A stretch of DNA of 64,000 bases, from assembly GCF_003574735.1 (NCBI RefSeq), contig NZ_QORW01000005.1:62001-126000 (forward strand). Direction: 5' to 3'. This DNA is from Dongia deserti. Lineage in GTDB: Bacteria; Pseudomonadota; Alphaproteobacteria; Dongiales; Dongiaceae. Below, in pieces: positions 1-64,000 of the stretch. The notes under the pieces are model-generated. The model saw only the letters and a list, made by a program, of their open reading frames with translations, had not been told where the DNA came from and made no database searches. Each line of letters begins with the position of its first letter. Within the stretch, counting starts at the first letter, position 1. The translations under genes and the position numbers were made by a program.

Positions 1-126
1 GGGACCCAGGAGAGCATAGAACTCGCCCTGACCGACCCGAAGATCGAGCCCGTCGACCGCCGGGCGCTGGAACACCTTGCGCAAGCTGGCGACCCGCAGC
101 GCGGAAACGCTTTGCACCATGTTCAT
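1..126 (-). CDS. ABC transporter ATP-binding protein, N-terminus only
   Basis: The gene runs off the left edge; only 42 codons are present. The frame reads M-N-M-V-Q-S and ends in YALLGP, the start of a Walker A loop, after a beta-strand pair typical of ABC-2/DrrA/CcmA-type exporter ATPases (VDGLDLRVGQGEFYALLG). A second in-frame ATG lies at 120. It is on the same strand as, and about 130 bp downstream of, the PIG-L gene, so it may belong to the glycan-like cluster as an exporter component. Substrate cannot be judged. Confidence 0.75.
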   Translation of the reverse strand, partial: MNMVQSVSALRVASLRKVFQRPAVDGLDLRVGQGEFYALLGP

Positions 127-256
127 GGATGGTTCTTCACAATCGTGACCGAACTACCGGGATTCTCTGGACCTAGAGGGAGAGTTGCCGTGCCTGGTTA
201 AATATTCGTTCACGCCTCAGGCAGGCGGCGGCGCTTCGGGACGGGCGCCCCTGGAT

Positions 257-979
257 TCATGGAGGAAGCGCGACGTTGGTCAAGCGAATCGGGCCCGGCC
301 CCTGCCGGCCGGCTACCTCGCTTAGCGGCATCGAAATGAAGCCCTCTTCAGCCGGCCAATCGCCATCGTTCCACCAAGTCCAGCACTCATGCTTCTTGTA
401 GATACCGACAATGCGCTCGGCTGCGGCGCGGTCGACGGGAAAGCAGCGTAGCTCAGAACCGGGGGCAGGCCCATAGCGAGCGGCGAGAACCGCCGACCAC
501 GCTGAACAATAGGTCGGCATCCACATCGGAAAGCCGATCTCACTGCGTAGTCCATCGAGCACTCTGAACAGCTGGACATGATCCTCGTGTCCGTATTCGC
601 CCCACGGGTTGTGTGTGAACACAGTAGTGTCCGGTGTCAGCTCCGAGTGCAGTCTGGAATGAAGGGTGCGAAAGTTCGTCTCGTACCGCAGAGCAGCCCC
701 GCTGCTGCCATCAGAGGAGCTTAGCGCGAGGCCAAATTCGGTTACGAGCGGCTTTGTCCAGTCTGCCAGGTGCCATGATCCGGCCTCTGGAATTCCGAGA
801 CATGTCATGTTGCGGTAAGGCAGTTCTGCCAGAGCATCGGCGCGGCGTCGGCCGAGCTCGGGCTTCGCATCGTAGTCCCGAAAGGCGACCACGATCCTAT
901 CGACCTTCCACAGAATCGAGCCGAACCACAGCACTTCGTCATCCGGATGCGCGACGATGAGCACCGATCGCTCGAACAT
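257..979 (-). CDS. PIG-L/LmbE family N-deacetylase
   Basis: Predicted zinc-dependent deacetylase of 240 residues, of the family that removes N-acetyl groups from amino sugars (GlcNAc-PI deacetylase, MshB, BshB). The N-terminus carries the metal/catalytic motif AHPDDE directly after the first beta-strand, and a second metal motif is seen as GHEDH around residue 128. The start is set at the ATG at 979 because a GGAGG lies 8 nt upstream; a TTG at 985 extends the frame. The gene begins 2 nt after the stop of the upstream transferase, so the two are almost certainly co-transcribed and may act on the same molecule. Confidence 0.85.
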   Translation of the reverse strand: MFERSVLIVAHPDDEVLWFGSILWKVDRIVVAFRDYDAKPELGRRRADALAELPYRNMTCLGIPEAGSWHLADWTKPLVTEFGLALSSSDGSSGAALRYETNFRTLHSRLHSELTPDTTVFTHNPWGEYGHEDHVQLFRVLDGLRSEIGFPMWMPTYCSAWSAVLAARYGPAPGSELRCFPVDRAAAERIVGIYKKHECWTWWNDGDWPAEEGFISMPLSEVAGRQGPGPIRLTNVALPP

Positions 980-981
980 CG

Positions 982-2079
982 TCAATCCTCCGCGCTCATG
1001 CCTGTCATGGGCATGCGCACGACCTCGTGCATCGGACTGCGGCTGCAGCCGAACCCTGCCTTGAACGCCTCGTCGCCGATGGTGAAATCGAAGATCTGGC
1101 CGCCGCCGTCAAACCAGTGCTCCATCACCCGATCGAACATGATCGTGCCGGGCGAGTATTTGCCGTAGCCTACATAGTCGGCGCCAAGCACAAGATAGCA
1201 AAAGCGGTTGCGATGGATGATGCCGAACAAAACGGCGACGGTTTCTCCACCAGCAGATAGGCGATAGGTCCGGGAGAATCCGGATGCAGCGCCGCGCGTG
1301 GCGACGTCGACATAGAACTCGAAGAATCGCTCTTGCTGGAGAGGATCGTCCGCAAATCGGCCCTCCCTGAAACACCTTGCCGCCGCAAACACGTCGCGAA
1401 TGCCAGTGCGATCAATGACCTCGAGGCGGAGAGGGCCTATTGCAGTCGCGAGCCTCCGGATCTTGCGCCGGACATCGGCGCGTCGACGTGGGCTTCGGGT
1501 TCGCTCGTACCAATCGGCAAAGGATCGGTCGCATTTCACCTCATGTGCACCGAAGCCAAGCCGCACCGGCGGTTCTCCGATCAATGCCTCCCAGGCGGTT
1601 AACCCATGAGGAGGCACGGGCGCGATCCGGATCGCATCATGTGATCCGGCAGCCTGAAGGAAAGCGCGCGCCAATTCGATCTTTCCACGCCCTGTCGCCA
1701 GCAGCGTTGGGCAGACGATGGGCAAGGCGTAGTCGGTGACACCGAGTGAGGCGTACTCGACGACCGTCGACCCGCCGGTCTTTCGCTTCAGCAGCGGAAC
1801 GACGAATGCCAAGCGTCCCGTTTCAGCCCATCGCCCGATGACAACAACCGGCTCGACGCACCGGGCCTGTACCAAGCTGATATAGAACGCCGTGAGCCAG
1901 TCCGGATGTTGAAATGCCGAGCAATTTGCACGCTGGAACAGGGTCCGATATTCAGCCGAACCGAAATTGAAGCTAGGCGATGCGGCAACGACCAGGCCCT
2001 TCTCCAGTCCAGAGCACTCCGCGACGTCGTCGATGGCAGTCACGGACGCCAAACTGGTTCGGGGCGCGGCTTCCACCAT
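982..2079 (-). CDS. GNAT-fold transferase (CelD/BioF2-like)
   Basis: A 365-residue protein resembling the CelD/BioF2 (FemAB-like) acyltransferase group: an N-terminal half with FQHPDWLTAFY and a C-terminal GNAT-type half with motifs such as FFEFYVDVATRG, TYRLSAGGETVAVLFG and SPGTIMFDRVMEHWFDGG. Such proteins transfer an acyl or aminoacyl group onto an amine, often in envelope polysaccharide or secondary metabolite clusters. The ATG at 2079 overlaps the preceding ATP-grasp-like gene by 40 nt, so a later start is possible. Donor and acceptor are unknown. Confidence 0.7.
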   Translation of the reverse strand: MVEAAPRTSLASVTAIDDVAECSGLEKGLVVAASPSFNFGSAEYRTLFQRANCSAFQHPDWLTAFYISLVQARCVEPVVVIGRWAETGRLAFVVPLLKRKTGGSTVVEYASLGVTDYALPIVCPTLLATGRGKIELARAFLQAAGSHDAIRIAPVPPHGLTAWEALIGEPPVRLGFGAHEVKCDRSFADWYERTRSPRRRADVRRKIRRLATAIGPLRLEVIDRTGIRDVFAAARCFREGRFADDPLQQERFFEFYVDVATRGAASGFSRTYRLSAGGETVAVLFGIIHRNRFCYLVLGADYVGYGKYSPGTIMFDRVMEHWFDGGGQIFDFTIGDEAFKAGFGCSRSPMHEVVRMPMTGMSAED

Positions 2080-3026
2080 GCCTGGTACCGCTGCAGCATG
2101 GGATCCTTGATCTTGACCGTGCCGTCCGCACTCAGGTCCGTCTTGAGCAGCGCCTTTTCCACCAGGTCTTCGCTGTATTTCTGGATGGCGGCGCGGCGCG
2201 GATGAATCGTGCGGAAGAGCGCCTCGTGATCGCCATGATAGGGGTTGGTGTTGATCTCGTAGATCTGCGGCTTTCCATTCACGATGGCGAAGTCGGCGCG
2301 GCCATAATCGATTCCTGCGAGTTCGAAAGCGCGACTGAGCACGTCCGCATACAGGTTTTTCGATATGAACTCCTGTTCTTTGGCGATGAAGTGATCAAAC
2401 AGTGGATGGCTTTCCAGGCGCTTCATGTCCTTTACATCCTTCGCCACCCACTTGAAGTCCATGACGTTCGTATGGGCGATCGTCTCGCCGCCAATATGGT
2501 AGGTCTGGAGGCGTTGCCAGACGCCGGGACTGACCTCCTCGCCCGCATATTCGATGACGAGCTTCCCGACCAGCGGATACCCCGATCTCTGGAGCGCAGC
2601 GAGCTCGGCCTGCAGCGTGGCCTGATCAGGGATCAGTGGAGGATCGCCCAGCCAGTGGTCATATTCATTGCGAATGAAGACGGGGAATGAATCCGGCTTC
2701 GGAGAGCTCTCGGCACGCCAAGCGGAAAAGTCGTTGATGCCTGCCGCCTTCAACGTCCGCAGCAGGTCGAAGCGGCGAAGAACGCGCGCCGGATGATTGA
2801 GAATGCGCGCGCCGCCGCGCTCGAGATGGAAGGCGACGCGTGCCGCTAACGTGAGCTCGAAGGGCGACAAGCGTTCGTGGTCGGTGAATATCCAGGTGCC
2901 TGACGGCAATTTCTTGCGGCGGAATACATCGTCATAGTACCAGTCGCGGCAGCGACTACGGCCGAGCCTGGGGATCAGGAAGCGAAGCGTTGTGCCGTGA
3001 GGGCGGGTGGTGACGAAATGGATCAT
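2040..3026 (-). CDS. ATP-grasp-like ligase domain protein
   Basis: A 328-residue protein with the appearance of an ATP-grasp fold: a central segment (YPLVGKLVIEYAGEE) looks like the ATP-gripping strands, and the C-terminal part GRADFAIVNGKPQIYEINTNPY has the Mg-binding E-x-N pattern that ends many ATP-grasp ligases. These enzymes join a carboxylate to an amine or thiol through an acyl phosphate. Its ATG overlaps the stop of the glycosyltransferase gene (TGATG), showing translational coupling. The assignment rests on the C-terminal motif; substrate specificity is unknown. Confidence 0.6.
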   Translation of the reverse strand: MIHFVTTRPHGTTLRFLIPRLGRSRCRDWYYDDVFRRKKLPSGTWIFTDHERLSPFELTLAARVAFHLERGGARILNHPARVLRRFDLLRTLKAAGINDFSAWRAESSPKPDSFPVFIRNEYDHWLGDPPLIPDQATLQAELAALQRSGYPLVGKLVIEYAGEEVSPGVWQRLQTYHIGGETIAHTNVMDFKWVAKDVKDMKRLESHPLFDHFIAKEQEFISKNLYADVLSRAFELAGIDYGRADFAIVNGKPQIYEINTNPYHGDHEALFRTIHPRRAAIQKYSEDLVEKALLKTDLSADGTVKIKDPMLQRYQAWWKPRPEPVWRP

Positions 3027-4327
3027 CAGTTCCCGGCGCCCATCTCGGATGGACGCAGCGATCCGCGTGGCTCTATGCCGCGATAGAGCCGCAAGAACTG
3101 CTGCTGGGCCAGGTGGACGGAGAATGCCTGGACTCTCTGCCGGCCACGGCTGACGAGATCCCGGCGCAGGTCACGATCATTGAGCACCTGGAAGACCTTG
3201 GTCAGGAACTCTTCGGTGTCCCTGGGGCTCACAAGCGAGATCGCATTGGGTTCGCCCGCGACATCGACGATGCCTCCTACGCCATAAGCGACTGCGGCAA
3301 CTTCCAGCGCCATGGCCTCCAGCAGGATGCTGCCGAATGCCTCCCGCCGCGACGGGAGCATGATGACGTCGGCAACTCGCAGGGCCGCCTTGACCTCCTG
3401 CTGCGGAATGAAACCGGTCACGCACCAATGAAGATCATCGCCGCAGGCACTTCGCAGGCTTTTCTCCAGCTGCTTGCGGCGTGGACCATCGCCGCAGATC
3501 AGCACGAACTTGCCCGCACTGGTAAGCCGCTGAGCCAGCAGAGGCAGATCGCGCCAGCCCTTCTCCTCGCTGATTCGCCCGATATAGGCCACGACCGGCA
3601 TTCCTTCGGGAATTGCGTACCGCGTCCGGAAGGCTTGCATCGCCTGCGCATCAATCCCTTCGGCAAAGGCCTGAGCGTCGATGGCGTCCGGAATGATCCA
3701 GACGCGGTCGCCGTGGCCGGGCAAAAGCCTGCGGACTGTCTCCGACTGGCGACGCGTCAGCGCGATGACGCGATCGGCTGCGCGCAAGGCGCAGCGCTCC
3801 AGCCATCGAGCAATGCGGTTACCCCGGTCGCTGCCCTCGCCGTCGCTCAGCAGAGATACGTTCAGGGAGACGACCACTGGCATGTCGGCGAGCTTGATGA
3901 GCACCGCCAGCAACCTGCACCAGATCGAATGGTCGAAATGGAGGTGCACGATGTCGAATTTCCTCAGATTGAGGAGCAAATAGGGAATTAGTGCAAGGAA
4001 CCAGGATGCCGTCAGGAAATGGCCGGCCAGGAACGCCGGTAGCGAGGGCCCGGGGCACTTCACGGTCGTGGCGCTGAGGAGACGATATTCCCGCGGAGAG
4101 CCGGGTATGTAGGTGGTCACGATGGTTTGGGAAATGCCAGCTGAGTCAAGACTCCTGACTAATTGCCAGACCTGGTTCTGCATGCCCCCGACGGGGTCAT
4201 AGGCCACTGGCCAGATACCCTCGCGGAAAAAATGCGGGGCAATCCGCAGCACCTCAATCCGCTGGCCACCCAATGAGTCCCCCGAGGTGTATGTTGAAAG
4301 TCGGAAGATGGGTGTAGAACCTGCCAC
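3026..4327 (-). CDS. Glycosyltransferase family 4
   Basis: Retaining GT-B glycosyltransferase of 433 residues. The N-terminal domain has PVGGMQNQVWQL, a glycine-rich acceptor-side loop, and FDIVHLHFDHS; the C-terminal domain has VAYIGRISEEKGW, the usual opening of the nucleotide-sugar half, and EAFGSILLEAMA, the E-x7-E motif that contacts the donor. It is the first gene of the minus-strand cluster. The frame opens with GTG at 4327, but an AAGGAG lies only 2 nt before it and homologues normally start close to the residues LRIAPHFF, so the true start may be somewhat downstream. Confidence 0.88.
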   Translation of the reverse strand: MAGSTPIFRLSTYTSGDSLGGQRIEVLRIAPHFFREGIWPVAYDPVGGMQNQVWQLVRSLDSAGISQTIVTTYIPGSPREYRLLSATTVKCPGPSLPAFLAGHFLTASWFLALIPYLLLNLRKFDIVHLHFDHSIWCRLLAVLIKLADMPVVVSLNVSLLSDGEGSDRGNRIARWLERCALRAADRVIALTRRQSETVRRLLPGHGDRVWIIPDAIDAQAFAEGIDAQAMQAFRTRYAIPEGMPVVAYIGRISEEKGWRDLPLLAQRLTSAGKFVLICGDGPRRKQLEKSLRSACGDDLHWCVTGFIPQQEVKAALRVADVIMLPSRREAFGSILLEAMALEVAAVAYGVGGIVDVAGEPNAISLVSPRDTEEFLTKVFQVLNDRDLRRDLVSRGRQRVQAFSVHLAQQQFLRLYRGIEPRGSLRPSEMGAGN

Positions 4328-4659
4328 ATCTCCTTCTCGGCTGCAATCGCCGATGCAACTAACCGTCGTAACTGGACAACGGCTCGTCCGGAGCTGCGTA
4401 TCGGTGGCAAAAAAAGCTCAGTCTTTCGGGAACGAATCGCCCTCAGTAGGGTTGAGGTCCCGGAGAAGTCTGCTCAAGGCTTGCTTGGGGATGCGGGGAT
4501 CAGCCAAAAGATGTGGGATAAACGAGCTGTCGTCGCGACGGCCCGGCCGTGTTTCGCGGTGCGGAGCCAGTCGAACGGGCGCGCGCGCCGTCTCCGTCGA
4601 TCTCACTCCCGTTACAAGATCTCGTCGGTTGCAGCCCCTTTAGGATTCGGGAGCCGTCA
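4328..4659. other. Divergent intergenic region before the HAMP-array kinase
   Basis: This 332-bp region separates the minus-strand glycosyltransferase from the plus-strand kinase. The kinase frame is open from 4549, but coding there is not convincing. The only sites I can point to are a GGAAC-N16-GGTT arrangement at 4429-4453 and a short CGTCGCGACG palindrome near 4530. No clear sigma-70 promoter was found for either direction. Confidence 0.6.
4429..4453 (+). promoter_or_regulatory. Weak EcfG-like promoter candidate
   Basis: GGAAC at 4429-4433 is followed after 16 bp by GGTT at 4450-4453, one base away from the alphaproteobacterial general-stress consensus GGAAC-N16/17-CGTT. It lies about 200 bp upstream of the chosen kinase start. 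The mismatch in the -10 element and the long leader make this only a candidate. Confidence 0.25.
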
Positions 4660-10974
<6,315 letters not shown>

Positions 10975-10986
10975 GGACGACGACTG

Positions 10987-12639
10987 ATGAACGCGAACGA
11001 GCCGGTCAACATCCTTCTGGTCGATGATCAGCCGGCCAAGCTGCTGAGCTATGAAGTCATTTTACGCGATTTGGGGGAAAACCTGATCAAGGCGTCGTCC
11101 GGTCGTGAGGCGCTGGAACAGATCCTGAAGAAAGACATCGCGGTCGTCCTGATCGACGTGGTGATGCCGGATCTGAACGGGTTCGAGCTTGCCTCGATGA
11201 TTCGCGATCATCCACGTTTTCACACGCTCTCGATCATCTTTGTTTCGGCTATCTCAGTAACCGAGCTCGACCGGCTCAAGGGTTATCAGCATGGCGCGGT
11301 CGACTACATCTCGGTGCCGGTCGTGCCGGACCTCTTGCGCGCCAAGGTCAAGATATTCGCCGAGCTCTATCGCAAGACCCGGCAGCTGGAGCGGCTGAAC
11401 GCCGAACTCGAGCGCCGCGTGCAGGAGCGAACCGCTGCGCTGGCGGAGGCGAACCTGAAGCTCGAGCAACGGGTCGAAGAGCGGACGCGGGAGCGGGAGG
11501 CTGCCCTTGCCCAGGTTCACGAGATGCAGAAGATGGAGAGCCTCGGCCAGCTGACCGGTGGTCTGGCGCACGATTTCAACAACCTGCTGATGGGCATTAT
11601 CGGCAGCCTCGACTACCTGGCGAAGCAGTCGTTCAGCGATCCCAAGGCCAAGCACTTCCTGACCGCCGCGCGCGAGAGCGCCGAACGCGGCGCTGCTCTC
11701 ACCAAGCGATTGCTCGCCTTCGCCCGACGCCAGGAGCTGAAACCGGAAGCAGTCGACGTGCGGCGACTGACCGAGGGCATGGCGGAGATGCTGCAGCGGT
11801 CGATCGGACCCACGATCCAGATCGAAATGGATTTCGATCAAGGTCTGGCGCTGATTTCGGTCGATCCCAACCAGCTCGAGCTTGCAATTCTCAACCTTGC
11901 GCTCAATGCGCGCGATGCCATGCCGGACGGTGGGCGCCTGCGCATTTCGGCGCAGAGCGAAACCGGGGCGACGGGACTGCGGTCGCTTGAGCCCGGCGAC
12001 TATGTGCGCATGACCGTGACCGACACGGGAACCGGCATGGACGAAGCCATCCTCAAACGATGCAGCGAGCCGTTCTTCACGACCAAGGAGGTCGGGCGCG
12101 GCACGGGCCTGGGACTTTCGACCGTGCATGGCCTTGCTGTTCAATCCGGCGGCGGCATGCGCATTTCCAGCCAGCAAGGTGAAGGCACGATGGTCGAGCT
12201 GTGGTTTCCCGTTGCGGCCGGGGTGGCACACATCGTAGGGGCCGAAGCCGTGCAGGCGCCGAATAGCACGATGCCGCGCTATCGCGTCCTGGTCGTGGAT
12301 GACGAGCCGCTGGTCGCGCTGCTGACCGCATCCATGCTCGAAGACCTCGGCCATGAAAGCCAAGTCGTGCCATCCGGTGCATCGGCGCTGCGTGTCCTGC
12401 GTTCCGATGGGTCGATTGACGCGGTCATCACCGACTATGCCATGCCGGACATGACCGGCGCCGAGCTGGCGACGCACATCCGTCGTCTGCGACCCGATTT
12501 GCCGATTATCCTGGCGACCGGCTATGCGGACTTTCCGAACAGCAATGCGCAGGACCTGCCGCGGCTGTCGAAGCCGTTCGGTTCCCATGAACTCCGCTCT
12601 ATCCTGACGGCCCTGCAACAGCGGCCGCTGGCGAGCTGA
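10987..12639 (+). CDS. REC-histidine kinase-REC hybrid regulator
   Basis: A 550-residue two-component protein: receiver (phospho-Asp57 in VLIDVVMPD), coiled coil of ERR/E-rich heptads (about 135-175), HisKA with LTGGLAHDFNNLL (His195), HATPase with LNLALNARDAMP and GTGLGLSTVHGL, and a C-terminal receiver (Asp483 in VITDYAMPD). It starts 12 nt after the giant kinase and is surely its operon partner. The first receiver has SVPVVPD where the conserved Lys-Pro usually stands, so the switch lysine is absent. The H-box type (AHDFNNLL) differs from that of the large kinase. No DNA-binding output domain is seen, so signalling probably passes to another regulator. Confidence 0.92.
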   Translation: MNANEPVNILLVDDQPAKLLSYEVILRDLGENLIKASSGREALEQILKKDIAVVLIDVVMPDLNGFELASMIRDHPRFHTLSIIFVSAISVTELDRLKGYQHGAVDYISVPVVPDLLRAKVKIFAELYRKTRQLERLNAELERRVQERTAALAEANLKLEQRVEERTREREAALAQVHEMQKMESLGQLTGGLAHDFNNLLMGIIGSLDYLAKQSFSDPKAKHFLTAARESAERGAALTKRLLAFARRQELKPEAVDVRRLTEGMAEMLQRSIGPTIQIEMDFDQGLALISVDPNQLELAILNLALNARDAMPDGGRLRISAQSETGATGLRSLEPGDYVRMTVTDTGTGMDEAILKRCSEPFFTTKEVGRGTGLGLSTVHGLAVQSGGGMRISSQQGEGTMVELWFPVAAGVAHIVGAEAVQAPNSTMPRYRVLVVDDEPLVALLTASMLEDLGHESQVVPSGASALRVLRSDGSIDAVITDYAMPDMTGAELATHIRRLRPDLPIILATGYADFPNSNAQDLPRLSKPFGSHELRSILTALQQRPLAS

Positions 12640-12753
12640 CGGCGACGGGGCATTCGGCCCGCTCCCGCCCGCGTGCATCACGAAAGCGCGTGGTTGTGGT
12701 AACGTGCAGGGTCCAGACGTGCCTCGGTCATTCTGGGAGGAGGCCAGTCCAGA

Positions 12754-13848
12754 TTGAAGTTGTTCCTCTGCGGCGATGTCATGACGGGGCGGGGAATCGA
12801 TCAGGTCCTGCCGCACCCTGGTGATCCTCAAATCCGCGAGCCCTATGTGCGATCCGCGCGGCGTTACGTGGAGCTGGCCGAAGCCGCCAACGGCCCCATC
12901 CCGGCACCGGTCCCCTTCGGCTACATCTGGGGCGACGCGTTGGCAGAGCTCGATGTTGCGCGGCCAGACGCGCGCATCATCAATCTCGAAACCAGCGTCA
13001 CCGCAAGCCCCGAGCTCTGGCCAAAGGGCATCAACTACCGCATGCATCCGGCGAACTTGCCGTGCTTTGGGGCCGCCCGTATCGATTGCTGCTGTCTGGC
13101 AAACAACCATGTGCTGGATTGCGGGTACACCGGACTGACGGACACCATCGAGGCGCTTCGACACGCCGATATCGCCTTTGCAGGAGCGGGCGAAAACGAG
13201 ACGCAAGCACGCGCGGCGGCGATACTCGACTGTGCCGGCGGCCGGGTGCTGGTGTTCAGCTTCGGCTGCGTGACCAGCGGCATTCCTCCCATGTGGGCAG
13301 CGGCGCCGAGCCGTGCGGGCGTGAATCTCTTGCCCGATCGGTCTGCCGACACGGCCGCGCAGGTTGGTGCCGCGGTTCTAGGACAGAAACAGCCGGGTGA
13401 CGTTGCAGTGGTTTCGATCCACTGGGGTGCCAACTGGGGGTATCAGATTGCGGAGGAGGAGCGAGCCTTCGCTCGCCGGCTCGTCGAGGCCGGTGGCGTC
13501 GACATCGTTCACGGTCACTCATCGCATCATCCGAAGGCGATCGAGGTCCATAGAGGCAAGCTGATCCTGTATGGCTGCGGGGATTTCATCGATGACTATG
13601 AAGGGATATCTGGCTACGAGGAGTTTCGTGACGATCTGGTCCTCATGTATCTGGCAGAGATCGATGGGGGCACCGGCAAGCTGGTTCGGCTCGAGCTTTG
13701 TCCCTTTCAGATCAAGAAATTTCGCCTGAATCACCCATCGAGGCCGGACGTTGCTTGGCTGGCGCATCTTCTCAATCGGGAAGGAAAGCGGTTCGGTACA
13801 CATGTTGATGTGATGCCGACCGGGGCGATGGCACTGTCATGGCGATAA
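12754..13848 (+). CDS. CapA-family metallophosphoesterase
   Basis: A 364-residue protein of the CapA (PGA_cap) family, a calcineurin-like phosphoesterase fold first linked to poly-gamma-glutamate capsule. Metal-binding motifs are CGDVMTGRG at the N-terminus, INLETSVT, ANNHVLDCG, SIHWGANW and HGHSSHHPKAIE. It uses a TTG start at 12754, supported by GGGAGGAGG ending about 10 nt upstream. There is no signal peptide and no other capsule gene next to it, so involvement in poly-glutamate synthesis should not be assumed. It follows the kinase operon after 114 bp. Confidence 0.82.
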   Translation: MKLFLCGDVMTGRGIDQVLPHPGDPQIREPYVRSARRYVELAEAANGPIPAPVPFGYIWGDALAELDVARPDARIINLETSVTASPELWPKGINYRMHPANLPCFGAARIDCCCLANNHVLDCGYTGLTDTIEALRHADIAFAGAGENETQARAAAILDCAGGRVLVFSFGCVTSGIPPMWAAAPSRAGVNLLPDRSADTAAQVGAAVLGQKQPGDVAVVSIHWGANWGYQIAEEERAFARRLVEAGGVDIVHGHSSHHPKAIEVHRGKLILYGCGDFIDDYEGISGYEEFRDDLVLMYLAEIDGGTGKLVRLELCPFQIKKFRLNHPSRPDVAWLAHLLNREGKRFGTHVDVMPTGAMALSWR

Positions 13849-13881
13849 AACATAGCCGCCGCCCCTGACGTAGACCGAACG

Positions 13882-15306
13882 TCAGTTCCCCATTGCCAGG
13901 GCGGGATCGATCTTCAGAACCAGGCAGTCGGTGCGCTTTGCCTGGAGGTTGCGGCAGGCGATCTGGGCATCGCTCTTGCTGAGGCCGGCGACCCGGGCGC
14001 GATAGAGCTTGCTGCCGTTGTTCATCTTCTGAGTGTCGATGATGATGCGCGCGTCGGCCAGCAACTCGGCTTCCGACTTGGTTGCGGTCTGCGCAGCCTG
14101 CTGCGCTGCGTTGTACTTGGAATAGGCACCGACCTGGATGCCGTAATCGCCGGCGGGCTTCCAGACCATGGTGGTGGCTTGGGAGTCGGGCGCCGCAGCG
14201 CTGGCGATGGTGACAATGTTGGATCGCGTGCCGGGCTTCAGGAGCGGCATCATCCCCTTGATGCCAGCAAGCCTGACCGCGCTATCGCTCTCGTCGATCG
14301 TCCCGCCTGTGTCGGCCTGGGCCGGCTTGATCAGGATGTTGGCGATCACGTCTTCGACCATTGATTCCGCCGTCGTGTCCGCCGGGGCAGGCGCGGCTGC
14401 CTTGACATGGCCACCGAGCGGCGGCGCCTTCGCGGCCAGCAGCGTGCCAGTGCCGCGTGCCGTCTTGAAGCCGTCGGTCAGAAGGTCGGCAACCTGTCGG
14501 TCGCGCATCGAGGGGCTGCTGCCGCCCAGCACGACCACGACGAGCCGACGGCCGTCGCGCTCGGCCGAGCTGGCGAGGTTGAAGCCGGATGCGCGGATAT
14601 AGCCGGTCTTGATGCCATCGTAGCCTTTGAAGCTCTTCAGCAGCTTGTTGTGGCCGGCATAAGTGACGCCGCGATACTTGAAGCTGGTCCGCTTGAAGTA
14701 GCCGTAATATTGCGGGAAGTCGCGGATGAGGGCGACCGAAAGGGTCGCCATGTCACGCGCTGTCGTCCGCTGATTCGAATCCGGCAGGCCGTTGGCGTTG
14801 CGGAAAGTGGTCCGTGACATGCCCAACGACTTGGCCCTGTTCGTCATCAGCTTGGCGAAGCCGGACTCCGTGCCACCCAGATGCTCGGCGACCGCGGTCG
14901 CAACATCGTTTGCCGAGCGCACGACCAATGCGAGGACCGCGGTCTCGACCGAGATGCGATCGCCGCCGCGCACATTCAGATTGGTGGCCGCTTGGCTGGC
15001 CGCGTATTTCGAGAAGGTGATGGTGTCAGTCAGCTTGACGCGACCGTCCTGCATCGCCTCGAACAGCAGGTACAGCGTCATCATCTTGGTCAGAGAGGCG
15101 GGGTAGGTCGATGTATCCGCGTTGGAAGCCTGCAAGATCTGGCCAGTGGCGACGTCGACCACGATGTTGGCCTGCACCGGGCGGGCTTCAGCAGACGTTG
15201 TCCGCCCCAAAATCACCAGCACCACCAGCGCGAGGGCAAACGCAACCGTGATCCGGAACTGGGACAAACTGCCGCGTCTTGTCCTGACCGCGATTTGGGA
15301 CGTCAT
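13882..15306 (-). CDS. D-alanyl-D-alanine carboxypeptidase with C-terminal SPOR domain
   Basis: A 474-residue penicillin-binding protein of the S11 family (DacF/PBP5-6 type) that trims terminal D-Ala from peptidoglycan pentapeptides in the periplasm. A signal/anchor helix follows a basic N-terminus (residues 18-36). Active-site motifs are PASLTKM (S-x-x-K), SAND (S-x-N) and KTGYIRASG (K-T-G). The C-terminal 75 residues (YGIQVGAYSKYNAAQQAA...) form a SPOR domain, which binds denuded septal glycan, so action at the division site is likely. ATG 15306 with GAGGGGAAG upstream is preferred to the GTG at 15312. Confidence 0.92.
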   Translation of the reverse strand: MTSQIAVRTRRGSLSQFRITVAFALALVVLVILGRTTSAEARPVQANIVVDVATGQILQASNADTSTYPASLTKMMTLYLLFEAMQDGRVKLTDTITFSKYAASQAATNLNVRGGDRISVETAVLALVVRSANDVATAVAEHLGGTESGFAKLMTNRAKSLGMSRTTFRNANGLPDSNQRTTARDMATLSVALIRDFPQYYGYFKRTSFKYRGVTYAGHNKLLKSFKGYDGIKTGYIRASGFNLASSAERDGRRLVVVVLGGSSPSMRDRQVADLLTDGFKTARGTGTLLAAKAPPLGGHVKAAAPAPADTTAESMVEDVIANILIKPAQADTGGTIDESDSAVRLAGIKGMMPLLKPGTRSNIVTIASAAAPDSQATTMVWKPAGDYGIQVGAYSKYNAAQQAAQTATKSEAELLADARIIIDTQKMNNGSKLYRARVAGLSKSDAQIACRNLQAKRTDCLVLKIDPALAMGN

Positions 15307-15382
15307 CAACACTTCCCCTCATGCCGACAAACGCGGCGCAATTTGTTAACAGATGATACGAATCCGACTGAATCTTGTCTAT

Positions 15383-15396
15383 ACCAAGATCTTGGT
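15383..15396. promoter_or_regulatory. 14-bp perfect palindrome in divergent promoter region
   Basis: ACCAAGATCTTGGT is a perfect palindrome midway between the divergent carboxypeptidase (start 15306) and lipoprotein (start 15449) genes. Its core fits the CwAnATnTwG pattern of NrdR boxes, but no second copy lies one helical-turn multiple away, so another dimeric repressor is equally possible. Confidence 0.45.
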
Positions 15397-15448
15397 TTAT
15401 GGCCCCTTAACGCAAAAATGAGTCAAACATTTCGGGGACGTGGGCGAC

Positions 15449-16156
15449 ATGCTGAGAGCGGCACTCAAAGTAACCTTAATGGTGTATGTCCTCAGTGGGT
15501 GCGCCTATCACGGTCAGCCCAGGACGGATATCGATAACCCGGCCGTTCGTAAGGTTGCCTGGTTCAGTTATCTCGATGGCAACGATATCCGTGAGCGCTG
15601 CACAGAGGGCGCGGCCGATCGCTATCGACTGGTTTACAACAGCCAATATGAGAAGCAGATTCGGTCATACGAAATCACCCAGGCCAGTCCCACTCCCGGT
15701 GGTGCCTATTTCGTTGCGCGGGCGATGGGTCCGACCAATCTTGCCCAAGTGGAACTCAGTGACCTGCTGGCGCCGTGGCGCTGGCAGAGGTCCGAGACGC
15801 AACTGAGCGATGCGGAGTTCGATCAGTTCCGCGACCTCTTGCTGCAAAGTGGATGGGGCCAGGGCGCACCACAGGGCAAGATTCTCCATTCGCGCGATTT
15901 CTACTGGGTGGCGTCCGGTTGCCGGAATGGTCAGTTCCATTTCGACGCTTGGGTCCATGCCCAAGGCGATTTCCCGCAAATCAAGTTCCAGGAGTTTCTG
16001 CTGGCGCGGGACAGGACCGGCCTGGCCTTCCGAAACCCTGTTCCGGTGCTGCCGCGCGATCGGGTGGAGCATGGCCGGGCACGCGATCGCTCCGCGACGA
16101 TTTTCGTCTTGACCGTGTCGGGCGAGGGGATCGGTGGGCTGCTCAATGCCTTCTGA
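15449..16156 (+). CDS. Putative lipoprotein of unknown function
   Basis: A 235-residue protein with a short signal peptide ending in LSGC, a lipobox, so it is probably attached to a membrane by its N-terminal Cys (about residue 15). The mature part has no recognised domain; it contains RYRLVYNSQYEKQIRSYE and a Cys pair (about residues 41 and 150). I set the start at ATG 15449, which has GGGGA upstream; an in-frame GTG lies at 15440. It is divergent from the carboxypeptidase and about 160 bp before clpS. Confidence 0.65.
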   Translation: MLRAALKVTLMVYVLSGCAYHGQPRTDIDNPAVRKVAWFSYLDGNDIRERCTEGAADRYRLVYNSQYEKQIRSYEITQASPTPGGAYFVARAMGPTNLAQVELSDLLAPWRWQRSETQLSDAEFDQFRDLLLQSGWGQGAPQGKILHSRDFYWVASGCRNGQFHFDAWVHAQGDFPQIKFQEFLLARDRTGLAFRNPVPVLPRDRVEHGRARDRSATIFVLTVSGEGIGGLLNAF

Positions 16157-16315
16157 GCGCCCATTTGATCCAATGGTCCATTGCCATCAGTGGCGGATTC
16201 ACCCACCTTTATCGTGGTTGATCGCTGGCCCACGTGCTCTATCTTTTAACTTGGCATTGACTTCCAATATTATAGAGCAATGTGGAGAAGCGACACCGAT
16301 AGGGCCCAGGGCGTA

Positions 16316-16681
16316 ATGGCGGGTGTAACGGTACCGCGCGCGAGCGGACCAGACCGGAATGACGGCGACGCGACCGGCGGCACGGGAACCGGCACCGGCA
16401 CGGTCGTCAAGACACGCCCAAAGACCAAGAAGCCCTCGATGTATCGGGTGCTGCTATTGAACGACGACTACACGCCGATGGAGTTCGTCGTCCACGTCCT
16501 GGAGCGGTTCTTCAACAAGAGCCGGGAAGCAGCCACCGAGATCATGCTCCACGTGCACCATCGCGGCGTGGGGGTGTGCGGCGTCTATACCTATGAAGTG
16601 GCGGAGACCAAGGTCACGCAGACCATAGACTTCGCGCGCCGACATCAGCATCCGTTGCAATGCACGATGGAGAAGGAATGA
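16316..16681 (+). CDS. clpS: ATP-dependent Clp protease adaptor ClpS
   Basis: N-degron adaptor that hands proteins with destabilising N-termini to ClpAP. The core ([24 protein letters not shown], then [19 protein letters not shown]) shows the NDD...M residues that form the N-degron pocket and the ClpA-binding surface. The flexible head is Gly-Thr rich (GTGTGTG). An ATG at 16280 extends the frame by 12 residues, but it lies right at an AT-rich TATTAT box (16268-16273), so ATG 16316 with AGGG upstream is preferred. clpA follows 49 nt downstream, as usual in proteobacteria. Confidence 0.95.
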
Positions 16682-16730
16682 GGCGTTCCGACGATCCCCG
16701 GGCGCCGGTTTGAGTGAAGGAGAGGGTAGA

Positions 16731-19034
16731 ATGTTGTCGCCGAACCTAGAACAAACCCTGCGCCGGGCCCTGGCCTACGCGAATGAGCGGCGGCACGACT
16801 ACGCGACCCTCGAGCATCTCCTGCTGGCTCTGGTGGATGACCAGGACGCGATCGCGGTCATGCGGGCCTGCAATGTCGACGTCGAGCGGCTACGCCGCGA
16901 TTTGATCGACTATGTCGACAACCAGCTCGGCAACATCGTTGGCACCCACCATAACGAGGCGAAGCCGACGTCCGGCTTCCAGCGGGTGCTGCAGCGTGCC
17001 GCCATCCACGTGCAGTCGTCCGGACGCGAGGAAGTGACGGGCGCCAATATCCTGGTCGCCTTGTTCTCCGAGCGCGAGAGCCATGCCGTCTTCTTCCTGC
17101 AGGAGCAGGAGATGTCGCGGCTCGACGCCGTCAATTACATCAGCCACGGCATCGCCAAGGCGCCCGGCCGCTCCGAAACGCGGCGCGTGCGCGGCGCCGA
17201 TCCGGAGGCCGAGGGCAATGGCGGTGTGAAGACCGGCAGCGACGCACTCGAGGCCTATTGCGTCAACCTCAATCAGAAAGCCAAGGACGGCCGCATCGAC
17301 CCGCTGATCGGGCGCGAGGCGGAGGTCAACCGCACCATCCAGGTCCTCTGCCGCCGGACCAAGAACAATCCGCTCTATGTAGGCGATCCGGGAGTCGGCA
17401 AGACCGCCATTGCCGAAGGGCTGGCACGCCGGATCGTCAACGAGGACGTGCCGGACGTTCTGAAAAATGCCGCGATCTTTGCCCTCGATATGGGCGCGCT
17501 GCTGGCCGGCACCCGCTATCGCGGCGATTTCGAGGAACGGCTGAAGGCGGTGGTGAAGGAACTGGAGGCGACGGAAGGCGCCATCCTCTTCATCGACGAG
17601 ATCCACACCGTGATCGGCGCCGGCGCGACCTCCGGCGGCTCGATGGATGCCTCCAACCTGCTGAAGCCGGCTCTCCAGTCCGGTCTGCTGCGCTGCATCG
17701 GTTCGACCACCTATAAGGAATACCGGCAGTATTTCGAGAAGGACCGGGCGCTGGTCCGCCGCTTCCAGAAGATCGACGTCAACGAGCCGTCGGTCGAGGA
17801 TGCCGTGAAGATCCTGCGCGGCCTGAAGCCTTATTACGAGAAGCACCACTCGGTGCGCTACACGCAAGAGGCAATCCGCGCCTCGGTGGAGCTGGCGGCG
17901 CGCTACATCAATGACCGCAAGCTGCCGGACAAGGCGATCGATGTGATCGACGAGGTCGGTGCGGCGCAGATGCTCCTGCCCGAATCCAAGCGCAAGAAGA
18001 CCATCACCGTGCGGGACGTGGAGGCGACTGTCGCCACCATCGCCAGAATTCCTCCGAAGTCGGTCAGCAAGGACGACAAGAACACGCTGAAGAACCTGCT
18101 GCGCGACCTGAGGACCATGGTGTTCGGCCAGGACAAGGCGATCGAGACTCTGGTCGCAGCGATCAAGCTCAGCCGCGCGGGCCTGCGGGAGCCCGAAAAG
18201 CCGATCGGCTGCTACTTGTTCTCCGGCCCGACTGGGGTCGGCAAGACTGAGGTCGCCCGCCAGCTCGCGATTTGCATGGGGATCGAGCTGACTCGATTCG
18301 ACATGTCCGAATATATGGAGCGGCACACGGTTTCCCGCCTGATCGGCGCCCCGCCGGGCTATGTCGGGTTCGACCAGGGCGGCTTGTTGACCGATGCAAT
18401 CGATCAGCATCCGCACTCGGTTCTACTGCTCGATGAGATTGAGAAGGCCCATCCGGATCTGTTCAACATATTGTTACAGGTAATGGATCACGGAAAGCTC
18501 ACAGACCACAATGGCAAGGTCGTGGACTTCCGAAATGTGATCCTGATCATGACCACCAATGCCGGCGCCTCGGAAATGTCCAAGGCGGCCATTGGCTTCG
18601 CTCGCGATCGGCGCGAGGGTGACGATACGGAGGCGATCAACCGGATGTTCACGCCGGAATTCCGCAATCGCCTGGACCAGATCATCGCCTTCAGCAACCT
18701 GCCGCCAGAGATTGTGGCCCAGGTCGTGGACAAGTTCGTGATGCAGCTCGAGGCTCAGTTGGCCGACCGGCACGTCACCATCGAGCTGGCCGAGGATGCC
18801 CGGAAATGGCTGGCGCAGAAGGGCTTCGATCCGCTCTATGGTGCCCGCCCGCTCGCCAGGGTCATCCAAGAGAACATCAAGAAGCCGCTGGCCGAGGACA
18901 TCCTGTTCGGCAGGCTCGAAAAGGGCGGAATGGTGCGGATCGGGCTCGATCGCGAGGCGGACAAGCTGACCTTCGACATCGCCGAGGGCAAGTCCGCGCC
19001 GCGGGAAGAGACGGTCGAACCAGTCGACGCCTGA
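16731..19034 (+). CDS. clpA: ATP-dependent Clp protease ATP-binding subunit ClpA
   Basis: AAA+ unfoldase of 767 residues that feeds substrates to ClpP and is targeted by ClpS. It has an N-terminal double Clp repeat (residues 1-145), D1 with GDPGVGKTA and the Walker [10 protein letters not shown], and D2 with [19 protein letters not shown] and the sensor-2 segment GARPLAR. The short linker between D1 and D2, without a ClpB-type coiled coil, marks it as ClpA. The frame opens at TTG 16710, but ATG 16731 with AAGGAG upstream is the better start. A hypothetical exported protein gene follows after a 392-bp gap. Confidence 0.97.
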
Positions 19035-19426
19035 CCGAACTGGTTGTTGGCGTTAGCTTTATTGCTCTGTCCTAGGCAATCACGACCATGTTAGCCGCAG
19101 CCGGGGAACGATCCCTGCGCTGTGGTTTTTCTTTCCCGCCCAGACCACACACTCTGTGATCTAGGTGTGGCAGCAGGTCTGGGCGGGTCATGGCCTTGTC
19201 ACACCAATGCTTACCGAATTTTAAGAACTCTCGCGAAGAGTATTAACGCGCGAATCAGCAGCGCCGGCTTTGTCCGGATGTCCGGTTGGGAACCCGGATG
19301 TCCGTCCAGGACTGGGCCGGTGAGCACCTGGCGGACGGGAAGGGGTGCGCTGGTTCGTATCGATGGGGGCCTGTGAAACCTGGCGGGGTGCATCTGCACG
19401 CCGTCACGCCAAACGGAGGCCCTCGC
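19035..19426. other. Intergenic region downstream of clpA
   Basis: A 392-bp stretch without a convincing gene. It holds the long inverted repeat described separately (19135-19187) and an 11-bp direct repeat CCGGATGTCCG at 19274-19284 and 19294-19304. GGAGG at 19415-19419 is the ribosome binding site of the next gene. No clear sigma-70 promoter is visible. Confidence 0.6.
19135..19187. repeat. 12-bp perfect inverted repeat, possible structured RNA or terminator-like hairpin
   Basis: CCCGCCCAGACC (19135-19146) is exactly complementary to GGTCTGGGCGGG (19176-19187). Inside, CACAC and GTGTG can extend the fold after a bulge. There is no T-run after either arm, so it is not a standard intrinsic terminator. 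It lies about 100 bp after the clpA stop. Confidence 0.6.
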
Positions 19427-20062
19427 ATGCTGCGAACGACCATCCTTTCCGCTGCCATGGCCATAGCCCTGCCCTTGAGCCTGGGCGCCGGCGCCACGGT
19501 CGCCTCGGCTGCCCGCGACACGGACGACAAGCTGCCGAGAAATCGAGCGGCGGCCGCCGGTACCGCCGAGCCTGCTATGGCGGCGCCGGAAGAGGTCGCT
19601 GACGCGGAGGCGACGCGCCCGAAGCAGGGCGCCATGACCACCAAGGATGTGATCCTCTACAACATCATCTCCGACCAGATCAGCGAGATGCGCCGCAAGT
19701 CGGCACTGCCCGCAGTGATGTGCATCGCCGTAAGCACCGAGGACGGCGGTGCCGAAACAATTTCCCGCACCCTGATGACACAGCTCGAGGCGGACAACGC
19801 AGAAGTGGAAGACAGCCTCTTTACGCTGAAGCATGCCACCGAGTGCCAAAGCACGGGCAAGCGCGTCGTCGATCGCGAGACCCATGAGCGCGCGATGATG
19901 ATCGTCGCCGGCCCGATGGAGGCCGACATGAAGGGCTTGATGAGCGGCTGCGGCGACTATGTCGGCGGCTTCGTCCGCGCCACCGATGACAGCGACTTCG
20001 ACTTCTATACCGTCAATGGCGGCGCCGTCGCCCGCAAGCTTGGCTGCGAGCTGGCGCGGTAG
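19427..20062 (+). CDS. Exported protein of unknown function (paralogue of 20397-20933)
   Basis: A 211-residue protein with a signal peptide ending at ATVASA-A. The mature head is low in complexity and rich in Ala, Glu and Pro; the folded part begins near DVILYNIISDQISEMRRK. Two blocks match the protein at 20397-20933: SDQIxxxRRKSALPAVMCIAVS against SDQLQRVRNVLKQPSLVCVGVI, and the C-terminal CGDYVGGFVRATDD against CGEWSGGMYNQGN. Shared Cys residues suggest a disulfide in the periplasm. The start at ATG 19427 is fixed by GGAGG 7 nt upstream. Function is not known. Confidence 0.75.
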   Translation: MLRTTILSAAMAIALPLSLGAGATVASAARDTDDKLPRNRAAAAGTAEPAMAAPEEVADAEATRPKQGAMTTKDVILYNIISDQISEMRRKSALPAVMCIAVSTEDGGAETISRTLMTQLEADNAEVEDSLFTLKHATECQSTGKRVVDRETHERAMMIVAGPMEADMKGLMSGCGDYVGGFVRATDDSDFDFYTVNGGAVARKLGCELAR

Positions 20063-20085
20063 CGGTACGAATAGAGGAGGCGTAG

Positions 20086-20283
20086 ATGGCCGATGTTACT
20101 CTCCGAGTATCGACGAACTGGAGCGAGCGGCTGCTCCACCGGTTCGATCTGGTTCTGGACCGGCTTGAGCAGGCATTTGGCAGTGCCCTGGCGGACAAGC
20201 ATGGCGATTTCCATGAGGCAGCTCACGTCACCCACATTCGCCGGCTGGCAGCGCGCGGCTGCAATGGCCAGGCGCTGATATAG
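20086..20283 (+). CDS. Possible small ORF, 65 aa, with strong ribosome binding site
   Basis: The 334-bp gap between the two exported paralogues contains this ORF, preceded by AGAGGAGG 5 nt before its ATG. The product would be a charged helical peptide (WSERLLHRFDLVLDRLEQAF) without a recognised domain. Against it, third-position GC is modest and the opposite strand is also open from 20475 to 20005 with higher GC in its third positions (about 74 percent by hand count over this stretch). Either could be real, or neither. Confidence 0.35.
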   Translation: MADVTLRVSTNWSERLLHRFDLVLDRLEQAFGSALADKHGDFHEAAHVTHIRRLAARGCNGQALI

Positions 20284-20396
20284 GTATTTTGCTTTTTCCG
20301 GCAGATTGGGAACCTCTCCTGCCGCGCCATGGCCGATTGGTTGCGTGACGCCCCGTAACGCGGCACTCTCTCCCTGTTCTTCGAACGGGGTTCCGC

Positions 20397-20933
20397 GTGT
20401 TTCGCAGCTATATACGCCGATGCAATCTCGGCTTCGTCGCCGCATGCATGTTGCTGTCGGCTTGTGCCGACCCATCGGCTCGCATCAAGGCGACGGATTT
20501 CGGAGAACTGGACACTGTGAGCTATCTGATCCTATCGGATCAGCTGCAGCGCGTTCGCAACGTCCTGAAACAGCCGTCACTTGTCTGTGTCGGCGTTATT
20601 CCAAAGTTCGGTCGTATTTCGCCGGTCTCGGGCGAGGTCATGGCTCGCCTTCAGGCGGAGCCGGTGAGTGCGGAAATCCCTCTGGAGATCGTCTCGACAT
20701 TCGAGTGCCTTGCACACTACGTACGGGACAAGGGGCCGTTTACCCCCGAGCGATCGGACATATTGGCTTATGCTAAACGTGCGAATGATCCTTGCGGAGA
20801 ATGGTCGGGAGGGATGTACAACCAAGGCAATCTCGATCGCGCTGTGTTCTACGACCTCGTTGATGAAGATGGAATCGCAAGGCTCGTCGGTGGCCGGGAA
20901 TGTGCGGGCAGATATTATTACCTACGAAGGTAA
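20397..20933 (+). CDS. Putative lipoprotein of unknown function (paralogue of 19427-20062)
   Basis: A 178-residue protein beginning at GTG 20397. The signal peptide ends in LLSAC, a lipobox with Cys24, whereas its paralogue upstream looks soluble. The mature part has SYLILSDQLQRVRNVLKQ and a C-terminal CGEWSGG...GGRECAGRYYYLRR, matching the other protein block by block. Membrane-bound and soluble versions of one family next to each other suggest that they work together or compete in the periplasm. No known domain is recognised. The next gene is convergent and ends 4 nt away. Confidence 0.7.
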   Translation: MFRSYIRRCNLGFVAACMLLSACADPSARIKATDFGELDTVSYLILSDQLQRVRNVLKQPSLVCVGVIPKFGRISPVSGEVMARLQAEPVSAEIPLEIVSTFECLAHYVRDKGPFTPERSDILAYAKRANDPCGEWSGGMYNQGNLDRAVFYDLVDEDGIARLVGGRECAGRYYYLRR

Positions 20934-20937
20934 CGCC

Positions 20938-22131
20938 TCAGCTCCGCTCGGCATGACGATAGGGTGTGAACTCCTCCAGCGCCGTCTTTTCCTGCGCCAT
21001 GTAAGCGCGTTCGCGGTCCAGGAAATCGGAAATCGCGGCCCTGAGGCGTGGGTCTGAGATCCAGTGAGAGCTGTATGTATCGGTCGGCAAATAGCCGCGC
21101 TGGATCTTGTGCTCGCCCTGGGCGCCAGCCTCGACGCGCGATAGCTTGTGCGCGATCGCGTAGTCGATCGCGCGGTAATAGCACAGCTCGAAATGCAGGA
21201 ACCGGTAATCCTCCAGGCAACCCCAGTTGCGGCCGTAGAGGGCTTGCGGGCCTTTGAGATTGAGCGCGCCGGCGACCAATTGCCCATCATTCTCCGCCAG
21301 CATCAGGACGATGCGATCGCGCAAGCTATCGGCAATGCGGGCGAAAAAATCGCGGTTGAGATAGGGGCGGCCCCATTTGCGGCTGCCGGTATCCATGTAG
21401 AAGGCGAAGAAGCCGTCCCAGTGCTTGGCCGTCAACTCAGCGCCCTCATAGGCATGGATGGCGAGGCCGTATTCGGCAACGGCCGCGCGCTCCTTCCGGA
21501 TCGCCTTGCGCTTGCGCGAATTAAGTGCGCTGAGGAAATCGCCGAACTCAGCGTAGCCCTCGTTGGCCCAGTGATATTGCACGCCGATGCGCGTCAAGAA
21601 CCCGACCTGCTCCAGCAAATCGCTCTCCTCGCGCGTCGCGAAGGTGACGTGCAGCGACGACATGCCTGAATTCTCGACTGCGGAGATGAGCGCCGAGATC
21701 AGGGCGGCACGCGCTTCTTTTGCGCGCGGCCCCGCGCGCACCAGCAGACGCGGTCCCGGCACCGGGGTGAAGGGGGCAGCGACCTGGAGCTTCGGATAGT
21801 AGCGTCCGCCGGCCCGCTCATAGGCATCGGCCCAGCCATGATCGAACACATATTCGCCCTGGCTGTGGGATTTCACGTAGAGCGGCGCGGCGGCCAGAAG
21901 CGTGCCGCTTCCATCCTCGATCACCAGATGCTGCGGCAGCCAGCCGGCCTTGCGCCCGACCGATCCGGATTGCTCCAGGGCATCCAGAAAGGCGTGGCCG
22001 ACAAAGGGATTTTCGGGGCAGTCCCCCGCCAGCGCGGATTCGCCAGCGGCGCAGGCATCCCAAGCGGCGGCCGGAATGCGTGCGACGCCATCGACGACGC
22101 GCGCGGACAAAGTCGAAGCAGGACGGTTCAT
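20938..22131 (-). CDS. GNAT-fold protein of the DUF482/FemAB-like family
   Basis: A 397-residue protein matching the proteobacterial COG3146 (peptidogalycan biosynthesis-like, DUF482) family. Visible family features are NPFVGHAFLDALEQSGSVG near the N-terminus, FDHGWADAYERAG, YYPKLQVAAPFTPVPGPRLL in the middle, and GRNWGCLEDYRFLHFELCYY followed by GAQGEHKIQRGY near the end. The fold is thought to be an acyl- or aminoacyl-transferase, but the reaction is not established. It is a single gene convergent with the lipoprotein gene. Confidence 0.88.
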   Translation of the reverse strand: MNRPASTLSARVVDGVARIPAAAWDACAAGESALAGDCPENPFVGHAFLDALEQSGSVGRKAGWLPQHLVIEDGSGTLLAAAPLYVKSHSQGEYVFDHGWADAYERAGGRYYPKLQVAAPFTPVPGPRLLVRAGPRAKEARAALISALISAVENSGMSSLHVTFATREESDLLEQVGFLTRIGVQYHWANEGYAEFGDFLSALNSRKRKAIRKERAAVAEYGLAIHAYEGAELTAKHWDGFFAFYMDTGSRKWGRPYLNRDFFARIADSLRDRIVLMLAENDGQLVAGALNLKGPQALYGRNWGCLEDYRFLHFELCYYRAIDYAIAHKLSRVEAGAQGEHKIQRGYLPTDTYSSHWISDPRLRAAISDFLDRERAYMAQEKTALEEFTPYRHAERS

Positions 22132-22177
22132 ACCCGCATTGTGCGGCGCTGGCGCGGCGGGTCAAGCAACCTGATGT

Positions 22178-22672
22178 TCAGAGCAGGGTCAGGTTCTGCC
22201 GATCCGCCATCGGAAAGGAACAACCGAGAATGCGATCGATAGCCTTGCCGTCGCTCGCAAGCGGCAGCAGCAATCGCTCATAGACCCGCCAATGATCCAT
22301 GAAGGCTCCGGGGTTGGGATTGTAACGCCGAGTCTTGCAGACTGGCGCTTTGGTTCGGAGCACGTCGGCATAGTCGTCCAGGACGTCCGGCTCATAGCCG
22401 GAAATGTCCGCCTCGTCGAAGAACTTCCCGGTCAGCTCGCGGCAGGCCGCATCGACCAGAGAGGTGCCCATCAGGCGGAAGCGAAAGCGGTGCGGTCCCT
22501 CGACGACATCAACCATCAGCAGATTGCCGAACCACGGACGCAGGTCGTCATCAGAGAAGTTGCTGCGGCTTGGCAGCATGTCGCCTTGCCGCTTGGATGC
22601 CCAGAGTTCCACCAGCGTACGCAGCTGTGGATGCGTGATTACCGGCATCGGCATCTGGCTGGGCAGGTACAT
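22178..22672 (-). CDS. PAS_5 family protein
   Basis: A 164-residue single-domain protein resembling the PAS_5 (PF07310) family found mostly in alphaproteobacteria. Diagnostic stretches are LPSRSNFSDDDLRPWFGNLLMVDVV, FRFRLMGTSLVDA and a C-terminal ERLLLPLASDGKAIDRILGC. Ligand and partner are unknown. ATG 22672 has GGGGGA upstream. Confidence 0.8.
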   Translation of the reverse strand: MYLPSQMPMPVITHPQLRTLVELWASKRQGDMLPSRSNFSDDDLRPWFGNLLMVDVVEGPHRFRFRLMGTSLVDAACRELTGKFFDEADISGYEPDVLDDYADVLRTKAPVCKTRRYNPNPGAFMDHWRVYERLLLPLASDGKAIDRILGCSFPMADRQNLTLL

Positions 22673-22741
22673 GGTCCCCCGGTCGCAGCTTCGGTCCCAT
22701 TCCCCACTAAAATACGCCCACCAAAACCGCCAGCCTCAAGA

Positions 22742-23206
22742 TCAGACGATTTCGAAGGTGGCGTCAACCTCTACTGCAACGCCGAGTGGCAGTTGCGCCA
22801 CGCCCACGGCAGAGCGCGCATGCTTGCCTGCATCGCCGAGTACCTCGACCATGAAGTCCGAAACGCCATTGGCAACCTTCGGCTGGTCGGTAAAACCGGG
22901 CGCCGAATTCACAAAAACGTTCAATTTGACACAACGTTTAACACGATCGAGATCGCCCAGGGCCGCTTGCAGTTGCGCGAGGATGTTGTGACCGCAGATC
23001 CGTGCGGCCTTTTGTCCATCCTCGATCTGAAAGTCCTTGCCGAGCTGACCGACATATTTGAGCTCGCCGTTCCAGACCGTGACTTGACCGGACACGAACG
23101 CCTGATTGCCGGTGATGACGACCGGCACATAGTTCGCGACCGGTGCAGCGGCTTTCGGCAATTCGATCTTCAGTTCCGCGAGGCGGGCGGCAATTCTTCC
23201 GGACAT
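22742..23206 (-). CDS. RidA/YjgF family protein
   Basis: A 154-residue member of the RidA superfamily, related to enamine/imine deaminases. FVSGQVTVWNGELKYVGQLG and KRCVKLNVFVNSAPGFTDQPKVANG are typical. In the position of the catalytic Arg of true RidA (R-x-x-V-x-V near CVKLNVFVN) no clear match is seen, and GVAQLPLGVAVEVDATFEI replaces the usual A-x-LP-x-x-A-x-VE-I-E end. It belongs to the longer subgroup common in alphaproteobacteria, of uncertain activity. Confidence 0.85.
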   Translation of the reverse strand: MSGRIAARLAELKIELPKAAAPVANYVPVVITGNQAFVSGQVTVWNGELKYVGQLGKDFQIEDGQKAARICGHNILAQLQAALGDLDRVKRCVKLNVFVNSAPGFTDQPKVANGVSDFMVEVLGDAGKHARSAVGVAQLPLGVAVEVDATFEIV

Positions 23207-23359
23207 AGGTCAGCTCCCAAACTTGAAATCGCCGCGGAGCATAGCCGCAAGCCGGACCGCAAATCCAGACTGAGCACGACACTCTCAGCCACCGGTGCGC
23301 CGTACTTGTCACGAGACATATCGAGATGCGACGCAGAGGAGCGCGTGGTCCGGATCCCG

Positions 23360-23656
23360 TCACTCCGTCAGCACGGCGCCCTCTGGCGTGACCAGGACAT
23401 TTACGGGGTCGCCTTCGGCCAGGGCCAGGGCGTGCCAGGCATCGTCGCAACCCTTTGCGAGCCGACTGATTTCCGTATAGCCCTCGGCAAGGATGCGCTG
23501 TTCAGCCTCGATCCGAGTTGGGCCCTCGGATCTTTCGTCGATCTGGCAGGCTTGATCCGCGCGCGAGCCGGGCAGTACATCTGGCGCCGCCACCACCTCA
23601 AGGCCGGCGGTCGCAATCAGGAAAGCGGGGAGAAGGAGATTAAGACGCAGTTTCAT
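23360..23656 (-). CDS. Small exported protein (paralogue of 24678-25004)
   Basis: A 98-residue protein with a signal peptide (KLRLNLLLPAFLIATAGLEVVAA). The mature part contains ILAEGYTEISRLAKGCDDAWHALA and VNVLVTPEGAVLTE, a layout similar to PepSY/BBP-like small domains. The protein at 24678-25004 has the same two blocks (GYTSISGLTKGCDNYWHGQA, TNVMVTPDGRVVQE). The frame is open further upstream, but ATG 23656 with AGGGGA before it gives a proper signal peptide. Two conserved Cys residues flank the core. Confidence 0.72.
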   Translation of the reverse strand: MKLRLNLLLPAFLIATAGLEVVAAPDVLPGSRADQACQIDERSEGPTRIEAEQRILAEGYTEISRLAKGCDDAWHALALAEGDPVNVLVTPEGAVLTE

Positions 23657-23789
23657 GGTGCACTGATCCCCTGTGGCTTTTCGTTGCCTGATGACACCGC
23701 AACAAGAGGCCGGCAAGATGGTGGCAAGGTGGCGCAAATGTGGCTTTGGCGCGTTCCTATAAGGCCTTGAAAAAGGGGTGCTTCCTGCC

Positions 23790-24224
23790 GTGAGTTCTAT
23801 TCCCTTCGCGATCAAGGGGCTCGATCACATCGTGCTTCGTGTGCGCGATCTGGACCGCATGCTACGGTTCTATTGCGATATCCTGGGGTGCTCGATGGAA
23901 CGAGTGCAGGCGGAGATTGGGTTGACGCAGGTTCGGGCCGGCCGCTCTCTGATCGATCTGGTCCCGGTGGACGGCAAGCTGGGTCGGATGGGCGGCGCCG
24001 CTCCAGGCAAGGAAGGGCGCAATCTCGATCATTTCTGCATCACGATCGAGGGCTATGATGAAGCCAAGATCCGGGCCTATTTGACCGCGCACGGCGTCCA
24101 GGCTGGAGAGGCCGGATCGCGCTACGGGGCGGAGGGCGAGGGGCCCTCGCTGTACGTGACTGATCCCGAAGGCAACGTGGTGGAACTGAAGGGACAACCG
24201 TGGCAGCGACAAGCCGGAGAGTGA
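23790..24224 (+). CDS. VOC (glyoxalase/dioxygenase fold) protein 1
   Basis: A 144-residue vicinal-oxygen-chelate protein. GLDHIVLRVRDLDRMLRFYCDILGC gives the first metal-ligand His, and SLYVTDPEGNVVELKG gives the last Glu, as in glyoxalase-I and fosfomycin-resistance relatives. The start is taken as GTG 23790, with AAGGGG upstream; GTG 23778 is an alternative. The reaction cannot be decided. It overlaps the second VOC gene by 25 nt, and the two are clearly related. Confidence 0.85.
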   Translation: MSSIPFAIKGLDHIVLRVRDLDRMLRFYCDILGCSMERVQAEIGLTQVRAGRSLIDLVPVDGKLGRMGGAAPGKEGRNLDHFCITIEGYDEAKIRAYLTAHGVQAGEAGSRYGAEGEGPSLYVTDPEGNVVELKGQPWQRQAGE

Positions 24225-24667
24225 CGAGGAGGGGCCGCAAACCCGCCACGCGATCCAAGCCCCCGTTCGTGCTGGAGGGCATCGATCACATTCTGCTGCT
24301 GGTCAAGGGAATGAAGCCGGCCGTGCGGTTCTATACCAGCGTCCTCGGCTGCAAGATCGAGGGAAGGCTGCCACAATACGGCATGCTGCAATTGCGGGCG
24401 GGTTCAGCGCTAATCGATCTGGTTGATATCTCAGACGAGCGGGCGGCCTGGGCCGTCCCGCCGGTTGCGGGCGGTCGAAACTTCGATCATCTCTGCCTGG
24501 CGCTCGGCGCTCATGATGAAGCGAAGTTGCGCCGTCACTTGGCGCGCCACCGCGTCGACATCATCGAAGAAAGAGCCCATGGAGGTAGCCGCGGCGAGAG
24601 CTTATCGTTCTACGTCCGCGACCCATCCGGGAACGTAATCGAACTAAAGGGACCGCCAGCGAGCTAA
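24200..24667 (+). CDS. VOC (glyoxalase/dioxygenase fold) protein 2
   Basis: A 155-residue VOC protein similar to its upstream neighbour: GIDHILLLVKGMKPAVRFYTSVLGC, RNFDHLCLALGAHDEAKLRRHL and SFYVRDPSGNVIELKG carry the expected His and Glu ligands. A basic N-terminal tail of about 25 residues is extra. It starts at GTG 24200 inside the first VOC gene, so the pair is translationally coupled and may form a heterodimer, since VOC active sites often sit at the dimer interface. This last point is inference. Confidence 0.85.
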   Translation: MAATSRRVTRRGRKPATRSKPPFVLEGIDHILLLVKGMKPAVRFYTSVLGCKIEGRLPQYGMLQLRAGSALIDLVDISDERAAWAVPPVAGGRNFDHLCLALGAHDEAKLRRHLARHRVDIIEERAHGGSRGESLSFYVRDPSGNVIELKGPPAS

Positions 24668-24677
24668 AGTCCCGGCG

Positions 24678-25004
24678 TCACGAGCCTTCCTGCACGACAC
24701 GGCCATCCGGCGTAACCATCACGTTGGTCATGACGCCGTTAAACATCGCTTGCCCGTGCCAATAATTATCGCAGCCCTTGGTGAGACCGCTGATGGAGGT
24801 GTAGCCGGCCTGGCTCAGGATGCGTTGAGCGTCATCCGCGGTCGTGCTGTCGATCTTTTCACCGAAATGGCAGCCGGGAACGCCGACCACGGTGGTGTCT
24901 GGAGACAAGCTGGTCGGAACCTGATTTGACGTCGAAGTCTGCGCATGAACTGGCGCAGCCGCAATGGCAAACATCGCCAGCGCCAACAAGTTAAGCTTCA
25001 ACAT
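24678..25004 (-). CDS. Small exported protein (paralogue of 23360-23656)
   Basis: A 108-residue protein with a signal peptide ending in APVHA-Q. The mature part has a Thr/Ser-rich linker, then GVPGCHFGEKID, RILSQAGYTSISGLTKGCDNYWHGQA and NVMVTPDGRVVQE. Two Cys residues may form a disulfide. It is convergent with VOC gene 2, 11 nt away, and mirrors the arrangement at the other end of the VOC pair. No function is known for the family. Confidence 0.75.
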   Translation of the reverse strand: MLKLNLLALAMFAIAAAPVHAQTSTSNQVPTSLSPDTTVVGVPGCHFGEKIDSTTADDAQRILSQAGYTSISGLTKGCDNYWHGQAMFNGVMTNVMVTPDGRVVQEGS

Positions 25005-25227
25005 TGGAAGATCTCCCGGTCACGCCAACAAAGAATGACGCCCAAAGAATTTAGCAATGGCGACGCGCGCCGCACCCTGAAGGTCCCGATGCATGGGGGG
25101 ATGCTGGAGCGGGACCGGGGCGTGGGGTGGCGCACCGGGTCGACGCGCGTGCCATTGCTCGAAGAAACAACGAATGAGAGGCAAGGTTCCCTGCGCCGGT
25201 ACGCGATTCGGGCGAGCACACGTCGGT

Positions 25228-25253
25228 GGAACTTTTTGTCGCATCCGGGCGTT
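25228..25253 (+). promoter_or_regulatory. EcfG-type general stress promoter
   Basis: GGAAC (25228-25232), a 17-bp spacer and CGTT (25250-25253) match the alphaproteobacterial EcfG consensus GGAAC-N16/17-CGTT exactly. It ends 10 bp before the ATG of the PLD-family gene, so the transcript would be nearly leaderless or the gene starts a little later. Confidence 0.55.
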
Positions 25254-25263
25254 GTTCGCCGCC

Positions 25264-26694
25264 ATGCACGGCCACGTCATAGCGGCACGCCGAAAGCCTC
25301 GAAATTACGCGATCTTAGTGGTCTTCATGCTGATCGCGGGTGGCTGTGCAACAGTGCCCAACGCCAACAATGACATTGCTGAAGCAACCGCACTTTCGCC
25401 CAGCAGCCCCAGCATCCTTGGCCCGGAGGGGGTGCTGAGTGTTTCGCAAAGCCGCCGTCTGTTGAGCAGCATTGGCGGTGACACAGAGCAGGATGCACTC
25501 CTGGAGCGCCATCTTGAGGTCGAGCAGGCGCTGGCTGGCATTCCCCTTACCGTAGGCAATGCAACGGGATTGCTGCGGGACGGCGATGGCACTTTTGCCG
25601 CCGTGTTCGAAGCAATCGAAAGCGCACGGGATCACGTCAACCTTGAGTATTACACTTTTGAGGATGTAGTGTTCGATGGAACGCGTCTGAGCGACCTATT
25701 GATCGCCAAGCGCCGGGCGGGCGTTGCCGTCAACGTCATCTACGATTCCTATGGCTCCAGCACCACGCCTGGCGGATTTTTCAGGCGGCTCAAGGACGCG
25801 GGGGTCAATCTGCTGGAGTTCCGCCCTGTCAATCCGCTGGAAGCCGCGGCAAGCGGCTACTCGCCCAACGACCGCAATCACCGCAAGATCATGATTGTCG
25901 ATGGGCGAATCGCCGTAATCGGCGGCGTCAATCTCGCAACCTATTATCAGAGCAAGACGCCCGGCAGCGACGGGACTGACAGGGAAGCGCAAGCCGGAGA
26001 CGGGCGGCCAAACACCTGGCGCGATCTATCGATCCGCATCGAGGGGCCCGCCGTGGCACAGTTGCAGGGCCTATTCTTAGGTCACTGGCGAAGCGAAGGC
26101 GGGCCGAAGCTCAGTCAGGAGAATTTCTTCCCGAAGCTACCAGCGCGCGGCAGTGAGATCGTGCGCATCATCGGCAGCTCTCCGCAGCAGGACACGTCGC
26201 GCTACTACGTGACCTTGATATCGGCCATCCGTCATGCGGAACGGCGCATCTGGCTCACCACGGCGTACTTCGTACCCACGTTCGAGGAGAGACGCGAACT
26301 GATGGCAGCCGCCGAGCGCGGCGTGGACGTTCGGCTGGTCTTGCCCGCCGTCAGCGATGCTCCCCAAGCCGTCGCGGTCGCGCGCTCGCACTATTCCGAT
26401 TTGCTGGAGGCAGGCGTTCGCATCTTCGAGATCGATCATGTCATCCTGCATTCCAAGGCAGTGACGATCGACGGCGTGTGGTCGGCCGTTGGCTCATCGA
26501 ACCTCGATCACCGCAGCGTGCTGTTCAATGACGAGGTCGATGCCATCGTGCTTGGCAGGAAGGCGGCGCGGAGCTTGGAGCAAATCCTGGGAGAGAATCA
26601 GACGAAGGAGATCAAGCTGACGGACTGGAAGAAGCGACCGCTGACGGATCGTCTTTCCGAGCTCTTCCACCGCACCTGGCAATACTTCCTTTGA
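25264..26694 (+). CDS. Phospholipase D/cardiolipin synthase-like lipoprotein
   Basis: A 476-residue PLD-superfamily protein. Two HKD motifs are present: NHRKIMIVDGRIAVIGGVN and ILHSKAVTIDGVWSAVGSSNLD. These fit cardiolipin synthase, which condenses two phosphatidylglycerols. Unlike ClsA it has no pair of N-terminal membrane helices; instead a signal peptide ends in LIAGGC, a lipobox, suggesting a periplasm-facing lipoprotein. The frame extends to 25093, but only the ATG at 25264 gives a sensible signal peptide. An EcfG-type promoter directly upstream suggests induction by general stress. Confidence 0.85.
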   Translation: MHGHVIAARRKPRNYAILVVFMLIAGGCATVPNANNDIAEATALSPSSPSILGPEGVLSVSQSRRLLSSIGGDTEQDALLERHLEVEQALAGIPLTVGNATGLLRDGDGTFAAVFEAIESARDHVNLEYYTFEDVVFDGTRLSDLLIAKRRAGVAVNVIYDSYGSSTTPGGFFRRLKDAGVNLLEFRPVNPLEAAASGYSPNDRNHRKIMIVDGRIAVIGGVNLATYYQSKTPGSDGTDREAQAGDGRPNTWRDLSIRIEGPAVAQLQGLFLGHWRSEGGPKLSQENFFPKLPARGSEIVRIIGSSPQQDTSRYYVTLISAIRHAERRIWLTTAYFVPTFEERRELMAAAERGVDVRLVLPAVSDAPQAVAVARSHYSDLLEAGVRIFEIDHVILHSKAVTIDGVWSAVGSSNLDHRSVLFNDEVDAIVLGRKAARSLEQILGENQTKEIKLTDWKKRPLTDRLSELFHRTWQYFL

Positions 26695-26861
26695 GCCAGT
26701 CCGATGGCGCAAATGTTCCAATGTCTGCCGCTACTTACATTGGGCATCTGCATTGTCCAATAGGCTGGAAGTCCGGTCTCGTCCATCAAAGTGACTTCGA
26801 AGTGCCACGAGACTGAAGCGACCCTTGTGCTCTAAGCGGTGCCGCTTTCGGGGGGAGCCAC

Positions 26862-26933
26862 ATGACACGTTATGCGGAAGGAACTCGCCTTGACAATAAC
26901 TGTCAGTTCGTGAGACTTCCGACCGTCAAGTGA
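26862..26933 (+). CDS. Possible 23-codon leader ORF
   Basis: ATG 26862 follows GGGGGGAG by 4 nt and the frame closes at TGA 26931-26933, about 90 bp before the substrate-binding protein gene. The predicted peptide has no run of one amino acid, so classical attenuation is not indicated. It may be a chance ORF. Confidence 0.25.
   Translation: MTRYAEGTRLDNNCQFVRLPTVK
26891..26905. promoter_or_regulatory. Palindrome TGACA-N5-TGTCA overlapping a TTGACA hexamer
   Basis: A 15-bp inverted repeat that shares five bases with a consensus-like -35 hexamer, about 120 bp upstream of the ABC substrate-binding protein gene. The position would suit a repressor site if the hexamer is used, but the expected -10 position reads AGACTT, which is poor. 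Confidence 0.3.
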
Positions 26934-27022
26934 AGGTTTGATGACACAAGCCCATTCCGATGCCGAGGGTGCCGGCCCCTGATCGCGCTTGCGAGCATGC
27001 ACCTGTCAAGAGGGAGACAAAC

Positions 27023-28231
27023 GTGACATACCGATGGAAATTATACGCGGCCGCCGCGTCGTTTGCGGCGGTGCTGGCTATTGCTGGATGCGGTGAAGAG
27101 AAAAAGGAACAGCAAGCCGCAGCACCAGCGACGACCGAACAAGCTGCGCAGCCGGCAACCGGCGCGCAGACGGCGGCAACCGAAACGCAAGCCCCTGCTG
27201 CTGATCCGATGGCCGCTCTGGTTGAAGCGGCCAAGAAGGAGGGGCAGCTCACGACGATCGCTCTGCCGCACGATTGGTGCAACTACGGCGAGTTGATCCA
27301 GAGCTTCAAGGATAAGTATGGCCTGCAGGTGAACGAGCTCAATCCCGACGCCGGGTCCGGCGACGAGATCGAGGCGATCAAGGCGAACAAGGACAATAAG
27401 GGTCCGCAGGCGCCCGACGTGATCGACGTCGGTCTGTCGTTCGGCCCTTCTTCGAAGGCGGAAGGATTGCTCCAGCCCTACAAGGTTGCGACCTGGGACA
27501 GCATTCCGGATAGCGCGAAGGATGCGGAAGGATATTGGTACGGCGACTACTACGGCGTGCTCGCCTTCCAGGTGAATTCCGACATCGTGAAGACGCTGCC
27601 GCAGGATTGGAACGATCTGTTGAAGCCGGACTACGCCAACGCGGTCGCGCTGGCCGGCGATCCGCGCGCATCCAACCAGGCGATCCAGGGCGTCTACGCG
27701 GCGGGTCTGTCAGCCGCCGGCGGCGATGCTGCGAAGGCCGGGGAAGCGGGCCTGGCGTTCTTTGCCGACCTCAACAAGGCCGGCAACTTCGTGCCGGTCA
27801 TCGGCAAGGCGGCCTCGCTGGCACAGGGCTCCACGCCGATCGTCATTCGTTGGGACTATAATGCACTGGCCGATCGCGACACACTGAAGGGCAATCCCAA
27901 CGTCGAGGTGGTCATTCCGAAGACCGGCGTGGTCGCCGGCGTCTATGTGCAGGCGATCAGCGCCTACGCTCCGCACCCGAACGCGGCAAAGCTGTGGATG
28001 GAGCATCTCTATTCCGACGAAGGCCAGCTGCTGTGGCTCAAGGGCTACTGCCATCCGATCCGGTTCAACGACCTGGTGAAGAACGGCAAGGTGCCGCAGG
28101 AGATGCTGGACAAGCTTCCGCCGGCCGCTGCCTATGAGGCGGCCGTGTTCCCGACCCTGGATGAGCAGGCGGCGGGCAAGGAAGTGATCACCAAACAATG
28201 GGATTCGGTGGTCGGCGCGAACGTCCAGTAG
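27023..28231 (+). CDS. ABC transporter substrate-binding lipoprotein (polyamine/iron type)
   Basis: A 402-residue extracellular solute-binding protein. The signal peptide ends in AIAGC, a lipobox, followed by a long Ala/Gln/Thr-rich linker (about residues 25-60). The binding domain contains GQLTTIALPHDWCNYGELIQSFKDKYG and later SLAQGSTPIVIRWDYNALADRD, as in family 1/type-2 periplasmic proteins that bind spermidine, putrescine, thiamine, phosphonate or ferric iron. GTG 27023 with GGGAG upstream is chosen over the ORF start at 26960. It is the first gene of a four-gene importer operon. The ligand is uncertain. Confidence 0.85.
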   Translation: MTYRWKLYAAAASFAAVLAIAGCGEEKKEQQAAAPATTEQAAQPATGAQTAATETQAPAADPMAALVEAAKKEGQLTTIALPHDWCNYGELIQSFKDKYGLQVNELNPDAGSGDEIEAIKANKDNKGPQAPDVIDVGLSFGPSSKAEGLLQPYKVATWDSIPDSAKDAEGYWYGDYYGVLAFQVNSDIVKTLPQDWNDLLKPDYANAVALAGDPRASNQAIQGVYAAGLSAAGGDAAKAGEAGLAFFADLNKAGNFVPVIGKAASLAQGSTPIVIRWDYNALADRDTLKGNPNVEVVIPKTGVVAGVYVQAISAYAPHPNAAKLWMEHLYSDEGQLLWLKGYCHPIRFNDLVKNGKVPQEMLDKLPPAAAYEAAVFPTLDEQAAGKEVITKQWDSVVGANVQ

Positions 28232-28272
28232 CCCGGACCAACCGGTCCAACAGGCTTTTTGCCTTGCAACGC

Positions 28273-28310
28273 TCCCCCGCTCCCGCCAATGATCCGGCGG
28301 GGGCGGGGGA
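28273..28310 (+). repeat. Strong intercistronic hairpin after the SBP gene
   Basis: Fifteen bases (28273-28287, TCCCCCGCTCCCGCC) pair with 28296-28310 with a single G-U wobble across an 8-nt loop. There is no T-run, so it is unlikely to terminate fully. Hairpins in this position commonly protect the upstream SBP message and give the binding protein excess over the membrane subunits. Confidence 0.7.
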
Positions 28311-28358
28311 GGTCTGTATCCACCAGGCAGATCGCCGCCAGGTTCGCTAGAGAATTCA

Positions 28359-29270
28359 ATGGCTCAAGAGGGGCAAGCCCTATCGCAGGCTTCCGCGCCG
28401 CCGGCGCGAACGGTTCAGCTCGGGCAGAATGCCTGGGCCTGGATCGGCGTCTCGCCGTTTTTCATCTTCGCGCTGATGTTCCTGATCTTACCGACCCTTT
28501 ATCTGGTGATCGGTGCGTTCCAGGATGCGCAGGGCAACTTCACCCTCGTCAACGTCGCGCAGCTCTTCACCCAGGCCTCGATCCGCAGCGCGTATTGGAT
28601 CAGCATCAAGATCAGCGTCGCGTCGGCCGTCATCGGTGGGCTGTTCGGTTTTGCGCTGGCGTATGCGGCGGTGATCGGCGGGCTGCCGCAATGGCTCCGG
28701 CCAACCTTGATGACCTTCTCCGGCGTGGCGTCGCAGTTTGCCGGCGTGCCGCTCGCCTTCGCCTTCCTGGCGACGCTCGGCCGGACCGGCCTCGTGACCA
28801 CGCTGCTCGTCATGTTGTTCGATTTCAACATCTATTCCACTGGTTTCAACCTGCTCAGCTTCTGGGGCCTGACGCTCACCTATCTCTATTTCCAGATTCC
28901 GCTGATGATCCTCATCATCACGCCGGCCTTGGACGGCCTGCGACGCGAATGGCGCGAGGCCTCGGAGATTCTGGGCGCCAGCTACTGGCAATACTGGCGC
29001 TACGTCGCTCTGCCCATCCTGTGGCCGGCAATCGTCGGAACGACCCTGCTACTGTTCGCCAATTCCTTCGGCGCGATCGCCACAGCCTATGCGCTGACCG
29101 GCTCTTCGCTCAACATCGTGACTATCCTGCTCTATGCGCAGATCCGGGGCGACGTGCTGCATGACCAGAACCTCGGCTATGCGCTGGCACTCGGCATGAT
29201 CGTCATCACGGGGCTTTCCAATGGCGCCTACATCTGGCTGCGCGCCCGCAGCGACCGGTGGCAGCGATGA
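28359..29270 (+). CDS. ABC transporter permease 1 (polyamine/iron type)
   Basis: A 303-residue inner-membrane permease with six predicted helices. The cytoplasmic EAA loop that contacts the ATPase is seen as EWREASEILGASYWQYWRYVALPILWPAI. It resembles PotB/FbpB-type subunits. The gene overlaps the next permease by 4 nt (ATGA), showing translational coupling. Confidence 0.9.
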   Translation: MAQEGQALSQASAPPARTVQLGQNAWAWIGVSPFFIFALMFLILPTLYLVIGAFQDAQGNFTLVNVAQLFTQASIRSAYWISIKISVASAVIGGLFGFALAYAAVIGGLPQWLRPTLMTFSGVASQFAGVPLAFAFLATLGRTGLVTTLLVMLFDFNIYSTGFNLLSFWGLTLTYLYFQIPLMILIITPALDGLRREWREASEILGASYWQYWRYVALPILWPAIVGTTLLLFANSFGAIATAYALTGSSLNIVTILLYAQIRGDVLHDQNLGYALALGMIVITGLSNGAYIWLRARSDRWQR

Positions 29271-30052
29271 AGCAGCAGAAGATCGGTTCCTGGATCGCGA
29301 TCATCATCGGCACCCTCTATTTCGTCGTGCCGCTGATCGGAACCTTCGAATTCTCGCTGCGCATGCGCCGCGGGGAATACAGCTTCGATGCCTACCGGGT
29401 CGTGTTCGCAGACCCGCGGTTCCAGGCGACCTTCGGCTATTCCACGCTCATGGCGCTGCTCACCATCGCGGTGGGGGTGCTGATCGTCGTGCCGACATCC
29501 TATTGGATCCAGCTCCGCCTGCCCAAGCTGCGGCCGCTGGTGGAATTCATCACCTTGATGCCGCTGGTGATCCCCGCGATCGTCATCGTGTTCGGCTATT
29601 TGCGGCTTTACAACACATCTTCGATCCTGCCGCTGACGGGGAGCGCGCACTCGACTGACCTGCTGCTGGTGTTCAGCTATGTCGCGCTGGCCTTGCCCTA
29701 CATGTATCGCGCCGTGGACACGGGCATGCGGGCGATCGACGTGCGCGTCCTGACCGAAGCCGCCGAGAATCTCGGCGCGCGATGGCCGACGATCCTGTTC
29801 CGCGTGATCCTGCCCAATGTGCGGGCGGCGATCCTGAGCGGGGCGTTCCTGACCTTCGCCACGGTCATCGGCGAATTCACCATGGCAAGCCTGCTCAACC
29901 GGCCGGCCTTCGGGCCCTATCTGCAATTGATCGGCGCCAACCGGGCCTATGAGCCGGCGGCGCTGGCCGTCATTGCGTTCCTGGTGACCTGGGCCTGCAT
30001 GGGCCTCATCAACGTGGTCGGGCACGGGAAGCAGATCAAGGCGGCGCCGTGA
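29267..30052 (+). CDS. ABC transporter permease 2 (polyamine/iron type)
   Basis: A 261-residue inner-membrane permease, PotC-like. The EAA loop reads TEAAENLGARWPTILFRVILPNVRAAIL. The start is the ATG at 29267 inside the ATGA overlap; a GTG 9 nt earlier is less likely. Together with the preceding subunit it should form the heterodimeric channel. The ATPase gene follows 28 nt downstream. Confidence 0.9.
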   Translation: MKQQKIGSWIAIIIGTLYFVVPLIGTFEFSLRMRRGEYSFDAYRVVFADPRFQATFGYSTLMALLTIAVGVLIVVPTSYWIQLRLPKLRPLVEFITLMPLVIPAIVIVFGYLRLYNTSSILPLTGSAHSTDLLLVFSYVALALPYMYRAVDTGMRAIDVRVLTEAAENLGARWPTILFRVILPNVRAAILSGAFLTFATVIGEFTMASLLNRPAFGPYLQLIGANRAYEPAALAVIAFLVTWACMGLINVVGHGKQIKAAP

Positions 30053-30080
30053 ATACGCGTCGTCTAAAGGGGAAGTAAGA

Positions 30081-31196
<1,116 letters not shown>

Positions 31197-31200
31197 CCCT

Positions 31201-32169
31201 CTACGTCTTCGCCAGCTTGAGCTGTGCGCGCCGGCGGACGATCTGCTGATCGGCCAGTACGCCGATCAGGATCACCCCGCCGATCACCGCGAAATTGAGC
31301 GACGAAGGAATACCAAGCAGGTTGACCAGGTTCTGCAGCACTTGCAGCAGTATGGCGCCGAGCACGATGCCGAGCACCGAGCCTTCGCCGCCACGCAGCG
31401 AACAGCCGCCGAGCACCGCGGCCGCGATCGCGTAGAGCTCGTAGAAACTGCCGTGGGAAGCCGGCGAGATCGAGCGGGTATACATGGCGAGATAGATCGC
31501 CGACAGGCCGCACAAGGCGCCGGAGATCACGTAAGCCGCCGTGATGATGCGATGGGTACGGATGCCAGAATAGCGCGCCGCTTCCTCATTCTTGCCGACC
31601 GCAAACAGATACCGTCCGAACACCGACTTGTGCAGGACGATTCCCATGACAAGGGCGAGCAGGATGAAGACGATGAAGCTGTGCGGGATGAGGCCGAAGG
31701 CGCGACCCGTGGTCAGCCACTCCAGCGCTGGAAAATTCATGCCGAAGGCGAAGCCGGCCGTTCCGTCATTAGTGTAATAGCGGGCGATGCCGCGGTAGAT
31801 CAGCAGGCCGCACAGAGTCACGACGAAAGGCTGCAGCCGCATTTCGGTGACCAGATAGCCATGCAGCCAGCCAAGCGCAGTGCCGGCCAGAACCATCAGC
31901 AGCATGGCCAACGGCCAGTTCATCTCGTAATTGACCAGGAGGTCGATGAAGATCACGCCGAGCAGCGCAAACATGGAGCCGACCGACAGCTCAATGCCGC
32001 CGGTAATGATCACGAAACCCATGCCGATGGAGAACATGCCGAACAAACCGATCAGGTTGGCTGTGTTCGCGATGTTGATGGGCGAGAGAAAGCGAGGATT
32101 GATGATGGCCACGATCGTTCCCACCACCAGGATGAGGACGAGAAGCGATAGGTCCTTCTTGAACATCAT
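31201..32169 (-). CDS. Ribose-type sugar ABC transporter permease (RbsC family), system 1
   Basis: A 322-residue BPD_transp_2 family permease with about ten hydrophobic segments. MGMGFVIITGGIELSVGSMFAL and AIAAAVLGGCSLRGGEGSVLGIVLGA are family hallmarks. It starts 5 nt after the ATPase gene 32175-33734 and is the last gene of an SBP-ATPase-permease operon that imports a pentose, hexose or polyol. Exact ligand unknown. Confidence 0.92.
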   Translation of the reverse strand: MMFKKDLSLLVLILVVGTIVAIINPRFLSPINIANTANLIGLFGMFSIGMGFVIITGGIELSVGSMFALLGVIFIDLLVNYEMNWPLAMLLMVLAGTALGWLHGYLVTEMRLQPFVVTLCGLLIYRGIARYYTNDGTAGFAFGMNFPALEWLTTGRAFGLIPHSFIVFILLALVMGIVLHKSVFGRYLFAVGKNEEAARYSGIRTHRIITAAYVISGALCGLSAIYLAMYTRSISPASHGSFYELYAIAAAVLGGCSLRGGEGSVLGIVLGAILLQVLQNLVNLLGIPSSLNFAVIGGVILIGVLADQQIVRRRAQLKLAKT

Positions 32170-32174
32170 CGGAT

Positions 32175-33734
32175 TTATCCTCCCATCGCCAGTTTCATCG
32201 CCGGCGGCTCCCGCAGGCTCTTGCCGATGGCGAGCTGCAGGACGCGATCCTCACTGAACTCGTTGCGCTCCAGGATGCCGCTGATGCGCCCCTCATGCAT
32301 GACGGCGATCCGGTCGCTGACCCCGATCACCTCTTCCATGTCGCTGGAGATCATCAGGATCGCCACGCCGGCATCGGCAAGGGCGCGCATCAGCTCGTAG
32401 ATCTCGCCCTTCGCGCCGACATCGATGCCGCGCGTCGGCTCGTCGAAGATGATGACCTTCGGGCTCATGCTGAGCCACTTGGCGAGGACGACCTTCTGCT
32501 GGTTGCCGCCGGAGAGCGAAGAGGTCCGGGTAGCGACCGACGGCACCTTGATCTTGAGCTTGGCCTTCTGCTGCTCGGCATTGCGGGTTTCGGCATTGTC
32601 CTGCACGAGAGAAGCCCGGGCATAGGCCGGCAGATTCGCCAGCGAGATGTTCTCCGCGACGGAGAAATCCAGCACCAGGCCGCTCTGCTTGCGGTCCTCG
32701 GGGATGAGATAGAGGCCGCGGTGGATGGCGTTGCGCGGTTCGGCGATCTCCAGAACCTGGCCGAGTAGCTTGATCTGGCCGCCCAGGCGCCGGTCGATGC
32801 CGAAAATCGCCCGGGCCAGCTCCGTGCGTCCGGAGCCGACCAGGCCGGCCAGCCCCAGGATCTCACCTCCGCGCAAGCCAAGCGTGACCGACTGCGATGG
32901 AAAGGCGGCGGTGCGGACCTCGGCAAGATCGAGCGCGACTTCCCGCGGCGGCGCGGCGGGCGGGATGTAGAGCGACTTCAGATCGCGCCCGATCATCAGG
33001 CGGATCATCGCATCGTGCTGGATCTGCGCGCGATCGAGCCGGCCGACCACCTTGCCGTCGCGCAGCACGATGACGCGATCGGCGCAGCGCTCCACCTCCT
33101 GCAGGCGGTGCGAAATGAAAATGACGCTCACATGGTTCTTCTTGAGGTCGGCGATCACGTCCAGCAGGCGCGCGGTCTCGCTGGCGGTCAAGCTGGAGGT
33201 CGGCTCGTCCATGATCACGAGGCGTGCGTCGAGCGACAGCGCCTTGGCGATCTCCACCAGCTGGCGCTGCGCCAGGGACAGGATTGCGACCGGTGTGGCG
33301 GGGCCGAAATCGGCGCCCAGCCGGCGCAGCAGAGGCGTCACCTTTTCGTGCAGTGCTCGCGTGTCGATCAGGTTGAGCAGCCCCCCAAAGCGCGGCTCAC
33401 GCCCGATGAAGACGTTGGCGGCAACGTCCAGATTGTCGAACAGGTTGAGCTCCTGGTGGACGAACGCGATGCCGGCCTTGGTCGCATCCTTGACGCTCAT
33501 CGCGGCGTGCTCTGCCGCGTCTATGCGGATGGTGCCCTCGCTCGGTGCCGTCACGCCGCCCAGGATCTTCATCAAGGTGGACTTGCCGGCGCCGTTCTCG
33601 CCGACCAGGCCGATGACCTCCCCCGGCGCGACCGACAGGTTGACGGCGGAGAGGGCAACGACCCCGGGATAGGTCTTGCCGATATCGATCAGGTCGAGAA
33701 ACGGCGCGGCCGAAGCCGCTTGCAATGCTGACAT
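32175..33734 (-). CDS. Ribose-type sugar ABC transporter ATPase (two-domain, RbsA/MglA family), system 1
   Basis: Two fused nucleotide-binding domains. The first has VGENGAGKSTLMKIL, LSLAQRQLVEIAKAL and MDEPTSSLT; the second has the degenerate Walker A GLVGSGRTE, LSGGNQQKVVLAKWL and FDEPTRGIDVGAK, the usual asymmetry of RbsA and MglA. I take ATG 33734 (519 residues). The frame is open to ATG 33803, which has AGGGAC upstream and is only 14 nt after the SBP gene, but the extra 23 residues look unlike the family. Confidence 0.93.
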   Translation of the reverse strand: MSALQAASAAPFLDLIDIGKTYPGVVALSAVNLSVAPGEVIGLVGENGAGKSTLMKILGGVTAPSEGTIRIDAAEHAAMSVKDATKAGIAFVHQELNLFDNLDVAANVFIGREPRFGGLLNLIDTRALHEKVTPLLRRLGADFGPATPVAILSLAQRQLVEIAKALSLDARLVIMDEPTSSLTASETARLLDVIADLKKNHVSVIFISHRLQEVERCADRVIVLRDGKVVGRLDRAQIQHDAMIRLMIGRDLKSLYIPPAAPPREVALDLAEVRTAAFPSQSVTLGLRGGEILGLAGLVGSGRTELARAIFGIDRRLGGQIKLLGQVLEIAEPRNAIHRGLYLIPEDRKQSGLVLDFSVAENISLANLPAYARASLVQDNAETRNAEQQKAKLKIKVPSVATRTSSLSGGNQQKVVLAKWLSMSPKVIIFDEPTRGIDVGAKGEIYELMRALADAGVAILMISSDMEEVIGVSDRIAVMHEGRISGILERNEFSEDRVLQLAIGKSLREPPAMKLAMGG

Positions 33735-33816
33735 GTGCCGGTCGTCGGTGCGAGGAGCGATGAAGCCGGCGCGATCATAGCACCGCGCCGGCTCCCCCTC
33801 CATCGGTCCGTCCCTA

Positions 33817-34770
33817 TCAGCTTCGGCCCTGCTGCTTCTTCAGCTCTTCCCAGAATGCATCGACATTGGACTGGTCGATGATCTTGGTGGGCACGATGAT
33901 CAGCTTGTTCTCTGGAATGAAGCTCTTGTCGCCTTCCAGGTACTTGGCCATCATCTTCATGCCTTCATAGCCCCACTGATAGGGCTGCTGCACCACCGTG
34001 CCGACGATGGTGCCTTCCTTGACGCCGCCCAGGGTCACCGGGTCCTCGTCAAAGGCGATGATCTTGATCTTGCCGAGCTGGCCGGAATTCTTCACCACCT
34101 CGTAGATCCGCGGCGTGTTGTAGGAGTAGAGCCCGGCCAGGCAGTCGATATCGGGATTGGCGGCCAAGGCGTCCTCGACATTGCGCTTGGCGCGCGCCAT
34201 GTCGATGTCGTCCTCGCGGATATCCAGGATCTCGATCTTGGTGCCGCCGATGGCCTCCTTGATGCCTTCGACGCGCTCGCGGGCGTTGTCGTTGGCCAGG
34301 ATGCCGACGAACATGATGCACTTGCCGCCGTCCGGCAGCGCCTTCTTCATCAGTTCGCCCGCCTGCACGCCGGCATCGATGTTGGAGCTGCCGATATAGG
34401 CGATGCGGTTGGAATCGGGCGCGTCGCTGTCGGTGGTGAACAAGGCCGCCTGGCTGGCAATGCGATTGAGCGCCTCCGTCGAGTGCTTCGGATCGTCCGG
34501 GCTGACCATGATGCCGGCGACACCCGCCGCCACCAAGTCATCCATCAGACGCTGCTGCACCGCGGCAGATGCGGTTTCTGGATACTTGAACACCAGTTCG
34601 TAGTTGGGCAGTTCCTCTTGCGCCTTCGCAACGCCGGCTTCCGCCGCCTTCCAGAAGTCGGATGCTCCGTTGACCACAAAGGCCAAGGTCTTCTTGTCGG
34701 CAGCCTCAGCGGCAATGCCGATGCTCATCGCCAGCGCCACGGCGGCACCAGCCAGAAAAAGTCGCTTCAT
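33817..34770 (-). CDS. Ribose-type periplasmic sugar-binding protein, system 1
   Basis: A 317-residue type-1 periplasmic binding protein. The signal peptide is MKRLFLAGAAVALAMSIG followed by AEAAD. The mature protein has LAFVVNGASDFWKAAEAGVAKA and KIKIIAFDEDPVTLGGVKEGTIVGTVVQQPYQWGY, the hinge and ligand-loop regions of ribose/sugar-binding proteins. It is the first gene of system 1, with a promoter and palindrome upstream at 34845-34892. Ligand unknown. Confidence 0.92.
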   Translation of the reverse strand: MKRLFLAGAAVALAMSIGIAAEAADKKTLAFVVNGASDFWKAAEAGVAKAQEELPNYELVFKYPETASAAVQQRLMDDLVAAGVAGIMVSPDDPKHSTEALNRIASQAALFTTDSDAPDSNRIAYIGSSNIDAGVQAGELMKKALPDGGKCIMFVGILANDNARERVEGIKEAIGGTKIEILDIREDDIDMARAKRNVEDALAANPDIDCLAGLYSYNTPRIYEVVKNSGQLGKIKIIAFDEDPVTLGGVKEGTIVGTVVQQPYQWGYEGMKMMAKYLEGDKSFIPENKLIIVPTKIIDQSNVDAFWEELKKQQGRS

Positions 34771-34844
34771 CGTTTCCTCCCACGCGTACCAAAGTGCGTT
34801 TGCAGCAGCGATCGGACATTTTCGCCGCCGATCTTGGTCAGCTC

Positions 34845-34892
34845 ATTTGTCTGACAATATCTCAATACGCGAGATAGGCGGGGGGCGTCAAC
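34845..34892 (-). promoter_or_regulatory. Promoter and TTGTC-T-GACAA operator of sugar system 1
   Basis: Read on the minus strand, TTGACG (34892-34887) and TATTGA (about 34868-34863) form a plausible promoter for the binding-protein gene. Just downstream is the perfect palindrome TTGTC-T-GACAA (34847-34857), and between them a second inverted repeat TATCTC-N7-GAGATA (34858-34876). The first resembles operators of FadR/FCD-type GntR regulators and resembles sites at 36881-36937. Confidence 0.5.
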
Positions 34893-34989
34893 GAAAGCAG
34901 CAATGATTACGCCAACTGCACAACCACACCTCAAAAAGATGCGTAATGCGCACGTGACAAAATGATAAAGCGCGGTCGATGCGCGAGTG

Positions 34990-35988
34990 CTATTGGCTTT
35001 GGCGCAGGTTGCGGATGCGATCGAACAGAACTGCCAGGATGATGGCGCCGCCGATGAAAGTCCCTTGCCAGAAGGCGTTGATGCCCAGGAGGCCCAGGCT
35101 GTTCCGAATGACCTCGATCAGGGCCGCACCCACGAGAGCGCCGAAGGCGGTGCCAACGCCGCCGGCGAGATTGGCGCCGCCGATGACCGCGGCGGCGATC
35201 ACCTGCAACTCCATGCCGGCACCGATGTTGGTCGTGACTGCGCCAAGCCAGCCGGTTTGGATGATGCCCGCGATGCCCGCCGACAAGGCCGAGATGACGT
35301 AGACCGCAACCTTGATCGGGCGGACGGGGACACCGGTCAGGGTCGCCGCGTGCTCATTGCCGCCGATGGCAAAGACATGGCGGCCGAACCTGGTCCAGCG
35401 CAGAACGAAACCGGTCAGCAGCGCCAGCGCAATCATGTAAAGGACCGGGTTGGCGATGCCGAACAGCCACGCGCCACCACCCAGCGCGAGCAGCAAGTCG
35501 TGGTCCGGCCCGAACTGGAAAACCACGGTGTTGTTCGAGGCAACCATCGCCAGGCTGCGCGCGAGGGAGAGCATGCCGAGCGTCACGACAAAAGGTGGAA
35601 ATCCGAGATAGGCTATGAGGATCCCGTTGAACAGGCCGACGATAATGGCCGTGCCGAGCGAGGCCAGAATGCCGATCTCGAGGCTGTAGCCGGCATTCAT
35701 GGTGACGGCGAGCACCATGCTGCACAGACATAGGACGGATCCAACCGATAAATCGATGCCGCCGGTGATGATCACCAATGTCATGCCAAGGGCAATAATG
35801 GCGACGAACGTGACGTTCCGTGTGATGTTGTAGAGGTTTTTGCTGGTCGCGAACGATTCCGTGGCAAAGGACAGGAAGATGCAGGCCAGAATGACGGCGA
35901 TCACGACCCAGAAGGTCTGGTTGCTGGTGATCGACGTCAGCCAGGTGTGCTGCTTCTGCTCAATCGTCTGGTCAAGGGTGGTTGTCAT
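34990..35988 (-). CDS. Sugar ABC transporter permease (RbsC/FrcC family), system 2
   Basis: A 332-residue BPD_transp_2 permease with about ten hydrophobic segments. LGMTLVIITGGIDLSVGSVLCLCS and VIAAAVIGGANLAGGVGTAFGALVGAAL match the family. It starts 3 nt after the single-domain ATPase gene upstream. Its binding protein is most likely the one encoded across the divergent promoter at 38035-39024, not the adjacent 33817-34770 gene, because that gene has its own promoter. Confidence 0.9.
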   Translation of the reverse strand: MTTTLDQTIEQKQHTWLTSITSNQTFWVVIAVILACIFLSFATESFATSKNLYNITRNVTFVAIIALGMTLVIITGGIDLSVGSVLCLCSMVLAVTMNAGYSLEIGILASLGTAIIVGLFNGILIAYLGFPPFVVTLGMLSLARSLAMVASNNTVVFQFGPDHDLLLALGGGAWLFGIANPVLYMIALALLTGFVLRWTRFGRHVFAIGGNEHAATLTGVPVRPIKVAVYVISALSAGIAGIIQTGWLGAVTTNIGAGMELQVIAAAVIGGANLAGGVGTAFGALVGAALIEVIRNSLGLLGINAFWQGTFIGGAIILAVLFDRIRNLRQSQ

Positions 35989-35991
35989 GGG

Positions 35992-36732
35992 TTATGCCCG
36001 CTCAATTGCGCCGGTGATGAGGCCGGTGACTTCCTCGGGTGAGCTGTCTGCGATCTTCTTGTCGGCGACCTTGCGCCCGCGGCGCATGACGATGACGCGG
36101 TCTGCGACCGAGAAAACGTCCGGCATGCGGTGGCTGATGAGCACAACCGCGAGCCCTTGATCGCGCAGGTGACGGATGAGGTTCAGCACCTCGGCCACCT
36201 GGCGGACGGAGATCGCGGCCGTTGGCTCGTCCATCAACACGATCTTGGCCTTGGACAGCATGGTGCGGGCAATGGCGACCGCCTGGCGCTGGCCGCCCGA
36301 CATCTGCTTGACCAGATCGCGCGGCCGCGTCTCGGACTTGAGTTCTGCAAAGATCTGGCCGGCGCGCTTGTACATCGAGGCATAGTCGAGGATTCTGAAG
36401 GGCCCGACGCCGACGCGCAGCTCGCGCCCCAGAAATACGTTCGCCGCCGCCGTCAGGTTGTCGCACAGTGCCAGATCCTGGTGGACGATCTCGATCCCAT
36501 GCCGCCGCGCATCCACCGGGCGATGCATGACAAGCTCGGTTCCTTCCAACCGCATCGCGCCGTGACTGGGCCGGAAATTGCCGGCAATCATCTTGACCAG
36601 GGTCGACTTGCCGGCGCCATTGTCCCCCATGAGACCCGTCACTTCGCCGGCTTCGAGCGATAGCGACACGTCGTTCACGGCCTGGATCGCGCCGAAATGT
36701 TTCGAGATACTAGCGAGTTCGAGAAGTGCCAC
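35992..36732 (-). CDS. Single-domain sugar ABC ATPase (FrcA-like), system 2
   Basis: A 246-residue ATPase with one nucleotide-binding domain: MGDNGAGKSTLVKMIAG, MSGGQRQAVAIARTML, IVLMDEPTAAIS and VVLISHRMPDV. Most ribose-type systems use a fused double-domain ATPase; the FrcBCA fructose importer of rhizobia uses a single-domain form like this one. The gene is first of its minus-strand pair and shares a divergent control region with the epimerase gene. Confidence 0.92.
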   Translation of the reverse strand: MALLELASISKHFGAIQAVNDVSLSLEAGEVTGLMGDNGAGKSTLVKMIAGNFRPSHGAMRLEGTELVMHRPVDARRHGIEIVHQDLALCDNLTAAANVFLGRELRVGVGPFRILDYASMYKRAGQIFAELKSETRPRDLVKQMSGGQRQAVAIARTMLSKAKIVLMDEPTAAISVRQVAEVLNLIRHLRDQGLAVVLISHRMPDVFSVADRVIVMRRGRKVADKKIADSSPEEVTGLITGAIERA

Positions 36733-36985
36733 CCGTCCTGCCTCCCGTTCCGCGTCGTTCGTTGTTGCCGGTCTCGCCTGAACCGTGAACGCGGTTTTTG
36801 CTGCGATGCACTCTTGCCCATCCCTGACGGGCGGAAAGCTGCGGTGAATTTATGCAAACACCATTCGGGGCGTCAATCTATTGTCTGAAGAATCAAGCCC
36901 CTCAAAGACCTCAACGATCCATTTTGTAGGACAAAATCGTTGACGCCTGCATCGCTCCGATATTAGCTAGCCGCGGGAGGGGCAG
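36733..36985. promoter_or_regulatory. Divergent control region: two TTGACG promoters and two operator-like palindromes
   Basis: Minus direction (ATPase): TTGACG at 36876-36871, then a 17-bp spacer and ATAAAT. Plus direction (epimerase): TTGACG at 36940-36945 and TATTAG at 36961-36966. Site C, ATTTTGT-AGG-ACAAAAT (36921-36937), is a perfect palindrome next to the plus -35; site B, TTGTCTGAAGAA (36881-36892), is an imperfect one next to the minus -35. Both resemble TTGTC-T-GACAA at 34847-34857. All three -35 boxes read TTGACG followed by CC. Confidence 0.55.
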
Positions 36986-37966
36986 ATGCTGATCCTCGTT
37001 ACCGGCGCGACGGGAAAGGTTGGGCGGAACCTGATAGCTCGCCTGCTCGAGGACCCGCGATTCTCCGCGGCTCGCATTCGTGCGCTCTGTCACACCCGCA
37101 CCTGGGGAGCGCATGAACGCGTCGAAATTGCGCGCGGCACGATCGCCGACCGCGCCGTCGTCAATGACGCGTTGGCCGGCGTCACGCACGTCGTGCACCT
37201 CGCCACCTGCAAGGAAACGCCCCTCGACGTCATGGACGTTACGGTAAAGGGCCTGTTCTGGTTGCTTGAGGGGTTTCGCCTCAGCGCGGCGGCCCGGCAG
37301 TTCATCCTGATTGGCGGCGATGCGGGCGTCGGCCACTTCTACTATCGGCATGACGGACCAATCACCGAGGACGCGCCGCACATGGCCTATCCCGGTTGCT
37401 ATGCGCTGTCCAAAGTTCTCGAAGAAGTGATGCTGGAACAGTTCGGAATCCAGTACGGTCTCAACGGATGCTGCCTGCGCGCGCCTTGGATCATGGAGAA
37501 GGATGACTTCAAATACTCGTTGTCATTCGGCGACGACGTGTTCGGCGGGCCCGACTGGAAGACAATGGTGCCGGCGGAGGACGCAAGACGCTATGCCAAG
37601 GACGGTACCGTTCCGCTCTTGAGCGATGCCGACGGACGACCTCTCAAGAGGAATTTCGTTCATGTCGACGATCTGGTCTCCGCCATCGTGGCGGCGATCG
37701 ACAATCCGCGCGCGGAGCGGCAGCTTTTCAATGTATGCATGGACCGGCCGGTCGATTACGGCGAAGTGGCCGCGTATCTGCGTCGCACCCGCGGGCTCAA
37801 CTCCGTCGAGATCCCGAGCCGGTACCACTCGAACTGGATGGACAACAGCAAGGCGAAGTACCTGCTCGGTTGGAAGCCGGATTATGACTTGGAGATGCTG
37901 ATCGACTCGGCCTGGACCTACCAGCGTTCGAAGGACGACCCGCGTAGGGTCTGGTATCCGGGTTGA
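36986..37966 (+). CDS. NAD(P)-dependent sugar epimerase/dehydratase family protein
   Basis: A 326-residue extended short-chain dehydrogenase. The N-terminal VTGATGKVGRNLIARLL is the Rossmann nucleotide loop (G-x-x-G-x-x-G), and YALSKVLEEVML holds the catalytic Tyr and Lys (Y-x-x-x-K). ATG 36986 has GGGAGG upstream. It lies between the two arms of sugar system 2 and shares its promoter region, so it probably acts on the imported sugar or a derivative, as an epimerase or lactone-forming dehydrogenase. The exact reaction is not determined. Confidence 0.82.
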   Translation: MLILVTGATGKVGRNLIARLLEDPRFSAARIRALCHTRTWGAHERVEIARGTIADRAVVNDALAGVTHVVHLATCKETPLDVMDVTVKGLFWLLEGFRLSAAARQFILIGGDAGVGHFYYRHDGPITEDAPHMAYPGCYALSKVLEEVMLEQFGIQYGLNGCCLRAPWIMEKDDFKYSLSFGDDVFGGPDWKTMVPAEDARRYAKDGTVPLLSDADGRPLKRNFVHVDDLVSAIVAAIDNPRAERQLFNVCMDRPVDYGEVAAYLRRTRGLNSVEIPSRYHSNWMDNSKAKYLLGWKPDYDLEMLIDSAWTYQRSKDDPRRVWYPG

Positions 37967-38034
37967 TTTGTATGGCGGGCACAGCGTGCCCGTGTGTTCA
38001 ACGAAAGGAAAGTGTGCATCAGCGGGAGGAATGA

Positions 38035-39024
38035 ATGAAAAAGCTATCCTTACTCATAGCCGCAGCGGCTCTGGCGTTGAGCGCCGGACCGGCGCTGGCC
38101 AAGAAGCAGCTCGTCATCGTGGTGAAGGGCCTCGACAATCCGTTCTTCGAGGCAATCAACCAAGGCTGCCAGAAATGGAACAAGGAGAACGCAAACTCCG
38201 AATACGAGTGCTTCTATACCGGCCCAGCATCGACCTCTGACGAGGCGGGCGAGGCGCAGATCGTCCAAGATATGCTCGGCAAGGCGACGACGGCGGCAAT
38301 TGCCATTTCGCCCTCCAATGCCAAGCTGATCGCGCAGACCATCAAGACCGCCAATCCGTCGGTGCCGGTAATGACGCTCGATGCTGACCTCGCGAAGGAG
38401 GATTCGGCGCTGCGTCTGACATATCTCGGCACCGACAACTACCTGATGGGCTATCGCATCGGCGAATACATCAAGAAGCACAAGCCGAATGGCGGAACCG
38501 TCTGCACGATCCAGGGCAATCCTGGTGCAGACAACATCCTGCGTCGTGCGCAAGGCACTCGTGACGCGCTCAGCGGCCAGCAAGGGCTGCCGGCGCTGAA
38601 GGGCGAAGGCGGATGGACGGAAGTGGCAGGTTGCCCGGTCTTCACCAACGACGATGGCGCCAAGGGCGTACAAGCGATGACCGACATTCTGGCCGCCAAT
38701 CCGAAACTCGACGCCTTCGCGGTCGAAGGTGGCTGGCCGCTGTTCGGCGCACCGCAGCCGTACCGCGACCTGTTCAAGCCGTACGCGGATCGCATCGCCA
38801 GCGGCGATTTCGTCATCTCCGCCGCGGACACGATCGGTGACGAAGTCGCGATCGCCCGCGAAGGTCTGGTGACAGCCCTGGTCGGCCAACGGCCGTTCGA
38901 AATGGGCTACAAGGCGCCATCGGTCATGATCGATCTGATCGAAGGCAAGAAGGTAGAAGACCCGGTATTCACGGGCCTCGACGAATGCACCAAGGACACG
39001 GTCGATACCTGCATTCAGAAGTAA
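38035..39024 (+). CDS. Periplasmic sugar-binding protein (type 1 fold), system 2
   Basis: A 329-residue binding protein with a clear signal peptide ending in GPALA-K. VVKGLDNPFFEAINQGCQKWN, AIAISPSNAKLIAQTIK and EGLVTALVGQRPFEMGY are typical of ribose/fructose/galactose-binding proteins. Two pairs of Cys may form disulfides. GGGAGG sits just before the ATG. The gene follows the epimerase by 68 bp, with a small hairpin GGGCAC-AGC-GTGCCC (37977-37991) in between, and ends in a strong terminator. It likely serves the permease and ATPase at 34990-36732. Confidence 0.92.
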   Translation: MKKLSLLIAAAALALSAGPALAKKQLVIVVKGLDNPFFEAINQGCQKWNKENANSEYECFYTGPASTSDEAGEAQIVQDMLGKATTAAIAISPSNAKLIAQTIKTANPSVPVMTLDADLAKEDSALRLTYLGTDNYLMGYRIGEYIKKHKPNGGTVCTIQGNPGADNILRRAQGTRDALSGQQGLPALKGEGGWTEVAGCPVFTNDDGAKGVQAMTDILAANPKLDAFAVEGGWPLFGAPQPYRDLFKPYADRIASGDFVISAADTIGDEVAIAREGLVTALVGQRPFEMGYKAPSVMIDLIEGKKVEDPVFTGLDECTKDTVDTCIQK

Positions 39025-39046
39025 GGCGGATACAAATCTGCAACGA

Positions 39047-39077
39047 GGGGCGCCTGGAAACAGGCGCCCCTTTTTTT
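39047..39077 (+). terminator. Rho-independent terminator after the sugar-binding protein gene
   Basis: GGGGCGCCTG (39047-39056), loop GAAA, CAGGCGCCCC (39061-39070), then seven T residues. The 10-bp stem is perfect, and the stop codon is 23 bp upstream. Confidence 0.95.
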
Positions 39078-39300
39078 GCTTCAAACAATTGGATGCGATG
39101 TTGTCCGCGTGGCGCACGGTCTTGCTCGCATGCGATTCCAGAGCGCGACCGCTCTCGACATGCTTCACCTCGAAAGAATGAGCGCGAATCCATGTGGTTG
39201 GTCGGCGAAAGGCTACTGCCAATTCTTGTCACTGGGCTGCGGTAGAACTCAACACGTGCAAGGAAGTGAGAGAACAGCGACAGGTTTTAGGGAGTCGGTC

Positions 39301-39546
39301 ATGTCACAAATGATTTCACGCAGATCAGATTGCTTCCAGTTGCAGGCGCAGAGCGAAGCTTCGCTTGGCTGGACCGGTGATTTCTTGTTGGCATTTCCGC
39401 GCGCACTGGTGCGCACACTGCGGCGCGCCTGGACGAGGCATGCCGACGAAAAGCTGCTGCAGGAACTGAGCGATCATCAACTACGCGACATTGGAATCCG
39501 GCGGGAGCACATCCCGCACATTGTCCGCAATGGATGGGATATTTGA
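39301..39546 (+). CDS. DUF1127 family small protein
   Basis: An 81-residue protein. The last 35 residues, ending LSDHQLRDIGIRREHIPHIV, match the DUF1127 motif (L-x-D-x-x-L-x-D-I-G-I-x-R). Small DUF1127 proteins of alphaproteobacteria act in RNA turnover and metabolic adjustment, but this one is longer, with an N-terminal head of about 40 residues. ATG 39301 follows GGGAG by 8 nt; the frame is open further upstream without a good start. The region before it (39078-39300) holds a short AGAGCG-CGAC-CGCTCT hairpin at 39140-39155. Confidence 0.8.
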   Translation: MSQMISRRSDCFQLQAQSEASLGWTGDFLLAFPRALVRTLRRAWTRHADEKLLQELSDHQLRDIGIRREHIPHIVRNGWDI

Positions 39547-39605
39547 GGAGCCCGGCCGTGTGCATCGATATGATGCAAAGCCGGCATGTTAGAATCCGCA
39601 TATAT

Positions 39606-39628
39606 GACAGGCGCTTAGGGTGCCTGTC
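39606..39628. repeat. Hairpin between DUF1127 and MsrQ-like genes
   Basis: GACAGGCGC (39606-39614) pairs with GTGCCTGTC (39620-39628) through a 9-bp stem with one G-U wobble and a 5-nt loop. It sits 60 bp after the DUF1127 stop and has no T-run. Confidence 0.5.
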
Positions 39629-39736
39629 GGAATAGGAGTATACGTACACGCTGCCGTGAATTGTGGACGTCGGTCGACAGGCTAAGTTGCTTGTTATATC
39701 GATGTCCCAATTCACGAGCGGACAAAATTGCCTTCC

Positions 39737-40627
39737 ATGGCCCAGGCAGCGGCGCGGCTCAGTTCCTACATTCCCTGGCTCGACCGGTCGGGGCGGGTTT
39801 CCACGTTCAAAGCACTGGTGTTCGCGCTGTTGCTCTTGCCAGGGGTCTATGTGGCGTGGCAATTGGCGATCGGGGGCTATGCGCGGCCCTACATCCTTGC
39901 GAATCATGATCTCGGCGACTGGGCGATTCGGCTGCTCTTCGTCACGCTGGCGGTGACGCCGTTCCGCCAGTCGCTTGGTCTGCCGAAGCTGATCCTGGTA
40001 CGGCGCATGATCGGCGTGGCGGCGTTCTGCTACGCCCTGGCGCACTTTCTGTTCTTTGCGCTCGACAAGTCTCTGCAGTTCGACGTGGTCGCGCGCGAGA
40101 TTGCGCTGCGTTACTACCTGGCGATCGGTTTCGTCGGCTTACTGATCCTGCTGGCGCTGGCCGCCACCTCCACCGATGGCATGGTGCGGCGCATGGGCGG
40201 CAAGAAATGGGCAGCCTTGCATCGCCTGGTCTACGCGGCGGGCGTACTCGCGGTCGTGCACTTCTTCATCCAATCCAAGGCGGACGTGACCGAGCCCTTC
40301 ATCATGGGCGGGCTGTACTTGTGGCTGATGCTGTGGCGCTTGCTGGCGCGACGCGGCCGGCTGCAAGGTGGGATTCAGTCCGTCGTTGTCCTGGTCTTGT
40401 TGGCTGTCGTCTCGGCCGCTGCAGCGGCCGGTGCGGAGGCGATTTACTATTACCTCAAGACCGGAGCCGATTTGACGCGAATTTTAGCAACCAACTGGAT
40501 GACGGGAATCGGCCTGCGGCCTGCCTCGGTAGTCGGCGGCGCCGGTCTGGCAGTCGCGGTAGGTGCGGCATTGCAGCCACTCTGGAGCAGGCGTTCGGGA
40601 GGCCGGCGGCAGGTCGCGGCGGCCTGA
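39737..40627 (+). CDS. MsrQ-like haem-binding membrane protein (ferric-reductase-like domain)
   Basis: A 296-residue membrane protein whose first two thirds match MsrQ (YedZ), the haem b subunit that passes electrons to the methionine sulfoxide reductase MsrP. Seen are RLLFVTLAVTPFRQSLG, RRMIGVAAFCYALAHFLFF (His ligand) and KKWAALHRLVYAAGVLAVVHFF (two more His ligands). After about 215 residues it carries an extra 80 residues with two more membrane segments, which standard MsrQ lacks. No msrP gene is in the window. ATG 39737 is chosen; TTG 39728 is an alternative. Confidence 0.75.
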   Translation: MAQAAARLSSYIPWLDRSGRVSTFKALVFALLLLPGVYVAWQLAIGGYARPYILANHDLGDWAIRLLFVTLAVTPFRQSLGLPKLILVRRMIGVAAFCYALAHFLFFALDKSLQFDVVAREIALRYYLAIGFVGLLILLALAATSTDGMVRRMGGKKWAALHRLVYAAGVLAVVHFFIQSKADVTEPFIMGGLYLWLMLWRLLARRGRLQGGIQSVVVLVLLAVVSAAAAAGAEAIYYYLKTGADLTRILATNWMTGIGLRPASVVGGAGLAVAVGAALQPLWSRRSGGRRQVAAA

Positions 40628-40767
40628 GGACGACTGCCCTAACGTTTCCTTAATTTGACCTGCGCTTTGCTGGCAATCCCAAAGCAGAATCTCGACCGGC
40701 CATGTAGGAAACCTGGGACGTTTCAGCCCTGATCGACAAGGGAACCCGCATCCACGATGCGCGTGGC

Positions 40768-41571
40768 ATGACCATGCAGCACCTGGGCATGGAGTTGCGG
40801 CACATTGCGAACCGCGCCTTCATCGATTTTGTCACGCCGGCGCAGCGGGCCTGGTTTCGGCGCTGCATCGTGAAAGTGACGGCGGGCGAGGAGCTCGGCA
40901 TCATCACGGCCGACCTGCAGACCGGCGCCGTCGCGCCGCAACCATTCTTCGTGACCGCGCGACCTGCGAAAGGCGAGGGCAAGTGGTGGCTGATGCTGGC
41001 CGCCAACCTGCCCGAAGCACTGCGCGCGGCGGTGCGCAAGCCGGACAAGCCCCCTCTGGCATCGGGCCATGAATTCATGCTGCTGGTGGAAAGCGCCGCT
41101 CAGCAGGCGGGCGAGCGGCTGGACCTGATGCGGGTGAATGCGGCGATCCTGACGGATGAGATGGCGGCTTCGCCGGAAACGCGTGCCAATTTGCAGGCGG
41201 CGTTCGATCAAGTCGTGCTCAACGACGCCTATGATGGGATCGCGTCGCGTACTGGCGCCGGCGAGTATCTGCTGCTGCGCGACCGTGAGGTGCCGTCCGG
41301 CACGCTCTTGGCAAGGCTGGGCGAGGCAGCCGAAAGCCACGCGATCCCGCGATCACAGCTCGGCCTTGAAACCAGTGCCCTGCAATTGTCGAGCCTGGGG
41401 TCAAATCTCAACCCTGCCGGCATCCGGCGCGCGGCTGCGACTCTACGCAATATCGATCGCCCGGTGCAGGAGTGGGAAGGCGTGGTGATGGAACAGCCGT
41501 TCTGGCTGCGGCCCGCTGTTCTCGCTTTTGGACTGGTCGCAATCCTGGCGATCGGCTGGTTGATCGTCTAA
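40768..41571 (+). CDS. PAS-like protein with C-terminal membrane anchor
   Basis: A 267-residue protein without a firm family. The N-terminal half (IANRAFIDFVTPAQRAWFRRCI) looks PAS-like, and the end (FWLRPAVLAFGLVAILAIGWLIV) is a single membrane helix, so it would be tail-anchored. No ribosome binding site precedes ATG 40768, and the frame stays open upstream to a TAG at 40705 and encodes plausible protein (WDVSALIDKGTRIHDARG), so a non-standard upstream start is possible. It is convergent with the ParB-like gene, 4 nt away. Confidence 0.5.
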   Translation: MTMQHLGMELRHIANRAFIDFVTPAQRAWFRRCIVKVTAGEELGIITADLQTGAVAPQPFFVTARPAKGEGKWWLMLAANLPEALRAAVRKPDKPPLASGHEFMLLVESAAQQAGERLDLMRVNAAILTDEMAASPETRANLQAAFDQVVLNDAYDGIASRTGAGEYLLLRDREVPSGTLLARLGEAAESHAIPRSQLGLETSALQLSSLGSNLNPAGIRRAAATLRNIDRPVQEWEGVVMEQPFWLRPAVLAFGLVAILAIGWLIV

Positions 41572-41575
41572 AGGA

Positions 41576-41821
41576 TCAAAACTTCCGCGCCTGCACAACG
41601 TTGGCTATGATCGTGGTCTCGCCCAGCGCCTTGCAGGCCTCGATGCGGTGCAGGCCGCTGACCAGTACATAGCGGGCCTTGTCCGACCGCACCAGGATCG
41701 GCGCTTCCTGCCCCTTGTCCGCGATGCTCTCGGCCAGCGCGGTCACTTTCGCCGGATCGACCGGCTTGCGAAGCGCCTGAGGTACATAAATCTCTTCGAT
41801 CTTGATGGTCACCGGCTTCAT
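41576..41821 (-). CDS. Small ParB/Srx-domain protein
   Basis: An 81-residue protein consisting of one ParB N-terminal-like domain: LRKPVDPAKVTALAESIADKGQEAPILVR and YVLVSGLHRIEACKALG with the G-x-H-R motif that contacts nucleotide in ParB and sulfiredoxin. There is no DNA-binding helix-turn-helix, so it is not a partition ParB. ATG 41821 is favoured; GTG 41881 extends the frame. It is divergent from the sugar importer, with a palindrome between them. Its activity is unknown. Confidence 0.72.
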   Translation of the reverse strand: MKPVTIKIEEIYVPQALRKPVDPAKVTALAESIADKGQEAPILVRSDKARYVLVSGLHRIEACKALGETTIIANVVQARKF

Positions 41822-41957
41822 CGGTCGCGTGGGCCCTGATCGCTGTAGCAAGGTAGCGAGCCTGGCCCGCGGGATTGCCACTGGTCAAGGTCGAATTACT
41901 CCTTGGATTTCCCCGATATCGAGCAATAATGGCAAATATTCCGCTGAGGGCGCGGAA

Positions 41958-41974
41958 CAGCGCGTGACGCGCTG
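41958..41974. promoter_or_regulatory. Perfect 17-bp palindrome CAGCGCGT-G-ACGCGCTG
   Basis: Eight-base arms around a single G, in the 206-bp gap between the divergent ParB-like gene and the ThuE-like binding-protein gene, 54 bp before the latter's ATG. It may be an operator or a hairpin in the leader. Confidence 0.5.
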
Positions 41975-42027
41975 CATTTAACGACCACTGGGGGAGGGTA
42001 TCGACCACAAGATCTGGGAGGACCAAG

Positions 42028-43308
42028 ATGCTCCGTATCTTCGCCGTTGCGGCAGCCATCCTCGTCGTCAATGCCGGTCTCAGCGCGAACGCACGCGCGG
42101 AAGTGACGATCTCGATCTCCTGCAGTTCGCTCGGCATCGAGCAACAGCTCTGCAAATCGAGCAGCGACGCCTGGGCCAAGGCGACCGGCAACAAGGTCAA
42201 GCTGGTCTCGACACCCGCCGATGCCAATGAACGGTTGGCGCTCTACCAGACCATGCTGGCGGCGCAGGCCAAGGATATCGATGTGTTCCAGATCGACGTG
42301 ATCTGGCCGGCCATTCTGGCGCCGCATCTCATGGATCTTACCGCCATGCTGTCGGAGCAGGATCGCAGCGATCATTTCAAGGTCCTGGTCGATAACAACA
42401 CCGTCGATGGCAAGCTGGTGGCCGTTCCATGGTTCATGGATGCCGGCCTGCTCTATTACCGCAAGGACCTGCTGGAGAAGTACGGCAAGGAGGTTCCCAA
42501 GACCTGGACCGAGCTCACCGATACGGCCAAGGCCATCATGGAAGGCGAGAAGCAGGCGGGCAAATCGGGACTGCAGGGTTATGTGTGGCAGGGCCGCGCC
42601 TATGAGGGCCTGACCTGCAACGCGCTGGAGTGGATCGCGAGCTATGGCGGCGGCAGCATCGTCAATGCGGACGGAGAGGTTACCATCGACAATCCGCAAG
42701 CGGCGCAGGCGCTGGACATGGCGAAGAACTGGATCGGCACCATCTCGCCCAAGGGCGTGCTCTCCTATTCGGAAGAGGAATCGCGCGGCGTGTTCCAGTC
42801 CGGCAATGCGGTCTTCATGCGCAACTGGCCCTATGCCTGGGCGCTGGCCAACGCCGACGACAGCCCGGTCAAGGGCAAGGTCGGCGTCGCAGTCTTGCCG
42901 CACGGCGAGGGGCCGGATGCGCGCAATGCCTCCGCCCTGGGTGGCCAGAACCTTGCGGTATCGAGCTATTCGGCGCATCCGGAGGAGGCGGCGGACCTGG
43001 TGCGCTATCTGACCTCGGCGCAGGAACAGAAGCGGCGTGCGTTGGAAGGCTCGTTCAATCCGACTCTGCGAAGCCTCTATTCGGACACGGAGCTGCTTAC
43101 CGCCAATCCCTTCTACGAAGACTTCCTGCCGATCGTCGAAAGCGCCGTGCCGCGGCCGTCGACGGTGACGGGGCGGCGCTATAATCAGGTGTCCAGCGCC
43201 TTCGTCCGCACGGTGCATGGCACGCTATCCGGCCAAAGAACGGCGTCGGCTGTTCTGGTGGACCTGAACAAGGAGCTGGAGCGGTTGAGCCGCGGCGGCA
43301 AGTGGTAG
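42028..43308 (+). CDS. Sugar ABC transporter substrate-binding protein (ThuE/MalE-like), system 3
   Basis: A 426-residue family 1 solute-binding protein with a signal peptide ending in ANARA-E. DVFQIDVIWPAILAPHLMDLT, VAVPWFMDAGLLYYRKDLLEKYGKEVPKTW and ALGGQNLAVSSYSAHPEEA match trehalose/maltose-type binding proteins such as ThuE. Two Cys residues sit near the mature N-terminus. GGGAGG precedes the ATG. It heads a three-gene operon with two permeases. Confidence 0.9.
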   Translation: MLRIFAVAAAILVVNAGLSANARAEVTISISCSSLGIEQQLCKSSSDAWAKATGNKVKLVSTPADANERLALYQTMLAAQAKDIDVFQIDVIWPAILAPHLMDLTAMLSEQDRSDHFKVLVDNNTVDGKLVAVPWFMDAGLLYYRKDLLEKYGKEVPKTWTELTDTAKAIMEGEKQAGKSGLQGYVWQGRAYEGLTCNALEWIASYGGGSIVNADGEVTIDNPQAAQALDMAKNWIGTISPKGVLSYSEEESRGVFQSGNAVFMRNWPYAWALANADDSPVKGKVGVAVLPHGEGPDARNASALGGQNLAVSSYSAHPEEAADLVRYLTSAQEQKRRALEGSFNPTLRSLYSDTELLTANPFYEDFLPIVESAVPRPSTVTGRRYNQVSSAFVRTVHGTLSGQRTASAVLVDLNKELERLSRGGKW

Positions 43309-43321
43309 GAATCGTCCTGTA

Positions 43322-44293
43322 ATGCCGGCAGCGCAGCCGCATTCGGCGGCGCGGAATCTGGTCAGCGCCATGCCCGGGTCGATGTCCGGCAGGGTCGGCC
43401 GGACGCTGGAGCAACAGCGCACGCGGGTTGCGTGGCTGTTTGTGGCGCCGATGCTGGCGGCGGTCGCGCTCGTGGCGGCTTGGCCGTTGGCGCGCACCAT
43501 CGCCTTCAGCTTCACCGATGCCTATCTCTCGGACCTGGAAAGCTGGGCTGCCATCGGGTTCGCCAACTACATCGCGTTGTTCGAGGATCCGCTCTGGTGG
43601 CAGGCAGTCTGGACCACCTTGCTGTTCACCGTTACGTCCGTCGGCCTCGAGACACTATTCGGACTGGCGATCGCGCTCACATTGAACGCGCACATGCCGG
43701 GGCGCGGATTGCTGCGGGCGGCCGTGCTCATTCCCTGGGCCATCCCGACGGTGATCTCCGCGAAGATGTGGGGCTGGATGCTGCACGACCTCTATGGCGT
43801 GGTGAATGCGGCGTTGCTGAAGCTCGGGCTGATCGATGCGCCGTGGGCCTGGTTGGCCGAGCCGAGGCTCGCCTTCGCCGCCGTGGTCGCCGTCGATGTC
43901 TGGAAGGCGACGCCCTTTATGACGTTGCTCATCCTTGCGGCATTGCAGGTGCTGCCGAAGGAGATTTATCAAGCAGGCAAGGTCGATGGCGTGCCACCGA
44001 TCCGGATGTTCCTGCGCGTGACCTTGCCGCTGATCCGGCCGGCCTTGCTGGTCGCGGTCATCTTCCGCGGCCTCGATGCCATGCGGGTATTCGATGTGAT
44101 CTACGTGCTCACGGGCAACAATCCGGCGACCACCACCATGTCGGTCTATGCCAGGCAGCAGCTGGTCGACTTCCAGGACGTGGGATACGGTTCGGCGGCG
44201 GCGACATCCCTGTTCCTCATCGTCGCGATCGCCACGGCGATCGTCATCACCGTCGGCCGGGTCAATGTCAGCGCGACGGGAGAACGGCGATGA
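43322..44293 (+). CDS. Sugar ABC transporter permease (ThuF/MalF-like), system 3
   Basis: A 323-residue permease with six membrane segments. The EAA loop is YQAGKVDGVPPIRMFLRVTLPLIRPALLVAV. The length, shorter than enteric MalF, is that of the ThuF/UgpA group. It overlaps the next permease by 4 nt (ATGA at 44290-44293). Confidence 0.92.
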   Translation: MPAAQPHSAARNLVSAMPGSMSGRVGRTLEQQRTRVAWLFVAPMLAAVALVAAWPLARTIAFSFTDAYLSDLESWAAIGFANYIALFEDPLWWQAVWTTLLFTVTSVGLETLFGLAIALTLNAHMPGRGLLRAAVLIPWAIPTVISAKMWGWMLHDLYGVVNAALLKLGLIDAPWAWLAEPRLAFAAVVAVDVWKATPFMTLLILAALQVLPKEIYQAGKVDGVPPIRMFLRVTLPLIRPALLVAVIFRGLDAMRVFDVIYVLTGNNPATTTMSVYARQQLVDFQDVGYGSAAATSLFLIVAIATAIVITVGRVNVSATGERR

Positions 44294-45120
44294 TCCGCAA
44301 GCGCCTCGGCAGGCTCGCCTTCTATCTGCTGATCGCTGGAATCATCTTCTATGCGGTGTTCCCATTCTACTGGGCGATCGTCTCTTCATTGAAGACCGGC
44401 ACCAGCCTGTTCCAGGTCGAGTTCTGGCCAAGCAACCCCACAGTTGCGAACTATGTCGCCTTGTTCGAGGAGCAGCCGTTCGCGCGCAATATCATCAATT
44501 CGCTGGTCGTCGCGGTGGTGGCGACCGGCATCTCGCTGTTCCTCTCGGTGACTTCCGCCTATGCGCTCGGTCGCATCCGCTTCCGCGGGCGGACTTCGAT
44601 GCTGATGATCATTCTCAGCGTCTCCATGTTCCCGCAGATCGCGGTGCTGTCCGGCCTGTTCGAGCTGATTCGCGCCATAGGCCTCTATGACACGCTGTCG
44701 GGACTGGTGCTCGCCAACCTGATCCTCACGCTGCCGTTTGTGACCTGGGTGCTGACGACCTTCATGCGCGAAATGCCGCGCGAACTGGAGCAGGCGGCGA
44801 TTGTCGACGGCGCCAACGACTGGCGGATCCTGACCCGGGTGTTCCTGCCGATCATGGGGCCAGCGCTTTCGGCAACCGGGCTGCTGGCTTTCATCCTGGC
44901 ATGGAACGAGTTCATGTTCGCGCTGACCTTCACGCTGTCCACCGAGCAGCGGACCGTGCCGGTTGCCATCGCCTTGATCTCAGGGGCCACTGCCTATGAG
45001 CTGCCCTGGGGCAAGGTGATGGCGGCCTGCGTCATCGTCACGGTGCCGCTCATCGTCCTGGTGCTGGTACTCCAGCGCTACATCATCTCCGGCCTGACAG
45101 CCGGCGCCGTGAAGGGCTAG
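44290..45120 (+). CDS. Sugar ABC transporter permease (ThuG/MalG-like), system 3
   Basis: A 276-residue permease. The EAA loop is [27 protein letters not shown], and [11 protein letters not shown] is the typical MalG-type motif. No ATPase gene follows: the next gene is a convergent chemoreceptor, and the two stop codons share the four bases CTAG (45117-45120). The system must borrow a MalK-type ATPase encoded elsewhere. Confidence 0.92.
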
Positions 45121-46799
45121 CCGCGCACCTGGCGCAGGAAGGTGTCGACCTGATCCTTGAGGACGGTGCCGTTGCGCGCCAGCTCGCCCGCGGAGGACAA
45201 GACCTGGGCCGCGGCTGCGCCGGTATCCTGTGCGGCTTGCGAGACGTTGACGATATTGGACGCGACTTCGGTCGTTCCGGTCGCGGCCTGCTGCACGTTG
45301 CGAGAAATCTCCTGCGTCGCCGCGCCCTGCTGCTCCACTGCCGCCGCAATCGTCGTCGCAATCTCGTTGACCCGGTGGATCGTGCTCGTGATCGATTGGA
45401 TCGCCTGTGCCGAGCTGTCAGTGGCGTCCTGGATGGCGCCGACCTGGTTGGCGATTTCCTCGGTCGCGCGTGCGGTCTGGTTCGCCAGCGCCTTGACCTC
45501 GGAAGCGACGACCGCGAAGCCCTTGCCGGCTTCCCCGGCGCGCGCCGCCTCGATCGTTGCATTGAGCGCGAGTAGGTTGGTCTGGCCCGCGATGTCGTTG
45601 ATCAGGCTCACCACTTCGCCAATCTTCTTGGCGGCGTCGGCCAAGCCTTGGACCTTACCATTCGTGTCGTTTGCCTGCGTGACGGCTTCGCTGACGATGC
45701 GATTGGATTCGTTGACGCGGCCGTTGATTTCGCGGATTGAGGTCGACAGCTCCTCGGTGGCGGAAGCGACCGTCTGCACGTTTTGCGTCGTCTGCTCCGC
45801 CGCCGCGGAGACCGCCGAAGATTGGCGGGTCGTTTCCTCGGCGGTGGCCGACATCGATTCGGCAGTTACCTGCAGTTCAGTGGCGGCGCCGGTCACACTA
45901 TTGAGGACGCCGCCGACGCTCGCCTCGAAACGATCGGCCAAGTCGTGCATCATCTGCCTACGTTCCACCTCGGCGCGCTTCTTGGAGTCTTCCTGCTCTT
46001 GGCGGAGACGCTCTGCCTCGACCAGCCCATCCTTGAAGACCAGGACGGCCTTGGCGACTTCTCCCACTTCATCCTTGCGATCGCTTCCTTTGACTTCGAC
46101 GGCGAGATTGCCGGCGGTGAGCGCAGCCATCACGTCGATGATGCGACGCAGCGGCACGGTGACGGATCGGGCGATTAGGGTGGCAATCCCGGCACCCAGC
46201 AGGGCGGCGATGATCAGACCACCAATCAGAAACATGCGATTAAAGGAGTAGGAGTCCTGTGCCTTGCCATATTCCTCTTCGGCGGCCCTGACTTGAAGGG
46301 CTGTCAGGTCCTGGACCTTCTTCATGACCGCTGCGAGAGCTGGTCCCCCCTCTTTCTTGGCGAGATCTCTTCCACCGGTGAAATCGCCAGAAACGAGCGT
46401 ACCAAGCACACGCTCGCGCACGCCGTCGTAGGTCTTGAAGGCGGCATCGGCGTCGTTCGCGAGCGCTTTCTCGTCCGATGTCAGGTAGGTCTGGAGATAC
46501 GCGCCCCAAGTTTCCCGCGCCGCAGAGACGAGCTGGTCGATCTGCTCTTTGTTTTGGGCAATGGCGCTTGTGTCGGTGGAGTTTACTGACTCAATGACAA
46601 GAATCCGCACGCGATAATAGTCATCGGTGATCTTGGAAAGGTTCTTCAACGGAACGACTCGATCCAGATAGACGGACTGTAGTCCGTGCTTGATGTCCGA
46701 TAGGCCGATGAGTCCGACGATGGCTACGCCAGTCATCAGGGTGAGAAGCGCAGCCACTAGGACCGCCAACCTGACAAAGATTTTGGTATTGGTAAGCAT
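45117..46799 (-). CDS. Methyl-accepting chemotaxis protein
   Basis: A 560-residue chemoreceptor. Two membrane helices (residues about 8-32 and 190-212) flank a four-helix-bundle sensor domain (about 33-188). A HAMP domain (about 213-265) follows, then the signalling domain with [35 protein letters not shown] at the hairpin tip. There is no C-terminal pentapeptide tether for CheR. ATG 46799 with GGAGAG upstream is preferred; the frame extends to 46883. Its position beside the sugar importer hints that the binding protein could present ligand to it, but that is inference. Confidence 0.93.
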
Positions 46800-47027
46800 C
46801 GCCAGCTCTCCGAGTCTTATGCGTACACCGGGCGTGCGCGCGGGAGTGGACAGTGCGAGTGATTCATTAATGAGGTGTTGCACAGTCGCGCGATGTGGTT
46901 AGTAAATCGTCCGATCTATCCTTCAGGATATAGTTCAATCGACGTAGCGCGTTCTGCTCTCGCTCGCGTCCGGGTGATCGAATTGTTAGCTATCTGCCTG
47001 CGAGCGCCGATCGTTCGTTTGAAATTC

Positions 47028-47804
47028 CTAGGAACCGGGCGAATTCCTGTCGAGGCGGCGGATCAAGCGATCGTAGAGGCCCGCAGGAAGCAAGCGCATG
47101 ACATGCGCGAGCCAGACCAATGGCCAGGGAAATGCCACGTATCGTTTCTTCTTCAGGATCGACCGAGTGAGAATGTCGGCTGCGCGGTCGAGCTGCATCG
47201 CCATAGGCTTGGCACGCTGCTTCTTGGTATCTTTGGTGACGACGAAGCCGGGCGCGGCCAGGGTCACCGAGATTCCCTTCGGCGCCAGGTCGATACGCAG
47301 GCTCTCCATGTAGTTCATCAGCGCGGCCTTGGCGGCGCCGTAGGAGGCGGCGCGCGGTAGCCCGCGGTAGCCGGCGATGCTGCCCACGGCAACGATCTGG
47401 CCGCGGCTTTGCTGCAGTAACGTCGGCAGCGCCGCCTCGATGAAATTCACCACACCGAACAGGTTGAGCTCAAGCACAGCGCGGATTTCCTCGCTGGTCA
47501 GGTTCTCCGGCAGGGCGCGGCCGCCGCCTCCGGCATTGAGGATCAAGCGGTCGATGCGGCCGTGCTTGCGCAGGGTTTCGGTCACGCAGGTCCGCGCGGC
47601 CTCGCCGATCGTCACGTCGCAGACCGATATTTCGCTGCTTCCGCCTGCCTTCGTGATCTCATCGGCCACGTCCTGCAACAGCCGCAGGCGCCGCGCCACC
47701 AGGATCACATGATCGCCATGCCGCGCGAGCCGCTTGGCCAGCGCGGCTCCAATGCCCGACGAAGCGCCGGTGATGAGGGTGATCGGCCTGCCGGTCTCAG
47801 CCAA
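47028..47804 (-). CDS. Short-chain dehydrogenase/reductase
   Basis: A 258-residue classical SDR: TGASSGIGAALAKRL (cofactor loop), LNAGGGG (structural N-A-G), and a catalytic Ser with Y-x-x-x-K in SYGAAKAALMNYM. The start is TTG 47804, 6 nt after the stop of the LpxO-like gene, so the two are co-transcribed. The C-terminal tail (PLVWLAHVMRLLPAGLYDRLI) is hydrophobic and may associate with the membrane, as in SDRs acting on lipids. Substrate unknown. Confidence 0.88.
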   Translation of the reverse strand: MAETGRPITLITGASSGIGAALAKRLARHGDHVILVARRLRLLQDVADEITKAGGSSEISVCDVTIGEAARTCVTETLRKHGRIDRLILNAGGGGRALPENLTSEEIRAVLELNLFGVVNFIEAALPTLLQQSRGQIVAVGSIAGYRGLPRAASYGAAKAALMNYMESLRIDLAPKGISVTLAAPGFVVTKDTKKQRAKPMAMQLDRAADILTRSILKKKRYVAFPWPLVWLAHVMRLLPAGLYDRLIRRLDRNSPGS

Positions 47805-47810
47805 CGCGCC

Positions 47811-48635
47811 CTAGTCCGCAATACGCTGCATGGCGTCGGCGAGCGCCTGGTCGCGCGCCGCATCGGTCATCTGCGCACGGTCGTGCTTCTTCAGGTTGCG
47901 GCGGGCATCCTTGAAATAGGCGGTGCGCTTCATCAGCGACATCATGAGGCGATTGAGCGCGCTGGAAGGCCACCGCATCGGCCGGTCGAAGTCGAACAGC
48001 AGGATGATGCGCTCCTCGTCGGTGTGATTGGAGACGTGGTGTGTACGCGAATCATCGAACACGAAGCACTTGCCTTCGCGCCAGCGGACGGTCTGATCGT
48101 CTACCACCATGCGGCATCGCCGCCAATTTTGTGGAACAATGAGGCCGAGATGCGAGCGCAGCACCCCTTTGGTGATCCCGCGATGAGGCTTGATCCGGTA
48201 GTTCGGTGCCAGGATCGAAAACCAGGCGGAGCGCAATCCCGGCACCGTGCGCAACAGCGCCGCGGTCTTCGGACAGCGTGCCGTGTTACTGGTCAACTCC
48301 TCGCCCAGGCCCCACAGGAAGTAGGCACGCCATTTCTGTGAATGCGAAATGCGCGCCTGGTCGGGCGAGATCTTGTCAAAGAAGGGGATGCTCTCCCGGT
48401 CCTGTAGGAGGACATCAAGCTCGGCCCTGATATCCTTCCAGTTCGCCTCCAGCTTGTCGAGGAAGGGGAAGTGCTCATTGGGAATGAACGCGACGTTCGG
48501 GACCAGCGACTGCCGGCCATACAGCTTGGCCAACAGCTTCAGGATGCCAATTCCGAGCATCTTGACCCGCGCGCGCCGCCAGGCCTTCCAGGGCGATTTA
48601 CCCTCGCTCCCGCGTGTTGCCGTTGCCCCTGCCAT
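47811..48635 (-). CDS. Aspartyl/asparaginyl beta-hydroxylase family dioxygenase (LpxO-like)
   Basis: A 274-residue Fe(II)/2-oxoglutarate dioxygenase. An N-terminal segment is followed by NEHFPFLDKLEANWKDIRAELD, then KPHRGITKGVLRSHLGLIVP with the first metal His, and EGKCFVFDDSRTHHVSNHTDEERIILLFDFDRPM with the second. LpxO hydroxylates a secondary acyl chain of lipid A, and the closest resemblance is to that group. Co-transcription with an SDR fits a lipid-modifying role, but this is inferred. Confidence 0.85.
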   Translation of the reverse strand: MAGATATRGSEGKSPWKAWRRARVKMLGIGILKLLAKLYGRQSLVPNVAFIPNEHFPFLDKLEANWKDIRAELDVLLQDRESIPFFDKISPDQARISHSQKWRAYFLWGLGEELTSNTARCPKTAALLRTVPGLRSAWFSILAPNYRIKPHRGITKGVLRSHLGLIVPQNWRRCRMVVDDQTVRWREGKCFVFDDSRTHHVSNHTDEERIILLFDFDRPMRWPSSALNRLMMSLMKRTAYFKDARRNLKKHDRAQMTDAARDQALADAMQRIAD

Positions 48636-48722
48636 TTGCCCCCGTTATCCCGATCTGGTGCGCGGATTCATAAGGGGCAGAGCTCAGGGGGCGCAAGGGC
48701 CGATCGTGTCGCGGGTGCGCCG

Positions 48723-49514
48723 TCAGTGGGCAATCACGCTGCGGAACAGCCTGTCTGCTGCGTCCATGTCCGCCGGGAGACGGCCCGGAGCCTCGCCGGC
48801 TGCCTCGGTCGCTGCCGCGATCTCGACTGCGATCAGCCGGTCGAGAGCCGGAATGCGCGGCCCGGAACCCATTTCCCGTATCCGGCTCTTGGCGGCCACC
48901 AATCGCCCGATGATCTTGATCGTGGCGGCGGGAGGGTCTGTGCCGTCGATCAGGGCCTGAAGATGCATGGGCGGGCGGCGACCGCTTCGCAGGCGCAAGA
49001 AGCGCAGCGCGAGCGCCGGCCGCAGGGCGTAGAAGTAGCGCTTGAGGGCGATCCGATCGCGCGCGAGCTTCGCCGCCGCCTGGCGCCGCGCCAGATGCAG
49101 GTAGTGGTAGGTCAAGGCACGCGGATTCAACATGCGATCGGCGAAGGTGCGCAGCCGCTTCAGCGCAGCGGCCTCGCGCCGATAGATGATCGGCGATTCC
49201 ATCCATTCCGAAATGACCGCGTTCGATTTGAGAACGAGATGCAGGGCCTTGCGAATGTCCCAGCCGCTGACGTCCATGCCGTCCTCGATCGGCGTCTCGA
49301 TCACATCGCGGCCAGGGTAGACGCTGAGATACCAATCGGCCGGCATGGCATAGACGAAGCGTACGTCGTAGTCGCTGTCGGGCGACGGAAAGCCCCAAGC
49401 GCGACTGCCGGATTCCACGGCGAACAGGATGCGGCAGCCATGCGCGCGCTCGATCAGGTCGAGACGACGCTGCGCTTCCGCCCAGCGATCTCTGGGAATG
49501 GCGGGATGGGCCAT
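48723..49514 (-). CDS. MNT-type nucleotidyltransferase (COG3541-like)
   Basis: A 263-residue predicted nucleotidyltransferase. ESGSRAWGFPSPDSDYDVRFVY contains the G-S pair and the two catalytic Asp residues of the pol-beta fold. The rest is helical and rich in Arg. The start is ATG 49514, one nucleotide after the stop of the RidA gene; the frame extends upstream into that gene. Proteins of this type are found singly in many bacteria and their substrates are mostly unknown. Confidence 0.82.
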   Translation of the reverse strand: MAHPAIPRDRWAEAQRRLDLIERAHGCRILFAVESGSRAWGFPSPDSDYDVRFVYAMPADWYLSVYPGRDVIETPIEDGMDVSGWDIRKALHLVLKSNAVISEWMESPIIYRREAAALKRLRTFADRMLNPRALTYHYLHLARRQAAAKLARDRIALKRYFYALRPALALRFLRLRSGRRPPMHLQALIDGTDPPAATIKIIGRLVAAKSRIREMGSGPRIPALDRLIAVEIAAATEAAGEAPGRLPADMDAADRLFRSVIAH

Positions 49515-49515
49515 G

Positions 49516-49944
49516 TCATGCGCCCGGCCGTGGCGCCCGGTAGCGGTCGGGCGGGACAACCGCAACCGGAACCAGCTCGATCAGGAGCTCCGGGAACACC
49601 AGCCCTGAGACCTGGATCAGAATACTGGCCGGCGCCGTGCCGCCTTTAAAATACCGCGAACGAACCTCCTGGATGATGGGCAGGTGGGCGCGGTCCAGGA
49701 AATAGATGGTCATGGAGACGATGTCGTCGAGGGTGCCGCCGACCTCGCGCAGGATCGCCTCGATGTTCTCGATACTCTTCACCATCTGGGCGCGCACGTC
49801 ACCCACTCCGACGACATTGGAATGCTCATCCCAGGCGACCTGACCCGTCACATAGACCGTGCGTCCGGCGGGCGCGACCACGCCCTGGGAAAAGGCGCGG
49901 CCATTCGGTGCCCAGATTCCGGGCGGATTGAAGCCCAATGCCAT
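49516..49944 (-). CDS. RidA/YjgF family protein
   Basis: A 142-residue RidA-family protein: PNGRAFSQGVVAPAGRTVYVTGQVAWD, VGDVRAQMVKSIENIEAILREVGG and VSMTIYFLDRAH fit. Family members hydrolyse reactive enamines and imines, but the catalytic Arg is not obvious here (the position reads ILIQVSGL). ATG 49944 has GGGAG upstream. It is translationally close to the nucleotidyltransferase and divergent from the cyclophilin-like gene (43 bp between starts). Confidence 0.87.
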   Translation of the reverse strand: MALGFNPPGIWAPNGRAFSQGVVAPAGRTVYVTGQVAWDEHSNVVGVGDVRAQMVKSIENIEAILREVGGTLDDIVSMTIYFLDRAHLPIIQEVRSRYFKGGTAPASILIQVSGLVFPELLIELVPVAVVPPDRYRAPRPGA

Positions 49945-49987
49945 TTCGTGCTCCCGTTCTCTTGGGTTGAGGCCTGGTGCATTGGAC

Positions 49988-50506
49988 ATGAGTCGCGTCA
50001 GAATTGAAACGGCCTTGGGGGAGATCGACATCGAGGTCTTTGAAGCGCAGGCGCCGGCCAGCGCGGTGTATTTCCTGTCGGCCGTGCGGGTCGGCCGCTA
50101 TGACGACAGCAGCTTCTTCCGCATCGTCACGGTGGCGAATCAGAATGCCGAGGAGGCCCGGAAGATCGAGGTCGTCCAGGGCGGCCTCAAGCACAAGCGC
50201 GAGGATCTGCCTCCCATGATTCCGCACGAGGCGACAGTCATGACGGGACTGAGACACCTGAAGGGAACGGTGTCGCTGGCGCGCTTCGCGCCGGGCGCGG
50301 TCTATCATTCCTTCTTCATCTGCCTACGCGACGAACCGGCGCTGGATTTCGGCGGCGCGCGCCATCCGGACGGCCAGGGATTCGCGGCGTTCGGGGACGT
50401 GGCGCAAGGCTTCGACGTGGTGGAGCGCATCTTCGCGCGGGCGGAGGAGACAGAGTATTTGAAGAACGAGATCGCGATCAGACGCGCCGCTGTGTTGCCG
50501 GTCTAA
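49988..50506 (+). CDS. Divergent cyclophilin-type peptidyl-prolyl isomerase
   Basis: A 172-residue cyclophilin-like protein without a signal peptide. VRIETALGEIDIEVFEAQAPASAVYFL is the typical opening. The catalytic Arg is seen in SFFRIVTVAN (usual F-H-R-V), but the M-I-Q-G-G-D motif reads VVQGGLK and the S-Q-F-F-I motif reads SFFICL with His-Ser before it, so activity may be weak or altered. It is convergent with the DUF2235 gene, with stop codons overlapping at 50503-50506. Confidence 0.82.
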   Translation: MSRVRIETALGEIDIEVFEAQAPASAVYFLSAVRVGRYDDSSFFRIVTVANQNAEEARKIEVVQGGLKHKREDLPPMIPHEATVMTGLRHLKGTVSLARFAPGAVYHSFFICLRDEPALDFGGARHPDGQGFAAFGDVAQGFDVVERIFARAEETEYLKNEIAIRRAAVLPV

Positions 50507-51900
50507 TAGAATTCGCCGGTAGCGCTGTGACGGCGCAGTGCTTCCGGCCGGTAGGGGCCGAACACATCGTAGAGCTGCACGTCTTTGGCCGCGAACCGCT
50601 GGAACACCGATGCATGTAGGGGCGCATCGACCGGTATCTCGCGGTCGATCTTTGCAAACCACTTGAACGGAATGCCCCTGGTTTCGTCATGCTGCATTCC
50701 AAGCGCGTCAGGATAGAGCTTCAGGACAGCGGGATCATATTTCAGTCCGGCGCTCTCGGCAGCCTCGAGCATCCATTTGAGAGGAATGTCGGAGAGGCGT
50801 GATTCCTCTTCCAGATAGCTGCCGCCGATATCGGAGTGACATCCGGAAAACCAGATCTGCTGGAACCATTCAGGTCCGTCCGTGGGCCGCTCCGGATTGT
50901 CGCCGGGCGTGCCCCATTTCACCCGGTTGAAGTCCTTCCGCCGCTCGTCGATCGCCAAGGCATGGCGAGCGTATTGGACCTTCGGATTGAGAGTCTTGTC
51001 GTAGAACCGCATCCGCCATTTCAGCAGATGAAAGGGCCGCCACCATCGACTGTGGCGAAGGCCGATTTCCCAGCGCACGCGGTAGAGTAGGTTGCCGAGA
51101 ATGGCGAGAGCGACGATGACGCCGATGGAGATGCCGAGCAGGCTCGGCCAGCCGAAGTCCCAACCGAACCAGCCCGCTACACCGAGGACCGCGCTGAAGT
51201 TGATGGCGAGCGCAGCGATCCCGAGCACGATGGTTGCCAGCGTCATGTTGCTGATCGCGGCGACGGTGTCAAACACGCCAATGAAGTGCGGGTAGACATT
51301 GGCACCACTGCCATCGGCGGAGTTGGAGCGGTATTTCGCCCGGAAGCGCTCGGCCAGCTCACGCCGCTGATCCAATTGTTCCTTCTGACGCGGCGTGATT
51401 TCGTCCTGCTCCCAGGAGTGAGTGTGCTGGTAGACGCGCTTCACGGCCTGCTTCGCGATGCGCTTGGATGTCTTCATGTCGCGCTTGAGGGGCTGGTCGC
51501 CATCCATCGTGGGGATGCCACACAGCGCGATCACGGCGCCGAGGCAGCGCACCGTGTAGGCGCCGCGGCTGAAGCCGAAGAGGAAGATGCGATCATCGGG
51601 CCGCCAATTGCGGACCAATGCCGCGTAGCAATCGATGATATTGCCGGTGAGGCCGAGACCGGTTGCCTGGCAGATCAGGTTGTAGATGAAGTCCCAGGCC
51701 GTGCCGAGGAGGCCGCGCGCGCCTTTGCTGGTGCCGATGCCGGGATCGTAGAACGCGTATTGCTCCTTGGGATCGACCGAGCAGTCAGGGCCGCATCGCG
51801 TCGCGCGGTAGAGTTTGTAGATGTTGCTGCGGCGCTCATCGAACAGCACACCGCCGCGCTGTCCGGTGCCGTCGGAATAGATGACGAAGTTCCGGGACAT
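50503..51900 (-). CDS. DUF2235 alpha/beta-hydrolase-fold protein with membrane segments
   Basis: A 465-residue protein of the DUF2235 family, which includes type VI secretion phospholipase effectors (Tle1) and many uncharacterised relatives. NFVIYSDGTGQ is the family opening; GFSRGAYTVR is the nucleophile elbow; DIGGSY near residue 380 supplies a further active-site Asp region. Unlike soluble effectors it has two hydrophobic segments around residues 215-270, so it may sit in the inner membrane. No secretion gene is nearby. GAGGGGG precedes the ATG. Confidence 0.85.
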   Translation of the reverse strand: MSRNFVIYSDGTGQRGGVLFDERRSNIYKLYRATRCGPDCSVDPKEQYAFYDPGIGTSKGARGLLGTAWDFIYNLICQATGLGLTGNIIDCYAALVRNWRPDDRIFLFGFSRGAYTVRCLGAVIALCGIPTMDGDQPLKRDMKTSKRIAKQAVKRVYQHTHSWEQDEITPRQKEQLDQRRELAERFRAKYRSNSADGSGANVYPHFIGVFDTVAAISNMTLATIVLGIAALAINFSAVLGVAGWFGWDFGWPSLLGISIGVIVALAILGNLLYRVRWEIGLRHSRWWRPFHLLKWRMRFYDKTLNPKVQYARHALAIDERRKDFNRVKWGTPGDNPERPTDGPEWFQQIWFSGCHSDIGGSYLEEESRLSDIPLKWMLEAAESAGLKYDPAVLKLYPDALGMQHDETRGIPFKWFAKIDREIPVDAPLHASVFQRFAAKDVQLYDVFGPYRPEALRRHSATGEFY

Positions 51901-51977
51901 GTCCCCCTCGCGTAACGGAGGTCAGGTCGCTAGTCTACTATAAATTGCTGACCTGTGGAAATGGTGTACCCAATCCC

Positions 51978-52027
51978 AAAAACGCTCCCGCCCGCCTTCA
52001 GGGCCTAGCTGAAGGCGGGCGGGGTGA
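51978..52027 (-). terminator. Rho-independent terminator of nrdJ
   Basis: On the minus strand a perfect 14-bp stem (51987-52000 with 52010-52023, arms TGAAGGCGGGCGGG and complement) with a 9-nt loop is followed by AGCG and TTTTT. It lies 47 bp after the nrdJ stop. Confidence 0.9.
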
Positions 52028-52069
52028 GCAACAAGCGAGCCCTCGTCAGAGCAAGGGATAAAGAGAGCC

Positions 52070-55000
52070 TTACGAACACCCGCTTGTTGATCCGCAGGTC
52101 GTGCATTTCATGCACGTCCCATTTCGCACGAGCGTGAAGTTGCCGCATTCGCCGCAGGCATCACCCTCATAGCCTTTCATCTTGGCTTCGCGGATGCGGT
52201 CAAGTTTGCTCTCGATCTCCCTGGCGAGGTCGTTCGAGGCAATCAGCGCATCCACCTCCTCATGGCGCTCCATGTGCACATGAAGCTGCGTCTCGTCCTG
52301 ACCATGTCCGTGCGCATGGCTATGGACTTCGTGCGGGCTCGGCGCCAGGGCCGTGTTGCCGACAACAGCGCCACGCGCGACGTTGGAGAGCACCACCAGG
52401 TTCGAGCGCACATAGCCGGTGGAAGCGATCCGCTTCACGCTGGCGATCTCACGCTGCGATTCGGGCAGGTCGCTCTGCGCCACGCCGCTCCCCAGCGCAT
52501 CGGGATAGAGGTCGTGCGACTGGACGTGCGCCAGGTCGTTGCGCCCGAGATAGGAGATGGCGAGCTCCCGGAACATGTAGTCCAGGATCGAGGTCGACAT
52601 CTTGATTGCGTCGTTACCTTCGACGATGCCGTTCGGCTCGAACCGCGTGAAGGTGTAGGCCTCGACATACTCCTCGAGCGGCACGCCGTACTGCAGGCCG
52701 ATCGAGATCGCGATCGCGAAGTTGTTCATCAGGCTACGGAAGGCGGCACCTTCCTTGTGCATGTCGATGAAGACTTCGCCCAGCGTGCCATCCTCGTATT
52801 CGCCGGTGCGCAGATAGACCTTGTGGCCGCCGACAATGGCCTTCTGCGTATAGCCCTTGCGGCGTTCCGGCAGGCGCTTGCGGCCCTGCTGGACCTGGCG
52901 CTCGATGATGCGCTCGACGATCCGCTCCGCCACGATCGGGGCGCGGGCCGCGGCCGGCGCTTCGATCACGTCCTCGACCAGATCGTCATCGCCGAGGACC
53001 GAGCTGGCGAGCGGCTGCGACAGCTTGGAGCCGTCGCGATAGAGCGCGTTTGCCTTGATGCCGAGCCGCCACGAGAGCATGTAGGCGTCCTTGCAGGACT
53101 CGACCGTGCTCTGGTTCGGCATGTTGATGGTCTTGGAGATGGCGCCAGAGATGAAGCTTTGCGCCGCCGCCATCATGCGGATGTGGCTTTCCACCGACAG
53201 ATAGCGCTTGCCGATGCGGCCGCACGGATTGGCGCAGTCGAAGATCGCCAGATGCTCTTCCTTGAGGAACGGCGCGCCTTCCAGCGTCATGGCGCCGGAG
53301 CAGTAGGTGTTGGCCGCCTCGATCTCGGCCCTGGTGAAACCCAGGGTCGCGAGCATGTCGAACGTCGGATCGTTCAGCTGCTCTGTGGTGAGGCCGAGGG
53401 CAGCCTGGCAGAACTCCTCGCCCAGCGTCCACTTGTTGAACACGAAGCGGATATCGAAAGCAGAGCCGAGCGCGTTCTCGATCGCCTGGATTGAGCCGGT
53501 GGTAAAGCCCTTCGCCTTCAGCGCATCGTGGTTGATGCCGGGCGCGTCGGAGAGCGTGCCGTGGCCAACGGCGTAGCGGATAATCTCTTCGATCTCGTCC
53601 TCCGCATAGCCCAGCTTGTGCAGAGCAGCCGGAACCGTGCGGTTGATGATCTTGAAGTAACCGCCGCCGGCCAGCTTCTTGTATTTGACCAGCGCGAAGT
53701 CGGGTTCGATGCCGGTGGTGTCGCAATCCATGACCAAGCCAATCGTGCCGGTCGGCGCGATCACCGTGGCTTGGGCATTGCGATAGCCGTGCAGCTCGCC
53801 CAGCGTCAGCGCCTGATCCCACGCCTGATGCGCGGCATCGAGCAAAGCGGCATCCGGGCAATTGTCGTGATCCAGCACGACCGGGAGGACCGAGAGGCCT
53901 TCATAGTCCGCGGTCTCGCCGTAGGCGGCGCGGCGGTGATTGCGGATGACCCGCAGCATCGCCTCGCGGTTCTTGTCGAAGCTTGGGAAGGTGCCGAGCT
54001 CTCCGGCCATTTCCGCCGACGTGGCGTAGGAGACGCCGGTCATGATCGCGGTCAAGGCTGCGGTCAGTGCGCGGCCCTCGTCGCTGTTATAGGGCAGCCC
54101 CATGGCCATCAAGAGGCCGCCGACATTGGCGTAGCCGAGGCCGAGGGTACGGAAGTCATAGGAGAGCTGCGCGATCTCCTTGGACGGGAACTGTGCCATC
54201 ATGACCGAGATCTCGAGCACGATAGTCCACAGGCGCACGGCGTGGCTGTAGGCCTCGATGTCAACCCGGCCGTCTTCCTTGAGGAACGTCATCAGGTTGA
54301 GCGAGGCGAGATTGCAGGCCGTGTCGTCCAGGAACATGTATTCCGAGCACGGGTTGGAGGCATTGATGCGCCCCGATTCCGGGCAGGTGTGCCATTCGTT
54401 GATCGTGGTGTCGAACTGCACGCCCGGGTCGGCCGACTGCCAGGCCGCGGCGCCGATCTTCTCCCACAGGTCGCGTGCCTTCACGGTCTTGTGGACCTTG
54501 TGATCGGTGCGGCGGATCAGGTTCCAGTCGCCATCCTCGATCACCTTCTGGATGAAGTCGTTGCTGATCCGGACCGAGTTGTTCGAGTTCTGGCCGGAGA
54601 CGGTGAGGTAGGCCTCGCTGTCCCAGTCGGTGTCGTAGGTCCTGAAATCGATCTGCTTGTAGCCCTGCTGCGCGAAGTGGATCACGCGCTGGATGTAGTT
54701 CTCGGAGATCTTGGACTTGCGCGCCTCGCGGATCGCGGCCTTCAGTGCGGGGTTCTTCTGAGGATCGAACTTGCCCTCGCCCTCACCGGAATGGGCAGCC
54801 TTCATCACGCGGTTGAGGTGGACGTTGCACGCCTGCGAACCGGCGACCAAGGCCGCGACCTTCTGCTCCTCCACCACCTTCCAGTCGATGTATTCCTCGA
54901 TGTCCGGGTGATCGAGGTCCACCGTCACCATCTTGGCGGCGCGGCGGGTCGTGCCGCCGGACTTGATGGCGCCGGCGGCGCGATCGCCGATCTTGAGGAA

Positions 55001-55768
55001 GCTCATGAGACCGGAGGACTTGCCGCCGCCCGACAGCTTCTCATTCGCACCGCGGAGCTTGGAGAAGTTCGAGCCGGTGCCGGAGCCGTATTTGAACAGG
55101 CGCGCCTCGCGCACCCAGAGATCCATGATGCCGCCTTCGTTCACCAGATCGTCGGCGACGCCCTGGATGAAGCAGGCATGAGGCTGCGGATGCTCGTATG
55201 CCGACGCCGAGGCGGTCAGCATGCCGGTGCGGAAGTCGACGTAGTAGTGGCCCTGGGCCGGTCCGTCGATGCCATAGGCCCAGTGCAGGCCGGTGTTGAA
55301 CCATTGCGGCGAGTTCGGCGCGCCCATCTGGAGGGCGAGCATGAAGCGCATCTCGTCGAAGAAGGCGCGGGCATCCTCCTCCGAATCGAAATAGCCGCCC
55401 TTCCAGCCCCAATAAGTCCAGGTGCCGGCCAGGCGATCGAATACCTGCTGGGCGGAATGCTCGCCCACATAGCGGTCCTCGGCGGGCAGCTTCAGCAACT
55501 CTTCGCGGTCGGCCTCCTTGCGCCACAGCCACTCGGGCACGTCGCGCTCCACGACCGGGCGCAGCTTCGCCGGCACACCGGCTTTGCGGAAGTATTTCTG
55601 CGCCAGCACGTCGGAGGCGACCTGCGACCATTCGGCCGGAACCTCGATGTCCTTCAGCTGGAAGACGATCGAGCCATCCGGGTTGCGGATCTCGCTGGTG
55701 GTCCTCTGGAACGCAATCTCCGCGTAAGGAGACTGGTCGGCTTTGGTGAAACGGCGTTCGATGCGCAT
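52070..55768 (-). CDS. nrdJ: Adenosylcobalamin-dependent ribonucleotide reductase (class II)
   Basis: A 1,232-residue vitamin B12-dependent ribonucleoside-diphosphate reductase that makes deoxyribonucleotides without oxygen dependence. The thiyl-radical loop NPCSE is at Cys474, with [16 protein letters not shown] after it; [21 protein letters not shown] is the phosphate-binding part of the catalytic barrel. The last 35 residues form a Cys-rich zinc-ribbon tail (CGECG...CMKCTTCG, then SGCS), where the terminal cysteines are re-reduced. GGGGGA precedes the ATG. No nrdAB is in the window. Upstream NrdR-like boxes suggest nucleotide-responsive repression. Confidence 0.97.
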
Positions 55769-55933
55769 GCTAATCCCCCGCTAAGCCCGCTGACGCGGAA
55801 TCCTCCACCCCGCTGAAGAAACCGCTTCAACAAAGTGGTCTAAGTTGTTTAGATCGGCCGCTATATTTTGCGGGTGGCCCCGCAGCGACATGCTTAATAT
55901 TGAGCGCGGGCAGCGCGTCGGCGCAAGCAAACA

Positions 55934-55981
55934 TTTCTACATATTGTCACATTTGGCACTTGACGAACCTAGATCTAGTGG
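55934..55981. promoter_or_regulatory. Tandem NrdR-like boxes upstream of nrdJ
   Basis: Box 1 (55934-55949) has the core CTACATATTG and box 2 (55966-55981) has the perfect palindrome CTAGATCTAG. Both fit the NrdR pattern CwAnATnTwG, and their cores start 32 bp apart, about three helical turns, the spacing expected for paired NrdR sites. They lie 166-213 bp before the nrdJ start, in a 271-bp gap that otherwise shows no gene. Confidence 0.6.
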
Positions 55982-56039
55982 CTCCCCCCAGCATCTTGTA
56001 GGTGTTGCGCCTGCCTGTGGATAAGTAGTGTCAGCAATT

Positions 56040-56957
56040 TCAGGCTTTTCCGCGTCGCGACATTCCGGCGAGCGTCGAAATCGCGAGAAAGATCAAAAGC
56101 ATAGCCATGCCGATCCACTGCCGAAGGGCGATCGCTTCGTGCAGCAGCAGAATTGCAGCGAGGGTCGAGAAAAGCGGCTCCAGGTTCATGGTGAGCGCCG
56201 ACTGCGCCGGCGAGATCAGCATCAAGCCGAGAAACAGGAACAAGAGACCGAGTGTATAGCAAAAGCAGACGGCCAAGGTTGCCAGCCAGCCGTCAAATGT
56301 TTGCGGGAATTGTGGTCCGCCGCTGAAGCCCAAATAGACCGCCACGGCTAGCACGACCCAGAGGTTCATCCACGCATTCATGACGAACGGGTGCGCGTAC
56401 GACATGGCACTGCCGCCGAACAGCGCAATGAAGGCGACACCACCCGCGGCGGCTAACGCGAGTGCAATGCCGCGCCAGTCGAGGGTCCCGAATGCTTCTG
56501 AAGAAGCAACCACGAGTCCGGCAAAAGCGCCGACTAGGCAGAGCGCCTTGATCCAGGTCATGCGCTCCCGCCCGAGCAGGGGCGAAGCAATGCCAACCAT
56601 CAGTGGGTAGGTATAAAGGAGCAGCACCGCCAGGCTGACGCTGATGTAGAAGACCGAGGAGAGATAGCCGAATGACATCACGAGGATGCAGAGGCCGAGT
56701 CCGATGGTGGTCAGGATGGTGCGGCGCGGCAGCATAAGCCTGCGCCCCAGCGCACATTGCAGGCCACCCAGCACCAGCATCATACAGAGGGAGCGCAGGA
56801 AGACCTGCGTCGCGGGATTACTTCCGTCATCGTAAGTGATCCGCGCAAAGGTCGTAACCAGGCTGACGAAAAGTGCCGCCAGCAACGTTGCGCCGAGTCC
56901 CAGGAGTCGCTTGCGGCGCTGGTCGGCGAGTTCGGAAGACGACAGGATGGCCCCCAC
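56040..56957 (-). CDS. EamA/DMT-family transporter
   Basis: A membrane protein of about 305 residues with ten predicted helices in two EamA repeats, for example FVSLVTTFARITYDDGSNPATQVFLRS in the first and WLATLAVCFCYTLGLLFLFLGL in the second. The family exports metabolites such as amino acids, but the substrate is unknown. The frame is open to 57191, which overlaps the divergent GNAT gene. GTG 56957 removes most of this but still overlaps that gene's start by 11 bp, and it has no clear ribosome binding site, so the start is uncertain. Confidence 0.85.
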   Translation of the reverse strand: MGAILSSSELADQRRKRLLGLGATLLAALFVSLVTTFARITYDDGSNPATQVFLRSLCMMLVLGGLQCALGRRLMLPRRTILTTIGLGLCILVMSFGYLSSVFYISVSLAVLLLYTYPLMVGIASPLLGRERMTWIKALCLVGAFAGLVVASSEAFGTLDWRGIALALAAAGGVAFIALFGGSAMSYAHPFVMNAWMNLWVVLAVAVYLGFSGGPQFPQTFDGWLATLAVCFCYTLGLLFLFLGLMLISPAQSALTMNLEPLFSTLAAILLLHEAIALRQWIGMAMLLIFLAISTLAGMSRRGKA

Positions 56958-57471
56958 GAGTCGGAAGGACGGCAAGGTGCGGAAAGAGCCGGCAGAGAGC
57001 AACCCCGTATCGATTGGTCCAGCGCGTGCGGAGGAGGCCGAGGCGATCGCAGCGCTGATCCGCCGCGCTTTTGCGCAATATCGCGGCAGGCTGCAGCCGG
57101 AGCCGAGTGCGCTCAGGGAAAGCACGGATTCGATCAGATCGGTCCTGGAGACGGAATCGGTCGTCGTCGCTCGGCGTGCGGGCAGGGTCATCGGCTGCGT
57201 TTCAGTCCAGCAACGCCCCGATATCGTCTTTGCCCGCCGGCTGGCGGTCGAACCGGGGGAGCGGGGCGCCGGAGTCGGCCGCGCGCTCGTGGCCGAGGCG
57301 GAGGAGGTGGCGCGTCGGCTCGGGATCTCCCGCCTCGGGGTGGAGACGCGCCTCGCCCTGACTGAGAATCGTGCGTTCTTCCAGGCGCTGGGGTTCGTGG
57401 AGCGTGCCCAGCACTGCCACGCCGGGTTCGCCTATCCGACCTATGTCGAACTGCAGAAAACCCTGATTTGA
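56947..57471 (+). CDS. GNAT family N-acetyltransferase
   Basis: A 174-residue acetyltransferase: ARAEEAEAIAALIRRAF opens the domain, RRLAVEPGERGAGVGRALV is the acetyl-CoA pyrophosphate loop (R-x-x-G-x-G/A), and ETRLALTENRAFFQALGFV is the typical end. ATG 56947 follows GGAAGA. It is divergent from the EamA gene with overlapping 5' ends, and may acetylate the compound that is exported, as in some resistance or metabolite pairs, but that is a guess. Substrate unknown. Confidence 0.87.
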   Translation: MAPTSRKDGKVRKEPAESNPVSIGPARAEEAEAIAALIRRAFAQYRGRLQPEPSALRESTDSIRSVLETESVVVARRAGRVIGCVSVQQRPDIVFARRLAVEPGERGAGVGRALVAEAEEVARRLGISRLGVETRLALTENRAFFQALGFVERAQHCHAGFAYPTYVELQKTLI

Positions 57472-57572
57472 CGGCTACTTGGCGGCCGGGCCGGGTTTTA
57501 GGTCGGCTTGCCAGAGCCCGGACCCGCCGATATAGTCCGCGGCGTTTCGTGATTTCGAGGCCAACAAGTCCC

Positions 57573-57926
57573 ATGTCTTTTGGTACCCGCGTCTTTACCT
57601 GGCTGCACGGCGAGCATGTCGGCACCGACGAGTTCGGCAACCGTTACTATGTCGACAAGCGCACCAAGGGAAAGCAACGGGAACGGCGCTGGGTGCTCTA
57701 CAAGGGCATCCCGGAGGCCAGCAAGGTGCCACCGGAGTGGAATGCCTGGCTGCATCGCACGATTGTACAAGTGCCGGTCAGCCGCGCGCCGCAACGGCCC
57801 TGGCAGAAGCCGCATGTGCCGAACCTGACCGGCACCGATCTGGCCTACCGGCCGCCCGGTCATATTCTCAAAGGGGGCGCGCGGGCACCGGGCAGCGGCG
57901 ATTACGAGCCCTGGGTACCGAACTGA
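57573..57926 (+). CDS. NADH:ubiquinone oxidoreductase subunit NDUFA12 homologue
   Basis: A 117-residue supernumerary complex I subunit (17.2 kDa/NDUFA12 family), found only in alphaproteobacteria and mitochondria. VGTDEFGNRYYVD, RRWVLYKGIPEASKVPPEWNAWLH and GDYEPWVPN are diagnostic. It binds peripherally to the hydrophilic arm of complex I. ATG 57573 follows a stretch without a strong ribosome binding site. mlaD comes 66 bp later, an order conserved in alphaproteobacteria. Confidence 0.95.
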   Translation: MSFGTRVFTWLHGEHVGTDEFGNRYYVDKRTKGKQRERRWVLYKGIPEASKVPPEWNAWLHRTIVQVPVSRAPQRPWQKPHVPNLTGTDLAYRPPGHILKGGARAPGSGDYEPWVPN

Positions 57927-57992
57927 TATCGGAACGATGGCAAGGGAACAGGTGGGGCTGTTCCCGCCGGGACAGGAGGGAACGAGAGGGCC

Positions 57993-58454
57993 ATGGAGCG
58001 AAACACACTCGAAACCGTTCTCGGCGCCGTGGTGCTGCTGGTCGCGGGATATTTCCTGTTTCTGGTCTACTCGCAGACCAATGTCGGCGCGGAAGCGAGC
58101 GGCTATCAGCTGGAGCTGCGGTTCGATAGTGGCGGATCGACCGGCATCGGTACCGATGTTCGGATCGCCGGCGTCAAGGTGGGCACGGTCATCAATCAGC
58201 AATTCGATCCGAAGGCCTATCAGGCGGTGGTGACGATCGAGATGGATGATTCGGTCAAGCTGCCGAAGGATACCTCCGCCGTCGTTACCAGCGATGGCTT
58301 GCTGGGCGACAACTACATCCTGCTGAATATCGGGGGCGATACAGAGATGCTGGCTGCGGGCGATCGCATCCGCAATGTGCAGGGCGCCATAAATTTGGCG
58401 GATTTGATCAACAAGTTCGTGGTTGGCACAGATAGCGGCGGCGCCAGCAACTAG
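57993..58454 (+). CDS. mlaD: MlaD-family outer-membrane lipid transport protein
   Basis: A 153-residue MCE protein. One membrane helix (about residues 7-27) is followed by an MCE domain (FDSGGSTGIGTDVRIAGVKVGTV...). In the Mla pathway the MlaD hexamer links the MlaFEB importer at the inner membrane to the periplasmic carrier MlaC. GGAGGGAACGAGAGGG precedes the ATG. mlaE and mlaF are not in the window; mlaD alone next to NDUFA12 is usual in this group. Confidence 0.92.
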   Translation: MERNTLETVLGAVVLLVAGYFLFLVYSQTNVGAEASGYQLELRFDSGGSTGIGTDVRIAGVKVGTVINQQFDPKAYQAVVTIEMDDSVKLPKDTSAVVTSDGLLGDNYILLNIGGDTEMLAAGDRIRNVQGAINLADLINKFVVGTDSGGASN

Positions 58455-58472
58455 CCGCAGAGATAGGTGCTC

Positions 58473-58727
58473 ATGTCATCCAAGAGCAAGGACAAGGTCG
58501 GCGAGCGGGAAAGCAAAGGTGGCCGCGTTTGGCGGCAGCCGGACGGCAATCCCGTCTCCTGCGTCGAAAAGATCAAAGTATTGAACCAGAATCTCGATGA
58601 GATCCGGCAACTGGCGCAGGACGCGCTGGAGGACGCCATCCTGATGGGATGCGACGAGGCGCAGGTGCGCGCCGTCCTCCAAAGCGTGATCGAGGATTTG
58701 CAGAACCCCTACCGGAAGCAGAAATGA
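58473..58727 (+). CDS. Small conserved protein of unknown function
   Basis: An 84-residue charged soluble protein: a Lys/Glu-rich head (SSKSKDKVGERESKGG), then CVEKIKVLNQNLDEIRQLAQDALEDAILMGCDEAQVRAVL, which is probably two helices. It lies between mlaD and the DUF2155 gene and its stop overlaps the next ATG (ATGA), so it is expressed with them. No domain recognised. Confidence 0.75.
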   Translation: MSSKSKDKVGERESKGGRVWRQPDGNPVSCVEKIKVLNQNLDEIRQLAQDALEDAILMGCDEAQVRAVLQSVIEDLQNPYRKQK

Positions 58728-59182
58728 GACTTTGGCCGATGGCCCCCGTTGTGGCGGCCCTGGTCGCCGCAGCAACGCCCGCGTACGCGATCCAGATGGA
58801 AGAGGCCGTGCTGCAGGGCCTCGACAAGATCACGGCCCGTATCTCTACGATCAAGGTGGCCGTGGGCGAGACCGTCAGTTTCGGGTCGCTACAGATCACC
58901 TTGCGGGCCTGCGACAAGCGTCCGCCCGAGGAGACGCCAGAAAGTGCCGCCTTCCTGCAGGTGGTCGAGCAGAAGCCGGGCGAGCAGCCGGTGACGCGTT
59001 TCTCCGGCTGGATGTTCGCGTCCAGTCCAGCACTCTCTGCGATGGAGCATCCGGTCTATGACCTGTGGGTGCTGGATTGCGAGAACAAGGGCACTGCCGA
59101 GGCGGAGCAGGGGCCTCAGCCGGAACAAGCGCCGGCGTCGCAAGGAGAGGCCCTGCCAGAAGAGGCGGCGCCTGCCGACTAG
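58724..59182 (+). CDS. DUF2155 domain-containing exported protein
   Basis: A 152-residue exported protein with a signal peptide ending in TPAYA-I. The DUF2155 core covers about residues 25-120: ITARISTIKVAVGETVSFGSLQITLRAC, FSGWMFASSPALSAMEHPVYDLWVLDC. The tail is rich in Glu, Ala and Pro. The family is almost limited to alphaproteobacteria and commonly stands between mlaD and aat, as here. Two Cys residues may form a disulfide. Function unknown. Confidence 0.9.
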   Translation: MRLWPMAPVVAALVAAATPAYAIQMEEAVLQGLDKITARISTIKVAVGETVSFGSLQITLRACDKRPPEETPESAAFLQVVEQKPGEQPVTRFSGWMFASSPALSAMEHPVYDLWVLDCENKGTAEAEQGPQPEQAPASQGEALPEEAAPAD

Positions 59183-59187
59183 ACTCG

Positions 59188-59850
59188 CTACCGGGCGATC
59201 CCGTTCAGCGTCTCCGAGAGCGCATTCATCGGCAGTTCGGTCGGGAAGGACGCGCGATGCTTCAGCGCCTCGGTGAGGTGCTTGCGGTAGATGTCGCGCG
59301 AGATCTCAATCGCGCCGAAACGTTCCAGGTGCTTGGTGACAAACTGGGTGTCGAGCAGGGCAAAGCCGCCCCGCTTCAGCCGTGCCACCAGGTGCACCAG
59401 GGCCACCTTGCTGGCGTCGGTCTCACGGCTGAACATGCTTTCGCCGAAGAACGCTCCGCCGAGCGCCACACCATAGAGCCCGCCCACCAGCTCGCCATCC
59501 AGCCAGGTTTCGACCGAGTGGGCATAGCCCATGACGTGCAGCTTCCGGCACAGGTCGAAGATCGTGTCGTTGATCCAGGTCTGCCGGCGGCCGGGGGCCG
59601 GTTCGGCGCAGCCGGCCACCACGTCCTCAAAGGCGCGGTCGGCCGTCACCTGGAACGACCCTTTCAGAACGGTCTTCTTGAGGCTGCGCGGAACATGGAA
59701 ATCGTCGAGGGGCAGGATGCCGCGCGCATCCGGGTCGATCCAATAGAGATGCGGATCGTGCCGCGATTCGGCCATGGGGAAGATCCCAATGGCGTAAGCC
59801 CGGAGCAGCATCTCCGGCGTAATGCGGGGCGAGCCAGCACGGTTCGACAT
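59188..59850 (-). CDS. aat: Leucyl/phenylalanyl-tRNA-protein transferase
   Basis: A 220-residue enzyme that moves Leu or Phe from aminoacyl-tRNA to proteins with an N-terminal Arg or Lys, creating N-degrons read by Clp[47 protein letters not shown] and [16 protein letters not shown] are family signatures. It is convergent with the DUF2155 gene and works with ClpS-ClpA encoded at 16.3-19 kb. Confidence 0.96.
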
Positions 59851-59939
59851 GGCGCCTCCTCTAACAACACAAGCCTAACGCAAACAGCGGCCGTGGCATA
59901 GTCGCCACGCTCAGGCGTGAACAGCGGGAAGGAGAAGGC

Positions 59940-60467
59940 ATGACACCGATCTATGTCCGGACGATGGCCGCCTATGGCTCGTGGATGAACGGGCGCATGC
60001 TGGATCTGTGCGGCGGGCTCAGCGACGCCGAGCGTAAGCGCGACCTGGGTGCGTTCTTCAAGTCGGTTCACGGCACTTTCGACCATCTGATCTATGGCGA
60101 TGTCGCCTGGATGGGGCGGTTCACCGGCAGCCCCATGCCGACCAATGGAATCGGCGACATCGTCTACGAATCCTGGAGCGAGCTGGACGCCGCCCGGCGC
60201 GCCATGGATAACCGCATTGGCGCCTGGGCGGCCCAGGTCACCGAAGAGTGGCTCTCCGAGACGATGTCCTTTATCAGCGTCAGTGACGGCAAGACGCGTA
60301 TCCTGCCACGCTGGGTGCTGGTGACGCACATGTTCAATCACGGAACCCATCACCGCGGCCAATTGACGGCCCTGATGAAGCAACTCGGGATCGATCCGGG
60401 TGTCACGGATTTGCCATGGTTGCCTGCGCTCTATGACGGGAGGGTGCTGAGCGCGACGCAGTTGTGA
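59940..60467 (+). CDS. DinB family protein
   Basis: A 175-residue four-helix-bundle protein of the DinB/YfiT family. Three His residues for a metal are seen in HGTFDHLIYGDVAWMGRF (His at about 45) and FNHGTHHRGQLTALMKQLG (two His). GGAAGGAGAAGG precedes the ATG. Many members act as thiol-dependent transferases or are of unknown use; this one cannot be assigned. Confidence 0.87.
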   Translation: MTPIYVRTMAAYGSWMNGRMLDLCGGLSDAERKRDLGAFFKSVHGTFDHLIYGDVAWMGRFTGSPMPTNGIGDIVYESWSELDAARRAMDNRIGAWAAQVTEEWLSETMSFISVSDGKTRILPRWVLVTHMFNHGTHHRGQLTALMKQLGIDPGVTDLPWLPALYDGRVLSATQL

Positions 60468-60541
60468 TCAGGGGAGGCCTTTACATTTGCGTCGAAGCGG
60501 TCAGGATGAATTCCCGACCGTCATAGCGAGAGGAGGTGCCC

Positions 60542-60769
60542 ATGAAATATGTTTCAAGGCTGGCGCTGGGGCTCGCGGCTGTCCTGGTCGCGGCTCCGGC
60601 GTTCGCCGAATGTCCGGGTCATTCCAGCGTAACGGCGCAAAGCCAAAGCACGCCGGCGCCGGCTGCCCAATCGACGCCTGCACCCGCTTCGACGGGTGCG
60701 GCCACGGAAGACGCAGTGATCCTGACACAAAACCAGACAAAGCAGACGACCGTTCAGACACAGGAATAG
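60542..60769 (+). CDS. Small exported protein, Pro/Thr/Gln-rich
   Basis: A 75-residue protein with a strong signal peptide ending in APAFA-E. The mature 50 residues are low in complexity (Ser, Thr, Ala, Pro, Gln) with one Cys. AGGAGGT lies 5 nt before ATG 60542, and a perfect terminator follows, so the gene is probably real and well expressed. No function can be assigned. Confidence 0.68.
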   Translation: MKYVSRLALGLAAVLVAAPAFAECPGHSSVTAQSQSTPAPAAQSTPAPASTGAATEDAVILTQNQTKQTTVQTQE

Positions 60770-60791
60770 TCGTCGCGCGTCGTGTGGTTTC

Positions 60792-60838
60792 GAGCGCCGG
60801 CCTTGCAGCCGGCGCTCCTGTTTTTGGCGGTTTTTTTC
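60792..60838 (+). terminator. Rho-independent terminator after the small exported protein gene
   Basis: GAGCGCCGGC (60792-60801), loop CTTGCA, GCCGGCGCTC (60808-60817), then CTG and TTTTT, with a further T7 run at 60831-60837. Its complement could also end accC transcripts, since AAAAA-rich sequence reads as T only on the plus strand; plus use is clearer. Confidence 0.93.
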
Positions 60839-60845
60839 CGGCGCT

Positions 60846-62192
60846 TCAGGCTTGCTGTTCGGCGACGAATTTCTCCAGCCAGCGTATGTCGTAGCTGCCG
60901 TTGAGGAAGTCGGGGGCACCGATGATGCGGCGGTGCACGGGGATCGAGGTGTGGATGCCGTTGATCACCATTTCCTCGAGTGCGCGGCGCAGGCGCATCA
61001 TGCATTCGTTGCGACTGCGGCCATGCACGATCAGCTTGGCGATCAGGCTGTCATAGTGCGGCGGCACCCGATAGCCGCCATAGAGCGCCGAATCCACCCG
61101 CACGCCGAGGCCGCCCGGAGCGTGAAACTCGGTGACCCTGCCGGGTGAGGGTGCAAAGGTCTCCGGGTTCTCGGCATTGATACGGCACTCGATGGCATGG
61201 CCGTTGAAGGAGATGTCGGCCTGCGTCATGCCGAGTGGCGCACCAGATGCGACGCGGATCTGCTCGCGCACCAGATCAATGCCGGTGATCATCTCGGTCA
61301 CCGGATGCTCCACCTGCAGGCGGGTGTTCATCTCTATAAAATAGAACTCGCCATCCTGGAACAGGAACTCGATTGTGCCGACGGAGCGATAGCCCATCTT
61401 GCGCATCGCGGCGCTTGCGATCTCGCCGATCTCAGCGCGCTGTTTGCTATTGAGCGCGGGCGAAGGCGCCTCCTCCACCAGCTTCTGATGGCGGCGCTGG
61501 AGCGAGCAGTCGCGTTCACCCAGATGCACGACGTTGCCGTGATTGTCGGCCAGGATCTGGATCTCGATATGACGCGGATGGGAGAGGTATTTCTCCATAT
61601 AGACGGCGTCGTTGCCGAACGACTTCATCGCTTCGCTGCGCGCCATCGACCAGGCCTGCGAGATCTCGCTCTCGTCATTGGCGACGCGCATGCCCTTGCC
61701 GCCACCGCCCGCAGCCGCCTTGATCAGGATCGGATAGCCGATCTTCTTGGCCCAGCGCTTGGCATCGACCTCGTCCTTCACCTCGCCTTCCGAACCGGGC
61801 ACGACTGGGATGCCGAAGCGGATGGCGGCATCCTTCGCCTGCACCTTGTCGCCCATTAGCGACAGGTGATCGGGGGCGGGGCCGATGAAGGTGAAGCCAT
61901 GCTCCTCCACCATTGCGGCGAAGCGCGCATTCTCCGACAGGAACCCGATGCCGGGATGGATCGCGTCGGCGCCGGTGATGGTGGCGGCTGAAATGATAGC
62001 CGGCATGTTGAGATAGGATTCGCGCGACGGCGCGGGGCCGATGCACACACTCTCATCGGCAAGACGCACATGCATGGCGTCGGCGTCGGCAACGGAATGC
62101 ACGGCGACCGTACGAATGCCCATCTCGCGGCAGGCGCGATGGATGCGAAGCGCAATCTCTCCGCGATTGGCGATCAGGATCTTTTCAAACAT
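60846..62192 (-). CDS. accC: Acetyl-CoA carboxylase biotin carboxylase subunit
   Basis: A 448-residue biotin carboxylase that carboxylates biotin on AccB using ATP and bicarbonate, the first step of fatty acid synthesis. [13 protein letters not shown] opens it, [12 protein letters not shown] is the ATP lid, and [22 protein letters not shown] has the catalytic and Mg-binding residues. It follows accB by 15 nt. Confidence 0.97.
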
Positions 62193-62207
62193 CGCCTGAT
62201 GCCGATC

Positions 62208-62651
62208 CTAGGCGATGACCATCAGCGGCTCGCCGAACTCCACCGGCTGGCCGTCCTGGACCAGGATCTGGGTGATCGTGCCGGCATGGGGCGCCGGAAT
62301 CGGGTTCATCACCTTCATGGCTTCGATGATGAGGATGGTCTGCCCCTTGGCGACCCGATCGCCGACCTTCACAAACGCGGGGGAATTCGGCTCAGGTGCC
62401 AGATACGCTGTGCCTACCATGGGTGAGGACACGGACCCAGCGGCTGGTACATCGGCGGCCGGCGCTACCGCGGCGGCAGGCGCGGCAACCGGAGCTGCAG
62501 CCGGGGAGGCTACAACCAGCGGACCGCTTGCGCCGGCATTCACGCGGATGCGGGCATCGTCGGTCTCGAACTCGATCTCGGTGAGGCCGGTCTCCTTGAG
62601 GAGCTTGGCCAGCTTGCGGATCAATGCCTCATCGATGTCGAACTTGGTCAT
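62208..62651 (-). CDS. accB: Acetyl-CoA carboxylase biotin carboxyl carrier protein
   Basis: A 147-residue carrier. The N-terminal part ([25 protein letters not shown]) is typical, an Ala/Pro-rich linker covers about residues 45-70, and the biotinyl domain ends with [15 protein letters not shown]. The biotinylated Lys is in A-M-K-V where A-M-K-M is the canonical form. Its ATG overlaps the aroQ stop (ATGA), so it is coupled to aroQ. Confidence 0.96.
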
Positions 62652-63106
62652 GCGCGGTCTTTCTCGCTGATCAGCTCCGCCATTGCCTCCAGCGCCAGTA
62701 CATAGCCGTGCGCGCCAAAGCCGCAAATCACTCCGGTGGCGGCTTGGCTGGTATAGGTGTGGTGGCGGAAGGCCTCGCGGCGGTGGATGTTGGACAAATG
62801 CAGTTCGACCACCGGCTTGTCGGCCATGCGCAGCGCGTCCAACAAGGCGATCGAAGTATGGCCATAGGCGCCGGGGTTGATGACGATGCCGTCCGCGCCG
62901 GTGCGCGCCTCCTGGATCCAGGTCACCAGCTCACCTTCCAGATTGGACTGGCGGAAATCGACGGCGAGGCTGAGTTCCTTGGCGCGGCGCGTACATGTGC
63001 GCTCAATATCGGCAAGGGTATCGGTGCCATAGATCGCAGTCTCCCGCACCCCCAGCATGTTGAGGTTCGGGCCGTTCAGAATCAAAACCTTAGGCGGCTT
63101 CGCCAA
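62648..63106 (-). CDS. aroQ: Type II 3-dehydroquinate dehydratase
   Basis: A 152-residue enzyme that converts 3-dehydroquinate to 3-dehydroshikimate. [13 protein letters not shown] and IYGTDTL form the N-terminal active-site part, NPGAYGHTS and [14 protein letters not shown] the rest. The start is TTG 63106, preceded by GGGGGAAGGG; the frame extends to 63193 without a better codon. It leads the aroQ-accB-accC operon. Confidence 0.95.
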
Positions 63107-63277
63107 GACCCTTCCCCCGCGGCTGCGAAAATCCGAGTCCTTATAGCGGCGGCCATTGGCCGGCGCAATGCGGGCCGGCGACCGGACCTGCAAGCGCCGC
63201 TCGCACGGGAACGTCTAGCCATGCGCCCCGTTTGGTGGACGAGTGTGTCGCCGCCATACGCAGGATGGGAGTTCGCG

Positions 63278-63688
63278 ATGAGCTATCATGTCGGGCGCCT
63301 GATCGACCACGTCCACCTCAAAGTGAAGGATCTCCCGGCCAGCCGCCGGTTCTATGACGCCGTGCTGGACGCCCTTGGATTGCCGCCAGCGCAGGACTAT
63401 GGCGAGCTTATTGAAGCGGACGAGCTGTGCCTCAGTCACGGCGAACCGGTCACCAGCGGGCTGCACCTCGCGTTCCAGGCGGCGGATCGAGATGCAGTCC
63501 ACCGCTTCCATGCAGCGGCGCTAACAGCCGGCGGCCGCGACAACGGCGCTCCCGGCGAACGGCACTATCATCCCGGTTACTACGGTGCCTTTGTGCTCGA
63601 TCCTGACGGCAACAATATCGAGGCGGTCTGTCACGGACCGATCGAGCGATCGGCTCCGTCTGTCGTCATCACACGCGTGAAAAGCTAG
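63278..63688 (+). CDS. VOC family protein (glyoxalase-like)
   Basis: A 136-residue VOC protein: LIDHVHLKVKDLPASRRFYDAVLDALG with the first His ligand, HLAFQAADRDAVHRFH with the second, and GAFVLDPDGNNIEAVCHG with the Glu. This length and motif set match widespread glyoxalase-like proteins of unknown substrate. ATG 63278 has GGGAG 7 nt upstream. It is convergent with the DsbA-like gene. Confidence 0.9.
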   Translation: MSYHVGRLIDHVHLKVKDLPASRRFYDAVLDALGLPPAQDYGELIEADELCLSHGEPVTSGLHLAFQAADRDAVHRFHAAALTAGGRDNGAPGERHYHPGYYGAFVLDPDGNNIEAVCHGPIERSAPSVVITRVKS

Positions 63689-63697
63689 CGGCGCCGG

Positions 63698-64000
63698 CTA
63701 GCCGGCCTGGGCCCGCGCGGCCGAGACCAGCTCCTTCATATCGTCCAGCGAAACAGCGCCGGGAACCAGCTGCTTTCCGAACAGGAAACCCGGCGTTCCG
63801 GTGATGTCGAGCGCCGCGGCGAGGGATTCGTTGGCCTGCAAAAGGCCCAGGATGGCGGGATCCTGCATGTCAGTCGCCAGTCGTGCCCGATCGGCACCAA
63901 CCGATGCGGCGAGGTCCAATAGCGTGGCCTGATCGAACGAGCCCTTGTGGGACATGAAAGCCGTGTGCACTTGCTCGTATTTGCCCTGGCGGTGCGCAGC
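63698..64000 (-). CDS. DsbA-family thiol oxidoreductase, C-terminal part
   Basis: The gene enters from the right edge; 100 codons are seen. AAHRQGKYEQVHTAFMSHKG and FLFGKQLVPGAVSLDDMKELV match the helical insert and the end of the thioredoxin fold in DsbA/Com1-like periplasmic proteins, with the cis-Pro loop in ITGTPGFLF. The C-x-x-C active site lies outside the window. Its position upstream of aroQ is common in alphaproteobacteria. Confidence 0.85.
   Translation of the reverse strand, partial: AAHRQGKYEQVHTAFMSHKGSFDQATLLDLAASVGADRARLATDMQDPAILGLLQANESLAAALDITGTPGFLFGKQLVPGAVSLDDMKELVSAARAQAG

Follow-up and report, generated by a model that had tools for sequence, protein, structure and literature searches.

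Three related inverted repeats as putative FadR-type GntR operators shared by two sugar importers and an epimerase gene in Dongia deserti

What could join the control of two sugar importers and an epimerase that have no regulator gene near them? The question is raised by a 64,000-nucleotide stretch of the Dongia deserti genome (G000:C44:62001-126000, hereafter the window), in which a sequence-only reading had picked out related inverted repeats beside three promoters. We propose that these repeats are operators of a GntR regulator of the FadR (FCD) subfamily, encoded elsewhere, most likely by the gene that we call C1b, and that this regulator would control both importers and the epimerase jointly. 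Judged from sequence, this reading has a probability of roughly 0.7, and the three promoters would very probably switch together.

On the minus strand, the unit perm1-atp1-sbp1 starts at 34770 and encodes importer 1: a CUT2-type permease (perm1, 31201-32169, PF02653), a two-domain, AraG/XylG-like sugar ATPase (atp1, 32175-33803, PF00005 twice) and a periplasmic sugar-binding protein (sbp1, 33817-34770, PF13407) that is 88-92% identical to its counterparts in three congeners. The unit perm2-atp2, also on the minus strand, starts at 36732 and encodes the permease (perm2, 34990-35988, PF02653) and the single-domain, 246-aa ATPase (atp2, 35992-36732, PF00005) of importer 2. Its periplasmic binding protein (sbp2, 38035-39024, PF13407) is encoded on the plus strand after epim (36986-37966, plus, PF01370), the gene of an NAD-dependent epimerase/dehydratase-family (extended SDR) enzyme. 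Both importers are CUT2 by Pfam, each with a BPD_transp_2 permease, an ABC_tran ATPase and a Peripla_BP_4 binding protein. Their sugars cannot be named, because no NCBIfam equivalog reaches its cut-off: the closest models for perm1 are ribose and multiple-monosaccharide permeases, with scores below the equivalog cut-offs. Structure homologues of the binding proteins are of ribose and glucose type only, at low similarity. As had been read from the sequence, the window holds no regulator gene of the FCD GntR or LacI type; the 30 FCD genes of the genome and its LacI-like hits all lie outside it. A small DUF1127-containing ORF (39076-39546) lies 3' of sbp2.

The three repeats lie where they had been reported, as do the TTGACG elements at 34886-34891 (minus), 36871-36876 (minus) and 36940-36945 (plus). 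Putative operator 1, ATTTGTCTGACAAT (34845-34858, core 34847-34857), sits just 3' of the -10 of the sbp1 operon, a match near 34862-34867 called by eye only; the -35 of this operon belongs to a TTGACGC that is invariant in four species. The atp2-perm2 promoter (36848-36876, minus) combines its TTGACG with ATAAAT (36848-36853) at 17 nt, and came up in a scan as a promoter-like hit in an 18-nt spacer variant; its -35 is retained in the genus (g1), in the sister genus (g6) and in Rhizobium. Putative operator 2, the degenerate ATTGTCTGAAGAAT (36880-36893), is found just 5' of that -35. Putative operator 3, ATTTTGTAGGACAAAAT (36921-36937, core 36924-36934), lies 5 nt 5' of the -35 of the epimerase-sbp2 promoter (36940-36971, plus). 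This -35 and a TATTAGCTAGC block across the -10 region (36961-36971) are invariant in the genus, and their order is unchanged in the sister genus and Rhizobium. With transcription starts estimated from the -35 and -10 positions, the centre of operator 1 falls at about +3 relative to sbp1, that of operator 2 at about -45 relative to atp2 and that of operator 3 at about -47 relative to epim. The latter two are spaced 43 bp apart in the window and 42, 41 and 35 bp apart in the congeners.

TTGACG followed by CC had been put forward as a common -35. The TTGACG is indeed retained, but the CC is not retained in relatives, and we rejected the octamer TTGACGCC as a common element (7 in the window against 3.1 expected, CC lost in relatives). 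Two observations stand apart: the TATTAGCTAGC block is retained as ATTAGCT in Rhizobium and the sister genus, which exceeds what a -10 requires, and ATATTAGC is found again in the sister-genus sbp1/lacI intergenic region.

Could such repeats be a chance resemblance without function? By itself operator 2 is a weak match: its repeat, TTGTCTGAAGAA, has two mismatches to the strict form TTGT[A/C]N[G/T]ACAA (TTGTMNKACAA) and fits in one half only. The strict form occurs twice in the window, at 34847 and 36924 only, against 0.01 expected, and two sites were reached in 0 of 100 window shuffles. Pattern searches of the four genus members, all that are available, found it at 5, 5, 3 and 5 places genome-wide, and the reversed-pattern control at 11-20 places per genome. 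In each genome exactly two strict sites are those of the sbp1 and epimerase promoters, the only pair that recurs; copies elsewhere, among those inspected, mostly overlap probable coding frames. The exact TTGTCNGACAA has three places in the D. deserti genome, the two others overlapping GC-rich open reading frames. For the loose form TTGTNNNACAA there is no enrichment (27 places against 64 for the reversed control), and so it is the strict form, together with conservation, that carries the case. Counts, conservation and register all speak against chance, which conservation contradicts for operators 1 and 3, and we regard this explanation as hardly credible.

Within the genus the sbp1 14-mer ATTGTCAGACAAAT is invariant at 14/14 positions over four species, in an intergenic region whose ungapped columns are 45% invariant. 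The epimerase site is retained as TTGTAGGACAAAA in three species; in G001 it reads TTGTCAGACAAAA and contains TTGTCAGACAA, identical to the 11-mer of sbp1. On the atp2 side the site is degenerate and reads ATTGTCTGACCATT in G001. These data bear on a different account, in which operators 2 and 3 are GntR sites, the sbp1 palindrome is bound by another protein and the importers do not form one regulon. The promoter position of operator 1 does differ from that of operators 2 and 3, importer 1 of the sister genus lacks such a palindrome and has a LacI-family gene of its own beside it, and a conserved block at 34907-34946 may reflect a further input. Yet operators 1 and 3 of G001 are an identical 11-mer, none of the four genus members has the LacI gene, and no other copy of the strict motif recurs in the four genomes; we consider this account quite improbable. 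The conserved block itself, 5' of the sbp1 -35, spans 40 bp with inverted ends (TTACGC...GCGTAA) and contains TTACGCATC, TTTTGAGG and AGTTGGCGTAA, each invariant across the four species. It is possibly the site of another regulator.

Conservation extends into the Rhizobiales. A scan with the epimerase returned 441 relatives, and the best 80, at 77-89% identity and mostly from Rhizobium, Sinorhizobium and Ensifer, were used. The arrangement with perm2-atp2 divergent from epim-sbp2 is retained among them, and sbp2 is mostly 85-95% identical where it adjoins epim in Rhizobiales. The sequence-only reading had staked itself on conservation of the motif upstream of orthologous transporters, and the motif is kept. 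The strict palindrome is present in 68 of the 80 regions between atp2 and epim (one of the window, 79 of relatives; 0.05 in shuffles), and the bases flanking its centre covary over the 68 sites (C..G 29, A..T 24, A..G 14, C..T 1), neither these counts nor the base pairs being independent events, because the sequences are related. Such paired change is as expected for sites that a dimer would bind. Nearly all 68 sites lie 62-67 nt 5' of the epimerase ATG and 5-7 nt 5' of the -35 TTGA. Behind the atp2 -35, the half-site TTGTC recurs in register in most of the 80 relatives and becomes a full palindrome in some, for example L251 and L268.

Which family of regulator would bind here? In the survey of FadR-subfamily regulons by Suvorova et al. 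2015 (PMC4494728), the consensus is NyGTM-N0-1-KACNy, GT and AC stand 3 nt apart in most members, and double sites in divergent operons are described; the spacing is the same here, and operators 1 and 3 fit the consensus exactly, operator 2 in one half only. Moreover, an FCD GntR gene stands directly 3' of sbp2 in about 30 Rhizobiales loci that have the same operator type, so that the earlier guess of an FCD-type GntR is borne out on both counts. In the locus of R. johnstonii 3841 (L234 and others) the operator is placed as in the window between perm2-atp2 and epim-sbp2, and the GntR (PF00392 and PF07729) is encoded after sbp2; unlike the window, that locus holds the regulator gene and does not hold importer 1.

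LacI-family operators are even palindromes centred on CG; the sites here are odd, of 11 bp, and the window has no LacI relative. That the regulator belongs to the LacI, MarR or some other family, its FadR-like sites being coincidental, could appeal to the lack of a GntR gene in the window and to the LacI regulators that often govern such importers. We nevertheless think it very unlikely: the geometry of these palindromes, odd, 11 bp long and with GT and AC separated by 3 nt, is that of the FadR subfamily (PMC4494728), and FCD GntR genes adjoin sbp2 in many genomes with the same operator in front.

Among the FCD proteins compared, C1b is 56% and C1a 52% identical to the R. johnstonii GntR, the next best reaching 41%, and the three fall in one clade with support 99/99. 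C1b, a GntR gene at G000:C1:302.74-303.50 kb, is found in all four species. In its cluster, besides an importer of its own, are AraD1-like, SDR and lactonase genes and, as named by eye, those for a kinase and an aldolase; gene content points to an oxidative sugar pathway. 5' of this importer stand ATTGTCAGATAAAT in G000, with one mismatch, and ATTGTCCGATAAAT in G003, which are nearly operator 1. In the more distant G392, a C1b-type importer and an SDR share one locus with sbp2 and perm2. On the strength of its identity, its presence in four species, the site in its cluster and the G392 locus, C1b is the leading candidate and most likely encodes the regulator. Most of the C1b promoter sites are TTTATCATACAAA, and C1b may therefore prefer a sequence other than TTGTCNGACAA. 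A search for a regulator gene with the motif at its own promoter had been proposed; the promoters of the FCD genes examined in this genome hold no strict copy, a point against our reading, and the C1b cluster has the one-mismatch site ATTGTCAGATAAAT.

The same FadR-type operators might instead serve C1a (G000:C1:36.4 kb), C21 (G000:C21:25.7 kb) or several paralogues with sites in common. Palindromes are similar among the FCD regulators of this lineage, C1a is close to the Rhizobium regulator, and C21 adjoins an IlvD/Edd-type dehydratase gene, as the sister-genus regulator does. Against this, C1a did not turn up in the hits from G002 and G001, though the sites are intact in both (G001 is only 68% complete), and C21, the analogue of the sister-genus regulator, ranks second because its promoter carries a different invariant block, GATAAAACATATAATACTACAAATA. 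We judge these candidates unlikely, and C1b remains our preferred regulator. A further FCD GntR gene, in the hexuronate cluster of C49 (site TTGTCATACAG), was rejected: it has its own dehydratase/TRAP set, and its product shares only 35% identity with the Rhizobium regulator. The GATAAAACATATAATACTACAAATA block is invariant 5' of a cluster of FCD GntR, IlvD-Edd dehydratase and ABC importer genes in G000:C21 (L164), L166, L167 and L144, and the C21 cluster is a candidate for a second, distinct FCD regulon. In L281 (Aminobacter sp. AP02) a perfect palindrome, GATATTGTCTGACAATATC, surrounds TTGTCTGACAA at 13918-13936. Genes for a second epimerase-like protein and for a second FCD GntR of the same clade lie 3' of it.

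How might importer 1 have come under such an operator? In the sister genus (L037-L042, lacI-epim and sbp1-atp1-perm1) importer 1 and an epimerase gene (71-74% identical) stand together, as here, but with a LacI-family gene in place of the GntR operator, and importer 2 lies elsewhere. Importers that are separately arranged there have a common operator type here. No strict site was found at the sister-genus importer 1 promoter region, and no orthologue of its LacI gene in any of the four genus members, which leads us to reject that LacI as the regulator here. From sister-genus importer 1, which has the LacI gene and lacks the operator, it appears that operator 1 was probably gained in this genus, the only one where it is seen. 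Three of four sister-genus species have TTGTACGACAA in the atp2/sbp2 intergenic region, and in two of those inspected the gene after sbp2 encodes an FCD GntR. In the tree this GntR falls on a different branch from that of Rhizobium, which implies at least one exchange of the regulator. Being common to Rhizobiales, operator 3 is either old or may have been carried in by transfer with the locus. The direction of change that we infer thus runs from an old operator 3 to a later operator 1. A tentative and somewhat doubtful extension is regulon capture, in which importer 1 lost its LacI and gained the operator of importer 2's GntR, whose gene left the locus. If true, a single regulator belonging to an oxidative sugar pathway would control, in trans, two importers of different ancestral control. 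The comparison makes a compact example of regulatory rewiring: one and the same importer adjoins a LacI-type gene in one genus and lies behind a putative GntR operator in the next.

We infer the mechanism as a whole, including binding, the identity of the regulator in this genome, the direction of control and the effector. Dimers of a FadR-subfamily GntR would bind the three repeats and jointly control perm1-atp1-sbp1, perm2-atp2 and epim-sbp2. The regulator would act in trans here, whereas in Rhizobiales its gene adjoins sbp2, and a further operator would have arisen at the sbp1 promoter in this genus. Operator 1 overlaps the estimated sbp1 start, which would favour repression; operators 2 and 3 touch the -35 flanks of divergent promoters, where either repression or activation may occur. 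The positions suggest that repression would be lifted by a sugar or sugar acid of the pathway. Release induced by a ligand is the usual behaviour of such regulators, DgoR being an example. The regulon over 31.2-39.0 kb that had been predicted has support only in the sharing of operators.

The dgo operator of E. coli is bound by DgoR, a FadR-subfamily GntR that responds to D-galactonate; its IR1, CTAAATTGTAGTACAACAATAT, contains TTGTAGTACAA (PMC12288454). Both systems have an odd palindrome, TTGT-NNN-ACAA, overlapping a promoter of sugar-acid genes, and an FCD regulator, a predicted one in the case of the window. In contrast to dgo, there are three promoters and two importers here, no adjacent regulator gene, and centres that are mostly C-N-G or A-N-G. 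FadR-type control of sugar uptake is ordinary in itself; this instance is new. The available text of PMC4494728 does not name the operator/regulator pair of the window, and we found no literature reports on the substrate or regulation of the importer/epimerase system. What is gained is a concrete candidate operator-regulator pair for a system widespread in Rhizobium and Sinorhizobium.

Identification of the Rhizobium system with RL3840 was considered and dropped, RL3840 being described as a CUT1 binding protein. In a Mesorhizobium locus the GntR gene is followed by genes for an aldo/keto reductase and for an enzyme resembling L-fuconolactonase, which scores 185.6 bits where the cut-off is 400; on this basis L-fucose was considered as a tentative candidate for the substrate. 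Elsewhere in the window, a 2141-aa ORF (4549-10974) appears to encode a multi-HAMP hybrid histidine kinase that also has response-regulator domains, and contains a tandem array of 10.7 copies of a 276-bp unit (5165-8123).
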